Position numbers and translations under genes: made by a program. Below are positions 1 to 64,000 of a DNA stretch of 64,000 nucleotides, in pieces (position 1 is the first letter of the stretch; each line of letters starts with the position of its first letter). A model generated the notes under the pieces. It did not search any database. It was given only the letters and a program-made list of their open reading frames with translations, and was not told where the DNA came from. This DNA comes from Onthophagus taurus (taxonomy: Eukaryota > Arthropoda > Insecta > Coleoptera > Scarabaeidae): the NCBI RefSeq assembly GCF_036711975.1, contig NC_091971.1, positions 3,665,501 through 3,729,500 on the forward strand, written 5' to 3'.

Positions 1-582
1 ATTGTGTTTGGATCCAAAATAAATGCTAACGATTCAAGTTTACTACCCCCTATTTTCGATAAGAAGATATCTTTAGGTCCTCGTAATCCTTTTGGTCCAC
101 ACATTATAATTAATTAATAATTTTATGATACACATTTTTGTACATCAATAAATATGCAAAAAGTTGAGCGAAGACTTTTTCTTTGTGAAAAAAAATTCAT
201 GCCGGTCTTTAGGTCAGATCGATGATAGGTCACGCATAACGCCAAAGGGTGTCATCCAGTTGTTCTCGTGAGAGATCCCGTCGCGATATGATCTTGAGTC
301 CCTCCGGTTCGACATAGGTACTATCCTTTTTACCGTGAACGGATAATAATTAGCAACGAGAGATACTACGGGGGTCGTCGACGACACTGCCGGATTTCGT
401 GGTGGAGCCTGATGACGTCGTCGTCCCCTTCACGATCAGAATAGGGTACGAACTGACTCAGCAAATTGTAGCTAGTAGGTCGAAATAGAAGTGTCAGTAG
501 GGAAAAGAGGATTAATTATTGTCAATAATTATAATGAATCCACAATTATACTGTTAAAAAAATGTATGATATATATATCAAG
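1..582. other. Intergenic, no gene seen
   Basis: Mixed-composition unique sequence with no open frame that resembles a protein. The stretch around 230-480 is more GC-rich than its surroundings. A Maf-type half site is listed separately at 454-467. Confidence 0.4.
454..467. promoter_or_regulatory. Maf recognition half-site-like motif
   Basis: The plus strand reads TGACTCAGCAAATT, that is AATTTGCTGAGTCA on the minus strand. This is a TRE-type core with the GC extension and AT-rich flank preferred by large Maf proteins. A large Maf gene lies about 20 kb away on the same window, so regulation by its product is conceivable, but one short motif can occur by chance. Confidence 0.2.
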
Positions 583-732
583 GTTTCATCTAAACATGAT
601 GCGTCTGAAGATGCACGGCTAAACCCGAAACTTTCTAATTCTAGGTCTAGTGTTAGGTCTAGTTCAATATATAACATATTAATATCTTATACTAACTAGC
701 GTTATCTACCACTGCCACTAGAACTAACACTA
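583..732. repeat. Palindromic CTAG-rich repeat, left part
   Basis: One arm of the dispersed palindrome family (TGCGTCTGAAGATGCACGGC, then the TAAACCCGAA core and CTAGGTCTAGTGTTAG). It is preceded by ATATCAAGGTTTCAT, which matches in reverse the pogo-like terminus seen near 10,204. The start of a second arm (ACTAGAACTAACACTA, 717-732) is cut by the LINE insertion that follows and resumes at 2,124. Confidence 0.65.
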
Positions 733-2123
733 CATTACATTACATTACATTACATAGAATACATATCGGGTAGGCGGACCAACCAACCTTGCACCGCGAC
801 CCTAAGGATCTATTGTACCCCGATAGATATCGTTATCAAATTTCACCGTGCAGTCCAATGCTCTTAACGAACATTAATACCTTGCTCGGCGAAAGGTGAT
901 TCAGATCTTTTGAGGAGATAAACTGCGACCCAAAAATCGAGAATCTGATACGGTTAGCGGCAGGGCAGTGGCATAAAACATGCTCAACCGTCTCTGCTTC
1001 CTCCGCACATAGTCGGCATTCAACATCGTTGGCTAAACCCAACAAGTTGAGGTGTGCTTTTAATCGGCAGTGCCCAGTAAAAACACCCATTAGAACTTTT
1101 ATGCTACTACGGGCAAGTCCTAAAATATTCCCGGGTTTGACAGTGGCGATGTTAATAAACACCTTAGCATGTCTCATTCCAGGAGAACTGGTCCACAGTA
1201 GGCGAAATCTCTCTTCAGCCCACAGTCCAATCCTATATTTGGCCATCGCAAATGATACACCAACTGCTGGTTCCGGTCCCACAAACGCTTCAGTGCTGCC
1301 ATCTTGTGCTAGCTTATCTGCCGCTTCATTGCCAGCAACCCCAGAGTGACCCGGGACCCAGATCAGAGAGACTCTGTTATCACAACTCAGTGTGTTTAAT
1401 GTTCTCTTATAATCATTAACCAGAGCCGACACCGTTTTCACGGCTTGCAGCGCCTGGAGAGCGGCTTGACTGTCTGAGAAAATTCGTACTGTCATGTTCT
1501 TCACCCCTCTTTCAAGAAGGATTTTAGTACCCATGTCAATAGCAAATACTTCCGCCTGGAATAAGGTACAGTACGTACCCAGGCTGTAGGCTTGCTTAAT
1601 TCGAGGTGTCTGGCAGTATACTCCTGCTCCTACCCCTTCAGGCGTTTTTGATCCATCTGTGTACAAGCAAATGTCTGCCCGAACCAGAGAATTTTCATTT
1701 TCGATCCAGGACTGCCGCTCAGGCCGTACAATCTGTTATCGAGCATTAATCACTGATAGTGATACCGCCAAATCGGACGGCATTGATAGCACAGTATCAG
1801 TGCTTATAATGTCTTCCGCAGCCCATTGATAGGACATGTCGGAACAGTTTTGAGCATATTGCTTAAATCTGTAAATGGTTTTTCTAGCCACTTTCTCTAT
1901 ATGCAAATGCAGAGGAGATAGGCCAAGCAGAATCTCCATTGCTAGAGTTGGCGTTGTGCCTATCGCACCAGAGATTGCCAATCCAGCTACTTGTTGAATT
2001 CGTGAAAGTTTACTGATAACTGAAGTCTGTCGGACTTTCCTATACCAGGCTGCTGCTCCGTATGTGATCATAGGTCTAACCACAGTCACATAGAGCCAGT
2101 ACAATCTTTCAGGGGTAAGACCC
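733..2123 (-). mobile_element. 5'-truncated RNase H-bearing LINE (I/LOA/R1 group)
   Basis: Minus-strand remnant of a non-LTR retrotransposon. From about 2,123 to 1,739 it encodes the end of the reverse transcriptase (TPERLYWLYVTVVRPMITYG). From about 1,735 to 836 it encodes an RNase H domain (YTDGSKTPEGVGAGVY, SDSQAALQAL, WVPGHSGVAGNEAADKLA) and a C-terminal zinc knuckle (CRLCAEEAETVEHVLCHC). One stop codon near 1,736 separates the two parts in the same frame. A short 3' UTR ends in a TGTAA-type tail (733-754 on the plus strand). The 13-bp direct repeat AGAACTAACACTA flanks it at 720-732 and 2,124-2,136, a perfect target-site duplication. Only the last ~1.4 kb is present, typical of 5' truncation. 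Clade assignment is by domain order only. Confidence 0.9.
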
Positions 2124-2330
2124 AGAACTAACACTAGACCGAGAACTAGAAACATTCGGATTTAGCCGCACGTCTCTCAAGACGGCTAAACCCGATTGAT
2201 TCTAGATCTAGGTCTTGTGTTAGTTCTAGTGATAGTGCTAGTATAAAACTAGAACTAACACTAAACCTAGAACCTAGTGCGTCTGAAGACTTCTAGTTTT
2301 AGAGGTACAGCTAAACGGTACAACTAAATT
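2124..2330. repeat. Palindromic CTAG-rich repeat, right part
   Basis: Continues the palindrome interrupted by the LINE. It has an AGAACTAACACTAGACC arm, the GGATTTAGCCGCACGTCTC centre and the reverse arm, then a second unit after a short spacer (AGTGATAGTGCTAGTATAAA). The second unit is degenerate after about 2,280. Confidence 0.75.
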
Positions 2331-4795
2331 TGAAGGTAGAGATAGAGATGAAACTTCTTTCTCATGAAATTACTTAAAAAAGAAAATATTCAAAATCCTC
2401 CTACAATTAATTTTCGGTAATCTTCGTATCCCTCTCGTTAGTTGAAAATTTGGTCTCCGGTCGTTAATTAAAAGAAGTGGAAAATCTGAGAGAAGTCGGC
2501 AGCTTTGGGCGGCGACAGAGCGAGGATCATATTCTTAATTTAACAAGTGACTGGTGGGCGTCGCACCCCGCCGTGACGCTAAATTGCGGCAGTTTTGCCG
2601 CCTGACGTGATAGCGCGAGGGGGGCCTCGCCGAAAATGAGGTCGCCCCCTATCGTCGTCGAACGATCGCCGACGCGCCGTTTGAGTGAACTCGGGCGTCC
2701 TTTATAAATGGATTTTATCAATTTTAAAAGCCGCCGGTTGATTTACGCCCCGGCTACGTATTAACGTGTGCAAGGAAAAGGGGGCGCGGGCGGCGCGTCC
2801 GCCGACGGAAGTCCCCAACGGTAATCCACCCGTCCGAAGCCGCGTCATAAAACGAAATTGGACATACGTTTAGCGATAAGCTACAAGCTGGATTGTCTTC
2901 TTCGATATTGAATGGGCACGGGAAGAAAAACAAAGCTTCAGTTTAATGGATAAAAACGTAGTTGTGGTAATAAGAGGAAAATTGAAACGCAATTCACTTT
3001 TCGTTATTATTAAATAAAATCATGGTCGATGAGGATAAATATAAGAACATGATCAACACATTGTGAATATAACCTAATTAATTAGTTGATAAACACGATT
3101 AAGAAGGATGAAATGTTTTTTTATTCTGACCAATAAAAACCAAAGAACTACTTGTTATTATGAAATGTTCTATTTTGTACTGCGTATATGTAGAATAAAA
3201 TAGAAAACACATTTCTTTTATACGATTTTTTTATTCTTTAATAAATTACTGCATCCTTTATGACTAATTTTGGGCCTTTCAGAAACTTTTTCATAATCTC
3301 TTCACACATCATTTTAAAGCAGAGATTTCAATCTTTAATTTGAACCTGATTTTTTGAATTTTTTTTTTGATCTCAAAATATATTATTATTTAAGTGAAAA
3401 TTTGTGGTTAAGTGAAAACGAATGATGTTAAATGGTAAGCTGGTTAAAGGTTCTGTCGCAGTAAATATCGATTTGGACAGCATAAGAGTGTCGCTTGGTC
3501 CGATTTGGGAAATATTTGTCACACTTTAGTGTTCTTTTATCGAAGTTCCAACCGTGGATATCGTAAAGCAGTGGCACCAGTAGAAAGTGTCGGCGTTTAT
3601 TGCCTAGGAGAATCTAGGGCCTTTAAGGTCTTCGGGATGTTTACCCTTTAACGTCATCGCTCGTATCTCCTCGATTCAACGTTATCTAGACCCACCTATC
3701 AACCCCTCTTCATCAATCTTTTACTATATAGATTTAGATATAACTTAGCGCAACTTACAAATTTATTAACTTTTCGTTTTCGTACAATCTCTGATTTCCT
3801 CTAAATCAATATCAGAAGAATGCACCGCGGATCCCCCAAGAAGAGATCGGATTTAGATCTCGAACAATAAGGAACAAATAGAGCGTGCATTTCGATCGGG
3901 CGAACTCAATAAAACAAATCCCATCTGCGGGATGGGTTGGTTTTTTGGAACGGGGGGAGGTGGGCTGATTCGCCTCGTTCTCATCCCCTAGAGTCCTAGA
4001 GGGTGGACAGTCGCCACCACAACCGCCTCCAACGCCGCGTAATAAATGTCCGAGAACGCAAAATACCCCTAGCAACATTTGCGAGTAACTGCCTGCCGAG
4101 GCGGCCGTTTTATTATATGCGGAAACAGTAAAAAAAAGACCGTGTTTGCCACCGAAATGGGTGGACCAAGGACGACACTGCGTGGGGAATAAAAAAAAAT
4201 CGAAATTAGATAACTTACAGGGTGTTTAAATTTATTTTAATAACACCTAAAGTAAAGAAACGAATTGATTAAATTTTTTTGATTAAATTAGATTAAGAAA
4301 TAGAAAGTATTCTCAAAGAATGAGTAAGCCATAGATAAAGTTGAACCACCCCGTATATCGGAAGACGCATCTAATTACGTCCCATCGGCTGATTATGGCG
4401 GTGTCGAGGCCATTTCGAGACCCTCTCCCGTAACGATACTGCTTTGGAAATTCGCCTCGTCCGGCACGGCCCCATTCGCGTATTGTGTATTCCGCCCTCC
4501 AAGGGAGCAGGGGTCTGTTCGGGGCCACACTGCCGTCTTATCTCCGGTCATAGGTGGCCCCCGGACTATTTATTGACTGGACATCGGCCATAAAATATCT
4601 CTTCCTAGACGGCGTGCCATCGTAGGACATTATGTCCCGAACAGTGCCGATCGTAAAAAGTTAGCGACGTCCGTACTCAATATTCCAGGATTGTACTAAA
4701 TCTTTTTTCTCTTTCGTTTCCATAAATAACTTTATTTTCATTATTGTAAAAAACTTCGATATAAAGGACCTTATTAGAAACATATGTATCATGAT
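2331..4795. other. Intergenic with GC-rich unique blocks
   Basis: No gene supported. Four blocks are clearly richer in GC and CpG than the AT-rich background: about 2,490-2,860, 3,450-3,680, 3,940-4,060 and 4,340-4,670. Open frames in them (for example 3,812-4,078 minus, 4,313-4,528 minus) have proline/glycine/arginine-rich translations with no recognisable domain. They look like frames left open by composition. Conserved regulatory DNA is possible but cannot be judged from one genome. Confidence 0.35.
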
Positions 4796-5245
4796 TGTGC
4801 GTCTAAAACGTACGGCATAACCCAAAAATTTCTAGTTTTAGTATTATTTCTAATGCTGAATGATTTAAATAAAAGTTAGGTTAAGTTGAGAAAAATGCAC
4901 AACATAATTTTTACAACGCAATAATAACTAATTACAAAAATTGAATGTACTTACTCTGCGTTAAAAACGGATCTTCCAGCTTCATTTAATGCGAAAATTG
5001 ATTAATATAATCGTGATAATTATTATAAAACTTTATCTTGATGCAACAAGTGATTTTTTTAAAGATGTCGGTGCTTATTGAGAAATCACCATGGTAACGG
5101 CAGATTGACAACTTTTGAACAAAAAATTATTTTAGTCAAAACATTTTCATATGAGTTTCATAGACTTTTCTGTCGATGTAACGTCTGTGATGCACGGCAT
5201 AACCCGAAATTTTCTAGGTTTCTAGTTTTAGTTTTATTTCTAACG
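4796..5245. repeat. Two decayed single arms of the palindromic repeat
   Basis: At about 4,798-4,860 and 5,185-5,240 a centre-to-arm half is seen (GTACGGCATAACCC or GCACGGCATAACCCGAAA, then TTTCTAGTTTTAG). Each lacks a matching left arm and has diverged from the consensus, so these are probably old solo halves. Confidence 0.5.
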
Positions 5246-8200
5246 TAAAATGAGTTTTTTAATGAAACGTTAAAAATGACACTTCAAAAAAACGCATAGG
5301 AGATAACGCCATCTGTCGGGAAAAGTCTGAAAATGTACTTTTGTAACTATCTTCTCATCATGTCAAATATTTTAACACGTAATTTAAAACGACGAGAAAC
5401 GAGAATTACTATTAATTGATTTTTTTATAACGTAAAACGTGAACGAGTGACTAAAACGAACTTCTATGACGCAAATTTCTTTTTAGTTTCATTTCAAAAA
5501 CTAGGTGAGTAAAAATTTTTTTAATGAAACGTAAAAAAAAAAGTCATTTAAAAAAGTGAGGTTAGGTTGTGTTGGAAAAGTGAGATTAGGAATCCTCAAC
5601 ATACTTTTTAACACAGATTTAAACTAACACTGCCGTTTTCTTAAATATAGAAATGTTTTTGTGCTTAATACGGTTCTGTTACCATAGTTGACATCGTATC
5701 GAAAATCAGCAATGGGAGATCGCTGCGAACTATACTGATACAAACGACGGCTTTATCTCGGGGAGAAAGCACTGTTGGATGTCGTCTTCGGGGGGTGGAA
5801 ACGCATCGCCACTTACCCTCTCAGTTTTTTTATCAAACTTCTTTTTTTTTCTTGTCTTGCCCGACGACCAAACCACTCTTTGGAGCGACCGTGCGGGTGA
5901 CGTTTATCGGACATAAAGACGGTATAATTCCCCGATTTCGTCACCTTGACCATTACCAATAACTAATAGGGGCCGACATTGTCGGGGGGTGGCCGTTTTA
6001 ACGACCCGCCACCAACGATGCTTTACCAACTGATCCGTAAAAACCTTTGAAAAAGAAAAGAAATGTTTTAAACCGTTCCTACGATCTTTATGCTTCAATC
6101 AGTTCCAATCATTTTGTTCAAAAAAAAAAATGCATTTCATACAACATTTCCTCTCCTCGAAAAAGAAAAAAATCCATATCCATCACGTCTCTTTCAGTAT
6201 TCCAATCACCCCACAGGACTATATCCGACGGTTTCGGCAAATGCAGTTACTAGACGTCCTCGGACGCACGGAGCATCTTAATTCGAAATGCCCAACGCGA
6301 ACGATTCCGCTCATTATCTCCACCCTCGTTTAACCAAGCAGCAGCAGGACGGGAGATCTTCCGACTACCGCAATGAAAATGTGGTCACTTAATTGATCGC
6401 GACATCGTTTAAGATAACCATGGAAATGGTCGCGGCCGTTATTTTGACTCTATCGCTTAGTTTCTGGTTAATAGATGACTTGGGGAAATGTGTGGGGAAA
6501 AGGGGCTTTGTGCGAGAAGGTGCGGGCACCGATGTCTGTATTCTACGCCCAATTAGACGTGTGAAGAATGGTAAGAATGGGGGAGGCGAATCCTGCATTG
6601 ATTTTGAAAGGGAAAATATAAGAATAAAATAAGGAAATTTACCAATATTTTCGAATAAAATATAACAAAATTACACACATGATTTGCCTTAAAAGCGTCG
6701 ACAGGAAAGCGGCGTAAAATTGTTCTCGTAAACAGCGTAGTTATCTATGCAGTCGACGTAGTCAGAGAGTAAAATGGAGACAATGTGCAACAAGAGGAAT
6801 CGTGTGCTAAACCTTGAGAAACTATGTCAAAGGAAGCTTCTGTGTGAGATGAATGTGGAGTGGTCAAGGGTGATGATGTTGATTCGGAGGAATAAAAGAA
6901 TGGGTTTTCAGTGTACTGGATATTTGTAAATCCTGTAGTATATGGGAAAGATGATTGCAGATTCCGTAACTACTTTGAAAATGGTCAATTTCATTCGGGT
7001 GGCAAGATCAGGTCGAAATATTTTCACATTGTTTGGAAAAACATGTTAATTTCATCTTCTTGAGGTTCTGGACGATTCATAAGTTTTTCCATATCTTGTA
7101 GTCTCTCTGACAAATATTTCTGGAGAATAATTGACTTTGACCATTTGTAGATGGTGTGGAAGTTCCATTTTTGGAAGAAGATCCCTTGGAGAGATGAATG
7201 CTGTGCGATTACTCAGGTAGATCATTTTCCTGATGTTCAACGATGAACATGACCTGCAGTCTGGAACCCTCAGATTTGAAATGATTCTTATCTTCATCCT
7301 AAAACCAAAGATGTGGAGGTTAAACTTATTGCCAAAAGTTTTCAAATAACTTTCTAAAATAAGGTAAAGACATACTGGTTTATATCAAAGAAGTTTACTT
7401 AAATCAATTACCTTCTAAACGATCTAACTAACTGCCCCCAAAGATTTCATATGTGAGTTCAGCCCCCTCAATATATATAAAACTATAAATCGTTTAGTGG
7501 CGGTCCAAGCAAAAACTACCCTATGTCCGATTTTATTGGCATATTTATGACAGCTAAGAAAAGTTCTTCTATGGGGGTTGAGGAGGTGGTTGTAGTAAGG
7601 GAGCTTCGTTGCGAAGCCAGAATTGAATCGAGGGGCAATGCAGATTGACCGACAATATACATATCGAGCAGCACATGTCACGGAAATAAATAACGCCAAT
7701 ATGCGCGGGGTTCGCCGTCATCGTGGAAGCACGTTCCGGCGCCACCTCGTGCACGGACGCCCACGGAAATTGGGGGGGCCCGAAGCCGGTGCAGCGCCGT
7801 TATAAGGCTATTTTGTGGAAGGGCCCCCTGGTTTTTAAAGTTTTCGCAGTTCATTGCCTGAACCCGGTCGGAAGTTCCCTCTTTTTTCTTCTCCTCGACA
7901 TCAACTACATCGAACAAAAAAGGGGACGGTACCTGTCTAGATTTACTAGACAATTTGCGTTCCCCTTAAACAAAAAGGATAACTGTTATTTAAAGAAATC
8001 GTTTAAACCCAATAAAAATGCTAAAAACTGGCGGTGTCATCTAAATCAAACCTTATCGTTTCGCGACAATCTTTAATAATGAAACGAATATAGAGGAACA
8101 CCGCGACTTTGGTGGGGGTTGTCTTCATTTCCCGGTTCTTGGTATCTGCGCCCTCATCTCAACTCATGAATAATTCACGGGGTTTTTGGAAAATACCGCA

Positions 8201-10203
8201 ATACATTATACGCGCCACAGTTTCGGCGTTAAAACGGAGATATTCAAGAGGACGTATTAATTAAACTTGCTGGTCCAGTGGAGGCTGTATCGGTTTGTAG
8301 GAGTGAGAAGGATGTCCTGTAACCATTAATCACTCGCTCCGGTGCTGACTGGTGCAACTTAATCCACGAACACTTGTCGGCTTAATATACTAAACGAACG
8401 TGGAGGGTGGGTTTAGAAATGGAGGGCGTCCTGAAGCTTCAGGAAACCCTCCGTGTCTGTACAAACTATTAACAGGCAGAAAGTTACTAACGCGTGTTAT
8501 AAATCGTTCCCTTAAAGGTGAAAGTTATTAATGAATCAACTTGTTTTTCCAAACCCGTTGGGGGTAAAGTGGTGATAGATTATCTTCTTATAAGATAAAT
8601 TTTAAAAGTTATTTTTTGGGATGATGTAAAGAGGGTTGTATCGATAGATTTCTCTTTTTCTCGTTATTATTCTCCGGTCGTGTCCGACGTGTCCATCATC
8701 GGTAACGCAGACCGCAGTCGACAAAGGGAAATGGAACGGGGCCACTTAACCACGGCCCAAGACTTGAGATCGACCCTAGCGAATCTGTCAAGAGCCGTAA
8801 AGGGTGTTGCGATGAAGTGCCTAATACAATAACGGTTCAGAACAAACCAGGCATAAATCGAAAAAAAGAAGAGGTTTTTTTCAAACTACTCCCAATGGCA
8901 AACATCCCTTCCTTCATCTACGACCTAATAATCCCTTATGACCAGCAAATAAGATCAAGATTTTACAGTCCTGTCAATCCAACGGTGGCCGCACCCCAAG
9001 GAGCAATTCCTTTTTTTTCTCCGGTCACTTACCGCCGTACGGCGCCGCCTCTTTTCCTCCTCTTTTACTTCGGATCAGAAGCGTTGGACGTCGTAAAATC
9101 CCGGCTCGACCTCCGGTGATTGGATTACGTTTAGAGGGCAATCTCATTGACGACCGCCGTGGGACTGTTGAGCTTTAATGACCTGGCGCGACAAATCGAG
9201 CTTCGATTCCCCCGAGGGTGCAACGGCGCGTCGCGACGCCTCACGGCTCACCAACACCACAAGCGACAGATGGAAAGATTCCTACTTTAAAGGAGGAGCG
9301 CAAACCATATTTCCCAACTCTATAGAAAATTTTTCCTCCCGCACACAAAACGGAAACTATTGATTTCCTACATGGATAAAATTACGCGATCGGTTTCCTT
9401 TCTTTTCTTTTCGTTTATTCCATCACGCCGATCAAAATTCAAGGCACGATCTTTACCCCGGTGTCGAATCCATAATCAACTGACCGCTTCCTGGATCGTG
9501 ATGAGACGACCGTCGGCCTTACATGTGCAAATCCACCCCAATCGGCGACGAAACCTCCATGTCGCAACTTAAGAACTGACCGTTTGATATCTTTCGACTT
9601 TTCCCCACGTTGATTCAGGACAAACAAACAAACTGCGACCGGATAACGATCTCCTCCAGATCGTAACTCACTCCCTACGTGCCCATACATCACCAGAAAC
9701 CCAAAAATTTTCTCTTTCTAAAATTTCGAGTTAGTTTTTTATTTAGTTTCGTTTCAATACCGACCTGATCGTTTGTCCCCAAGAGATATATCAACCCAAC
9801 CTTCCGTTATATTTAATTTGTCCTGTCCCAAGCAGATTATAAATATTCGATTCATATAAATCTGGAGCCCACATAAATCTCTCGAGGGTGGCGGAGGGAT
9901 GCGCCGCCCGTTGCCTGACGGAACCGTTCCCTCAGGAACTCCTCGCGAAGATCTGGAACAGGAAGAGAGGAGATACACTTTGTTTAGCCTAATCCGGGAT
10001 CCACTTCAAAGAGAGCGCCGAATCGCTATATATGAACTCAATCAGTTCGGAATGTGGGTTTCTTCGGGTAAATAGTCGATCGGGGTGCACGGGATCGATA
10101 TCGCTTTGGGATAGGGTAAGCGACTATACTCACTAAACGGTTCATTTTGTGGCGAACACAAAATATCTAAACCAAATTGTTCTACAATATATAATTGTAA
10201 TTG
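5246..10203. other. Long intergenic stretch, no gene supported
   Basis: Unique, mostly AT-rich DNA with GC-rich islands at about 5,700-5,830, 7,540-7,870, 8,100-8,480, 8,640-9,270 and 9,480-10,130. Several open frames of 60-117 codons exist, for example 7,723-8,076 plus and 7,678-7,953 minus, which overlap on opposite strands. None shows a known domain. Splice signals do not link them into a longer recognisable protein. Non-coding regulatory DNA around traffic jam is one possible reading. Confidence 0.35.
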
Positions 10204-10815
10204 CAATGAAACCTCGATATATTTTTATTGAACTAAAAGTAGAACTAAGAACTAGAACTAGAAGCATTCGGATTTAGCCGTACGTCTCTTAAGACGGCTA
10301 AACCCGAATGTTTCTAGTTCTAGTTTTAGTTCCACTTTTAGTTCAATAAAAATATACAAGAATCTAATGCTCAATAACTATTAAAACTAGAACTAACACT
10401 ATACCTAGAACTAGAATCATTTTGGTTTAGCCGTCTTTAGAGACGTGCGGCTAAACCCAAATGATTCTAGTTCTAGGTATAGTGTTAGTTCTAGTTTTAT
10501 ACTTGCACTCTCACTAGACGGATAAACTCGTATGATTCTAGTTCTAGGTATAGTATTAGTTCTAGTGAGAGTGTAAGTGTAAAACTAGAACTAACACTAT
10601 ACCTAGAACTAAAATCATTCGACTTTAGCCGTCTTTAGAGACGTGCGGCTAAACCCAAATGATTCTAGTTCCAAGTGTAGTGTTAGTTCTAGTAATAGTG
10701 CAAGTGTAAAATTAGAACTAATACTATACCTAGAATTAGAATCATTCGGGTTTAGCCGTCTTTAGAGACGTACGGCTAAACCCAAATGATTCTAGTTTTA
10801 GGTATAGTGTTACTT
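10204..10815. repeat. Cluster of palindromic CTAG-rich repeats
   Basis: Begins with a terminus-like AAACCTCGATATATTTTTAT and continues with a series of palindromes joined by short spacers (GTGCAAGTGTAAAA types). Each unit runs ACTAGAACTAACACTA, TACCTAGAACTAGAATCATT, a TTTAGCCG core, a GTCTTTAGAGACG centre, and the reverse complement. Four centres are visible, near 10,289, 10,440, 10,635 and 10,763. Neighbouring arms can also pair with each other. Confidence 0.85.
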
Positions 10816-10839
10816 TTACATATACAACAGATGTATTAA

Positions 10840-12106
10840 GGCCCAATTTTACCACCTCTTGATAAATTTAACCGATAGATAAATTGGCGCTCTTAGACCC
10901 ACTACTACCACTCATAGTTAAAGTCTCTGATAGCGTTATCTATCGGATAGCTTAAAAATTGGGTACTACCACTGTATTTATCTTATAGATACCGCTATCC
11001 AAGAGATATCTTTTGAAATATCTGTAACCCGTGGATTGGGTGTGGGATAAGTTGCTATCTAAGGGATAACTGCGGATACCTAGATAGCAGAGCGTTTTAC
11101 TATTTCAGTTAAAATAAGAAAAGTAATATAAACTTAAATAAAAAACTATTAATAATTAAGATTAGATAAAATCATCATGGATAATTTCTTCGACATTAGA
11201 GATGGAGAACAAATTTTTGAAGAAATCAACGAATTATTTCCTATAAGAAGCGAAAGGATAATAAGTTGACCATTTAAATATTCATTCGGATGTTGAATTT
11301 ATGACGAGATTTCGTCTCTCGAAAAAAAGTTTTCATCACCTTTTGAATCAAATAGAAGATGTAATAAAACCTCCATCCATGATGTAAGCAATTTGTTGAT
11401 TGCTATTATTTAATGTAAAATTCATCAAAATTTTAGTAATAATGTTGTACCTCCTTCAAACCGTTTGTTGCTGACTCTTCGGTTTTATGCAATAAGTAAC
11501 ATGTTGCTATCCATAGCAGATTTTGCAGGAGTGAGTGTACAATTGGCATCTTCAGTCGTTCATCATGTTAGTTGTGCCATTATTGTTTACCATCACATTT
11601 TAACATACAATAATACGAGATATACACACTTTTTGCTTTCCTTACCATGTAACTGCATCACTTTTTTTGTTTTCTATTACGTTTTTATGTTTGATAACAA
11701 ATTCAAGAAGATGTTCGCATTCCTCTTTGATGAAATTGGTGACTCGACGCCTTTTCTCAGTCTCCATTTCCAAATTTTAATTTTAAGATTTGAACAGGTT
11801 AGAATATCGTCAAAATACCTAATAGTAGGTCTTTTCACCACATAGAGCTGTCAATTTAACATAATAGACCAAAAAATACCTAGATTCCTTGGTTATCTCA
11901 AGGATTTCTTAACTATGAGATAAATGGAGGTGGTAGTACGCACGACCCTGTTATCTACGAGATAAATTGTATCTTATAGATAGCTTAACTGACAGATAGC
12001 ATTGGTTTGGTAGTAACGGGCCTTAACCAATGAGAGCGCTTAAAACCGCTGTAACTATGGTAATTATCTATCGGATAAATTTATCAAGAGGTGGTAAAAG
12101 TGGGCC
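10840..12106. mobile_element. PIF/Harbinger-type DNA transposon, internally deleted
   Basis: Ends are inverted repeats: GGCCCAATTTTACCACCTCT at the left and its near complement at the right, matching over about 45 bp and loosely over about 170 bp. The subterminal parts are full of GATAGC/CTATCGGATA palindromes. Flanks are TAA (left) and AAA (right), a possible decayed 3-bp duplication. Inside, the plus strand carries the N-terminal half of a HARBI1-like transposase: MDNFFDIRDGEQIFEEINEL from 11,177, then FRLSKK-like and LLLTLRFYAISNMLLSIADF near 11,464. A stop codon and frame changes break it. No DDE nuclease region is present, so it cannot be autonomous. Confidence 0.75.
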
Positions 12107-12124
12107 AAAATAGATAATATTAAT

Positions 12125-12190
12125 AGTATGACTTAAAAATATTTGGTCCGGTATATCCGAAATTCGTTCTAACGAGGTTTTACTATAATA
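12125..12190. repeat. Pogo/Tigger-like terminus
   Basis: Reads on the minus strand as TATAGTAAAACCTCGTTAGA followed by ACGAATTTCGG. It resembles the AGTAAAACCTCGATA ends at 55,604 and, in reverse, 55,893. With the AAACCTCGATATA end at 10,204 it may close one composite element of about 2 kb into which the Harbinger copy at 10,840 inserted. Confidence 0.45.
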
Positions 12191-13859
12191 TTTTTTTATT
12201 ATTATTACTAAATTTAGGTAGGAATAGTAAAAGCGTTGGTGTGGTTTTGTAAAAGTGTAGACCTCGCTCCAAGACCTTTATAGATTTATAAAATATGCTG
12301 CCTTTGCACTTTCTCTCGACGTCGAGCTCCTCGACCGGGTGGCGCGTTCCAGGGAGAAAGGACCCCGCGCCTCCTCTGCCCCATCCGACGGCACTAAACC
12401 GATATCAGATCGTGTTGGACAGAGATTCAGCCCCCCGACGACCGCCCTTCCCCCATAACGGACCGATAAGTGTCCGTCGCTCCGACCTCGGCATACACGC
12501 GTCTCCCGTCTCTCATTAATATGCATAAATTGACACTGGGTCAACACCGGGGGCACCATTTGCTGCCGCCTCCACCCCCTTCGTATTAATGCAAAAAACC
12601 TTTGAATGCTAATATGTTGACACGGAGGCGGCTATTTGAACATGGAAATCGGCCCGGTCTGACCACGACTGACCAAAATTCGACCCGAAGGAGATTACGC
12701 CAACCGGCCCCAAAACGTATTTATGGGTTTGCGTTGCGGCTTGCCTGTCGGTGAAGCCCCCCGAAAACCCGCAGAGATAGTGACGTGTTTTATGCTTTTA
12801 ATTATAGGCGAACGAGCGCAGCCCCGCTTAATGCGATTTGATAAGCCGCTCGACCGTTTTCCAACCTACCATAGCAAAAAACGTGTTAAATCATACGTGT
12901 TTGAGCACGAAATCGCAATTGATTGTACCATTCCCTACTATGCGAACTTTTTGGAAAACCCCCCCCCATTAAAACACCACATTATTTCATCCCACTTAAT
13001 ATTTTATTACACAAAATAAACATCGAAATTGTCACTACATCGTAATATAACGTCTTTTTCATCGATAAATTTCTTTTCAACATCATCTCTTTCCAATCAA
13101 ACGATTTTAACTCATAAATTATAAGCGGTTAAGAGGTAGGGTATAAAATTATGGGGAATTTTCAGGATCCGCCCTTCGCGTGCCTCTACATAAAGTACTC
13201 GAAAATTGATTTTCAATTACCAGACGGAACCGCGGCGTGATGAAACGGGAAAAAGCTGGGGAGCACGTCCCGCACTCTCGAGACTTACCCCTCATCCCCC
13301 TTCATCTTCAATCAGCTGTGCTCAATCAGTAGCTTTCCGTGTGTTTTATGAAGTTATAAACACTGATTGCTCTGACTACAACACACAAACTACACTTAAA
13401 AAAAAGTTTTTGGTGATGAAGTTGAAAATAAAGATTCTAGGTCAAACTTATCTTATTATTATCTAAAGTTATTTAGAATCAAGACTAAAAATAGATTCAA
13501 AAATTCTGTTCAGTCTATGTTATTATATTGATTTAGAAAAGATATGCTTGGCATGTTGGGATGCCTAAATTCAGAAATTATTAGACACATCAATAGCTAA
13601 GATGCATATTAAAACTTACAATTTCAAGATTTCTATAATCGCGATAAGGAGCAGAGTCCCTCGTAAATAGTGAAGACTTATCGCAGCATATATGAGCTGG
13701 TAGCCAACCCATTTATCGCAGCTTTGAGCTTAGTATGAGCGATATGGATATTGACCAAAAATAGCCAAAGAATTTAATTTCGTAAATGTTTGGAAACGCC
13801 TAATTCAGTAATAAATGGGTAGCCAGAGTTATAGAAAATTTAATGCAAGTTAAAGATGT
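12191..13859. other. Intergenic with a GC-rich block
   Basis: A GC- and CpG-rich block spans about 12,250-12,850, with a shorter one at 13,220-13,320. Frames open on both strands at 12,278-12,559 mirror each other and show no domain. The rest is AT-rich. No gene supported. Confidence 0.35.
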
Positions 13860-15125
13860 AAAAGCTTCAAAAATCACTCTGTACTTATTTTTAAGAGTTG
13901 GATAATCATTTATGTGACAAATTGAAGATTGAACCTTCTATTTTAAGATGGTACATGGTATATAAGATGTTTGATTAAGAAAATTTTTAGAAAAAAGTGT
14001 TTGAGTTAATATTGTTGAAATTAGGTTAAGTTTGAAACTATACAAAAAGTTAAAGAGTTAGAAAAGGATTTATATCTCAAATTAAAGATTAAAGCTTCTA
14101 TTTTAATAGGGTATATGATACATAGTACGTTTGATTAAAAAAATTTTTAGAAAAAAGTGTGAAGAAATGTTGCTGAAATGATGTTAATTTTGAAAAAAGT
14201 AAAAATTTCATAAAATCACGCCAAGCTTATTTTTAATAGTTAATAAACGATTTATATCTCAAATTGAAGATCAAACCTTCTATTTTAAGTTGTTACATGG
14301 TCTATAAGATGTTTGATTAAGAAAATTTTTAGAAAAAATTTTTTGAAAAAATGTGCTTTGAATTAGGTTATGTTTGAAATCGTTAAAAAATCAAAAACTT
14401 TATAAAACTACTACGACCTTATTTTTAAGAGTTGGAACACGATTTATATCTCAAATTAAAGATTAAAGCTTCTATTATAATATGGTATATAATACATAGT
14501 ATGTTTGATTACAAAAATTTTTAGAAAAAAGTATTTGAAGAAATGTTGAAATTAGGTTAATTTTGAAAAAAGTAAAAATGTCATAAAATCATGCCAAGCT
14601 TATTTTTAAGAGTTAAGAAACGGTTTATATCTCAAATTGAAGATCAAACCTTCCATTTTAAGATTTTACATGATATATAAGATGTTTGATTAAGAAAATT
14701 ATTAGAAAAAAGTGTTTGAAGAAATGTAGTTAAAATTAGGTTAAGTTTGAAATTATGACAAAATCAAAAACTTTATAAAATTATGAGCTTATTTTTAAGA
14801 GTTAGAAAACGATTTATATCTCAAATTGAAGATTAAAGCTTCTATTATAATATGGTATATAATACATAGTATGTTTGATTAAAAAAAATTTTGGAAAAAG
14901 TGTTTGAAGAAATGTTGCTGAAATTAGGTTAATTTTGAAAAAAGTAAAAATTTCATAAAATCACGCCAAGCTTATTTTTAAGAGTTAAGAAACGATTTAT
15001 ATTTCAAATTGTATATTAAAGCTTCTACTTTAAGATGGTGTATGATGCATCGGCTGTTTTATTAAAAAAAATTATAGAAAAAAGTGTTTGAAGAAGTGTT
15101 GTTAAAATTAGGTTGTTCTCCTAAA
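13860..15125. repeat. Satellite array, about 183-190-bp monomer
   Basis: Roughly seven diverged tandem copies. The motif TTTATATCTCAAATTGAAGA (or close variants) recurs near 13,909, 14,069, 14,251, 14,443, 14,624, 14,813 and 14,996. Each copy also has TTTGATTAAGAAAATTTTTA, AAAAAAGTGTTTGAAGAAATG and a GCTTATTTTTAAGAGTT block. The monomer is close to nucleosome-repeat length. Confidence 0.9.
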
Positions 15126-16589
15126 ATTAGAGTTAAAATAGGATAGTGATGAAAATAAATGGAAAGCTTTTTTCAGGAAGCTGGAAATATAAAAGAAACA
15201 CCAAAAAGGTTTAACAAATCCTGTTATACATCCTCCCTTAGAACTGCACAAGTACCTGATGTAACCATAATCTTGCATGCGGGAGTATATGTTTTCTTTT
15301 CAGGATATGTGCAATTTTAGTATTATAGGCCAGTGAAGAACGATCGATTTTCTTTCGGTTCCAAATCAGGCCAAAGCCCTCTAATCTATCGGCGCTTGTA
15401 CCGGGTCAATTGAAACGGTGGGGTGACTCTCACAAAACGGGGCGAAAAGCTTCTGTTCCCAAAAAGGGCTTACTTTACACTACTAGGGTAAGGTTAAGGT
15501 TGCAACAAAAAAACCTTAATTAATTAATTAATTATAATACATCAACTTCTCGTTATTATTTCTCCTTAATAATATTTCATAACATAATACAAATTGCTTT
15601 ATTTCTCTTTGCAACAATGTTGTTTGTAGTGGACAATAGAGCGTTTCATTCATTTGGTTTTTATGTATGTATTGTTTATCAACGTGGAGTGATGGTGGTG
15701 TGTCCACGTGTATTTGTACTTCCGTAGGTATTTCGCTTTGAGTATGTGTGTGTTAGGAAAGGGTACTCCGTTGACAAGGTGACATGAAACGTCGAATCAG
15801 CATTCCCGGTGTTGGCTGGTGGCCCCCCTTTGTGCGTGGTCACCCCGCCGCACCGTTTTCCGACACGGGAAAAGCGCCCGTAGATGGCGCAACGATCGCA
15901 TGCGCCGTTTGTAACTGTACACCCAGACGAAAGTGGCGCGCGAGGCGTCGAGGAAATTACGTCAGCGTTATATTAACCGTTCTCGGTTAATTTTTTTACG
16001 TGGAAAACCACCACCCAACGATAAATAGTATTATATTATATTCCAGTTGTTACAATGTATCAGTATTTTAAACAAAAAAAAAAGAGATGAAAGTCGTTTC
16101 TTGGAATATTATAATTAGAAATAAAGCCGTGATAATATGAAGAAAAATTGTATGGAAGAAATAAATACTTAGTTTGATATAAAAAAGAAATACTATGTTA
16201 GAATGATAATCTTTTTTGTTACTCTACTTAAGTTTCATTGTGATTCTTTTTTTGTTTAAATGTGTGCGTTAAGCAAAAATGAATAAATCCAGGCGCGAAA
16301 TGTGGCGTTTTGTTTATGGTAATTTAATGTTTCATCAGGTCAATAACCAACCCGATTAATAATAATTGCGCAGTATTTATGTACCTACTTATTTTATTTG
16401 ATTTTTTTTTCATTATTAAAAAAGAATTTTTCTCATTTTTATATATTATTTTATGCAAGTGGATAAGATTTAGTAAAATATGTAGTTGCATTGTGTTGCC
16501 AAAGGTTGACAAACTTTTTGAACCTTAGTTGATGATTAAGTGCTCGAATCCGCGGGATTCCCCCATGAAGACGACATAATATCAACAGA
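15126..16589. other. Intergenic, no gene seen
   Basis: AT-rich sequence separating two different satellites, with a GC-richer block at about 15,720-15,970 and a CACGTG E-box near 15,704. The 68-codon open frame at 15,784 overlaps the block and has no recognisable domain. Confidence 0.35.
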
Positions 16590-18935
16590 GGTACTCAAAA
16601 ACTAAAAATAAAGGAGAAAGAGATTGTGCATATAAATTACTTATTATGATCTATAAAGTCATAATTAATATCCAGAAATAGCTCAGTTCTGACCATATTC
16701 TAGTTGGAAAGTGAAAATCCCCAGAATATCAAAATTGATGATTTTGGTTATTAAATCCAATCCTAACTCAAAAACTAAATGCGATAAAGAAAAAGGGTTT
16801 CAACATAAATTGCTCATAATAAGCCATCAGATTAAGCTTAACTATACAAAGTTTGTATTTAAAAATTGTGAATTGTCAAAATATGAGAATTGTTGATTTT
16901 CGTTAATAAAGTGGATCATAACTCAAAACCTAAAAGTTATAGAGAAAAATATTGTTCATAGAAATTGTTTATTATGATCTATAAAGACATAATTAATACC
17001 CAGAAATAGTTCAATTATGGCCATATTGTAATTAGATAGTGAAAATCCCTAGAATATCAAAATTGATGATTTTTGTCATTAAATCCAGTTAATTCAAAAA
17101 CTAAAAGCGACAGAGAAAAATGACTTGGACATAAATTACTCCTAATAAACCAAAAAGGCATAATTCATAATTAAATTAAGATTAATTATAAACATTTTTA
17201 GTTAGAAATTGTAAATTACCAAAATATGAAAGTAGTTAATTTCCGTTAACAAAGGCGATTAGAACTCAACAGCTAAACGTAATGGCGAAAAATTTGTGCA
17301 TAAAAATTGTTTATTATGATCTAAAAGATAAAATTTATATCCAGATCTAACTCAACTATAAACGGATTTTAGTTAGAACGTAGAAATGGCCAAAATTGAC
17401 GGTTTTGGATAATAAGTTCAGTCCAAACTCAAAAATTAAAAGTAATGGAGAAAAATATTTTGCATATAAATTACTTATTATGATCTATAAAAACATAATT
17501 AATATCCAGAAATGGTTCAATTATGAAAATATTCTAGATAGGAAGTGGAAATCCCAAAAATATCAAAATTGTTGGTTTTCGTTAATAAAGTTGATCATAA
17601 CTCAAAAACTAAAGGTAATGGTGAAAAATATTGTACATATAAATTGTTTATTATGATCTAAGAAGACATAATTCATATCCAGAAATAACTCAGCTATAAT
17701 CATATTCTAGTTAGAAAGTGAAAATCGCCAAAATATCAAAATTGACGATTTTCATCATTAAATTCAATCCTAAATCAAAAATTAAAAGTAATGGAGAAAA
17801 ACTTTGTACTTACAAATTGTTTATTATGGTTTAAGAAGACATAATTCATATCCAGAAATAGTTCAGTTATTACCATATTCTAGTTAGAAAGTGGAAATCC
17901 CCAAAATATCAAAATTGATGATTTTCATCATTAAATTCAATCCTGACTCAAACTTTAAAAGTAATGGAGAAAAATGTTGTACATATAAATTGTTTATTAT
18001 GATTTAAGAAGACATAATTCATATCCAGAAATAGCTCAGTTATGGCCATATTCCAGTTAGAAAGTAGAAATCGCCAAAATGTCAAAATTTATGGTTTCAA
18101 GACTAAATTCAGTTTTAACTCAAAAACTAAAAACGATAGAGAAAAATGATTTGGATGTAAATTGTTTATAATAAATCAAAAATATATAATCCATAATCAG
18201 ATTAAGCTTATTTATAAAAAAAATTTTGTTAGAAACTGTAAATCGCCAAAATATGAAAATTGTTGATTTTCGTTAATAAAGTTGATCATAACTCAAACAC
18301 TAAAAGTAATAGAGAAAAATATTATGCACATAAATTGCTTATTATGATCTGTAAAAACATAATTAATATCCAGAAATGGTTCAATTATGACCACATTCAA
18401 GTTAGAAAGTTAAAATCCCCAAAATATCAAAATAGACGATTTTCATCATTAAATTCAATCCTAAATCAAAAATTAACAGTAATGGAGAATAACTTTGTAC
18501 ATACAAATTGTTTATTATGGTTTAAGAAGACATAATTCATATCCAGAAATAGCCCAGTTATTACCATATTCTAGTTAGAAAGTGGAAATCGCCAAAATAT
18601 CAAAATTGACGATTTTCATCATTAAATCCTAAATCAAAAATTAAAAGTAATGGAGAAAAATTTTGTACTTACAAATTGTTTATTATGGTTTAAGAAGACA
18701 TAATTCATATCCAGAAATAGCCCAGTTATTACCATATTCTAGTTAGAAAGTGGAAATCGCCAAAATATCAAAATTAATGGTTTCAAGATTAAATTCAATC
18801 TTAACTCAAAAACTAAAAACGATAGAGAAAAATGATTTGGATGTAAATTGTTTATAATAAATCAAAACGATATAATTCATAATCAGATTAATCTTAACTA
18901 TAAAAATTTCTTGGTTATAAATTGATTTTTATGGC
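16590..18935. repeat. Satellite array, about 170-bp monomer, two monomer classes
   Basis: About 14 tandem monomers. The common class contains TTTATTATGATCTAAGAAGA, CATAATTCATATCCAGAAAT and CATATTCTAGTTAGAAAGTG. A second class, near 16,810, 17,150, 18,180 and 18,860, has instead AATCAGATTAAGCTTAACTA and a GTAAATCGCCAAAATATGAA-like end. Second-class monomers fall two, six and four monomers apart, an irregular higher-order arrangement. Apparent 61-91-codon frames inside it come from the repeat. Confidence 0.9.
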
Positions 18936-20295
18936 TGTTTAATGGTTGTTTATAATTATCTAAAATAATTTCCGGTATACTTAGTTTATGAGAGAAAATG
19001 TATGATATTGTTAAATTAAAATGAAACGTCATAATAATTCATAAATAAAATCTGTTCACATATTAATTAAAATATAACTCAATCAATATATGAAGCCTCA
19101 ATTAATTTCCTTAATTATCAATTATCATATTTGTACACGATATAATTAGTAATTGTTTAATTTCCCCAATTAATTATTTATTGATTCGGCTCTGTTTTCG
19201 TTTACAAAATCAATATTTTCTTTTTTTTATTATTATTATTATACACATAACACATCCAGCGGGAAAGATAATTTATTGTTATTGAACCCAATTTTCATTT
19301 AACCACATCGATATCTAAATTTAAATTGGAATATTTCGATTTTGTATGCAACCGAAAAACATTTTAACCGATATTAGTATTTTAAAACCCAATTTTAACA
19401 AAAACGAAAACGTGATAATCTAAAAACATTTATATTAATTTGTTTACAACGATATTTTATCTCCCATCTATTTCGGGTGTTTACTAAATCAGGAAGTAGA
19501 ATCAATTAGATAATTACGCAATTTTTTTGTTGTTGTAATTAAAAATTAAAATTTTTTAAAGAATTTGTTTTTGGATGGGGGGAAATTAATAATCTGAGCA
19601 CTCAATATAATGAACATTGCGTCATAAAATCGTGATGATATGGCTTGGTGGGGAAAATTATATCCAGCCAATAGGGCGCCGGGAAATTCGCCATTGGCGA
19701 TAGGCGTCGCGACGCCGCATTTGATGTTGTTCCGCCCAAAATTAATTTTTATGATCTTTTTTTAAATCAAATTAGGAGAAAAAAAATTAAACCATATTTT
19801 CTATTCTAAACCATAATTTATTTTTCGTTTAAACTCCTATTATGTACAATTAAGATGGTTTCGATGTTCTTTTTTAAAAAAATATAGATGTACATAAGAT
19901 GAGGATTTAAATTAAAAAGAAAAAAGATTTTTAAAAAAAGAATTATTATATTATAACATATAATAGGATATGCATCGCCTTTTTTGTTAACAAAAAAACT
20001 TAATTATTTTAATAATAATAATAATGGTGGGGAAATATAAAATATAATTAATCATTTAATAATGAATAATCAAAGAAATGATAACAAGTTTTTAAAAAAC
20101 GGTTAATAAATCAACAATTAATTAATAATAATAGTCTATAGTTCTCTTTTATACACATGTTTTTGTAGTAACCGTCTCATTTTTTAAAAACTTTCCCGGT
20201 GTACTTAAGGAAGCAAATATTGCATCACTTGTGAATTAGATCTCCTTAATCAACGGGTCTTCTCTTTTTTAATGTCGTCGACCCGGAAAATTATG
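18936..20295. other. AT-rich flank and 3' side of traffic jam
   Basis: Very AT-rich, apart from a short GC-richer stretch near 19,660-19,730. The part adjoining 20,296 must hold the 3' UTR of the minus-strand gene. I cannot fix its end. Confidence 0.4.
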
Positions 20296-21216
20296 TCACA
20301 GATAAAATTCAGGTGAATTTTGCCCATCGGAACTGATACTATGCAATTGTTGTTGACTTGGTCTCGAAATTTGCAATCTTTGCCTTAACAAAACATTTTC
20401 TTGTTTCATTCTTTCCAATTCAATTTTCATTTTGCTCAGCTCACTTTGCAACGATCTATTAGTCGTCTCCAAATCTAATCTTTGTTGTACTCTTTTCGTC
20501 CTACAATTTTGGGCGTAACCGCGATTCTTCAACGTTCTTCTTTTTTGCTTAATTCTGGTTGCTTCTTCTCTTGGTACACCGTGAAGACGTTTGTTTAATT
20601 CTCTTACTGAGATGGATACTAAAAGTTCATCGTTCAAACCGAGATCGTCACTGCATGTGGAATAACCACTATTTCCATTAAGGCGCGGTGACAAAGCACT
20701 GCTTCCACTGCAAACTGAATGTGGACGTTGAAGTTGATGAAGTGGTTGATGATTTTCGATGAACATCCCCGATGGGATGTATCCTCTTCGTTCCCAATCT
20801 GGTTCGCCACCCAACGAATGTGGTGGGCGTAAGTCTAAAGGTTGCTCACCGCGATTTCCGGGTGGAAACCAATTTTCTTCGACGTAAATTTGGGGTTCGC
20901 TGGGTGAGTTGCTTGGTGGTGTATCTGGTGGTGTTGCAGGATTGGTGATCATGTTGATTAAAACCGGTTGTTGGTACATGGAGTCGTTTGGCGGTGAAAG
21001 CGGCGGCAACCTCCGATCTTCCTGCCAGGCTCGATACATCCTGCTGGAGGAGTCTTCCTGTAACCAACCCTCAGATTCAGCCAATCGCCTCGTTTCCTCC
21101 CTTTTAACAGTTACCGCGTCTAATTGTTCCAAATCAAAATCGTGCACATACTCTTCAGCCAGATGATGGTCATTGGTATCCATCCTAGCGAATCTCACTC
21201 CAAGTTGCTGCATCAA
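20296..21216 (-). CDS. tj: Large Maf bZIP transcription factor (traffic jam)
   Basis: A single-exon 306-residue protein. Residues about 19-32 ([14 protein letters not shown]) match the N-terminal activation motif of large Mafs. Residues about 193-217 form the Maf extended homology region ([20 protein letters not shown]), followed by the basic region ([20 protein letters not shown], about 221-240) and a leucine zipper to about 282. The RGYAQNCR signature is specific to Mafs. An acidic-to-proline-rich middle (90-135) includes QPLDLRPP, similar to a CtBP-binding motif. Large Mafs bind TGCTGAC-type elements. The fly homologue controls gonadal soma and neuronal fate by established knowledge. The start could also be the Met at residue 12. 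A long gene-poor flank on both sides fits a developmental regulator. Confidence 0.93.
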
Positions 21217-21680
21217 ATCGATTTATGATTCTTCGTTTTTTTTTACACTACTTATAATCCGAACCACTCCACACTCTTTAATAATAATAATAATGATTTT
21301 AATTTATACAAAAAAGTAAATTTGAATAAGTTCGAAAAAAAATAATATCAGGAAGCTTTCGATACTTCTGTTGTCTTCTCGCGTCGGTGTTAGAATGAGC
21401 CGGGGGCCGATGCAGGACAGAGATGTAATTCCTGCGAACCGGGGGCGGCGACACCATCTGTAACGCCTCCCGGTTTGAACACTATAGGCGGTTCGTTCGA
21501 CTGCGGAACCGTTTGTTTATACCTCGGCGGCCAGTGGTTCGGCAGGAATTCCGTTTTCGAAACTGCGCCGGCACCCGGATCCGTTGCGCAGGATCGCGGG
21601 ATGTACGCGTTTCGTTTTAATATTTTTATGGGGGGCGATTTCCGAAGTCTCTTCGTTCGAACGGATAGTTAAATAATCCG
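21217..21680 (-). promoter_or_regulatory. 5' flank / probable promoter of traffic jam
   Basis: AT-rich next to the start codon, with TATAAATT on the minus strand near 21,304, then a GC-rich, CpG-containing block at about 21,370-21,620. The TATA-like motif is only about 90 bp above the start codon, so it would give a short leader. The transcription start cannot be fixed. Confidence 0.35.
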
Positions 21681-21889
21681 AAAAGGGGTTTTTCTATGGC
21701 GTGGGAAGACATTAAATAAAAATAAACGGTTTTTTTTAAGGTGAACTTTGGTTTTCGGTGAGATTTACGGTACTCATTTAACGATTATTTTTAGAAAACG
21801 TTATAGAATTTATTACATTTTTTATTTAGTTATATGAAAATACTTGAAATTATTACAACATTTAAAAAAAAACTTAAGTCTCATGCAAA
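21681..21889. other. AT-rich spacer
   Basis: No feature recognised between the GC-rich traffic jam flank and the minisatellite. Confidence 0.4.
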
Positions 21890-22045
21890 CTGCCAACATG
21901 TAGTCATCCAACACCAGTAACCAGTCTTCTGTCTAAAATTTCTAGTCTTTTGCAAACAGAATCTAATCTTCTAATAACAGTATCTAGTCTTCTGCCACCA
22001 GTGTATTCTACTATTCTATTAGCTGTATCTAGTCTTCTGTTAATA
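21890..22045. repeat. Minisatellite, about 22-bp unit (first block)
   Basis: Imperfect copies of TATCTAGTCTTCTGCCAACA and variants (AATCTAATCTTCTAATAACA). The block is cut by the Tc1 element that follows and resumes after it. Confidence 0.75.
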
Positions 22046-23540
22046 CACTCAGCGGCTTAAAAACACGTCAACTAAAATGATGACCAGCTTCAAACTGCAA
22101 TAACTTTTGAACGTATGTAACCCTGTGCCAATATTTCTGTACGTGTCTTCCTCATTTTGGTATATCTTCAATTTCAGCAATGGTTAATAACGCTAAGGAT
22201 CACTTCTGTTTATTGTTCTAGTTTCTATTGTTGTTAACACCAAAGTTACAAGCTCTAAAAGATACCGCAGCTTGTTAGGCAGCGACATCAGAAATTAAAG
22301 CAAGTCACAGATGTCACTAAGTGACAAGTGAAATGTACTGTAATGTATTAAACTGTGACAAGTAAATCAAACAAAATGTTAATAACGGGTATTTCCTCCC
22401 CTCTCTTGAATGGTCCTTCGAGAATCCTTCCAGCATATTCCAGTAGTATATAGTCTCATAGTCTCCCTAGCATTTTCCATATGTGTATGGGGTTTAAATC
22501 AGGGCTACGTGCATTCTGCTGATATCCAAATCATCCAGGCATTCGGACATTATGGGGGTTGTATGGGAGCGTGCATGATCAAGAAGTTGTCACCAATAAA
22601 TGTGCCGAACGAAACCACGTGTTCAGCCAAAATTTCTTCAATATTCCGAGCCATGTTTAGCTTACCTTTGATAAAACAAAGCTTTATACGTGCTTCGAAG
22701 CAGATTCATCCTCAAACCATTACAGATCATCCCTGGTATTGTATTCTTTCAGAGAAGTTGCACTAAGCATTTCGCTTTCCTGCTTATCTCCAAACTGCGA
22801 CACGATGTTCTCAACTGTGGGCCAGTTGCTGGTCTCTGCGATCTCAACCCCGCTTCTTCAAATCTCCTTCTAACTGTACGATCATTCACGTTCACCCGAC
22901 GCACTTGCTCCAGACGAGTTATTATCTCTACTGCTGTGGTATGTCGATTTCGTAACACGGTCGTTACAATATATCGATCATCACGGGGTTGTGTGGTGCG
23001 CCTTCTTCCTGACACAGATCCAAGAACACGAGCAGCATAACGAGCGCTACAAAACCACTGCCTGAGCAACTTCTGCAAGACTTAAAGGTATTTTTCTTGT
23101 CTAGCAACAGTCAACGACGTTAACGGCACTAAACGTTACTGAAATGTTTTCGTCAATTTCCATGGTTTGCTTTAATTTCTTATGGCGCTGCCGAAGAATC
23201 TACTTTATCCTTTAGAGCTTGTAGCTTTGGTGTTAACAACAATATAAACTTGAACAAAAAACAGAAGTGACAGAAATCTCCTTATGTTTAAAATTAATAT
23301 CTTTTGTCGGTGCACCTCACAGCAAGCTTCAAAGTGTAGGAAAAAAACACGCATTAACGTAATTCACCATTGCTGAAATTGGAGAGTGCCAAAATGGGGA
23401 AGGCGCCTAAAGAAATATTGGTAATGGGTAGACTTTTCAAATAAATAAAACCCTAGTCAAATCGAGCAATACGTTCAAAAGTTATTGCACTTTGAAACTG
23501 GTCATCATTTTAGGTGATGCGTTTTTTATGCCGCTGAGTG
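22046..23540 (-). mobile_element. Tc1/mariner-type DNA transposon, dead copy
   Basis: About 1.5 kb with inverted repeats of about 70 bp: CACTCAGCGGCTTAAAAACA at the left, and on the opposite strand at the right CACTCAGCGGCATAAAAAAC. Both continue to ATGATGACCAG and CAATAACTTTTGAACGTA. A TA precedes the left end; the right flank reads TG, so the duplication has decayed or the end has mutated. The minus-strand frame 22,749-23,078 encodes the transposase DNA-binding part (RDDRYIVTTVLRNRHTTAVE, DRTVRRRFEEAGLRSQRPAT). Broken traces of the catalytic half lie at about 22,400-22,620. It lies inside the 22-bp minisatellite. Confidence 0.85.
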
Positions 23541-24175
23541 TGGTATGTAATCTTCTGTCAAAGCTATTTTAGTCCTGAGTAGAATAACAATTACCTCAGG
23601 ACTTGTTATGGGTTGTCATCTGACATTGGAGAAAGCCGCAGTGTATAACTGTGTTATACTTCAATGGACAAAAGGACACTCGACTTGTTCAGATAACAAG
23701 CACGCTTCGGAAATTCCTTAGGCTGGTTGATATAGCCGGAGAGAGTGCAGGATGATGTACAAGGGGCTCGTTCGGGCTTAGGTGCTGTATGCGGAAGCAT
23801 ACCCTCTCCTTTCCTACATAAATACATACATTTTCTGTCAACGATATCTAGTTTTCTATAAGATATCTATATTCGGCAAGCAGAATTGTATCTTTTTCAA
23901 GCAATAGGTAGCCTTTTGCCAACAACATCTGTCTTCCATTAGAAGCGTCTAGTCATGCAATAGCAGTATCTAGTCTTCTGCTATCAGCAACTAGTCTCCC
24001 TCCTGCAATAAATAGTGTTTTATAAACAATATCTATTCTTCTGCCAACAATATCTTAGGCTTCCGAAAGATGCCGAAGATAATGTGAAGTCTTTGTTCTA
24101 CAGTTTCTGTCTTCTGTTAGCAGTATTTAGTTTTTTATTAGCAGTGTGTAGATTTTTTCATGCATCTAAGTAGTC
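23541..24175. repeat. Minisatellite, about 22-bp unit (second block) with foreign insert
   Basis: The same TCTAGTCTTCTG-type units as at 21,890, running with interruptions to about 24,165. The stretch 23,590-23,825 does not belong to the repeat and is listed as a possible LINE remnant. Confidence 0.7.
23590..23830 (+). mobile_element. Possible LINE 3' end fragment
   Basis: One frame reads LQWTKGHSTCSDNKHASEIP, similar to the end of a LINE RNase H domain (WxxGHxxxxxNxxAD). The segment ends in a TACATAAATACATACA tail-like run. The match is short and the frame is closed, so this is tentative. Confidence 0.3.
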
Positions 24176-25894
24176 ATCTATTAGAAGAACATGGTCCTCA
24201 AATATAAATATCACTAAGCATTAAAACCTTAGAACACAACACTAAAAGGACACTGCCATAACCTGCGCCTCGTTACTCAAACACATAGCATCAAAACGAA
24301 TTTGGGATACAGAGTGTTTGTACCATTGTAATAATAATAAAATAATTTGCCAAAATTTGTATTATAACTAATATTAACTAGTATTTCAAATACAGCTTTT
24401 CTTTAAATTAAAATTTAAACGAAAATCCATAAAACTCTAATGAATCGAGGTATTATATTGTAAGTATGGAAAAATACCATAAAACACATAAATTTGAAAC
24501 CGACTCCTATTTGAAAATATTCTAGACTAGTTTGCACAACTAATATTTCGCCTACGAAGTATTTTTTTTATTCGAAGTCGTTGCCCCGTTTCGAAATGAA
24601 AAAGAAGACTTGTTTTTTCAGACCATTAAATTATGTCATAAAAATAAAATTACACAATCAAATAGTTTCATGTTTTAAAATAATAACATCCCCGTTTAAT
24701 TATTTCTTTTTTTTTCTTACAAAGTATTCTGTTATAAACAATACAATAATACATCCGGTTTTATTTATATAATTTGCAAACTCCGAAGAATTCCAATCTT
24801 GTAAATTGAACACTGCGCAACTTTGTTGGTTATCAAAAACGGAAAGGAGAAAAATATAGCCATTGACGCGCGTAGAATAGATTTTAATGAATCAAAACGA
24901 CCAACTCTATCTCAATATAAAATTACACATGGCTGATTAAACAAAATTTTGCGATTAAAGACTAAATATCAGCTTGAAAAACGGAAGACCGCCCAGCTGT
25001 CTAGTTTTTTGGACTTTTTGCATCTTGTTCGGGTCAACTTTAAACGTTAATAAATAAACGAAATTAATCAGATTGACGTAAATGAGCAAAAATCCTGAAT
25101 TGCAATGTCTTCCGTTTAATCAATCGTTTCAAAGTTTAAAATCGATTTTAATCTTTTTTACACATCAACATACTTTAATAAATATTTTGCGAGTTTAAAT
25201 ATAGGTAAAATTTGCTGAAAATTAGATTTTTCAATTTTGCTGAATCGGTTTAATTTACGAGTTGATTGACCCAAGTGTTTACGTGCTCGTTTGAAATTTA
25301 ACACTGATTATGATATATCCTGATTATATAAAAAAAAGATAGCGAAAAGGAAATCGACCATTCTTTTTTCTTATAAGGTGATTTATCTTATTGAGTAAAT
25401 AAGATTTAAAATTTTAATTCATTAAATTTTAATCGCCAATTTAATTTTGAATTAACTTTTAGACAACGGTTATCTATAAACTATAAACTATAGTATGAGG
25501 TGATAACATAGCAACAAGATTCCTTATTTGGCCGCACGTGACGAATAAGATGATTTAGTTCTAATTAAGTCTCAAATAATTAAATGCATTTTAGATTATT
25601 ACATAGTATTAATCTGTAGTATCATAGTCGATGGTTAATTTAACTTTGTTGAGGTCAAAAGCTAACCAATTGATGCAAAAAGAATGTTTTTATACGCGTG
25701 TAGCGACATTGAAATGAATTTGGAGGTCAAATTAAGATAAAATTTATGTTTCTTATAAATACATTTTAAAACAATTAAAATCAAATAACCTTTTCAAAAA
25801 TTTTTTGTATCACCTTTAAGATTTCCTATCAAGTTGACACAAAGAGTTTTATGTTCCAGAAAGTTCAATATTTAGAGACTCAAGAACTGAGTTT
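24176..25894. other. AT-rich intergenic, no gene seen
   Basis: No open frame with a domain and no clear repeat. Confidence 0.4.
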
Positions 25895-26160
25895 CGGTGT
25901 CAAATAGTGTCTAGCATTGTCAAGCAATATCCTGGTGGTCTTTTTCAAACAATGACAATGGTGGTCTTCTGCCAACAAAATCTGTCCTCTCTAGTTAGTT
26001 TTCTGACGGCAATCTAGGCTTTTGCAAACAGAATCTAGTCATTAAATAGCTATATCTAGTCTTATGTCATTAGTATCTAATCTTCTGTCAACGATATTTA
26101 GTTTTTTTCAAACAGTATCTTGTCTTTTGCAAGCAGAATTTTATTTTCTTTAAGTAAATA
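25895..26160. repeat. Minisatellite, about 22-bp unit (third block)
   Basis: Diverged copies (AGTATCTTGTCTTTTGCAAG, ATCTAGTCTTATGTCATTAG) of the unit seen at 21,890 and 23,830, separated from them by 1.7 kb of unrelated sequence. Confidence 0.65.
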
Positions 26161-28075
26161 AATAAGTTATAATTTGATGCAATTCTGATAGAAATATGAT
26201 GCAGTTTTTGATAAAGTGTTTTTTCTGTACAAACTGACTGGAAAGACTGAAGTGAAATGACTGGAAGCTGTACTCTAATAACAATTTTTGTTTCTGATTT
26301 TTATTATTTCATTTTTGGTTTCAATTTAAATCAATTTAGTTTTTTAACAATTTTTAAAACAAACCGTTTTTTTTTTTAATTTTTTGCTTTCGTTTTCTAT
26401 TCAATTTTTTTTATTATTAACTCTAAAAGCACGGTTCCCGTGAATCTGAAATACGCGAGTGAATCTGGGTAAACAACACGCCGGGAAACAGCACCTCTAT
26501 TTGCTCACAATTAAAATTTTAAGCATGTTAACCCTTCGCGCAACCTCTAAACCCCGTTCATTTCCCCGCAGCATTTGGTTAGCTCTCATTGTTCGTTCGT
26601 TTGGTGAATTTATTCAAAAAGCTTGTAGGAAGTTCATTTTGGCTTTCTCTCTCACACACAGTTTATTAGTGGGTATGGTTTGGCGGATCAGAAACACTCT
26701 TCTCTGTCTGTGGATTATTAGAGACGCTATAATTGGCTTAAGTTAATTATTTGTTCTGCTTTCGCAAACATCGTGTTTAATCGACCAAACGATCCAAATC
26801 AAATAGTTGCCGCAGGTCAATTCACTAATCCTGTTAAATAAGCATTATTATTTAAACTATTTAGTACTCTATTCATTTAACTTTTAAGTTAGTTTGAAAA
26901 GTTTAAATTTTCTTCATTATTTTGACATTTTAAACGTCACTCATTTTGACATTTCAAACATAATTTATTTTGACACATGTCAAATTTTTTTTTTAATTTG
27001 ATGCTTTTTAATTTTAAATTAATTTATATATGCGAAAGGGAAGTAAAACTCAACAGGTTTTCTCAATTTCAATAATGAAGGTATTACCGGTATACATTCG
27101 AATATAATCCGCATGACAATTCGTCGTCGCTTCGCCCCCTTTTTACCACCACCACCCCTTTGGGACGCGGGGTACGGTTGAAACGGCCTTATAAATAATC
27201 GTTGTCATTTTCCGGAGATTATCTAATATGTCAACATGGGACAAACTGTCATTTCCTCGCTGTTAATATCGCAGGATTGTCCCCATCGTGTTGAATTAAA
27301 GGAGCAGGACGCGTCCTGTGGGTCCCTGGTGTATTAAATAATAGTCCTTTGGGATCAAAATCATCGATAACTAACTTACCGTTTAAAATTATATTTTATT
27401 CATTGAAGGGTATGATATATGTTAAAGAATGTACTTAACCTGACTAAAAAATGAGTACTAAAGAATATAAAGTTTTCAAAATAAAAAAAACACTTACCGA
27501 AACACATTGGTTAACACTGCCATTCGTCTTGTTGCTTTTATTGGTTATACAATAATTATTTGTTTAATCTATTTGTAAAATTTTTATGAGTTTAGACGAT
27601 AACCTATAACATGCAACTTTGTTGCAAAATTATTAATAAACACAATGTATTAATTACTAATATTGAACTAAAATGTATTTTAAATTAATATTTTTTAGTT
27701 TTTAATTTAAAAATTTGTATAATTAGAATAAAATCTATAAAATTATTATAAATTAATTTAAACCACCTAAAATTTAGGTTATATATCCGCAGAGACATCT
27801 ATGATATAAAGTGCAATTTTTATTGAGGTAAAATATAGAAACCTGTAATTTTAGTGTATTAAATTTCACAATTTTAAAAACGATTTTTAGAATATAATTT
27901 GCAATTTCTTTCTTCTTATGAAGACAAGATTAAAGACATTTTATACACTTTGTATATGCGAGAAAGTAAAAATAATTATTAAATGAAACATTTTTATATT
28001 ATTTCTTTTTAGTTTTCATCATTTTCTTATAAAATTAATCCTAACCTTATTTATTTAAACCAAAAAAAAAGGTAA
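26161..28075. other. AT-rich intergenic, no gene seen
   Basis: A short GC-richer stretch lies at about 27,120-27,340. The 95-codon frame at 26,459 plus has no recognisable domain. The portion next to 28,076 includes the 3' UTR of SmF. Confidence 0.4.
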
Positions 28076-28424
28076 TTAATCCCTAGTTTCTCCTTCTTCA
28101 TCTTCTTCTTCGGCACCTCTTATAAACAACACATTGTTGCATCTAATTAATACTTCTCCCAAATTTCCTAAAACATGGTTTATTTATCGTTTATATTAAT
28201 CATTTACAAAGGCAAGAAATGTGGGTTAAAAAAGGATTTACGGAATTACCTGACATGGCCCCATCAATAAATTCTTCTGTATTAGCTAATTGAAGGTTCA
28301 TGTACCCATCGACTGAAACTAGATAACCTTTATATTCGTGGCCCCACTTCAACTTGACCATAACAGCCTTCCCCGTCAAACTGTTGAGGAAGGGTTTTGG
28401 GTTTATTGGCATAGCCGTCGACAT
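28076..28424 (-). CDS. SNRPF: Small nuclear ribonucleoprotein F (SmF)
   Basis: Two coding exons, 28,250-28,424 and 28,076-28,167, joined across an 82-bp intron (donor gtaatt, acceptor ttttag) within a glycine codon, give an 88-residue protein. It begins [20 protein letters not shown] and contains the Sm1 motif ([20 protein letters not shown], then YMNLQL) and Sm2 motif ([16 protein letters not shown]), ending in an acidic tail [11 protein letters not shown]. Length and sequence match SmF across animals. It is a subunit of the seven-member Sm ring on spliceosomal snRNAs, assembled in the cytoplasm and working in the nucleus. The start follows an AT-rich leader; the 3' neighbour of the next minus-strand gene is about 0.6 kb upstream. 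Confidence 0.97.
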
Positions 28425-29016
28425 TTTTATAATAGGTGATTAATTCGCTAGAAATTGAAAAAAACGTGCGTTTTCTTTACGTTTTGGTTTCTAACCTAAA
28501 AAGCGGTTTACGTCAAATTATTACTAAGTTGTTTTGGTGTGAATTTAGCAATCAACTACTTTTGTAAAGGTGGGTTTTATGAAATAATTGATTTAAATTA
28601 GTTTTAGTTATTATTTATATTAATTTTTTTGCAAATTTAAATTAAATCTTTATCAAATGATTTATTTACATATTTCAAAAAAACGTTATAATTTTTTATA
28701 ATGAAGTTAGCTCTAAACAAGAATATCCCTATTCTTAAAATTTTCTGAAACGAACTGAAAATTCCACCTATGAACTTATTTTTCTGACCTTTACGCCAAT
28801 GATATTAGCAACGAGTAAGAAATCTTTTATAAAAGAAAAAAAGCAGAGGTCATACAAAAATATATATTTGTTTTAACTGGTTATAACATAAATGAACATC
28901 AACCGAATATTTATTTAAGACAAAGTTACAAGTTGGATTATAAATACTTTAAATAACACCATAAGTACATTTTTCTTTAAAAATCATGTTTGGTAAGAAA
29001 CACGTGTTTTAAACGC
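28425..29016. other. Spacer between SmF and the calmodulin-like gene
   Basis: AT-rich. It must contain the SmF promoter near 28,430-28,560 and the 3' UTR of the calmodulin-like gene. No motif is distinctive enough to call. Confidence 0.4.
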
Positions 29017-30071
29017 TTAATAATAATCTGGAATTGGAGCGCAAGCAATTTTAACAAAATCTTCGTAACGCACCATACTGTTATTATTAACATTCGCCTC
29101 CCTAAAAATTCTGTCCACCTCTTTCGATGAAATACACTCTCCCCATCGTTCTAATAAATGCCTTAAATGTTTTGCATGGATCACTCCTTTTCCATCTGGG
29201 TCTCCAGCTTTAAATGCATTCACAACTTCCCTCGGTAGATCCTCCGATCTTGAATGCACGTCCATTACTTCCAAAAAATCAGCAAAAGTCATTTTTCCAC
29301 CCTTAAAAAAACAAATTCATTACATAATTTGTCTTAACAAAGCGTGACATCATTTGAGTTCAATTTAAAATGTCAAGTTAAAATTACTAATGTGTTCAGT
29401 TAAAAAAAATACGCTGTAATATGTGATGGATTTATAGCGGTTTTTTGCATGTTTTTGATTAGAATGAAAGGTTTGTAAATAAATTTTAAGTTACATAAAT
29501 TATTTATTTTTTGTTGGGAGATTTCGCTAAAAAGAAATTCTCGTTTTATTAATTACTTTTCTTTTTAATTATGAATTTTTTATGATGAAGTTAATTAATA
29601 AGATAAATAATTTATTGGTGAAATACCCAAAAAGGAAATCAATAAATTTTTTTACTTTTTGAGGTTAAGTTTAATTGTCAAATTTTGACAACAATTTCTA
29701 ACCTTACTTTTTTAATAATTTTTTTTTAATTAAATTAAAACTTATCTTGTATTGATATAACTAATTAAACCAACCTTTTGTTTTAAATATCCAGCCAATT
29801 CTGAAATAGTTGGTGATAAACCCAAACTTCTCATTATAACGGTTAGTTCATCGAGAGTTTTAATTTGTCCCGATCTTGCAAATAAATAGAAACATTCTCT
29901 AAATTCTAAAAAAAAAATAAATAAAGATTAAAGGAAATCATATATTTAAATTAGGTCAAAACAAAACTTTACCTACGATATCCTGCTCTTTAAAGTATCG
30001 CGCCTATAAAAACAAATTAAAAAAACATTAAATAAATAATCTAATGACTCTTTAATGAGTAACCTTACCAT
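29017..30071 (-). CDS. CALML4: Calmodulin-like protein 4 type EF-hand protein
   Basis: Four coding exons on the minus strand: 30,069-30,071 (ATG only), 29,973-30,003, 29,775-29,906 and 29,017-29,301, about 149 residues, the usual calmodulin size. The text reads MARYFKEQDI at the start and ends CAPIPDYY, like CALML4 proteins that end in DY. EF-hand loops are degenerate: DPDGKGVIHAKH lacks an acidic residue at position 12, and the last loop starts with Ala, so calcium binding is doubtful. The third exon appears to carry one extra T in a run near 29,880. With the 31-nt second exon, the frame gives the expected EFRECFYLF but then breaks before ARSGQIKTLDELT. Using a donor one base earlier (ATC, then gtaggt) restores an open frame with a different 9-residue stretch. 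A sequencing slip is as likely as a real change. Confidence 0.85.
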
Positions 30072-30567
30072 TTTACGTTAGTTTTTCACTAAAAATAACT
30101 GCATACGTGTCACTTAGAAACTAGGAATCATCCAAAAACGTCGAGATAACAACAGGTATATCAGGTACACTCAATTAAAATTGAGTACAGTCCTTGTAAA
30201 ATTGTTTGTAGTTGCGCAAAACCGTTCTTGTTATTTCTTAATTGTTTATTTACACTTTTCATCTTCATCATTTTGTTTTTGTTCTCGTTACGAATCTTTT
30301 AACAGTCGTCTTATCGTTATTTACCACATTAAGATGTAAATAAATTTAGAAAATTAATCGAAAAGTTTTGGCACACTTTGAACTTTGGTCAACGTTTCGG
30401 TTGTGGGGGAGAAAAAATGCGTGCACGCTTGTAAATCAACACTTAACATCGAACGAAAACGATAAAGTAATAAACCAGAAGTCTTTTTCAATTCATTCCA
30501 GACAATTATTCAGTAATTATGAGGTGATCTTCACTCAAAAAAAAAAAAAATAGAAGAAAACGATAAA
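30072..30567. promoter_or_regulatory. Probable bidirectional promoter region
   Basis: About 0.5 kb separates the start codons of CALML4 (minus) and the SLC25A42-like carrier (plus), which are divergent. Both promoters must lie here unless distant leader exons exist. The sequence is AT-rich with no clear TATA box or initiator that I would rely on. Confidence 0.45.
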
Positions 30568-31925
30568 ATGACTCTTAACCAAACTATCCAAGAATCTCTG
30601 GTTCCTCTAACTGGGAAACTTTCCAACACCGATATCGTTGTGACTAGTTTGTGTGCTGGGGCCATAGCTGGTGCTCTAGCTAAAACTACGATAGCACCTT
30701 TGGATAGGACAAAAATTAATTTTCAAATCAGGTAATGTAAGTAACGCTTTTTTGTAAATAAAAACTAAAAAGATTAATAAACAAGCATTGAAATTAGTTT
30801 TTTCGTTTTAACTCTTATGTAATTATCTAATTTATTTCTTTTTAGTGAAAAACCATACTCAACAAAGAAGGCCTTAAAATTTTTAATACAAACGTTGAAA
30901 AATCATGGATTTTTTGCATTGTGGAGAGGAAATAGTGCTACTATGGCTCGAATTGTTCCATACGCTGCTATACAATTTACAGCACACGAACAATGGAAAA
31001 GACTTTTAAATGTTGATGCTTCCGGGTAAGTAAAAATTATCTTTTTAAATTCGTGTACAATTTACGATAATGGGAAGATAATGAAATATTAAAAAAAAAG
31101 CAAGTCATTACTTTATTTCATTATTTTAAACATTTCAAGATTGCTTTGAGGTTATGTGTAATTGTCAAAATTTGACAGTTAATATAACCTAATTTTTTTT
31201 TAATTTAAAAAAATTATTTCTTTTTGTAGCAAATCTCCTGGGAAACAATTTTTAGCAGGATCTCTTGCTGGAGTAACTTCTCAATCGTTAACTTACCCAT
31301 TAGATTTAGCAAGGGCTCGAATGGCAGTTACTCCGAAAGATCAATACGCAACACTACGACAAGTTTTTCTAAAAATATATAGACAAGAAGGACTTCTAAC
31401 GTTTTACCGAGGCATTATTCCAACTTTATTGGGTGTTATTCCATATGCAGGAGTTTCTTTTTATACATATGAGACTTTAAAACGACAATATAAAGGTTTA
31501 AAAAATTTTATATTAATTTTTTTTAACTAAAATTTTAATTTTATTTTAGAACACATAGGCCATTTAAATATACCTCAACCAATAACTTCTTTAGGATTTG
31601 GTGCAATAGCTGGGATGTTAGGCCAAACAAGTAGTTACCCATTAGATATAGTTAGAAGACGAATGCAAACAGATATGATTAATAAATATCCATCAATATC
31701 TGGGACGTTAAAACTGATTTGGTTGTAAGTATCTATTTCTATTTAGTACTTAAAAATGCTTGATGTTAAATATATTTCTTTTATAGCAATGAAGGCTTAA
31801 AAAATGGATTATATAAGGGATTGTCAATGAATTGGATTAAAGGTCCTATAGCTGTAGGAATTAGCTTTGCTACATATGATAACATCAGGGATACTTTAAG
31901 GACAGTCGTGTTGAAATACAGATAG
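30568..31925 (+). CDS. SLC25A42: Mitochondrial coenzyme A carrier, SLC25A42 type
   Basis: Five coding exons (30,568-30,731; 30,846-31,025; 31,230-31,495; 31,550-31,724; 31,787-31,925), all with GT-AG borders and matching phases, give 307 residues. Three SLC25 repeats are present, each with a PxD signature: [12 protein letters not shown] (residues about 43-54), [12 protein letters not shown] and [12 protein letters not shown]. Other carrier features are [20 protein letters not shown] and [20 protein letters not shown]. The [14 protein letters not shown] text and overall length fit the SLC25A42 group, which exchanges CoA or dephospho-CoA for adenine nucleotides across the inner mitochondrial membrane. 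An AATAAA lies near 32,131. The ADP/ATP-type or GDC (SLC25A16) branch is the closest alternative. Confidence 0.9.
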
Positions 31926-33789
31926 AAAAATGATTATTTTATTTTCTAATGGTATAAAACAAAGAATTAGGATGGATTGGTCAATTATATAATAGGTTTA
32001 ATTAATTCTTTTTTAATAATTGTGAATTAGTCTTTTTACACATTCAAGAATTTTTCTCCTATCATGTTTTTATATATTTTTGATTGATTCTATGTAGACA
32101 TGTAAATATGGTGCAATTTATTTATTTTTTAAATAAACATTGTTATGGATTGTTGTATATTAATAAAAAAATTATATTATTACTACTTATCTCCTGTTTA
32201 TTTTATATTTTGTCTTTTAATTGACTAATGATTTACAAGAATTAAAGTTATATCAGTGTTTAAAAGTTCGGTTGGAAGCAACTAGGAAGTAGTAATAGTA
32301 AGTGGTCTATTTGAAGTCACTGAGACAATTTGGGATGTACTATGAGTAATTGAGAAGTACTAAAAGCATGTAAATAATAAGTACATTGCAAATCTAGCTC
32401 AAATGTTGACTTTAAACTTAATATTTTGTTAACAAAGTATTGTTTGGAATATGATATGGAGCTGAGAAACTTTTGTTGTAAGTTGAGAAGAAGTTTGAGG
32501 CACAAAATAGCTAAATCCAACTAAATTTGTATTTTAGGTTATTGTTAATCTGTGTTTGAGGTTATCTTATGCAAAATTTTAAGTTTTTTGGACGAACAGC
32601 TTCTTAAATGAACTTTTTTATCATCATTTAGTTTCAAATTAGGTTAATATAGAACATTTTTTATTCGAAATGGGTTGAAATTAAAAACAAGTCATTTTGA
32701 GGTTATAAGAGATGATTTGAGGTTATATTGTACCAATATTTGGTTTTTACAGGTCGAACAATTTTGGTCAAAGAATTTTATAACTCCCTGCTTGGAATTT
32801 TATTAGAATGTAGGCGAAAAAACGAGACATTCTCAATTTTTCAAGCAACCAGATGATTTAGTATATTGCTCAGATTTGCTGGTTTGATTAAGAAGAAAAA
32901 GGAATGAGTAGAGGCTAATTAAAGATTAAGGGCCGTTCTCTTACACTATGATAACATTTATTAATCTTGGTTTGTTGCTCATTCTGTATAAATAAAGGAA
33001 GAATATGAAAATCTGGATATAGTTTAAAAAGAGAACATTCTGTGTAAGAAGTCACGAAAAACGTTCCATTGCCACCTTTACACATAAATTTAGGACTAAT
33101 AAAACAGTTTGGAAAGTCTTAGCTAAGGAGAAACAATGTTTTAAGTATATTTGCAAGATAATTTTTCATCTGTCAGAAGTAAAATTAGAAGAAATTGTGT
33201 TTATTGAGATATAAATGATAAACTTTTTAAACAGTCAGCTTGACAAGACATCAAAGTGATGGAAAGAGCTGCTAGAGAGATTGTTGGTGATTACATGGAG
33301 ATGTTCATTAAGGGACTCATAGGAGAAAGAGTTATATCACAAGCTTTCAGGAAATCATTTTTACATAATATTTTAATTAAAACTTTCTAAGAATTCAAGA
33401 AAAAAATTCTAAGAAGTTGCTAATGTTTTATTTCAACCCTTAATTTGTTCTTTGTTCCATTTTATTTTCTAGCAAAATCAGTGGAAAATGAAAAATTATT
33501 AATAGTAAAAAAAATGTTAAGTAATATTTTTCAGAAAACAATTTTATTTTCAACTAGATAGCTTTCTACAAAAAAATGTTGTCTAGGGATTGATGCAAAC
33601 TGCTGATATTACAAGTTTGAAAATTTCTAAGAAATCTACAAAAAAAATACCAAGAAATGTATACTAAGCTTAATTATAATAATTTTTTCCTTTTTATTTA
33701 GCTGCAAAGAACTAATAATGGTGTTTATAAAAAAAAGTTGTGATTTTTTCTGGAATATTAAAGAAAATTTTTATTTTCAACCAGATCGC
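31926..33789. other. Carrier 3' UTR and intergenic, no gene seen
   Basis: The first ~220 bp is the likely 3' UTR of the carrier. The rest is AT-rich DNA with no recognisable coding sequence. The 67-codon frame at 32,317 minus has no domain. Confidence 0.4.
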
Positions 33790-34080
33790 TTTCTACGCAG
33801 GTGAGTGCGCACAAAGCGATCACGTGATAAGCCATTTACTTGACATGGTGGCTTGACGTTGTGATGTTGGTGTCGTCGCGCGGTCGTCGTAGGTTTTCGT
33901 AAAGACCCCGAGGATAAACGTTTGTTCACTGTCTAGTGTGGTGGAAGTTGTTGTGCGTTAGTTTCCGCGGTTTCGAAGCCGTTTAATTTTTCACATGCAC
34001 AACGTGGGATAAAGATCTCCCGGCCTGCGCCTCACCGTTTAAGTCCACGCCAGAAAGAAAAATAAGATAAACGAATTCAG
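33790..34080 (+). promoter_or_regulatory. STAT promoter and non-coding first exon
   Basis: A GC- and CpG-richer segment (about 33,790-34,080) stands out from AT-rich DNA and ends with a good donor, AATTCAG|gtaaaaa at 34,080/34,081. The next acceptor, 34,278/34,279, precedes the STAT start codon by 15 bp, so this is best read as the 5' UTR exon with its promoter. The transcription start is not visible. Confidence 0.6.
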
Positions 34081-34293
34081 GTAAAAACCGCGACCCTGTA
34101 ACAACATGAAAACAAAAAAACCCAATCTTATAAATATATCATTTTTTGTTTGGCCGCTATCACCGCGTAACGCATGCCCTTACGACTACATGACCTTGTA
34201 AAAATTTATAATGTTTTTTAATGCGCGTTTACATATTCTCACCTTTAAATATTACTATTTTTTCTTCATTTTGTTTAGGTTAAACGATTCAGA

Positions 34294-37200
34294 ATGGCAC
34301 TATGGGCCCAGGCACAACAGTTGCCTGAAAATTGTTTACAGCAGATACGGTCTATATATGGGGAACATTTTCCTATTGAGATAAGACATACTTTAGCTGC
34401 ATGGATTGAAGAAAAATTTTTGTAAGATCCAATTAAAAACTTAAAAAATATTTTTAATAAAAAAATATAACTTTTTTTAGAATTGATACAGAAATTATTG
34501 GTGACAATCCCCAACACGAGCAATATGTTGCCAATACAATTACTTCATTGTTCAATGAAATCGAGACGAAAGCTAATTCATTCACTAACCCAGAGTTTTT
34601 CTTGACCAGAATTAAATTGAGTGATGCTGCCAGATTCTTGCAGTTACGATACAGGTAAATTTAAGTTTTTAACTTATATGCCCCTTATTTTAAGATTACA
34701 TGTTTATTTTGAACTTCACACATACATGACTCATATCTGCATCTTGATGATAAGAGGTTATCTTATAGACATATTCATTTTATCAGGATGTAATTACAGG
34801 AGATTGTGTTTATTTTATGGGGCGTGTTTTAAGGAAATTGCTTTTTATTTAATTCAACACTTTAAGTATTTATAAAAAAATGATTTTAATCTTAATTTTT
34901 TAATATTGTAATTTAATTAAAAGAATTTTGATAGGTTATGTGTCATTTCCCTTTGACAGATTTAACCTCAAAATTAATACAGATCTATGATTCTAGAGTA
35001 ATAGACTAAATTGTAAAGTTTCTGCAACACAATTAATTCCGATTTTGAATTATGTTGTACATGTTTTATTAATGCAAAAAATAGTTAAAATAATCTATTA
35101 AAATTTTGAGGTTAAATTTTTATTTGACAATTTCGAGCGGTTAAAACCGTTGTAACCATGGTAACTACCTCATTGTGCAACATCAAATTCTTGTCCACCC
35201 AGGTTCATCGCCTTCCAAGCATTTTAATACATATTTCAGTTAAGCTGCTTCAATTAGTTTTATAAGCTAAGATAAGATTTAGATTACTAAAGTACGCGTA
35301 AAAATAGCGTCATTACAATATTTTTTTTTACAAAGATATGAGTTTTTACAACTATATGAGAGGAAAATTTTTGTTGCGTGTTTTATTAGTCATCTTTTTA
35401 GTACATAAAATAATTATGTATTGTGTGGGTAATTTTATAATGCAGTTTATTTATTAACATATAAATAATCAAATTGCTATGTCATCAATGTGACTCATAA
35501 AATCTGATACGCGGTACTAGCTCTAAAATATGGAACTGTCACAACATTGTAATCTATACAGTGAAGTAGAAGAAATTGAATCTCAAAAGATGAGCTGGGT
35601 GGCTGCCATCTAATCCAATTGGGGTTATTTGCATATTATAAGTGATGTGTTGCCACCTTGAGAATATGTGTTCCACTAGATGAAGATTTCTGGGCAAAAA
35701 TCCAGATGAAAAGCAGACAGAGTTGGCAGTACTTGCAAAAGACCAAATTGTCCTTGATAGAGGACTAAGTCAATACAAGACTGGACCCCCCTTTATGCAA
35801 GCTTGAACACTGCTAACTAGATACTGCGTGTGGAAGCCAAGTTTCTTTTTACAGAGGAGTAAACTCTTCTGGCACATGACTAATTACTGTTTGAGAAGGA
35901 TTAGATACTAGTAGGAGAGTCATTACTAAAGAAGACTAATGCTATATACAGGCTATTTCTAAATTGATGCGAAAGATTTCAAGGGGTGATTTTACAGCAA
36001 AAATTAAGGGGGGCTTCATATAACTTTTTGTTCAAAACCACTTCCCCGCCGAGATAGAGCCCTTTAAAATTAGGGAAAAAAAATTGTTTTTATTTAATAA
36101 ATCCACTATGGAGGAATTTAGAAGAATGAAATTTGGCAGATAACTGTTGCTAATAAAATGACACCTTTTGACGATTTTTGTAATCCTAAAAGGTTATTAC
36201 AATGGGAAAATCAACCCCTACAATATTTTGCATCAGAACTTTCTAATGCGTCCACATTTTTCTATTTAAAAACTTGATTTAATACTCAACTTTTTTGTCT
36301 CTTGGCATTTTCTCTTAAAATTGTTAGTTTAGTTAGAGAAATGAAGTTATGTCAAATTGATCTCAGCATTATTTTATTTTTTTGTGATCAAACTAATTTG
36401 TTAGTTGTAAAATATCAAAAGATAAGAAATTTGCAGATTTTTTCCCTTCACTTTAGAGGGCTATAACTTGGAAGAGAAGGAGTTTTGAACAAAAAGTTAT
36501 ATGAAAGACACTCCTTGAAATCTTATTGCTGCATTGCTGTCAAGGCTATATACTACTATATAGCAGCGAAAACACCGTTAATTGGACCCCAACCCGGTTG
36601 TGGACTACAAAAAAGCCACCTAAAACAAGTAATCAACAGTTGGGTGGTATCGGAGGTAGCCTTACGCTGGAAAGAACTTCCAGGACACAGATAAGCGAAG
36701 AGCATGATTACTCTGTCGCAAAACAAAACCAAAGAGGTTTTATGCCTCAGCTTTTCTGACTGACCATGCGCCCCTAAAATACCACCTCTTTCACATTGCA
36801 CAAGCTGAGGATCAAACTTTGCAACGACAAATCAGAAACGGCTGAACATATACTGCGTAATTGCGTTGCCAGAGGCCGGCTAAGACACAAAATTTTCGGT
36901 ACAGCTCTTTTGACACCTGCCAACATAAAAGAACGAGACCTTGGAGCCGGTTCTTTCCGTGAGGAGAGGAGCCGCTCCTCTCACCCTAGCAGCAATAATT
37001 ATAATAAAATATTATTAATATAGTATCAGATAAAATGCCACAGTTTTAAAAATACGTGTTGTAAAAATAAATCGTTTTCGACTTATATTTCGAAGAAAAT
37101 CAACAAAAATAAGTATTACATTAGATTTCATAGAAGTCTTAATAGAATTAATAATAATAATAATATATTAATAACTTTTTTTTATCACAAGAACTGAATA

Positions 37201-40200
37201 AATAGAATTTAAATTTGATATAAACACAAATTATATAAACATTTTTTGAACACATATTTAAGATGTCTTCTTTTATTTTGTAGATAACACTAATTAATTA
37301 CTAGATTATCCATATTATTCTGACCTTTAGTATATAAGTTATCTCCAACATAAATCAAATCTAATTCAATTTTTAAACATAGCATTAATTAAAATTCCGT
37401 GTTACTCATTTTTCAAAAACAATTATACTTGCATTAGTAACATAATAATGTAAGGTAAAATGAGACAATTAAAATTTTTCTTTGAAACGGAGTGCGTACA
37501 TTTAAATTTGTCATTTTAAATATTCAATTATTTAAAAAAGAAAGGGAGTAATTCAATACAGAAACCTCAATATATTTCCTTTCACTATCAGGTCATTCAC
37601 CAAAACCACAAAACGAAAAAACCAACGACAAAGAACACTGTGTTAAATTAAAACGGAGTTGATAACGAAAAAAATTAAAAAATTTACTTGGTTTTTTGTG
37701 GTTTATTTTTCGAATTAAATAAAATAAATTCAAACTAAAAATATTCGGGTTTAACCGTGTGTCTTTTAAAGCGGCTAAATTTGAAACTTTCTAGTTCTAC
37801 TGTTAATTCAATAAAAATATGCTACAAACTGGCGCTGAATAACAATTAAAACTAGAACTAACACTAGACCTAGAACTAGAAAGTTTCGGGTTTAGTCGTG
37901 CGTCGTTAGACGTGTGTTAGTTCTAGTTTTACATTAGCACTAGAACTAACACAAGACCTAGAACTAGAATCATTCGGGTTTAGCCGTCTTGAGAGACGTG
38001 CGGCTAAATCCGAATGTTTCTAGTTCTAGATCTAGTGTTAGTTCTAGATTTAATTGTTATTTAGATTGTGGTATATTTTTATTTAGCGAAAACTAGAATT
38101 AACACTAGACCTGGAACTAGAAACGTTCGGGTTTAGCCGTGCGTCTCCAGATTATTTGTAATGATAAAAGTTTACGTGTATAGGTTGAGAGTCACCTGTA
38201 TATACAACGTCATACAGCTTAAAGTATTAGAAAATAAATTCTTAGAAAATTACAAAACAAATTGCATTCTTTTTGTATTTGTTATGTGAGAATATATCTT
38301 ATCTTAAAACTTATCGTATTTCAAGTTCAAACCCTATGATGTTATTCAATTACATTCGCCGTTGCTTACAAACTGAAAATCAAATTGTCATGAGAGCTAA
38401 TGGAGACACGTCTGGCGGGCTTCCGCACATGTTAATGTCAAATTCAGGGGTTGAAATATTACAACAACTAGATGTTTTACGACACAAAACGCAGGTAAAT
38501 TAATTCCATTAAAAAAAAAAGTATTCGATTTAATACTTTTTTAATATTTATTTTAGGAAACTGGCGAAAAAGTACGATCGATGGAAAGCGAACAAGAAGC
38601 TTTTGCTTTACATTATCATGAATGTACAAAAATTAATGGTTCGTTTTATTTATTTTTTTTTCTTATTTTAAACATACACGTTTAATTTAATTATTTTTTT
38701 AGCTCAAATTCAAGAACATCAAAGTCAACAACCCGTTTCAAGTCATTTACAACAGCTTCAATTGAGAAAAACCAACATGGAAATGCAATTAAGCGAAAAG
38801 GTACTTGTAAACATTTACAAAAAATGATAACATTTACAAATAATTTGTTGACGTAGATTGCACATTTGGTACAAGTTCGAATGGCTTTAATAGACGATTT
38901 AAAGAAAACGGTTCAATTACTTTCAAAAGTTCAATCGATGGTATTGGACGATGAATTAATCCGCTGGAAAAGGGAACAACAATTGGCGGGAAACGGCGCA
39001 GTTTTTAATGGAAATTTAGATACCATTCAAGAATGGTGCGAATGTTTAGCCGAAAATATTTGGATTACTCGTCAACATTTAAAAGATATTGAAAGATTAA
39101 AACAAAAATTGAATTTGGAGTCACCAGGAGGTGCTGATATGCTTCCTCAGTTACTCAGTGAAGTAACACAAATTTTAAGCGCTTTGGTTACATCTACTTT
39201 TATTATTGAGAAACAACCACCGCAAGTTATGAAAACAAATACGCGGTAAGTATTTAAAAAATTTAAAAATCCTATAGTTATTATATTTATATTTTTTTTA
39301 ATAGATTTACATCAACAGTACGTTTATTAGTTGGTGGAAAATTAAATGTAAACATGACTCCCCCTCAAGTAAAAGTCACAATAATATCAGAATCCCAAGC
39401 TAACGTTTTATTAAAAAGCGATAAATTAGCGAAAAATGGCGAAGCAAGCGGAGAAATTTTAAACAACACTGGAACTATGGAATATCAACAGGCTAGCAGG
39501 CAATTGTCGGTAAGCTTCCGGAATATGCAATTAAAGAAAATAAAACGTGCTGAAAAGAAGGGTACTGAAAGCGTCATGGACGAGAAATTCTCGTTGTTTT
39601 TCCAATCGCAATTTAGCGTCGGCGGCGGTGAATTAATGTTCCAAGTGTGGACGTTATCTCTTCCGGTGGTTGTAATTGTTCACGGGAATCAAGAACCGCA
39701 CGCTTGGGCTACTGTTACGTGGGATAACGCGTTTTCTGAACCCGGACGTCCACCATTTGCCGTTCCGGATAAAGTACCGTGGAATAAAGTCGCAGAAATG
39801 TTATCGTTAAAGTTCAGATCGACGACTGGACGATCTCTAAACGAAGATAATTTACGCTTTTTGGCGGATAAAGCTTTCCGCGGTTCGTTTACCGATAATA
39901 ATCAGCTATTGTCTTGGTCCCAATTTTGTAAAGAACCTCTAAGCGAGAGGAACTTTACATTTTGGGAATGGTTTTATGCTGTTATGAAATTGACAAGGGA
40001 ACATCTTAAAGGACCTTGGGTTGAAGGGTAATAAAAAATTAATTTTATTTTTTATTATTAATTTATTTTTATTTTTGTTAGGCTTATTTTGGGATTTGTT
40101 CGTAAAAAGGATGCTGAAGATATGTTGCAGAGGTTAACATCTGGAACGTTTTTGTTAAGATTTTCTGATAGTGAATTAGGAGGAGTTACTATTGCTTGGG

Positions 40201-43200
40201 TTTCAGGTAATGATTTTCAAAATAATATCAAAATAAAGTTTGTTAAAGTTCAGTTTTCATTTTGTAGAAAATTCTGAAGTTTTTATGATTCAACCATTCA
40301 CATCAAAAGATTTTGCGATTCGATCTTTGGCTGATCGGATAAAAGATCTTCAACACCTTAGCTTTTTGCACCCAAACATTTGCAAGGAAACCGCTTTTAT
40401 GAAATATTATACTCCTGGTAAGTTATTATTACAGAAAAGTATTACCAAAGTATTACATTTAATACATTTTCACTTACACTTCTTTAACTGATTTCATTTG
40501 GGTTACTGCTGCTCATTTTATGGGGACCTTGGATATGTCTTGCTCACTATGGCTCTGTGTTAAAATCAAAACTGTGTTCTCGCTTTGATTTTATCATTGG
40601 TATAGCAGATATAAGAGTAAAATCCTCAGTCTCTATGAAAAGATTTCTTTCTCTTTGATCAATTGAGCAGTAATGACATTAAAGATTAATGACATTGAAG
40701 TTTGAACTTGTCGCTTTAGGCAACGTTCTTAAATTTCCAATTTACCGCTTTACATCAATTTGAAATTATGAATTCGCTTCGAAATCTTGTTTTTGACGTT
40801 TTAAATATCTTGGAATTTGACGTTTGACGTTCGAAATGAATGTTTGAATTTAACGATTTAGATGAAACTTTGATTTGAAGTTAAAATTGACAATTTATTC
40901 AACAATTTGAACTTGTCGTTTTAGGCAACGTTCTTAAATTTTCAATATGCCGCTTTATGTCAATTTGAAATTATGAATTGATCGCTTCGAAATCTTGTTT
41001 TTGACGTTTTAAATATCTTGGAATTTGACGTTTGAGGTTCGAAATAAAAGTTTGAATTTAACGATTTAGATGAAACTTTGATTTGAAGTTAAAAATGACA
41101 ATTCAACAATTTGAAGTTGTCGCTTTAGGCAACGTTCTAAAATTTCTAATATGCCGCTTTATGTCAATTTGAAATTATGAACTAATCGCTTCGAAATCTT
41201 GTTTTTGACGTTTTAAATATCCTGGAATTTGACGTTTAAGGTGCGAAATGGAAGTTTGAATTTAACGATTTAGATGAAACTTTGATTTGAAGTTAAAAAT
41301 GACATTTCAACAATTTGAACTTGTCGCTTTAGGCAACGTTCTTAAATTTCGAATTTGCCGCTTTACATCAATTTGAAATTATGAATTGATCGCTTCGAAA
41401 TCTTGTTTTTGACGTTTTAAATATCTTGGAATTTGACGTTTGAGGTGCGAAATGAGAGTTTGAATTTAACGATTTAGATGAAACTTTGATTTAAAGTTAA
41501 AAATGACAATTCAACAATTTGAACTTGTCGCTTTAGGCAACGTTCTAAAATTTCTAATATGTCAATTAGAATTTTGTCAATTTGAAATTATGAATTAATC
41601 GCTTCGAAAGCTTGATTTTGACGTTATAAATATCTTGGAATTTGACGTTTACGTTTCAAAATTAATGTTTAAATTTAACGATTTAGATGAAACTTTGATT
41701 TAAACTTAAAAATGACAATTCAACAATTTGAACTTATCGCTTTAGGCAACGTTCTAAAATTTCTAATATGCCGCTTTACGTCAATTTGAAATTATGAACT
41801 AATCACTTCGAAATCTTGATTTTGACGTTTTAAATATCCTGGAATTTGATGTTTAAGGTGTGAAATGAAAGTTTGAATTTAACGATTTAGATGAAACTTT
41901 GATTTGAAGTTAAAAATGACAATTCAACAATTTGAAGTTGTCGCTTTAGGCAACGTTCTAAAATTTCTAATATGTCGCTTTATGTCAATTTGAAATTATG
42001 AACTAATCGCTTCGAAATCTTGTTTTGAACGTTTTAAATATCTTAGAATTTGACGTTTAAGGTTCGAAATAAAAGTTTGAATTTAACGATTTATGTAGAT
42101 GAAACTTTGATTTGAAGTTAAAAATGACAATTCAACAATTTGAACTTGTCGCTTTAGGCAACGTTCTTAAATTTCGAATTTACCGCTTTACATCAATTTG
42201 AAATTATGAATTAATCACTTCGAAAGCTTGATTTTGACGTTTTAAATATCTTGGAATTTGACATTTGTGGTTCGAAATAAAAGTTTGAATTTAACGATTT
42301 AGATGAAACTTTGATTTGATGTTAAAAATGACAATTCAACAATTTGAACTTGTCGTTTTAGGCAACGTTCTAATATGCCGCTTTATGTCAATTTGAAATT
42401 ATGAATTGATCGTTTCGAAATCTTGTGTTTGATAGTTTTAGATGAAACTTTGATTTGAAATTAAAAATCACAATAGTTTTTTTGTGTAATTAAAATAATA
42501 ATATATAGTCCGCGTTAAAAGTAGCCAGACCACTTGTCTAATTTGAAAACGTTGAAAGTTGTCAATTCATTGACAGTTTAGCATAGAAAATACATATTAT
42601 CAGTCTTATGACTACTTAAAGAAACGTGAAAGGTATGGTTTCTGGGCAACGTTCAACTTTATTTCCTTAAAACCGGGAAATGGGTTGGTTACCGCATCTT
42701 AAGTGAGGTTGCTCAGGTTATAGTTAGAATTGGATACTTCAATTGTAGCGCCTCGGGCGCAATCTGCCTTGGCTAAAATCATCTCAGTTGCCAATCAACG
42801 ATAACGCTTCGTGGCCTTGACACATAAATAATTATTTATCCTTATTTTGATTACTATACATATTACATTTCTTTATTTAACTTTGTTTTTATTTCCATCA
42901 GATAATCATCAAGTTTCGTCTACAAATGGTTACGTAAAACCTTCATTAATAACGCAGGTACCTCCCATGTACACTGGATACCAAAACACGCCCCAACACT
43001 CTTTTATGCAATCGCCAGATCCTTCTAGGGACACCCCTTCGGTGGTGAGCAGGTAAGATTTTTTTGGTTGTATTTCGATTTTATAGGTGTGTTGTATCTA
43101 CTAAAAAAATCGATTAAGCAACTTTATTGATTTTGAAGTGTTTTTATTAAATTTTTTCTTTTATTAAAAAGTTTCTTAATTGATTTATAATTTCAGCAAT

Positions 43201-46200
43201 TTGTGATGTGTAAAGTTACTAATTCCACGGGCTGTTTTTTTTATATTTGTCGGGGGAGCTTAATGGGAATCAAATATAGAAAAGAAAAAAATCATTTTGT
43301 ACATATTGCAGATTGCTATTTTCATATTTATCCCAAATTTCGCAAATTTCAAAAAGTAATTTTACACCGGAATCTTTTTTTTTGGTTCTGCAGGTATGAT
43401 AGTCCGGGTAGTAATTACTACTAAAAAAAATCTTCAACTTCGTCTCTTTCTCTCATATAAAAATATAAAATACTATGATAAAAAAAAACTTTGGAGTACA
43501 GTGCTACAATTAAAGATTTTTCTTTTTTTTGTCTTTTAAATAAGTGATTGTCTCGTCTCATTGTTGTGAACGAGTGCTTGTATTTTTATACGTAAACTTT
43601 TTTTTAATTACGTTTATTAAAATTTAAAAAGAAATTGTGTAATGTTTTTACGAAATTTTGGAGATACGTATTTTTATCACTCAGTATTAAAAACATTTAA
43701 ATCGAATTAATTTGAATTTAAAGGACAGCAGGGTAAAATAAAACTAAAAAAAATTAATGTGCAATTAAAATAAAATAATAATAAAATAATAACTTTGTTG
43801 TAGTAGATGGTGATTAAATAAAAATTAATTTAAATTTTAAATGATCTGTGATTGTGAAGTATTTTGTTTGTTTTAATTTCTTTATTGCACATCACTTTGA
43901 GTACTTACATAAATCTTAATTATTATCTAAAAATTCGAATAACAAAATCGAAATTATTATGATAACTTTTTGACTAAGGCATTTAACGTTTAAGATATTT
44001 AAAGTTTAAAACATAGTGTTCATAAGTGTTTTACATTTTTTTTTAATTGTGCAAGACTTGAAAATGTTGCTGTGTTGTTGCTGGTTTTTTTTATCGAAAA
44101 GTGCTTGTATTAATCAATTTCGATTAATATTAACCAATTATTAATAAAAAAATTATTTGTTGAATTTTAAATGATGAATTTTAATCGAGCTTTAACGTTC
44201 AATTGACAAATTTATTTGAAGATTTAATTTTATTAGAATTAAATAAGTGAAACTAAGATAAAAAGATCTTTTTTCACAATTTTATATTTATAATTTTTTT
44301 AGACACGTAATAATATATTATCATTATTGTAAATTTTTTTATTTTAAGAATAAACTTTTTTAAATTGAATATATATTTTTTATTTATTACGGTTACTTTA
44401 AAAGAGAACAAAAAATTATAAACATATTTTATTTATTTCGTTCGAGGTGCATTAATGGTTTTATTTTACTTGCAATGTTGTCTTGTCTTGCATGAAATCG
44501 CCTTTGAGTGTCAAGTTAATATTGATGTTAACCCCCTAAACATGAGCAAATAATGTATACTATATGTTTAAAGACATTCGAAAAATGTGCAATTTGTGTT
44601 ATATTTGTGTGTGTTTTAAATTGTTTATAGTTGATTTTTTAATAAATATAAACGAAATAAAACAAAATTTTAAAGGGATTGTGCAAATTATAGAACAATA
44701 TTCGCCCCAAGTCCAAAATCTTGTAATTTCGGTCCGTAATTTGTACCCCCATCTAATTGGTTTGCCTTTTATGAAACGTTTAGATCCATTCTGGCCAAAA
44801 TATGGCAAAATATAGATACGTCAAGACTGTGAACTTCTTTAAATGGGGCCAGATATATGAATTTCTTTGTTTAAATCTTCAGAAAGGGTGCGAACCTATC
44901 ATTTTGGTGAATTTTGCGATTGTCATAACAATACAAATTCTGCGTTATGAAGGTAATTTCACATTTTCGATTTGTATCTTTGAAATTGATTGAAATCTTG
45001 GTATTCACAAATAAAGTGATGTTGATTTTTGGTACAATTGTTCGTCATGGATCTTGGGTTGGTCTCTGGGTTGGGTCTTCTTACATCTTTTCTGAATTCC
45101 CAGACTTATGTTTCGAACTTTTTTGTCCTTCCATTTTTACAATAGCAGCAATTATGTTTGGTACAGCTGTTCGTCTCAATTAGATGTATGGAAACTCTTA
45201 ACAATAGAATTCCTGAAAATCATCGAATTTCATCTTCAGTTATGTTTCCGGTTCTGTTTCGCAATATTGTATAAGTGTTGCCTACACAGAGAATGCTTCC
45301 AGAGGTGTACATTGTTTTTTTGGTCCATTCCATTCTATGTAGTCTGCAAGATTTTGGGTTATATTCCGTTTGGCCCAGTTATATTTTTTCTTTCTCTTAT
45401 TAAAACGATCTCTTTCATTCTTTTCTAAAAATGACTACAAAGAAAATTCATCTTCACTTTCTCACTCATCTCTTTCATCACGTATATGCAGAACTTTCAC
45501 TTTTGCCTGTAACTAACTATCTGGTAAGTTGTTTAGAGTGTATTAGTATTTTGTTATTTCGTCTGGAACTTAATCATCAAATTCTTCCAGTATCTCGTTA
45601 AGCTAAAAGTCTTTTCCATACTATTCTATATAATTGTACTTGTCATTCAAATCCACGTTCAAACATACTTCAATACAACTAAGCAAACTACAGTCACGCT
45701 TTTAACAGGACAGTGGCAATATCTGGGTTAATAATTCAAGATTTAACCGAGGTTGCGTGCAGACAAGGCGTTATAATGGAAGTTCTTAACTATAAAATGC
45801 ATCAATGTTTCGCCTCGGCCGCAAGCGACCTCGGCTTTGCTTTCTTAATTGGTACAAATCGCAAATATATATTATTAATCACTGGCAAGAAATAAAAGAT
45901 TATAGCCAAGGTCGCTGAAATCCAAGGCGCTACAATTGAAACTCTTAAAGATAAAACGTAATTGAAGTAGCGCCTTGGCTTTATTATATTACAAAATATT
46001 TAAAAAATCAACTATAAACTTTAATATTTTTTGCATCCATCTTTTTACGTTTTAATTTTTAGATTCGTTTCGTCTTTTTTGTTTATATTTTTAAATACTA
46101 TTTTATACTTATAATTTTGATTTTACCGAGCATGCTGCAAACAGACATAGCCAAGACATCTTGCAACAAGTCTTCTTTTTTCATCCATTCGCTTTACTCA

Positions 46201-46461
46201 TACATTAATAAATTTTTTGTTAATAATAATGTTTTAGTCTCAAAAGAAATGGAATTATTACCTCTTTTTGGTTTTATTTTCTTTTTTTTTTATTTATTTT
46301 ATTGGTTAGGTCTGTGTTGCAGTATGTTATGTCTTGTTTATGTCTGCTTCAGTTACGCCGGGGATTCCATGATGGGGCCGGCCTCGCAGCCGTCCGTCCA
46401 CAGTTACGACAGTTATATGCCTGAACTTGAGGAATACCAGGATATGTTTATAACGCCGTAA
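34294..46461 (+). CDS. Stat92E: STAT transcription factor (STAT5-like, Stat92E orthologue)
   Basis: Eleven shared coding exons: 34,294-34,421; 34,481-34,654; 38,326-38,494; 38,557-38,638; 38,703-38,800; 38,857-39,245; 39,305-40,027; 40,082-40,206; 40,268-40,417; 42,902-43,052, then one of two last exons. All phases agree (the 5' UTR exon makes the eleventh). The protein has 739 or 765 residues. Domains in order: N-terminal domain ([20 protein letters not shown], very like STAT5), coiled coil, DNA-binding domain ([15 protein letters not shown] onward), linker ([20 protein letters not shown]), SH2 with FLLRFSDSE (phosphotyrosine-binding Arg near 614), and the activation tyrosine in NGYVKP (near Tyr690). 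It is the nuclear effector of the JAK/STAT pathway. The first coding intron of 3.7 kb holds transposon and palindrome debris; another holds a satellite. Confidence 0.97.
36590..37020 (+). mobile_element. LINE 3' end fragment (RNase H group)
   Basis: Broken frames carry the C-terminal region of a LINE second open frame, including [40 protein letters not shown] and ERDLG, a known ending with the ETAEHIL zinc-knuckle text. An ATAATTATAATAAAATATTA tail follows at about 36,997. Several stops and frame changes lie upstream, so it is old. Same orientation as STAT. Confidence 0.65.
37740..38150. repeat. Cluster of palindromic CTAG-rich repeats
   Basis: Three centres are visible, near 37,765, 37,900 and 37,988, plus a solo arm at 38,090-38,148. 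Spacers carry TCAATAAAAATATGCTACAA and GCGCTGAATAACAATTAAAA, also seen beside other copies. All lie in a STAT intron. Confidence 0.8.
40690..42475. repeat. Satellite array, about 205-bp monomer, in a STAT intron
   Basis: Nine tandem copies marked by TTGAACTTGTCGCTTTAGGC near 40,701, 40,905, 41,109, 41,313, 41,517, 41,726, 41,930, 42,138 and 42,343. Each also has CAATTTGAAATTATGAATT, TCGCTTCGAAATCTTGTTTT, GACGTTTTAAATATCTTGGA and AACGATTTAGATGAAACTTT. The spacing is very regular, with 4-5 bp insertions in two monomers. The array fills most of the 2.5-kb intron between the SH2 exons and the activation-tyrosine exon. Confidence 0.95.
42728..42785. repeat. Dispersed short repeat, GCGCC...CCTTGGCT unit
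   Basis: Reads CTTCAATTGTAGCGCCTCGG and CTGCCTTGGCTAAAATCATC. The same about-50-bp unit occurs four times, in alternating orientation, at 45,738-45,992. Confidence 0.5.
43394..43424 (+). CDS. Stat92E: STAT alternative last exon, short form
   Basis: Acceptor ttctgcag followed by codons completing Arg, then YDSPGSNYY and a TAA at 43,422. It is in phase with the donor at 43,052. It yields the 739-residue form. Three tyrosines in nine residues are notable. The acceptor has a pyrimidine-rich tract, so use is plausible; RNA evidence is needed. Confidence 0.7.
43425..46352. other. STAT region between alternative last exons
   Basis: Contains the 3' UTR of the short form (AATAAAATAATAACTTTG near 43,778 includes a possible poly-A signal) and then AT-rich intron for the long form. 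Frames at 44,564-45,428 plus have no domain. A short inverted repeat group is listed at 45,738. Confidence 0.45.
45738..45992. repeat. Alternating inverted copies of a 50-bp repeat
   Basis: Four units in alternating orientation: 45,740-45,795 (reverse), 45,798-45,850, 45,897-45,955 (reverse) and 45,958-45,992. They share GTAGCGCCTTGG and CGACCTTGGCTATAAT text and can fold into hairpins. It may be a small foldback element; no coding content. Confidence 0.5.
46353..46461 (+). CDS. Stat92E: STAT alternative last exon, long form
   Basis: Acceptor tctgcttcag, in phase with the same donor at 43,052. It completes a Ser codon and encodes [20 protein letters not shown], then [15 protein letters not shown] and a TAA at 46,459. 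The higher GC content and acidic, aromatic end (ELEEYQDMF) look like a conserved transactivation tail. It yields the 765-residue form. The exon lies 2.9 kb beyond the short last exon. Confidence 0.8.
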
Positions 46462-47850
46462 AGAGAATTTCTCCGATCCCGATCCAACTCTTTAACTTTT
46501 ATTGAAATATTTTATTTTAAAAGTAAATACTCAGTCCAAAATAACCAAAACTAAAAAAAGACTTTGTGCCATATGTTTTTATTGTGCTTCCTTTTAAACG
46601 ATTTTAATTAATTGTTAAAAAAAACATTTTTTTCTTTAAATTGATATTGGTTATTTTGAACATGAGTGAAATTGAAGATATGTGTTACCTGAATTGTTCG
46701 ATATTGTTTAATTGTTGTTCTTTTTCTTGATGGAGTCTAATGCACTTAAAGAGATACGTGCAAATATAAATGTAGAGTAAAAACACATAAATCAACTATT
46801 TTCTTTTTAATGTACACCCTCTTACAAAATAACAAAAAAAATTGTTATTTAAGGGTTTTAAATTTTTATTTTCAATTTTAAATGTTGTTTGAAGTTGCAT
46901 GTTGAATTGATTGACTGTTTTTATTGGTGTCTTTACTTTTAAAATTCTTTTTATTTTTATTTTAATAAATCTGTGCCATTTTAAGAAAAAAAAAATAATT
47001 TGAAAATTGTATACCTGAAAAAACAAAAAAAAAACAAAATCAGTAGTGTAATAAATATATGAATTTGTAAATTTAATATAAATTTAAAAATATGAAGAGA
47101 AAAGAAGAGATATAATCTAATATATTTTTACTAGATTTGTAGGTTTACTTTATACATAAAATAGAGTTCAAAAAATCGATATTTTTAGACTTGTACTTAT
47201 CAAAAAAATATTAATTGAATGATAAAAAGGCACGATTTTTTCTGTTTTTATCATTATTATTTGCTCATTGTTTATAATTTTTAACCATGTTATTATTATT
47301 TTTCTTTTTCAAGAAATTGTAATTTTAATCATTAGACAATCTTGTTAAGAGATACACAAATGATCTCTATGTGTTACGTTTTGAAAAATTAAATAAACGA
47401 AAAATATATTTACAAATTAATAAATAACATTTTGACTTGTCACCGCAATATTAAGTAATAAATTAGTGCAATCACACAGCTTGTTATATTAATAATAAAA
47501 TTATTTGTTATTAAAAAGTAATAAGCTATTAAAGTCTCATCACAAAATTTTGTAGCAATTTTCTTCTTTTTTATATAGAAAAAAAATTACTGTAATATTC
47601 TCTATCATAGTTTTTATTATCATTAATTATATGTAAAATATTTCGGCGTTCGAATCTTTAGAGACTTAATTAGAAAAAAAAAACGTGTATTAGGTCTTAT
47701 TAGGATTTCGAATGTTTAGAGAGAAAGCTTTCGCTTAAATAGTCAAGTATAAATCGTTTTCTTCTAATATTTTTTTTCTTTTTTATTGTAATATTATAAT
47801 TGTTTTACCGTTAAAATAAAAAAAAATAAATAAAATAGTTATAAATAAAA
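46462..47850 (+). other. Probable long 3' UTR of STAT
   Basis: AT-rich, with no frames of note. Poly-A signal candidates occur at about 47,390 (TTAAATAAACG) and 47,815-47,830 (AATAAA runs). The true end is not determinable. Confidence 0.35.
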
Positions 47851-49334
47851 TTGATTTATTTATTTACACCTTTGTTTATCTAATAATATTTTCTTATTAT
47901 TATAGACTAGATGTATGTATTAGGCTACCGAACATTATACTATGTATATTTGGTTGCCTAACTCTCAAAAAATGGTTTAAACCGAAATCTTCTCATCTTA
48001 TAGATCATTTGAAGTACTCCTTGGGGGGCTATTTACTAATATTAGTGTGATTTCAGCAAGTAAAATCATTTAACTCTGGCCTTAAGCGAGTTTCAAGACG
48101 AGGGGAACCCCATAAAGTTACTGCAACAAATAGTTCCAACTTTCAAAATATCTTAACAGGAAAAAACCATTGGGCAAAAAAATTGCAACGAGGCGCCGAA
48201 AATCTTGTGTAAGATTTATGTGTTAGGAAAAATATACAAGTTGCCCTCACAACACTCTGGAAGATAGAGATGTCATCACCGATTTATTTAATTCCAAGCT
48301 CACTCCACAAACACTTTTCAAGATTAATGAATCACAGTTTAATATGGCAATTCGTAAATAACTGATAAAATGTGATGTTATAAGTCATAAAATTATCTCT
48401 TCAATCAATTTGAGCCATTTTGACACACACCAACAAGTTTTTTCTATTTTTTGACATCTTAGAAACACCTTCAAAAAACATTATAGTAAATATCATCGAT
48501 TCTTTTACCTTGCTTAAGTGTTCTAGAGATATTATTAGTCAATTAAAACCATTTTAATTCACACCAAGCAGTTTTATTAATCTTTTAAATTTTCTGGAAA
48601 ACATCTCCTTTGCTAAAGAATCTCTAAACAAGAGAAATACCAAGATAAATAAGTCGTACTCTTATTGAGGTATAAATCGTAAAAACCCTACTCTCCAATT
48701 CTCAACGTGAAGAGAGACGAGGAAAATAGAAGCGAAGTGAGCAACGTTGCCAGATCGTTGGTCGCCCATCTCATTTCAATGGCAAAGATAGATTTGCTAA
48801 GCTGTAATGGTTTTAATTGTTATCTTCAATTTAGCTCTTCATCGTGTGATAGCTAAAGGGTCAAAATCCTTGTATTAGGTGTTTGCTATTTATTAATACC
48901 ATACCAAATGCGTTGCAAAATTTAATGGATATGTTGATTAAAACTTTTAATACTCAAAATAAGAGTTATTATTTGAAAAAATTTATTTCTTTCAATTCGT
49001 TAGTTCATTTTTATTCGATCACCCTGTATAACAAAATTTAATAACGAGAACAAACTTTCCCCCCTAATATATTAATTAAAACTAATCGGAACTCAAATAC
49101 AATTCCAATTTATTTTTGGAATTTCAACAAATTTTCTAATAATATATATATTTATTTACTTAGAGGTAGCAATATTATTAATTTAATAAATCACAACGAA
49201 ATTAAACTATCTAAAAAAATAATTGGTAATAATCTAGGATGGTAGAATTTAAAATGACTGCTACATCCTTTGTTCTTTTAAAATCCAGAAAATATCAGAA
49301 CCAATACATCATACCAATTAGTTGTTAATAACCC
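47851..49334. other. AT-rich intergenic, no gene seen
   Basis: No coding sequence or clear repeat recognised. Confidence 0.4.
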
Positions 49335-49545
49335 AAATGTTTTTAGTTCTAGCCCTGAATGCCAATTCAAAGTAGAATTAACACTAGATTTAGATCACAC
49401 TAGAATGTATCTCAAAAGATACATTCTGGCTTAGTTCTAACACTAAAACTAACACTACACCTAAAACTAGAAACATTTGGGTTTAGCCGCACGTCTCTTA
49501 AGACGGCTAAACCCGAATGTTTCTAATTCCGGGCTTAGTGAATCG
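49335..49545. repeat. Palindromic CTAG-rich repeat (left of 420-bp array)
   Basis: A decayed unit (49,340-49,430) with ATTCTGG in place of the usual core, followed by a good palindrome with ACATTTGGGTTTAGCCGCAC and TCTCTTAAGACGG at the centre near 49,495. It immediately adjoins the 420-bp repeat. Confidence 0.8.
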
Positions 49546-49549
49546 AAAA

Positions 49550-50235
49550 TTAGTGATTCATAAATATTACGGTAGATAATTAAACAATGTGTAAAATGAG
49601 TCCAAACTCGGCATATTTAGGTGTTATAATACCCAAGATACATCTATTTTTATAAAAACAAGATGGCCGAAAACAAAACACTAATAAATTGTGTCATTTA
49701 TGCATATAATCGTGAATTTAATGATAAATATAGGGTGTGATACATCAAATTAGGTTAGAATTTTCTGATCTTTACAAAACTCTTATTCTTTTCGATTTTT
49801 ATGAAAAGTTAAATAAATGATGGTTTTATTAAAAAAAATTAAAAATTTTCAATCTTTATGAACAATTTTTTGCAATGAATATAACCGGCGACGTATTTTG
49901 TTATAAAACATTGTGAGATATTTTGATTTTTAATTTTTTATAAAATCCAAGATGGCCGAAAATTGGTGATTCGTAAATATTACGAAAGATAACTAAAAAA
50001 CGTGTAAAATGAGTACAAACTCGACATATCCAAATGGTATAACACCAGAGATATCTTTGTTTCTGTAAAATCAAGATGGCCGAAAACAAAACACTAAGCA
50101 ATTATGGTTTTATGCTTTTAAAAGTGAACTTTATGATAGATATAGAGTGTGATACATCAAATTAGGTTAAAATTTCCTGATCTTTATGAAAATCTTAGGG
50201 ATTTTTAATAATTTTTGAATTTTTAAATCGATTAC
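49550..50235. repeat. Tandem repeat, about 410-420-bp monomer
   Basis: About 1.6 copies. CAAGATGGCCGAAAACAAAA recurs at about 49,660 and 50,080, and AGGGTGTGATACATCAAATT or its variant at 49,732 and 50,142. The same family occurs inverted in the CadN intron at 60,535. Confidence 0.85.
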
Positions 50236-50446
50236 GATTCGCACGCGTGTTAGTTCAATAAAACAATAATATACAGTAATATAGCACTGAATCAAATTTA
50301 AAATTAGAACTAACACTAGACCTAGAACTAGAAAGTTTCGGGTTTAGTCGTCTTAAGAGAAGTGCGGCTATACCCGGTTTAGTGTAAGTTCTAGCAGCAA
50401 AACTAACACTAAACCTGGAACTAGAAACATTCGGGTTGGGTTACGG
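50236..50446. repeat. Palindromic CTAG-rich repeat (right of 420-bp array)
   Basis: Starts with GATTACGATTCGCACGCGTG and TTAGTTCAATAAAACAATAA, then a palindrome with centre near 50,352, then a solo left arm (AACTAACACTAAACCTGGAA) that stops at the border of the foldback element at 50,447. Confidence 0.8.
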
Positions 50447-52140
50447 TAAAGTTTATTGTAATCAGTGAACATTTCTGCGTATCACATGTTAATTTGGATA
50501 TTGACGAAAAAAAAATCAAATTTGAACTGGTGGTAAACCGATGTGCTCTTAATGTGGAGCATATTTTATTTTTGTCGATATTCCATATACAGTGTGTCTC
50601 GGATAGGTGAAACGACTCTTATAAAATATAAATTTGTTTCTATATTAATTGTCATCTTTTGGGGTTCAGCCCTGCTTGGTTAAAGACTAATTATGAGCAT
50701 ATTTTCAAATTTTAAAAAACAAGGGTGTGTTGACACTGAAGCGAAAACTTCTTGTGTGTCAGGTATAGTACCTTTTCTATTAATGTTACTAAGATATTCT
50801 ATTCAGAATGAAATGTTATGGCCATATACAAATTTTCGGAATCATCGACCTATTTTGATAAATTGTTTATTATTTTTGTCAATAGTACTTTATTAGGATT
50901 TTTTGTTTTGGGATTCAAATTATTCGGGAGAAATAAACAAACCGTTCTTGAAATGTTCGCAAAAAATTAAGTGTGTGTTCGCCCACAAAAGAAAACAGTT
51001 AATCAGTTTCATCATAATTTTTTTTTCTTAGAGTGAATACTTTCCGCTGTAAGAAATCTTTTGATTAAACGCCAAGTACTTCTTTTAATTCCAGTATTTG
51101 GAAATTTTTCACTAAATAAAGCAATAACCATATTTATCGGTTTTTCCCCGGTTCCATAACACTGAATCACGTCAACTTTTTCCTCTAATGTTAACATTGT
51201 ATTTAAAAAAACAGTTTAAGTTTAGTAAATTACAGTTTGACAGATTAACAGTGACAGGAAAGCAATTTTGTTTTTTCATGACAGTCTTTGTTAAAAACAA
51301 AATTGTTTGATGTGGATTTTTTCAAAGTAGGCCAATCATTCCAAAAATTTGCATATGACCATAGTTTTTCATTCTGAACAAAACTTGTTAGTAACACTTT
51401 CACGTACTGTAAACAGAAAAGGTACTTTACCTGCCACAAAAAGCGTTTTTCTTTAACTGTCAAGGCTCACTTCTTTTTCAAAATTAGTTTTTAATCAAGC
51501 AGGGCTAAACCACAAAAAATGACAATTAATATCTAAAAAAATTTACCTTTTATAAGAGTCGTTTCACCTATCTGGGGACACACTGTAGTTTCGCGGAAAA
51601 TCGCGGTTTAGTAGGATGCTGTTATTTCGAAAACGACCTGGCGGATTTCAACGCGGTTTTTACCAAAATATGTCAAATAATATCGGTTGTCGGTCGTCAT
51701 AATTTTTTAAGAGAAATTTAATGGACTTCTTGTTTCTCTTTAATTTGTAATTCCATTAAATCGCTCTTAAAAAATTAGGGAGGTCTAATTTTGAAAAACT
51801 GATAACGAAACAAACGACATTATTTAGCATATTTTGGTCAAATCCGCGAGGAAATCCACCCAGCCGTTTTCGACATAACGGCGTCTTACTAAACCGTGAT
51901 TTTTCGCGAAATTGTATGGAATATCGAAAAAATATATACCTATAAATATATATAAATATAATACCTATTCAAAATTAAAATTTTTTCGTACGATAGTTTT
52001 CGAGAAAAAAAATCGCAAAGTTGATAAAGTTGCAAAGTTTTTTCATTTAACTCGCTATAAAACGAAAATCGTGGATCCAAACATTTTCAAATCAACATAT
52101 GTTACGTAGAAATGTTCAGTGATTACAACAAACTTTGTCG
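50447..52140. mobile_element. Foldback element, interrupted
   Basis: The left arm is 50,447-50,589 plus 51,588-51,700, and the right arm runs back from 52,140 to about 51,790. Text pairs include GTAAAGTTTATTGTAATCAG against the complement of CTGATTACAACAAACTTTG-like sequence, CGATATTCCATA, and TTTCGCGGAAAATCGCGGTT against AACCGTGATTTTTCGCGAAA. The arms agree only if 50,590-51,585 is treated as a later insertion. No coding sequence was recognised. Confidence 0.75.
50590..51585. mobile_element. TA-flanked transposon with about 330-bp inverted repeats
   Basis: Ends are CAGTGTGTCTCGGATAGGTG and, on the other strand at the right, CAGTGTGTCCCCAGATAGGT, each flanked by TA. The inverted match continues through GAAACGACTCTTATAAAA, GCCCTGCTTGGTTAAAGACT and GAATGAAATGTTATGGCCAT, about 330 bp per arm. 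The middle encodes on the minus strand (51,012-51,197) LTLEEKVDVIQCYGTGEKPI and NTGIKRSTWRLIKRFLT, a helix-turn-helix domain of the DUF4817 type found at the N-terminus of some mariner-like transposases. No catalytic domain fits in the space, so it is non-autonomous. Confidence 0.8.
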
Positions 52141-52499
52141 CAATTTTTTTTATCGAACGTTTGCGAAGATATCGATCTCTAAAGTGAGGAGCCTGACTTT
52201 TTGCACGGAGAGTAGGCATTTGCTAATTCAAAGTGTGAAATAGAAGTTGCCTACCCATGCGTGACGTCACGAACGGGTCATCAAGCTGTTCTTGGGATGT
52301 AGTTCTCTTAGATTCTACCGTCCTTGAATAATAATAAAATAAAAGAATAAAACTTAACAACAGTTATAATATAGTAATTAAATATTTAAATATGCCAAAT
52401 TGAAAAAGTTAAAAAATAAAATAAATATCACTTAAAACATTTTCTTTTTGTTTCCAACAAATTAACACAAAAATACACATTCACACACAGAGATCGATA
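52141..52499. other. Spacer and carrier 3' UTR
   Basis: AT-rich toward the gene. The half next to 52,499 is the 3' UTR of the minus-strand carrier. Nothing else recognised. Confidence 0.4.
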
Positions 52500-53718
52500 T
52501 CACCATCTAATATACTTTTTATATTCATCATTAACAGATACACGTTTAATCGTTTCGTAACCAAGAATTATACTAAAGCTAAACGTAGCTGATTGTATGA
52601 GTCTTGCACTCAAACCTTTCGAAAACATTCTGAACCCCTCTTCGTGCCATAAATCCGACAAAGCACTTCGCATCGAACCTAAACGTTGCACTTGAAGACG
52701 AGCACGCACCACATCTAACGGATTTGTTATTATTGTTGTTGTAAAACCACCCAAAGTACCAGCAACCGTTTGAATTAATAAATGGGACACCCATGTGGGT
52801 AATATTGCATATAATTCATCTAAAAAATTAATTAAAATGATTGCTTCCTTCTTAATCCTTTTATTACCTTGATATAAATGATAAAAACCCCACCAAAGGG
52901 CTGAATTTGGGACATAAGCGGCTAAACTGGCGACATAACCACGATAAAATCCGCTGAATCCATCCACGCGAAATATTTGTTTAACCAACTCGATTGTTAT
53001 TGTAAATTTACCTTGACCTACGTCTTTTATACCCAACGTGTTTAAAGCCATCTGAGCCAATTAGATAAATAAATAGATAATTGGCAAATTTTCAATGACA
53101 GGAACAATAAATAAATTAAAAACAAACTTAAAAACTTACATATACTAACCTTGTCACCTTTACTACTAATTCCCATCATCATTAAATGTTGGCTTAAAAC
53201 ATCGAAAGGTACGATAATGGTTTGACCCACCATTGAAGCTACACCTCCAGCAATAAGAGCTCTTACTCGTGAATCAACATGTTTTTGAGCCAATAAATGA
53301 CGTACTCCTTCATAAGTTGAAATATAAAACACACCTACAAAAAAATAATAATCAATATTCACTCATAAAAGAATCAATTTGATTTACCGCTAACTATTTG
53401 TACTGAAGATACCCAAAATCCTCTATATAATCCTGCAAAACCCTCGTAACGTAAAATCTTACCGTAAGCATCAAACATGCCTAAGGAAAAAAATAAAATG
53501 TAACCTCAAAATAATTAAATTATCTACTTACCGGAATAAACAACATTATGTTTCTGTATTTGAAGTCGCGTTTTGATTAAACTCAAAGGATACAAAGCGC
53601 AACGTACCGAAAATGAGCTCAACATAGATAATGGGAAGAACTTGGTTTTGTCCATCATATCCCATTCTATGTTTTTGATGAATTGTGGCGGTGGGGACTC
53701 AACAATCGTCGACATCAT
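52500..53718 (-). CDS. SLC25A44: Mitochondrial carrier, SLC25A44 type
   Basis: Five coding exons on the minus strand (53,532-53,718; 53,388-53,480; 53,150-53,334; 52,868-53,051; 52,500-52,819), with GT-AG borders and matching phases, encode 322 residues. Repeats carry YPLSLIKTRLQIQ, VPFDVLSQHLMMMG and NPLDVVRARLQVQ. The variant second signature (PFDVxSQHLMM) and the IEWDMMDKTKFFPLSMLSSF start are hallmarks of the SLC25A44 branch. The vertebrate member imports branched-chain amino acids into mitochondria; the insect substrate is inferred. FYRGYVASLAAYVPNSALWW is the typical second-repeat helix. An alternative first Met is residue 2. The gene lies tail to head with CFAP20, whose stop is about 0.64 kb upstream. 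Confidence 0.93.
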
Positions 53719-54358
53719 AATAAAATTAAACGGGGGACCAACGCAACGAATCGAAGGGTATTGAAGGGACGAAGAAAGTACTCGTTTTTTAATTAAAGGT
53801 TAATGTTTACATCTTCCGTCTTACGGAACATACCTACAATTGACGTTTATTATTATTACTTTTTTTCGCTCGCTTAATCGGTTCCTTTTTTTGCGATTAA
53901 TAATTCCAATAAGTTTACTGTAAATTTTCGTTACGTCATTTTTCACATGTGTTTATTGCAATTTCGACATGTTTATCTGTCTTTGAAGATTTTTTGAATA
54001 ACTATGGACTTTGACATTGACACAAGGGAGACAATAGTGTTGCCAACATACCACAAATCTTATTATATTTTAATTTTACATTTTTATGTTAGTATTATGT
54101 TAAATGCATATTCATAATTATTTAATCGTCGGATTTTAATTATGTTGTATTTAGTTATTAAAATAAAAAATTGCGATTTATGTATAAAATTTTAAATTTA
54201 TGCTGTAATATAAGTTGCATATCCAACCTTTAAAATTATTTGATCATTATTTATAAATATTACAAGAAATACTTTTAGTTGTTATTCAAAACTATTTAAT
54301 ATTTTCATTTACTTCAAAAAAAATCATTTTGAATTATAAAATAAACCTACTCTCCACC
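53719..54358. other. Promoter of the carrier and 3' UTR of CFAP20
   Basis: The first part must hold the carrier's promoter and leader. The AT-rich remainder includes the CFAP20 3' UTR. No firm motifs. Confidence 0.4.
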
Positions 54359-54510
54359 TTAAGCAGCTGCTTCACCCTCTGCTGGAGCTTCTGCTGGGGC
54401 TTCACCTTCGGGTGGAGCTTCCGCAGGAGCCTCTCCTTCTGCTGGAGCTTCTGCGGGTGCTTCACCCTCTGCTGGAGCTTCCGCTGGGGCTTCACCCTCT
54501 GCTGGAGCAG
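54359..54510 (-). repeat. 30-bp coding minisatellite in CFAP20 tail
   Basis: About five tandem 30-bp units encode [10 protein letters not shown]-type decapeptides, with one [10 protein letters not shown] variant and a shortened last unit. The opposite strand is open too, but only as a mirror of this repeat. Confidence 0.85.
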
Positions 54511-56002
54511 CTTCAGGTGCAGCTTCGGAAGGTTCAGGAGCTGCTGCACCTTCTCCATCGGTTGTAGGTGGTTCTGTTGTAGCCGTTTCAGGTTTTTCAC
54601 TTAAATCTTGCGCTTGAACTTGTACCTCTTCACTTGCTGGTTCAGCTGGGCTTGGTGGAGCCGCTGTTGGTTCAGCAGGAGCATCTGCAGGTTTATCTTT
54701 AGCTGCTTCTGAAGCTTTTTCGGTGGCTTTATCTTTCGCGTCTTTCTTCGAACCAACCGGAACGAACAATCTGTATTCAGAAGGCATTTCATCTTCGCTA
54801 TAAAGACGATCGGCGAAATATATCCTTCGGATGCGAACGTTTGCGTGAACTTGAATGCGCATCGTTTCCAAGTAAAGAGTACCATAAGCTCGGCGAGTGA
54901 AATCGGCCAAATTAAATTGGATTTGATTCCAACCACAACTTAATCCAATTGGCATCGTCGTGCAAAAGGGACGAACTTTCGTCGTCGACTGAAAATTTGA
55001 CACTCTAAATCTTCGATGCATATCCTTATCATCTGTTAATTAATAGATATTTGGATTTAAATTGAAAAAAAAGAAATAAATGGTATTAAATAATAAATAA
55101 ACCTAAGATTTGTATCTCAAAACTGAAATATTTCTTCATGTTTTTGACGATCATTACTAAAAATGGTAATCTGATCGCAAGTGAGGCTCTTGGTTTTATC
55201 GGGCATGTTATGTAAGTTGTTGCAACGTTGGTTCCTGATATTTCTAGAACTAGAGATTTGACTTCATCGTCGACTACACGTCTGATGTGACCATTTTTTA
55301 CCTGAAATAAAAATGTTCTTAAATCTCATTCATTGGTAAAAAGAAGTATTAATGGGCGCATTGAGAGAAAAATGTCTCCCGGCATACACCATCCGGAATA
55401 CTAAAAGGTAGAAAATGCTCCTTTTGCATTATTAAAGTCGTCTATTCCCCCGAAAAAGATCGATACCAGACCGTATTCCCCAAATTTTTCACCCTCACCT
55501 CTTCAACCGAAATCAAATATTTATTATAATCATTTTTTTAACGTTTTCAACACTTTATATTTTATACTTTATTATAAACTTGAAAATTAGTCTCGTAAGT
55601 TGGAGTAAAACCTCGATACAAGGGAATTTGTTAGAACGGATATAACATTTTTCATTGAACTAAAACTAGAACTAACACTAGATCTAGAACTGGAAAGTTT
55701 CGGGTTTAGCCGTGCGTCTTCAGACGCACGGCTACGAGACGTTTTAATTATTACTCAGCATTGATTAACTTAACACAACGGTATAGATAGCTGCCAGACG
55801 TTGTGTTGATTCAAATGATTCAATTAACAGACTTTTGGCTATAACAAACACTTTTTCGCCCATATTAATCCCTTATATCGAGATTTTACTGTATTTGACT
55901 TTTATTTGAAAAACTTACTTGTTTGTCCCAAATATTTAATGGACTAGAGCCGATACTATAAAAAACCGTGATAAAACCACTTTGGAATGCGTTCGCAAAC
56001 AT
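54359..56002 (-). CDS. CFAP20: CFAP20-family ciliary protein with repeat tail
   Basis: Three coding exons (55,919-56,002; 55,103-55,301; 54,359-55,032) give 318 residues, against about 190 for typical CFAP20/Bug22. Residues 1-187 are a full CFAP20 domain: [71 protein letters not shown] and [20 protein letters not shown]. The family is a microtubule inner protein of cilia and flagella. Residues 188-318 are an added acidic, Ala/Pro/Glu-rich tail ending in five decapeptides of the form [10 protein letters not shown]. Divergence in the core (GLSCGWNQ in place of LDDGWNQ) plus the tail suggest a diverged, perhaps testis-type paralogue. The first intron holds a palindrome element. Confidence 0.9.
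55602..55893. mobile_element. Pogo/Tigger-like MITE carrying the palindromic repeat
   Basis: The left end AGTAAAACCTCGATACAAGG and the right end, read in reverse as CAGTAAAATCTCGATATAAG, form inverted repeats of about 20 bp. A TA follows the right end. The class resemblance to Tigger/JRK-type ends (CAGTAgAACCTCGATTA) is from memory. Inside lies one palindrome arm, AACTAGAACTAACACTAGAT, and a perfect centre GTGCGTCTTCAGACGCAC; the second arm is missing. It lies in the first intron of CFAP20. Confidence 0.6.
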
Positions 56003-56135
56003 TCCGCACAACCCAAAAAGATTGAAATATTTTTTTGATGGGTGTCAATTTGTTTAAAATTTGATTTAAATTAAATTCTTGTCAAATTATATAATCAGTT
56101 TATTAATTCACTATTCTTACATGATTTAAATAAAT

Positions 56136-56502
56136 CTAACTATCCATAATTTTCATTAATCTTCGTTCCTCTTTATCGGTGAATGTAATTTTTTCTTCTG
56201 CACTTGGTTTCGAAAAAATGTACTGGCAAAATTCTCTGTGAAGTCTAACGCCGTCTAAAGCTAAAGCTTGAAGCATTTCTTGAGCGGCCACTTCGCTAAT
56301 GAACTGTCTTCTTTGCTCTTTACGAGCGTTTAAATATCTTATTCGACAAACAACCCTACTAAGATAGGAATAAAGATTAAATTGAATTTTAAAGGAAAAA
56401 TGCTTACTATGCAAGAGTTAAATGAGTGTAACTAGCAAAAATGCTTGAATCCGATTTGGTCATTTTAAAATACGTCTTTTTCTTCTTCTTTTCCCCACCC
56501 AT
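56136..56502 (-). CDS. Small uncharacterised protein upstream of CFAP20
   Basis: Two exons, 56,408-56,502 and 56,136-56,358, join across a 49-bp intron (gtaagc...tcttag) to encode 105 residues. It starts MGGEKKKKKTYFKMTKSDSS and ends EERRLMKIMDS. The second exon has the coherent, helical, charged text of a real protein (YLNARKEQRRQFISEVAAQE, MLQALALDGVRLHREFCQYI). I do not recognise the family. An earlier ATG at 56,539 is out of frame by one base. If a T run near 56,521 were one shorter, a 117-residue form starting MSQLELSGRPSS would result. Its stop is 133 bp from the CFAP20 start, so CFAP20's promoter must be very compact or overlap it. Link to cilia is only by position. Confidence 0.6.
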
Positions 56503-56539
56503 AGATGATGGTCTTCCTGAAAGCTCCAGTTGCGACATT

Positions 56540-57059
56540 ATTAAATGTTGTAAGTTAGAAGCGAACGGTTTTTCAACAACTGATTAATTTTGACTTAGAG
56601 AATTTTATTTGGTCGGTACGTTGCTAAGTAACCCACGAAATATTTCATTGTCAGCCAAATAACATCGCGTTACATAAAAGAATACTACGAAATTAGATAC
56701 AGACTAATCGATGGAATAGTTGGAATTCTTTTTCGCAAATTAGTTGAGGGGAAATTTCCAAATTTTTTCTTCATTAAATATTTATTTCATTTTCTATATT
56801 TAATAATAACTAAGACGATCCTAAAAGATTTAAAAATTAGAAATAGTTAATATATTAATATAAATTGTTATTTCAGTTTTGGGTTTGATTCCCCCTCTGC
56901 TCCGTAACCCCTCTCTTTCGAAATGTCGTGTTGTTTTGGGATTTCTCTCCGGCCATACATCGCTTTCCTCGTACTATGTGCGGTCGACTGTGAGTCATTT
57001 TCTTTTACTTGTCATCTTGCGAAGGATTAACTGTTAGCAATAGTGAGTTACGCAATTGT
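56540..57059. other. Spacer, no gene seen
   Basis: Begins with the likely promoter of the small gene. A GC-richer stretch at 56,885-57,000 has no recognised content. Confidence 0.4.
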
Positions 57060-58330
57060 AGGGAGGCTCTTGTAGCAGGTTCTCATTAATAAGGTAGATT
57101 AAACCTCAATATTAGCATCAAAGTCAACATTCTCGCTTTCTTCTCCGTCAACACGTTGTTTAGAAAAGCGTTGCTCTTCTACTATTTTTGTGGCATTAGT
57201 TTCTTTCTTACTTCAGTTGCTTCAATTAATCCATAATTGTCTGCCATCTGTTACATTTAAAGAAAATGTGTTTGGTATTGTCTAGAAGAGATCGTTCAAC
57301 ATGCCTATATAGTGTAGGTATTTTTGGAATTGTCTGTGTCCCGAGAGGAATTTGAATCAACTTGGCTAAATGTCATAAATTTAATAAGAATTGGAAGATG
57401 TCAAAACGAAGGAAAAACGAAGAAAAAGAGAGGAGTATTCAATATGAATTAAAAAAAAATTCGTATTCAAATAGGCGTTTGGCCAAACTATAAACCAATA
57501 TTGTAGCACTTTCATGTTTTTTGCTGTTATGCTGCTTTAATTGTTGGATGCAGATTTAAAAGTCCTATTCAGCTAAGTATTTCAGCGTTTTATTGTTTAC
57601 TATGTTTACAATATTTTTTCCTGTAATATAATACATGTACACACCCTCTAACCTCCTCCTCCATCTCCACACCCTCGGCTCCTCTCCCCAATTTAGTAGC
57701 TAAGTAAAAAATGACCATTTTGGTGTTTATGGCGTTTTGTCTTGGCAGTGTTGAAATAAAAAAGGAGATAAGGTATTGTGTGCAAATTACCATTCACTAC
57801 TCTGCTGATTTCCAGCTTGTACCGGTTGAAGACTTAAAGACACACATTTTATCAAAATAAAAAAGAACCTCTCATTCAGGTAGGACCACAATAGAGGATA
57901 ATATTGATGAGGCTGCTCTTTTAACTTTACAAGTGCCATATCTTATCGAACGCCTGTGAGGTATCTCCGTGTACAATAACTCTTTGTTGCATCTCTCGTA
58001 GTTCCTACAATTCTATGAACCTGTACTATTGTTCCATGTGGTTTTCTGAAGCCAAATTGGTAATTTGGTGTTATGCGAATAAGAGATGTCTAAAGTTTGA
58101 TCAGCAGCATTCTTTCAAACATCTTACTTACGTCACCTCTTTAGGATCTTTATCAGGTTTTGGAACTTTTCTGTCCACTATTGAATTTAGGCCTCGTCAA
58201 AACATTTCCAGTATTCCTTATTGTGGCCCGTTGCTCGTTTATGCGCCTTCGATAGCCCTTCCAGAATTTTCTTCGTCCACCAACCTTCCTTTAACCTAGC
58301 CACATCTCCATTTTAGATTTGTGCCGTTCT
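57060..58330 (-). mobile_element. Decayed LINE (Jockey/R1-like reverse transcriptase)
   Basis: Read on the minus strand, broken frames give KMFERMLL-like text, NYQFGFRKPHGTI near 58,050, SQAFDKIWHL near 57,920, LPRQNAINTKMVIFYLATKL near 57,720 (the place of the YADDT catalytic motif, here YLAT) and a C-terminal zinc-knuckle-like HIFFKCNRWQTIMD near 57,250. Order and orientation fit a single non-LTR element with internal loss. Many stops and frame changes make it an old copy. Exact borders are not visible. Confidence 0.6.
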
Positions 58331-58839
58331 TCATCTCACTTCTTCGTTATGGATCTAATCTCTCAGGGCTAGCCGCAACATGAATCAATTCTGCATCGTA
58401 TTAGTTGCATTTTTTAACAGGTGTGTTGTAAGTCTCAATGTTTCATCCCTGAATGTTTATTTCTCCAATCTAAATTTTTGAATGCATCTTCTAAAACAAT
58501 TTTGAAAACATTTCGTTTCCCTTCGCCACCTATTATTTGTCTCCTATGAGGTTGGATGACTCCCTTATGTGACTTGCCCATTTTGGAAACGTTGCAGAAA
58601 AAGACTATGAACCCAAATTGAATAGATTGCTGTTTAGCTACTAAATCACTAACTTTTGTTTCTTGATTAATCACTAGATGACGTAACTAAATGGTACCTT
58701 ATGATTGAATAGATCAAGTGTAATTGCTAGGTATTATAACAAAGAAATTAATAATAATAATAAATCGATTTGATGTAATAAAATTTTGAAGTTTAACTAG
58801 GACCCTGTAAATATAAAAGTAATCTATGTGAAAATATTA
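58331..58839. other. Spacer, possibly more LINE sequence
   Basis: The 79-codon minus frame at 58,435-58,674 has no domain I recognise. It may be an upstream part of the decayed LINE or unique sequence. Confidence 0.3.
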
Positions 58840-59617
58840 GTATACATTCTGGAAGCGTCGAAAGTTATGCAATTGTGGCGTCGTTTTAGATAGATGCCGG
58901 GGTAAAGAGGGGTGATACGGACGCCATATTTAGCGTAGTTTCGGGCGTCGTCGGGCGTCGCCGTCGTTCCAAGCGCACGCCGTCGATGCGCGGGACCACA
59001 ACAGATCAAGCCGCCGAAGAGGTTGGGCTTCCGTATCTGGAGTGCGTAGTCGCGAAGTGACTGACTGAACCGGCTGAAACCGTAATCGTACTGCTGAAAA
59101 CGAAAAAAAAACCCACAGACAAATTCTTTGCGTGTGTGAAATGACGATTCGAATTGGAATTTTTTGAAAGGAAAAAAAAGTCGTGTCGCGGTGTTTCTAA
59201 ATTTCTAAGAAAAAGAATTAGAGACGTCTAAGGAATTCGTTTTTGAAAAAATTTGTTTTTACTTAAATTTTATTTTGTTGAATAGTTAAAGTGTTGAAGT
59301 GCGTTTTGGTTTTCTTTTTTGTTTAGGGTGGTGTCGTGTTTATTAAAAATTATCCGGGTCGGTACGGATTTTCTATTTACATGTGGATCCTCTTCCGGAG
59401 GGTTTTATTGATTTTACCGGACATTATCGCGTGCTCTACCCGAATAGTCTGGGGTCTTTCTGGCTCGTGCGCCGGCTCGATTGGCGCACGCAACCTTTGT
59501 TGACGTTCAACCTATTCGCCCTCTGCATGTAGCGGAAAAAGAATTCGCCCGAATTCAACCTCCCTTAATAAAAACGAACAAAAATTTACAACAAACACAA
59601 AGTTTCACAGAAACAAT
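58840..59617 (+). promoter_or_regulatory. CadN promoter and 5' UTR region
   Basis: A CpG-rich block (about 58,850-59,060, with repeated GGGCGTCG) is followed by AT-rich leader-like sequence and a second GC-rich stretch (59,330-59,540) up to the CadN start codon. No splice acceptor is obvious close to the start, so the leader may be contiguous. The start site is not visible. Confidence 0.45.
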
Positions 59618-62600
59618 ATGAGGGAGTTGTTTATATTGGCCTTTTGGGCTTTCAGTATATTAACCGTTTCAGCGGAAACTGTCTCGGTGATTCCCCACGA
59701 TGCTCATCCAGGATATAGCGTTAAAATGTTCCAAACGAACGATACCACAAATTATAAACTTATGGAAACGGGATTTAATCAATTCTTTACCATGCTTCAA
59801 GACGGCTCGGTGATGACCATCTCCGATTTAACACCTTTGGTCAATAGACCTATCGATCTTATGATTTTGGCTGAAAATTCTAATCATTCCACAACCACCC
59901 ATCTACTTCAATTATACGTTTTGGATCGAAAAAATATGGTCACCTTTAAAATTGATCCATCGGAAATTTCAGGTTTGTTTATTTATTATTTCATGAATCA
60001 TCATTGCTTGTGTATAAATCGGGTTTAAAATATCCGGGTGGTTTGTTTTGACATCGATGAAACTTTGTAAACTTCTTAACGCGAAGAATTCTTGAAGTTA
60101 ACTCTGTTGCAATCTTTTCAAAACAAGTTTGCAATTACAGTATAACCTCAATATAATGGATCGTTCTAATGTTAGAGTTAGTTCCAGCTTTAGTTGCTAT
60201 TCAGCATCAGATTTTTGTATATTTTTCATTGAACTAAAACTAGAACTAACACTAAACCTAGAACTAGAAACATTTGGGTTTAGCCAAACGTCTCTTAAGA
60301 CGGCTAAACCCAAATGTTTTTAGCTCCAGGTTTAGTGTCAGCTTTGCTGTTAGAACTAAAACTAGAACTAACACTAGACCTAGAACTAGAAACATTCGAA
60401 ACTTTCTAGTTCTAGGTCTAGTGTTAGTTCTAGTTTTAATTGTGACTCAATACTAGGTTGTTGCATATTTTTATTGAACTAATACCTGTGCGAATCATAA
60501 TCGATTTAATAAAAAAAATTAGTTAAAAAAAATCAAAAATATTGAAATTTATTAAAAATCCATAATATTTTCGTAAAGATCAGGAAATTTTAACGTAATT
60601 TGATGTATCACACTCTATATCTATCATAAAGTTCACTTTTAAAAGCATAAAACCATAATTGTTTAGTGTTTTGTTTTCGGCCATCTTGATATTACAAAAA
60701 CAAAGATATCATGGATATGTAGGGTGTTATACCATTTGGATATGTCGAGTTTATACTCATTTTACACGTTTTTTAGTTATCTATCGTAATATTTACGAAT
60801 CATTAATTTTCGGCCATCTTGGATTTTAAAAAAATTAAAAATCAAAATATCTCGGAATGTTTTATAGCAAAATACACCGCGTTTACGTTCATTGCAAAAG
60901 ATTATTCATGAAGATTTAAAATATTTAATTTCCTTTTAATTAAAACAACAACATTCACTTAATTTTTCATAAAAATTAAAAAGAATAAGATTTTCGTAAA
61001 GATCAGAAAATTCTAACCTAATTTGATGTATCACACCCTATATTTATCATTTAATTCACCATTATATACATAAATGACACAATTTGTTAGTGTTTTGTTT
61101 TCGGCCATCTTGTTTTTATAAAAATAGATTTATCTTGGGTATTACAACACCTAAATATGCCGAGTTTGGACTCGTTTTACACATTATTTAATTATCTACC
61201 GTAATATTTACGAATCACTAATTTTCGGCCATCTTGGATTTTATCAAAAACGTCAAAATCAAAATATATCGTAATTTCACAACAAAGTACGTCGCATTTA
61301 GATTCATTTAAAAAAATGTGTTCGTAAAGTTTAAAAACATTTAATTTTATTTAATTAAAACAACAACATTAATTAAATCTTACATAAACATCAAAAAGTA
61401 TAAGACTTTCGTAAAAATCAGAAAATTCTAACCTAATTTGATGTATCCCACCCTATATTTATCATTTAATTCACGATTATATGCATAAATGACACAATTT
61501 ATTAGTGTTTTGTTTTCGGCCATCTTGTTTTTATAAAAAATGTAAAAATCGAAATATCTCAGGAAGCTTAATAGCAAAATAGGTCGTGTTTGGACTCATT
61601 TTAAAGGATTTTTCATGACGATTAAGAATATCACTAAATTAACGCATCCCGTCCTAATTTGCTTCCATTAAAGTTATTGATATATTATTTTTTTTTAATT
61701 TTCAGGTCATATACAAGAAAATTCTCCAAGAAAAACTCGCGTAAGTGGCCTTCCGATGCTTCAAGCGACAACAGGAGCAAATCTCCCCATAGCTTATAGC
61801 ATAATCGGTGGAAACACAAATTTGGCTTTCGAACTTCAAAATAGTGCGACTTTAGAAGTTGCACCTAACATAACCGCAACGGATTTCGCCGGGGTTTATA
61901 TAGTTTCTTCTCAGCCGATCGATAAAGAAGATTTAGACAGATACGTTTTGACAATCGAAGCGTCCGATCCAAGTGGAATCAATAAAGCAATCACGAATGT
62001 TGTTGTTGAAGTCGATGATGAAAACGATAATAGTCCGGTTTTTACCCAAAAAATTTATAGGTTCGTTATGGGGGAAGATCCGGATAATGTAACACTTTGG
62101 AAACGATTTTCATCAATAGGAAAAGTTGAAGCGACCGATGCAGATGGCGATAAAATTGCTTATAGATTAGCAACACCCTCTAATTACATCGTAATTGTTC
62201 CGCAAACCGGCGATCTTCTTTTAACGGAAGAACCAGAAGAAGAACTCGATTTAGAACTTGTCGTTGAAGCTCACGATTTAAGAACACCGAGTAGAACTAC
62301 ACCGAGACCTGCACAAGTTTTGTTTCATTATCGGCCGCAAGCTAAAGTTTTAGATTTAGATCTTCAACCTTTAGAAGAAGAACACGATTTAAAAAGAGTT
62401 AAAAGAAGAGTTACAAGAGCTGTACGTCCCACGAAAAGAATAGAGTTTACAGAACTTGATGGAGATTCCGAAGGTCGAAGTGTTTTTCAATTAGAAAAAG
62501 AAACGGAAAGAGAAACATTTAAGATTAGAGATGAAAACGCTTGGGTTACCGTTGAACCAAACGGTTCAGTTCGCGTGAAGAAGAAGTGGGATTATGAAGA

Positions 62601-62659
62601 GTTAGGACCAGAAAAAACTATTGACTTTTGGGTCACCATAACTAACGCTGAAAAAGGCG
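59618..62659 (+). CDS. CadN: Neural cadherin, first two coding exons (partial)
   Basis: Exons 59,618-59,972 and 61,706-62,659 are joined in phase and encode the first 436 residues; the gene continues beyond the window after a gtaagt donor. A signal peptide (MRELFILAFWAFSILTVSAE) is followed by a divergent prodomain-like region (DLTPLVNRPIDLMILAEN). Cadherin repeats include VDDENDNSPVF and GKVEATDADGDKIAYRLATP. A basic processing site RVKRR lies just before VTRAVRPTKRIEF. The stretch VKKKWDYEELGPEKTIDFWV is almost identical to fly CadN. The protein is a classical-type insect cadherin mediating calcium-dependent adhesion in neurons. The 3' 62-bp frame after 62,659 that reads into the intron is not coding. 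Confidence 0.95.
60135..60485. repeat. Palindromic CTAG-rich repeats with pogo-like end, in CadN intron
   Basis: Begins ACAGTATAACCTCAATATAA, a pogo-like end, followed after about 90 bp by CATTGAACTAAAACTAGAAC and a full palindrome (centre near 60,294), then a second palindrome (60,357-60,436) lacking the TTTAGCCG core. It ends with GAACTAATACCTGTGCGAAT, the same border seen beside 50,236, and leads straight into the 420-bp repeat. Confidence 0.8.
60535..61625. repeat. Tandem repeat, about 420-bp monomer, in CadN intron
   Basis: About 2.5 copies. TTTTCGTAAAGATCAGAAAA or close variants recur near 60,569, 60,987 and 61,407. Each monomer has two TTTTCGGCCATCTTG motifs (60,676 and 60,812; 61,099 and 61,224; 61,515), suggesting an older half-unit duplication. 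The array is inverted relative to 49,550-50,235 and ends about 80 bp before the next CadN exon. Confidence 0.9.
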
Positions 62660-63629
62660 GTAAGTATTACTCATTTTTTATTCATTTTAACAAAGAATTG
62701 CTTTTTGGGGATAAATAATTTGTATTAACATCAAATGAATACGTTATTATCGGTACAATTTAAATGTAAAGGATAACAAGTTCGAGCGCTTTAGCAAAAT
62801 CCTAGCTTGAATAAATATATTCGATATTGAGTTCCTCCTTGCTCGTCTACCGGCTCCACTGCAATCAGAAAGCAATTTCTTGTGTCAATGCAACTCATCA
62901 AGTTTGATCCCGAAGGATTTTCAATGCATTCGCATCTAAATTCATTTCACTTCCTTTATATTTTGCTTCATCACCGTCGCGACTTTAATTTCATATTTTC
63001 GAAATAATTTGAAATTTCTTTTCCTTGATGGGTTGCGTTTCGTTTAAGACGTTCCCAAGTCGCTTAACAACAACGTCTCAATCGGGATCGTTAATCTCAA
63101 TTAGGGGGCTCACGCAGTTCGGATGAGCGAATTAAGTTCCCCGTCGTCGACGGTGGCGTCTTGTTTCGCATTCATGAGCGTGTTAAATAGATCCCGGAGA
63201 CGTGCTCTGTTGTGAATATCAAAGAGGTATTTCGATATTTGCCGCCAATATGAGGAAATATTAAATTGTAAACAACAATTTTGATAAAATATAATCTAAG
63301 TAATTTTTCTATTATAATTTGTGGTGTTTAATTTTTGTGCCATCCTTAATTGGTACTTCGTCGTAGATCAAATAAGTTTTAATAAAGCAATTAAGGTAAT
63401 TGTTAGTACAACTTCGAGCACTGCTTCATTTTAACCGAACCTTGAACTTGATGGGAGATTAATGTTGACCCATTCAAAGTTTTCTTTTCATGTTCAGGTC
63501 TTAATTTGAACTTTATATTTGTGGCAACCTCAACAACCATTTATTTTTTTGTAACGAACTCTTTTATTTCAAGGAAATTATCCACAATTTGTTTATAAAA
63601 TGCTATTTCAAGCTAGTTCATACAAATTG
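62660..63629. other. CadN intron, unique part
   Basis: No exon or transposon recognised. A GC-richer stretch at about 63,020-63,210 could be regulatory. Confidence 0.4.
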
Positions 63630-64000
63630 TTTGGAATTGAGAAATGCAACTTTTTGGTGTTATAGAAGAATGCTTGAGGTTGGATCACACCAAATTTAAA
63701 GTTTCTAGGTTGAACGGTTACTTTATAAAAAAATTGATAAATTGCCTGTTAGATTTTGACGTTTTTTCGAACAGGAAGTTAAGAAAAAATATTTTTCTCC
63801 GTAACCACTAAGAATTGAGAAATAAAACTTTCTGGCATTATAGAGGAATGTTTGAGGTTGGGTTATACCAAATTTAAAGTTTCCAGGTTGAACAGTTACT
63901 TTATAAAAAAATTGATAAATTGTCTGTTAGATTTTGACGTTTTTTTGAATATGAAGTTAAGAAAAAATATTTTTCTCCGTAACTACTAAGAATTGAGAAA
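63630..64000. repeat. Satellite array, about 178-bp monomer, runs off the window
   Basis: Two copies and the start of a third, marked by GAATTGAGAAAT near 63,635, 63,813 and 63,990. Shared blocks include CACCAAATTTAAAGTTTCTA, TTTATAAAAAAATTGATAAA, TTAGATTTTGACGTTTTTT and AAGAAAAAATATTTTTCTCC. The second copy is highly similar to the first. It lies in a CadN intron. Confidence 0.9.

Follow-up and report, generated by a model that had tools for sequence, protein, structure and literature searches.

The palindromes that recur in the window, a 64-kb stretch of DNA (C6:3665501-3729500) from a genome of 290,825,966 bases in 33 contigs, are copies of a dyad-symmetric, satellite-like repeat that has probably been spread, at least in part, by a non-autonomous cut-and-paste transposon. 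The first-pass annotation of this sequence had described palindromic units at about nine loci, with arms built from short iterations, as a dispersed, palindromic and apparently non-coding family. This description holds. The short sub-iterations of the arm are visible in the sequence, and searches of the window with an arm 25-mer (up to 3 mismatches) and with the exact dyad core returned 19 and 7 matches, respectively, against 0 for each in 100 dinucleotide-preserving shuffles. The arm matches form nine clusters, at 615-662, 2124-2273, 5194-5242, 10233-10818, 37852-38140, 49443-49540, 50305-50437, 55666-55713 and 60240-60433. The entry 583-732/2,124-2,330 corresponds to two loci, and 4,796 and 5,185 are half units only. 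The features of the window are given below.

615 to 662, minus strand: half unit with one arm that ends near the dyad centre (arm match).
2122 to 2229, plus strand: dyad with two arms and a 12-nt polar centre, core 2161-2190 (DNA fold -34.7 kcal/mol, z -11.1).
2249 to 2273, plus strand: partial arm (arm match).
4812 to 4866, no strand assigned: degenerate half unit, a 62% member of repeat family D13 that the arm search missed.
5194 to 5242, minus strand: degenerate half unit (arm cluster search).
10252 to 10323, plus strand: dyad whose arms match over 30 nt, core 10273-10302 (arm and core match).
10336 to 10393, plus strand: spacer module between dyads that recurs in many other clusters (91% match).
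10387 to 10494, plus strand: dyad, core 10426-10455 (DNA fold -48.7 kcal/mol, z -16.1).
10518 to 10565, minus strand: half unit without a partner arm (arm match).
10585 to 10692, plus strand: dyad, core 10624-10653 (core match and DNA folding).
10712 to 10819, plus strand: dyad, core 10751-10780 (core match).
10518 to 10812, plus strand: tandem array of 2.3 copies with a period of 127 bp (Tandem Repeats Finder, score 457).
37852 to 37895, plus strand: arm (arm match).
37940 to 38047, plus strand: dyad, core 37979-38008 (core match and DNA folding).
38093 to 38140, plus strand: half unit that ends at the dyad centre (arm match).
49443 to 49550, plus strand: dyad adjoining a host repeat of the 415-bp type, core 49482-49511 (core match).
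50305 to 50437, plus strand: two arms adjoining the same 415-bp host repeat as the dyad at 49443 (arm match and flank comparison).
55603 to 55891, plus strand: candidate short element with inverted pogo-like ends and one arm at 55666-55713 (TA before the right end only).
60138 to 60485, plus strand: cluster that opens, next to TA, with a pogo-like end (TA before this end; dyad 60240-60347).
60357 to 60438, inside the preceding cluster: coreless palindrome with 41-bp arms and 2 mismatches.

The palindrome family is very widespread in the genome and is no regional peculiarity. A genome-wide search with the consensus arm, proposed in the first-pass annotation, found that copy number is not restricted to this region. 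The arm 30-mer (up to 3 mismatches) gave 17,006 + 16,942 = 33,948 matches (control, 0), and the exact dyad core, whose pattern is self-complementary so that both strands report the same sites, gave 9,554 (control, 1). A 20-mer of core plus centre had 1,150 + 1,086 exact matches genome-wide (control, 0), and the 612-bp query at least 365, with 40 of 4,933 candidates scored. Exact cores number 7 in the window against a genome-wide mean of 2.1 per 64 kb, an above-average content that agrees with the unusual density that had been noticed. The domains encoded in the window mark the genome as that of an animal, probably an insect; the telomere-type TTAGG repeat gave 3 overlapping matches at one internal site and 11 in the reversed control.

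In the repeat unit, two arms of about 48 bp enclose a 12-nt polar centre, and a linker of 19-23 bp completes the unit; dyad units occur both as singles and as tandem arrays with a period of about 127 bp. The sampled sequence contains 740 arms, including 270 facing pairs. In the 206 dyads whose arms are complete and ungapped, CTTTAGAGACGT (n = 44) and its complement ACGTCTCTAAAG (n = 43) are the most frequent centres; since the centre is asymmetric, each dyad has a direction. The outward gap to the neighbouring dyad is 19 bp in 109/267 cases and 23 bp in 47/267. The lengths of arms, centre and gap (48+12+48+19) thus account for a period of 127 bp, which is the period both of 10518-10812 and of a long array, C1:1845420-1846582, that advances in 127-bp steps. 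Arrays of a few kb are present among the matches listed. Tandem head-to-tail organisation, with this period of 127, and homogenisation inside arrays were both observed, as in satellite DNA. Many clusters are tandem arrays that repeat at close to 127 bp. As had been proposed, adjacent units have several possible pairings, and the family does not behave as a simple two-ended MITE. Four window dyads were folded as single-stranded DNA, with predicted energies of -28 to -49 kcal/mol and z scores of -16.1, -10.2, -14.2 and -11.1; 0/200 shuffles equalled these folds.

To follow how the units multiply, 201 dyads were oriented, and arms were compared at loci with at least 3 dyads (179 dyads). Identity was 0.908 among proximal arms and 0.894 among distal arms, but 0.848 between a proximal arm and the distal arm of another dyad. 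Proximal and distal arms are thus each more alike among themselves, which indicates amplification as whole, ordered units. Arms from the same locus are 0.857 identical and arms from different loci 0.825. Partner arms are 0.8444 alike compared with 0.8404 after re-pairing within the locus (sd 0.0013), where 1/500 permutations reached the partner value; re-pairing across loci gave 0.8366, and 0/500 permutations reached the partner value. Without orientation, the per-locus means are 0.834 for partners and 0.838 for non-partners. The correlation between partner arms is small but real; for the most part, the two arms form distinct lineages that are copied jointly. This is the behaviour of a tandem repeat, unlike that of a helix under selection. 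The marginal likeness of partner arms (84.4 vs 84.0%) therefore argues for ordered tandem multiplication and gives little support to a conserved RNA hairpin.

The flanks of the palindromes were analysed in twenty 10-kb stretches around exact 20-mer matches in the first 2.34 Mb of C1, a non-random sample, and then in further stretches. Flank modules recur across the twenty stretches, and many dyad copies sit in the middle of a non-coding carrier element. Its full order is a left end CAGTGAATTTCACTTAAGATGC, usually a pogo-like module CAGTAAAACCTCGATATAACGG, dyads with spacers, and a right end that reads CCGGGAATTTCATATAACTCGC inward from outside. The left end is marked by CAGTGAATTTCAC and the right end by CCGGGAATTTCAT. 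The carrier has diverged terminal inverted repeats of about 100 bp; left and inverted right ends are about 65-70% alike over about 90 bp, and the extreme tips differ (CCGGG on the right, CAGTG on the left). A place outside known transposon biology is not supported for the family, part of which lies inside this element with inverted repeats at its termini and TA on either side. End 36-mers (up to 3 mismatches) matched 233 + 282 = 515 times for the left end and 249 + 234 = 483 times for the right end genome-wide, with 0 matches for the reversed controls. With about 500 copies of each end, in nearly equal numbers, the carrier itself is a successful family.

The TA flanks were scored in rows whose match starts at end base 1 or 2 with at least 85% identity. 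TA precedes the left end in 30/30 rows. These rows represent 29 distinct places, since L059 and L064 coincide; a duplicated flank is common to L052 and L056. It precedes the right end in 24/27 rows, or 22/25 when the three rows of the L061 tandem duplication are counted once; the exceptions are L021 and L043 (TT) and L071 (TG). Among the rows that failed this filter are left ends read by eye as TT in L057 and TG in L030, and others with TA in L047, L062, L066 and L067. Among 13 complete copies of 371-4,966 bp, a count that excludes L064 and L069 (no right-end coordinate) as well as L030, L060, L062, L066 and L067, 11 have TA on both sides, while L043 and L071 lack it on the right. A duplication longer than TA fits badly (CATA vs TATG in L029). 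Duplication of a TA target site is a trait of the Tc1/mariner superfamily, and the flanking TA and the inverted ends point to mobilisation of Tc1/mariner/pogo type, as judged from sequence. When joined host flanks were compared with the sampled sequence, no empty site was found; only the left flank of L032 was repeated, without its right flank. Complete copies of 371-767 bp, short and non-coding with inverted ends, and the approximately 500 ends of each kind conform to a MITE. Other complete copies reach 4,966 bp, some of them enlarged by nested insertions, and the number of dyads varies among complete copies bounded by the same ends. The left ends of L036, L037 and L039 have a different outer sequence in common, TGGCGGGAGTTTTAAAACCAGAGAGG, which is perhaps a second left-end variant or an insertion into one host repeat. 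The L-R-R-R order of L061 was considered as rolling-circle read-through and rejected: its repeated right ends share a host flank, which indicates local tandem duplication. C1 accounts for 38 of the left-end matches listed (515 genome-wide), with 24 at 0-10 Mb, 3 at 10-31 Mb and 11 at 31-44 Mb; among the matches listed, the central third of C1 looks poor in carrier ends.

A Tc1/mariner/pogo-type transposase acting in trans probably moved the TA-flanked carrier. After insertion, unequal exchange or replication slippage would have added or removed internal dyads in whole, ordered units, and loss of the ends would then have stranded many arrays, including those of the window. The palindrome itself would be cargo without a demonstrated role. 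In a partial search that covered sampled carrier copies and their relatives, neither an autonomous partner nor a DDE/D transposase with carrier ends was found. Long carrier copies contain other transposons. In L044, a hAT dimerisation domain (27.4 bits against a cut-off of 21.4) is enclosed, as judged by eye, by an 8-bp duplication. A reverse transcriptase is present in L063 (41.3 bits, cut-off 29.6), and L065 has a reverse-transcriptase match just below the cut-off (28.7 vs 29.6). The nested insertions in L044 and L063 indicate that carriers are ordinary host DNA of some age. A DDE_1 fragment with stops (33.2 bits, cut-off 22) begins in L064 at the TTA that usually opens the pogo-like module. 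This Tigger-like fragment was rejected as the autonomous partner: its closest relative, C6:805512 (L073), is 73% identical and has ends of its own, flanked by TA and separated by 2.1 kb, so that the L064 fragment is most likely a nested insertion, to judge by sequence. One end of L073 starts CAGTAATACCCCG and resembles the L064 start CAGTATTACCCC; we term the module pogo-like because it resembles the relative's end CAGTAAAATCTCG. A different nested repeat at L064:437-3232 has inverted ends and a tandem unit of about 456 bp, with long tandem runs on C5, C16, C6 and others, and is perhaps a second transposon-borne satellite.

Many clusters have no recognisable carrier. Of 49 clusters from the window and the twenty C1 stretches, each 300 bp or more from the sequence edge, a left end is present in 5, a right end in 10, both ends in 3 and a pogo-like start in 7. 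In 33/49, and in 8/9 of the window clusters (the exception, at 55,666, is pogo-like), there is no carrier end or pogo-like start. Most cluster flanks have nothing in common; 46/103 outward flanks fall into similarity groups, and the largest group, with 31, mixes carrier modules with other links. Either carriers lose their ends quickly, or arrays spread by other routes too. It is conceivable, if unlikely, that short satellite arrays spread alone, by extrachromosomal circles, gene conversion or segmental duplication, and that a TA element captured one and carries a minority of them. The 33 clusters without an end fit such an origin. Loci 50,236 and 60,225 were moved by duplication of host DNA: they have in common one junction with a 415-bp host repeat, which implies that they are not independent insertions on that side, and their outward flanks are 89% identical. 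L061 is likewise a tandem duplication of a carrier half with its host flank. However, both carrier ends are present in about 500 copies, in near-equal numbers, and the sample of 49 clusters is small and non-random, with ends that may be too decayed for detection. We consider it improbable that the palindromic unit is mobile in its own right, in which case end-less arrays would be dispersed without the carrier, for instance by way of hairpin or circular intermediates, the carrier would be one of several vehicles, and dyad symmetry would be favoured as an aid to spread.

The dyad or half unit could also be a foldback-type transposon with the palindrome arms as terminal repeats. Foldback elements with tandem subrepeats are known, and some clusters stop at the dyad centre as they would at a terminus (615 and 38140 in the window, L015 and L012 elsewhere). 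This origin is nevertheless doubtful, as the 124 unpaired inner ends lack one common sharp boundary by eye, many run on into other modules of the family, and none has a recognised target duplication. In addition, the palindrome repeat does not make up the carrier ends, and end-less clusters have no defined terminus. Retention of the palindromes for a hairpin RNA, such as a source of small RNA, is very unlikely. The predicted hairpins are strong and partner arms exceed re-paired ones, but this excess of 0.4 percentage points may come from the proximity of arms inside arrays, the per-locus values without normalisation run the other way, and an Rfam search of the window at gathering scores gave no match. 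Central tandem repeats, together with a hairpin beside the right end, recall Helentron-type rolling-circle elements (HINEs; PMC4067079, PMC7492417). These elements insert at T-rich or TT sites without duplication and have subterminal inverted repeats of 12-15 bp (PMC4067079). The inverted ends of about 100 bp and the TA on both sides speak against this identity for the carrier; it was rejected on these grounds, and we give it almost no weight. A non-autonomous carrier moved by a Tc1/mariner/pogo-type transposase is thus the reading we prefer.

Satellite repeats carried by non-autonomous transposons have already been documented, which likewise speaks against a place outside known transposon biology. 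The closest known systems are the TCAST transposon-like elements, Tetris and Cg_HINE. TCAST-like elements of Tribolium castaneum occur as short arrays without ends and as complex elements that have terminal inverted repeats as well as target duplications (PMC3411249). They resemble the present family in their euchromatic satellite-like copies, two classes, hairpin potential and the lack of an assigned partner. By their description they are set apart, with the satellite within inverted repeats of about 269 bp and an ACT duplication, whereas here the satellite is internal and the flanks are TA. Tetris/TIR-220 of Drosophila virilis is likewise non-autonomous and foldback-like, its internal tandem repeats seed satellite-like arrays and no autonomous copy was found, but it has 220-bp non-palindromic repeats in its inverted repeats and 8-10-bp duplications, and is assigned to Mutator (PMC4079207). 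The dispersed satellite-like arrays of Cg_HINE in Crassostrea gigas are also central repeats of non-autonomous mobile elements, although the carriers are Helentrons without TA duplication (PMC7492417). TmSat2 of Tribolium madens has a monomer with large internal dyad symmetry as well, but this monomer is 704 bp long and occupies megabase (peri)centromeric regions, compared with about 127 bp in short scattered arrays here (PMC13081366). In a literature search that covered few subscription papers, some sources in part, no TA-flanked carrier of a palindromic satellite was found. A text search of the literature did not find GAACTAACACTAG or CCGTCTTAAGAGACG; two other sequence words occurred only in papers unrelated by title. 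miDNA4 of Xenopus is reportedly a MITE with an internal satellite that expands.

In this family, a repeat of strong dyad symmetry rides in the interior of a TA-associated transposon, and the case is clear and countable. The repeat far outnumbers the carrier ends (33,948 arm matches vs about 500 of each end, at differing stringency), and it provides a workable system for how transposon cargo turns into satellite DNA. It also raises the question of what tens of thousands of predicted hairpin-formers near genes entail.

Other repeats were observed in the window. The 415-bp repeat has palindrome fragments on both sides at 49330-50437 and on one side at 60177-61557, and its copies at 49.3-50.4 kb and 60.2 kb are mutually inverted; with the bordering palindromes, it possibly forms one larger composite element. 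Tandem arrays at 16570-18920, 40701-42487 and 13829-15155 have periods of about 173, 204 and 181-192 bp, respectively, and are unrelated to the palindromes by eye. A non-LTR retroelement remnant with RNase H and zf-RVT domains lies at 836-2161 on the minus strand, and its open frame continues into the palindrome at 2124. Open frames of the window include Maf, STAT, mitochondrial carrier, CFA20 and cadherin domains.
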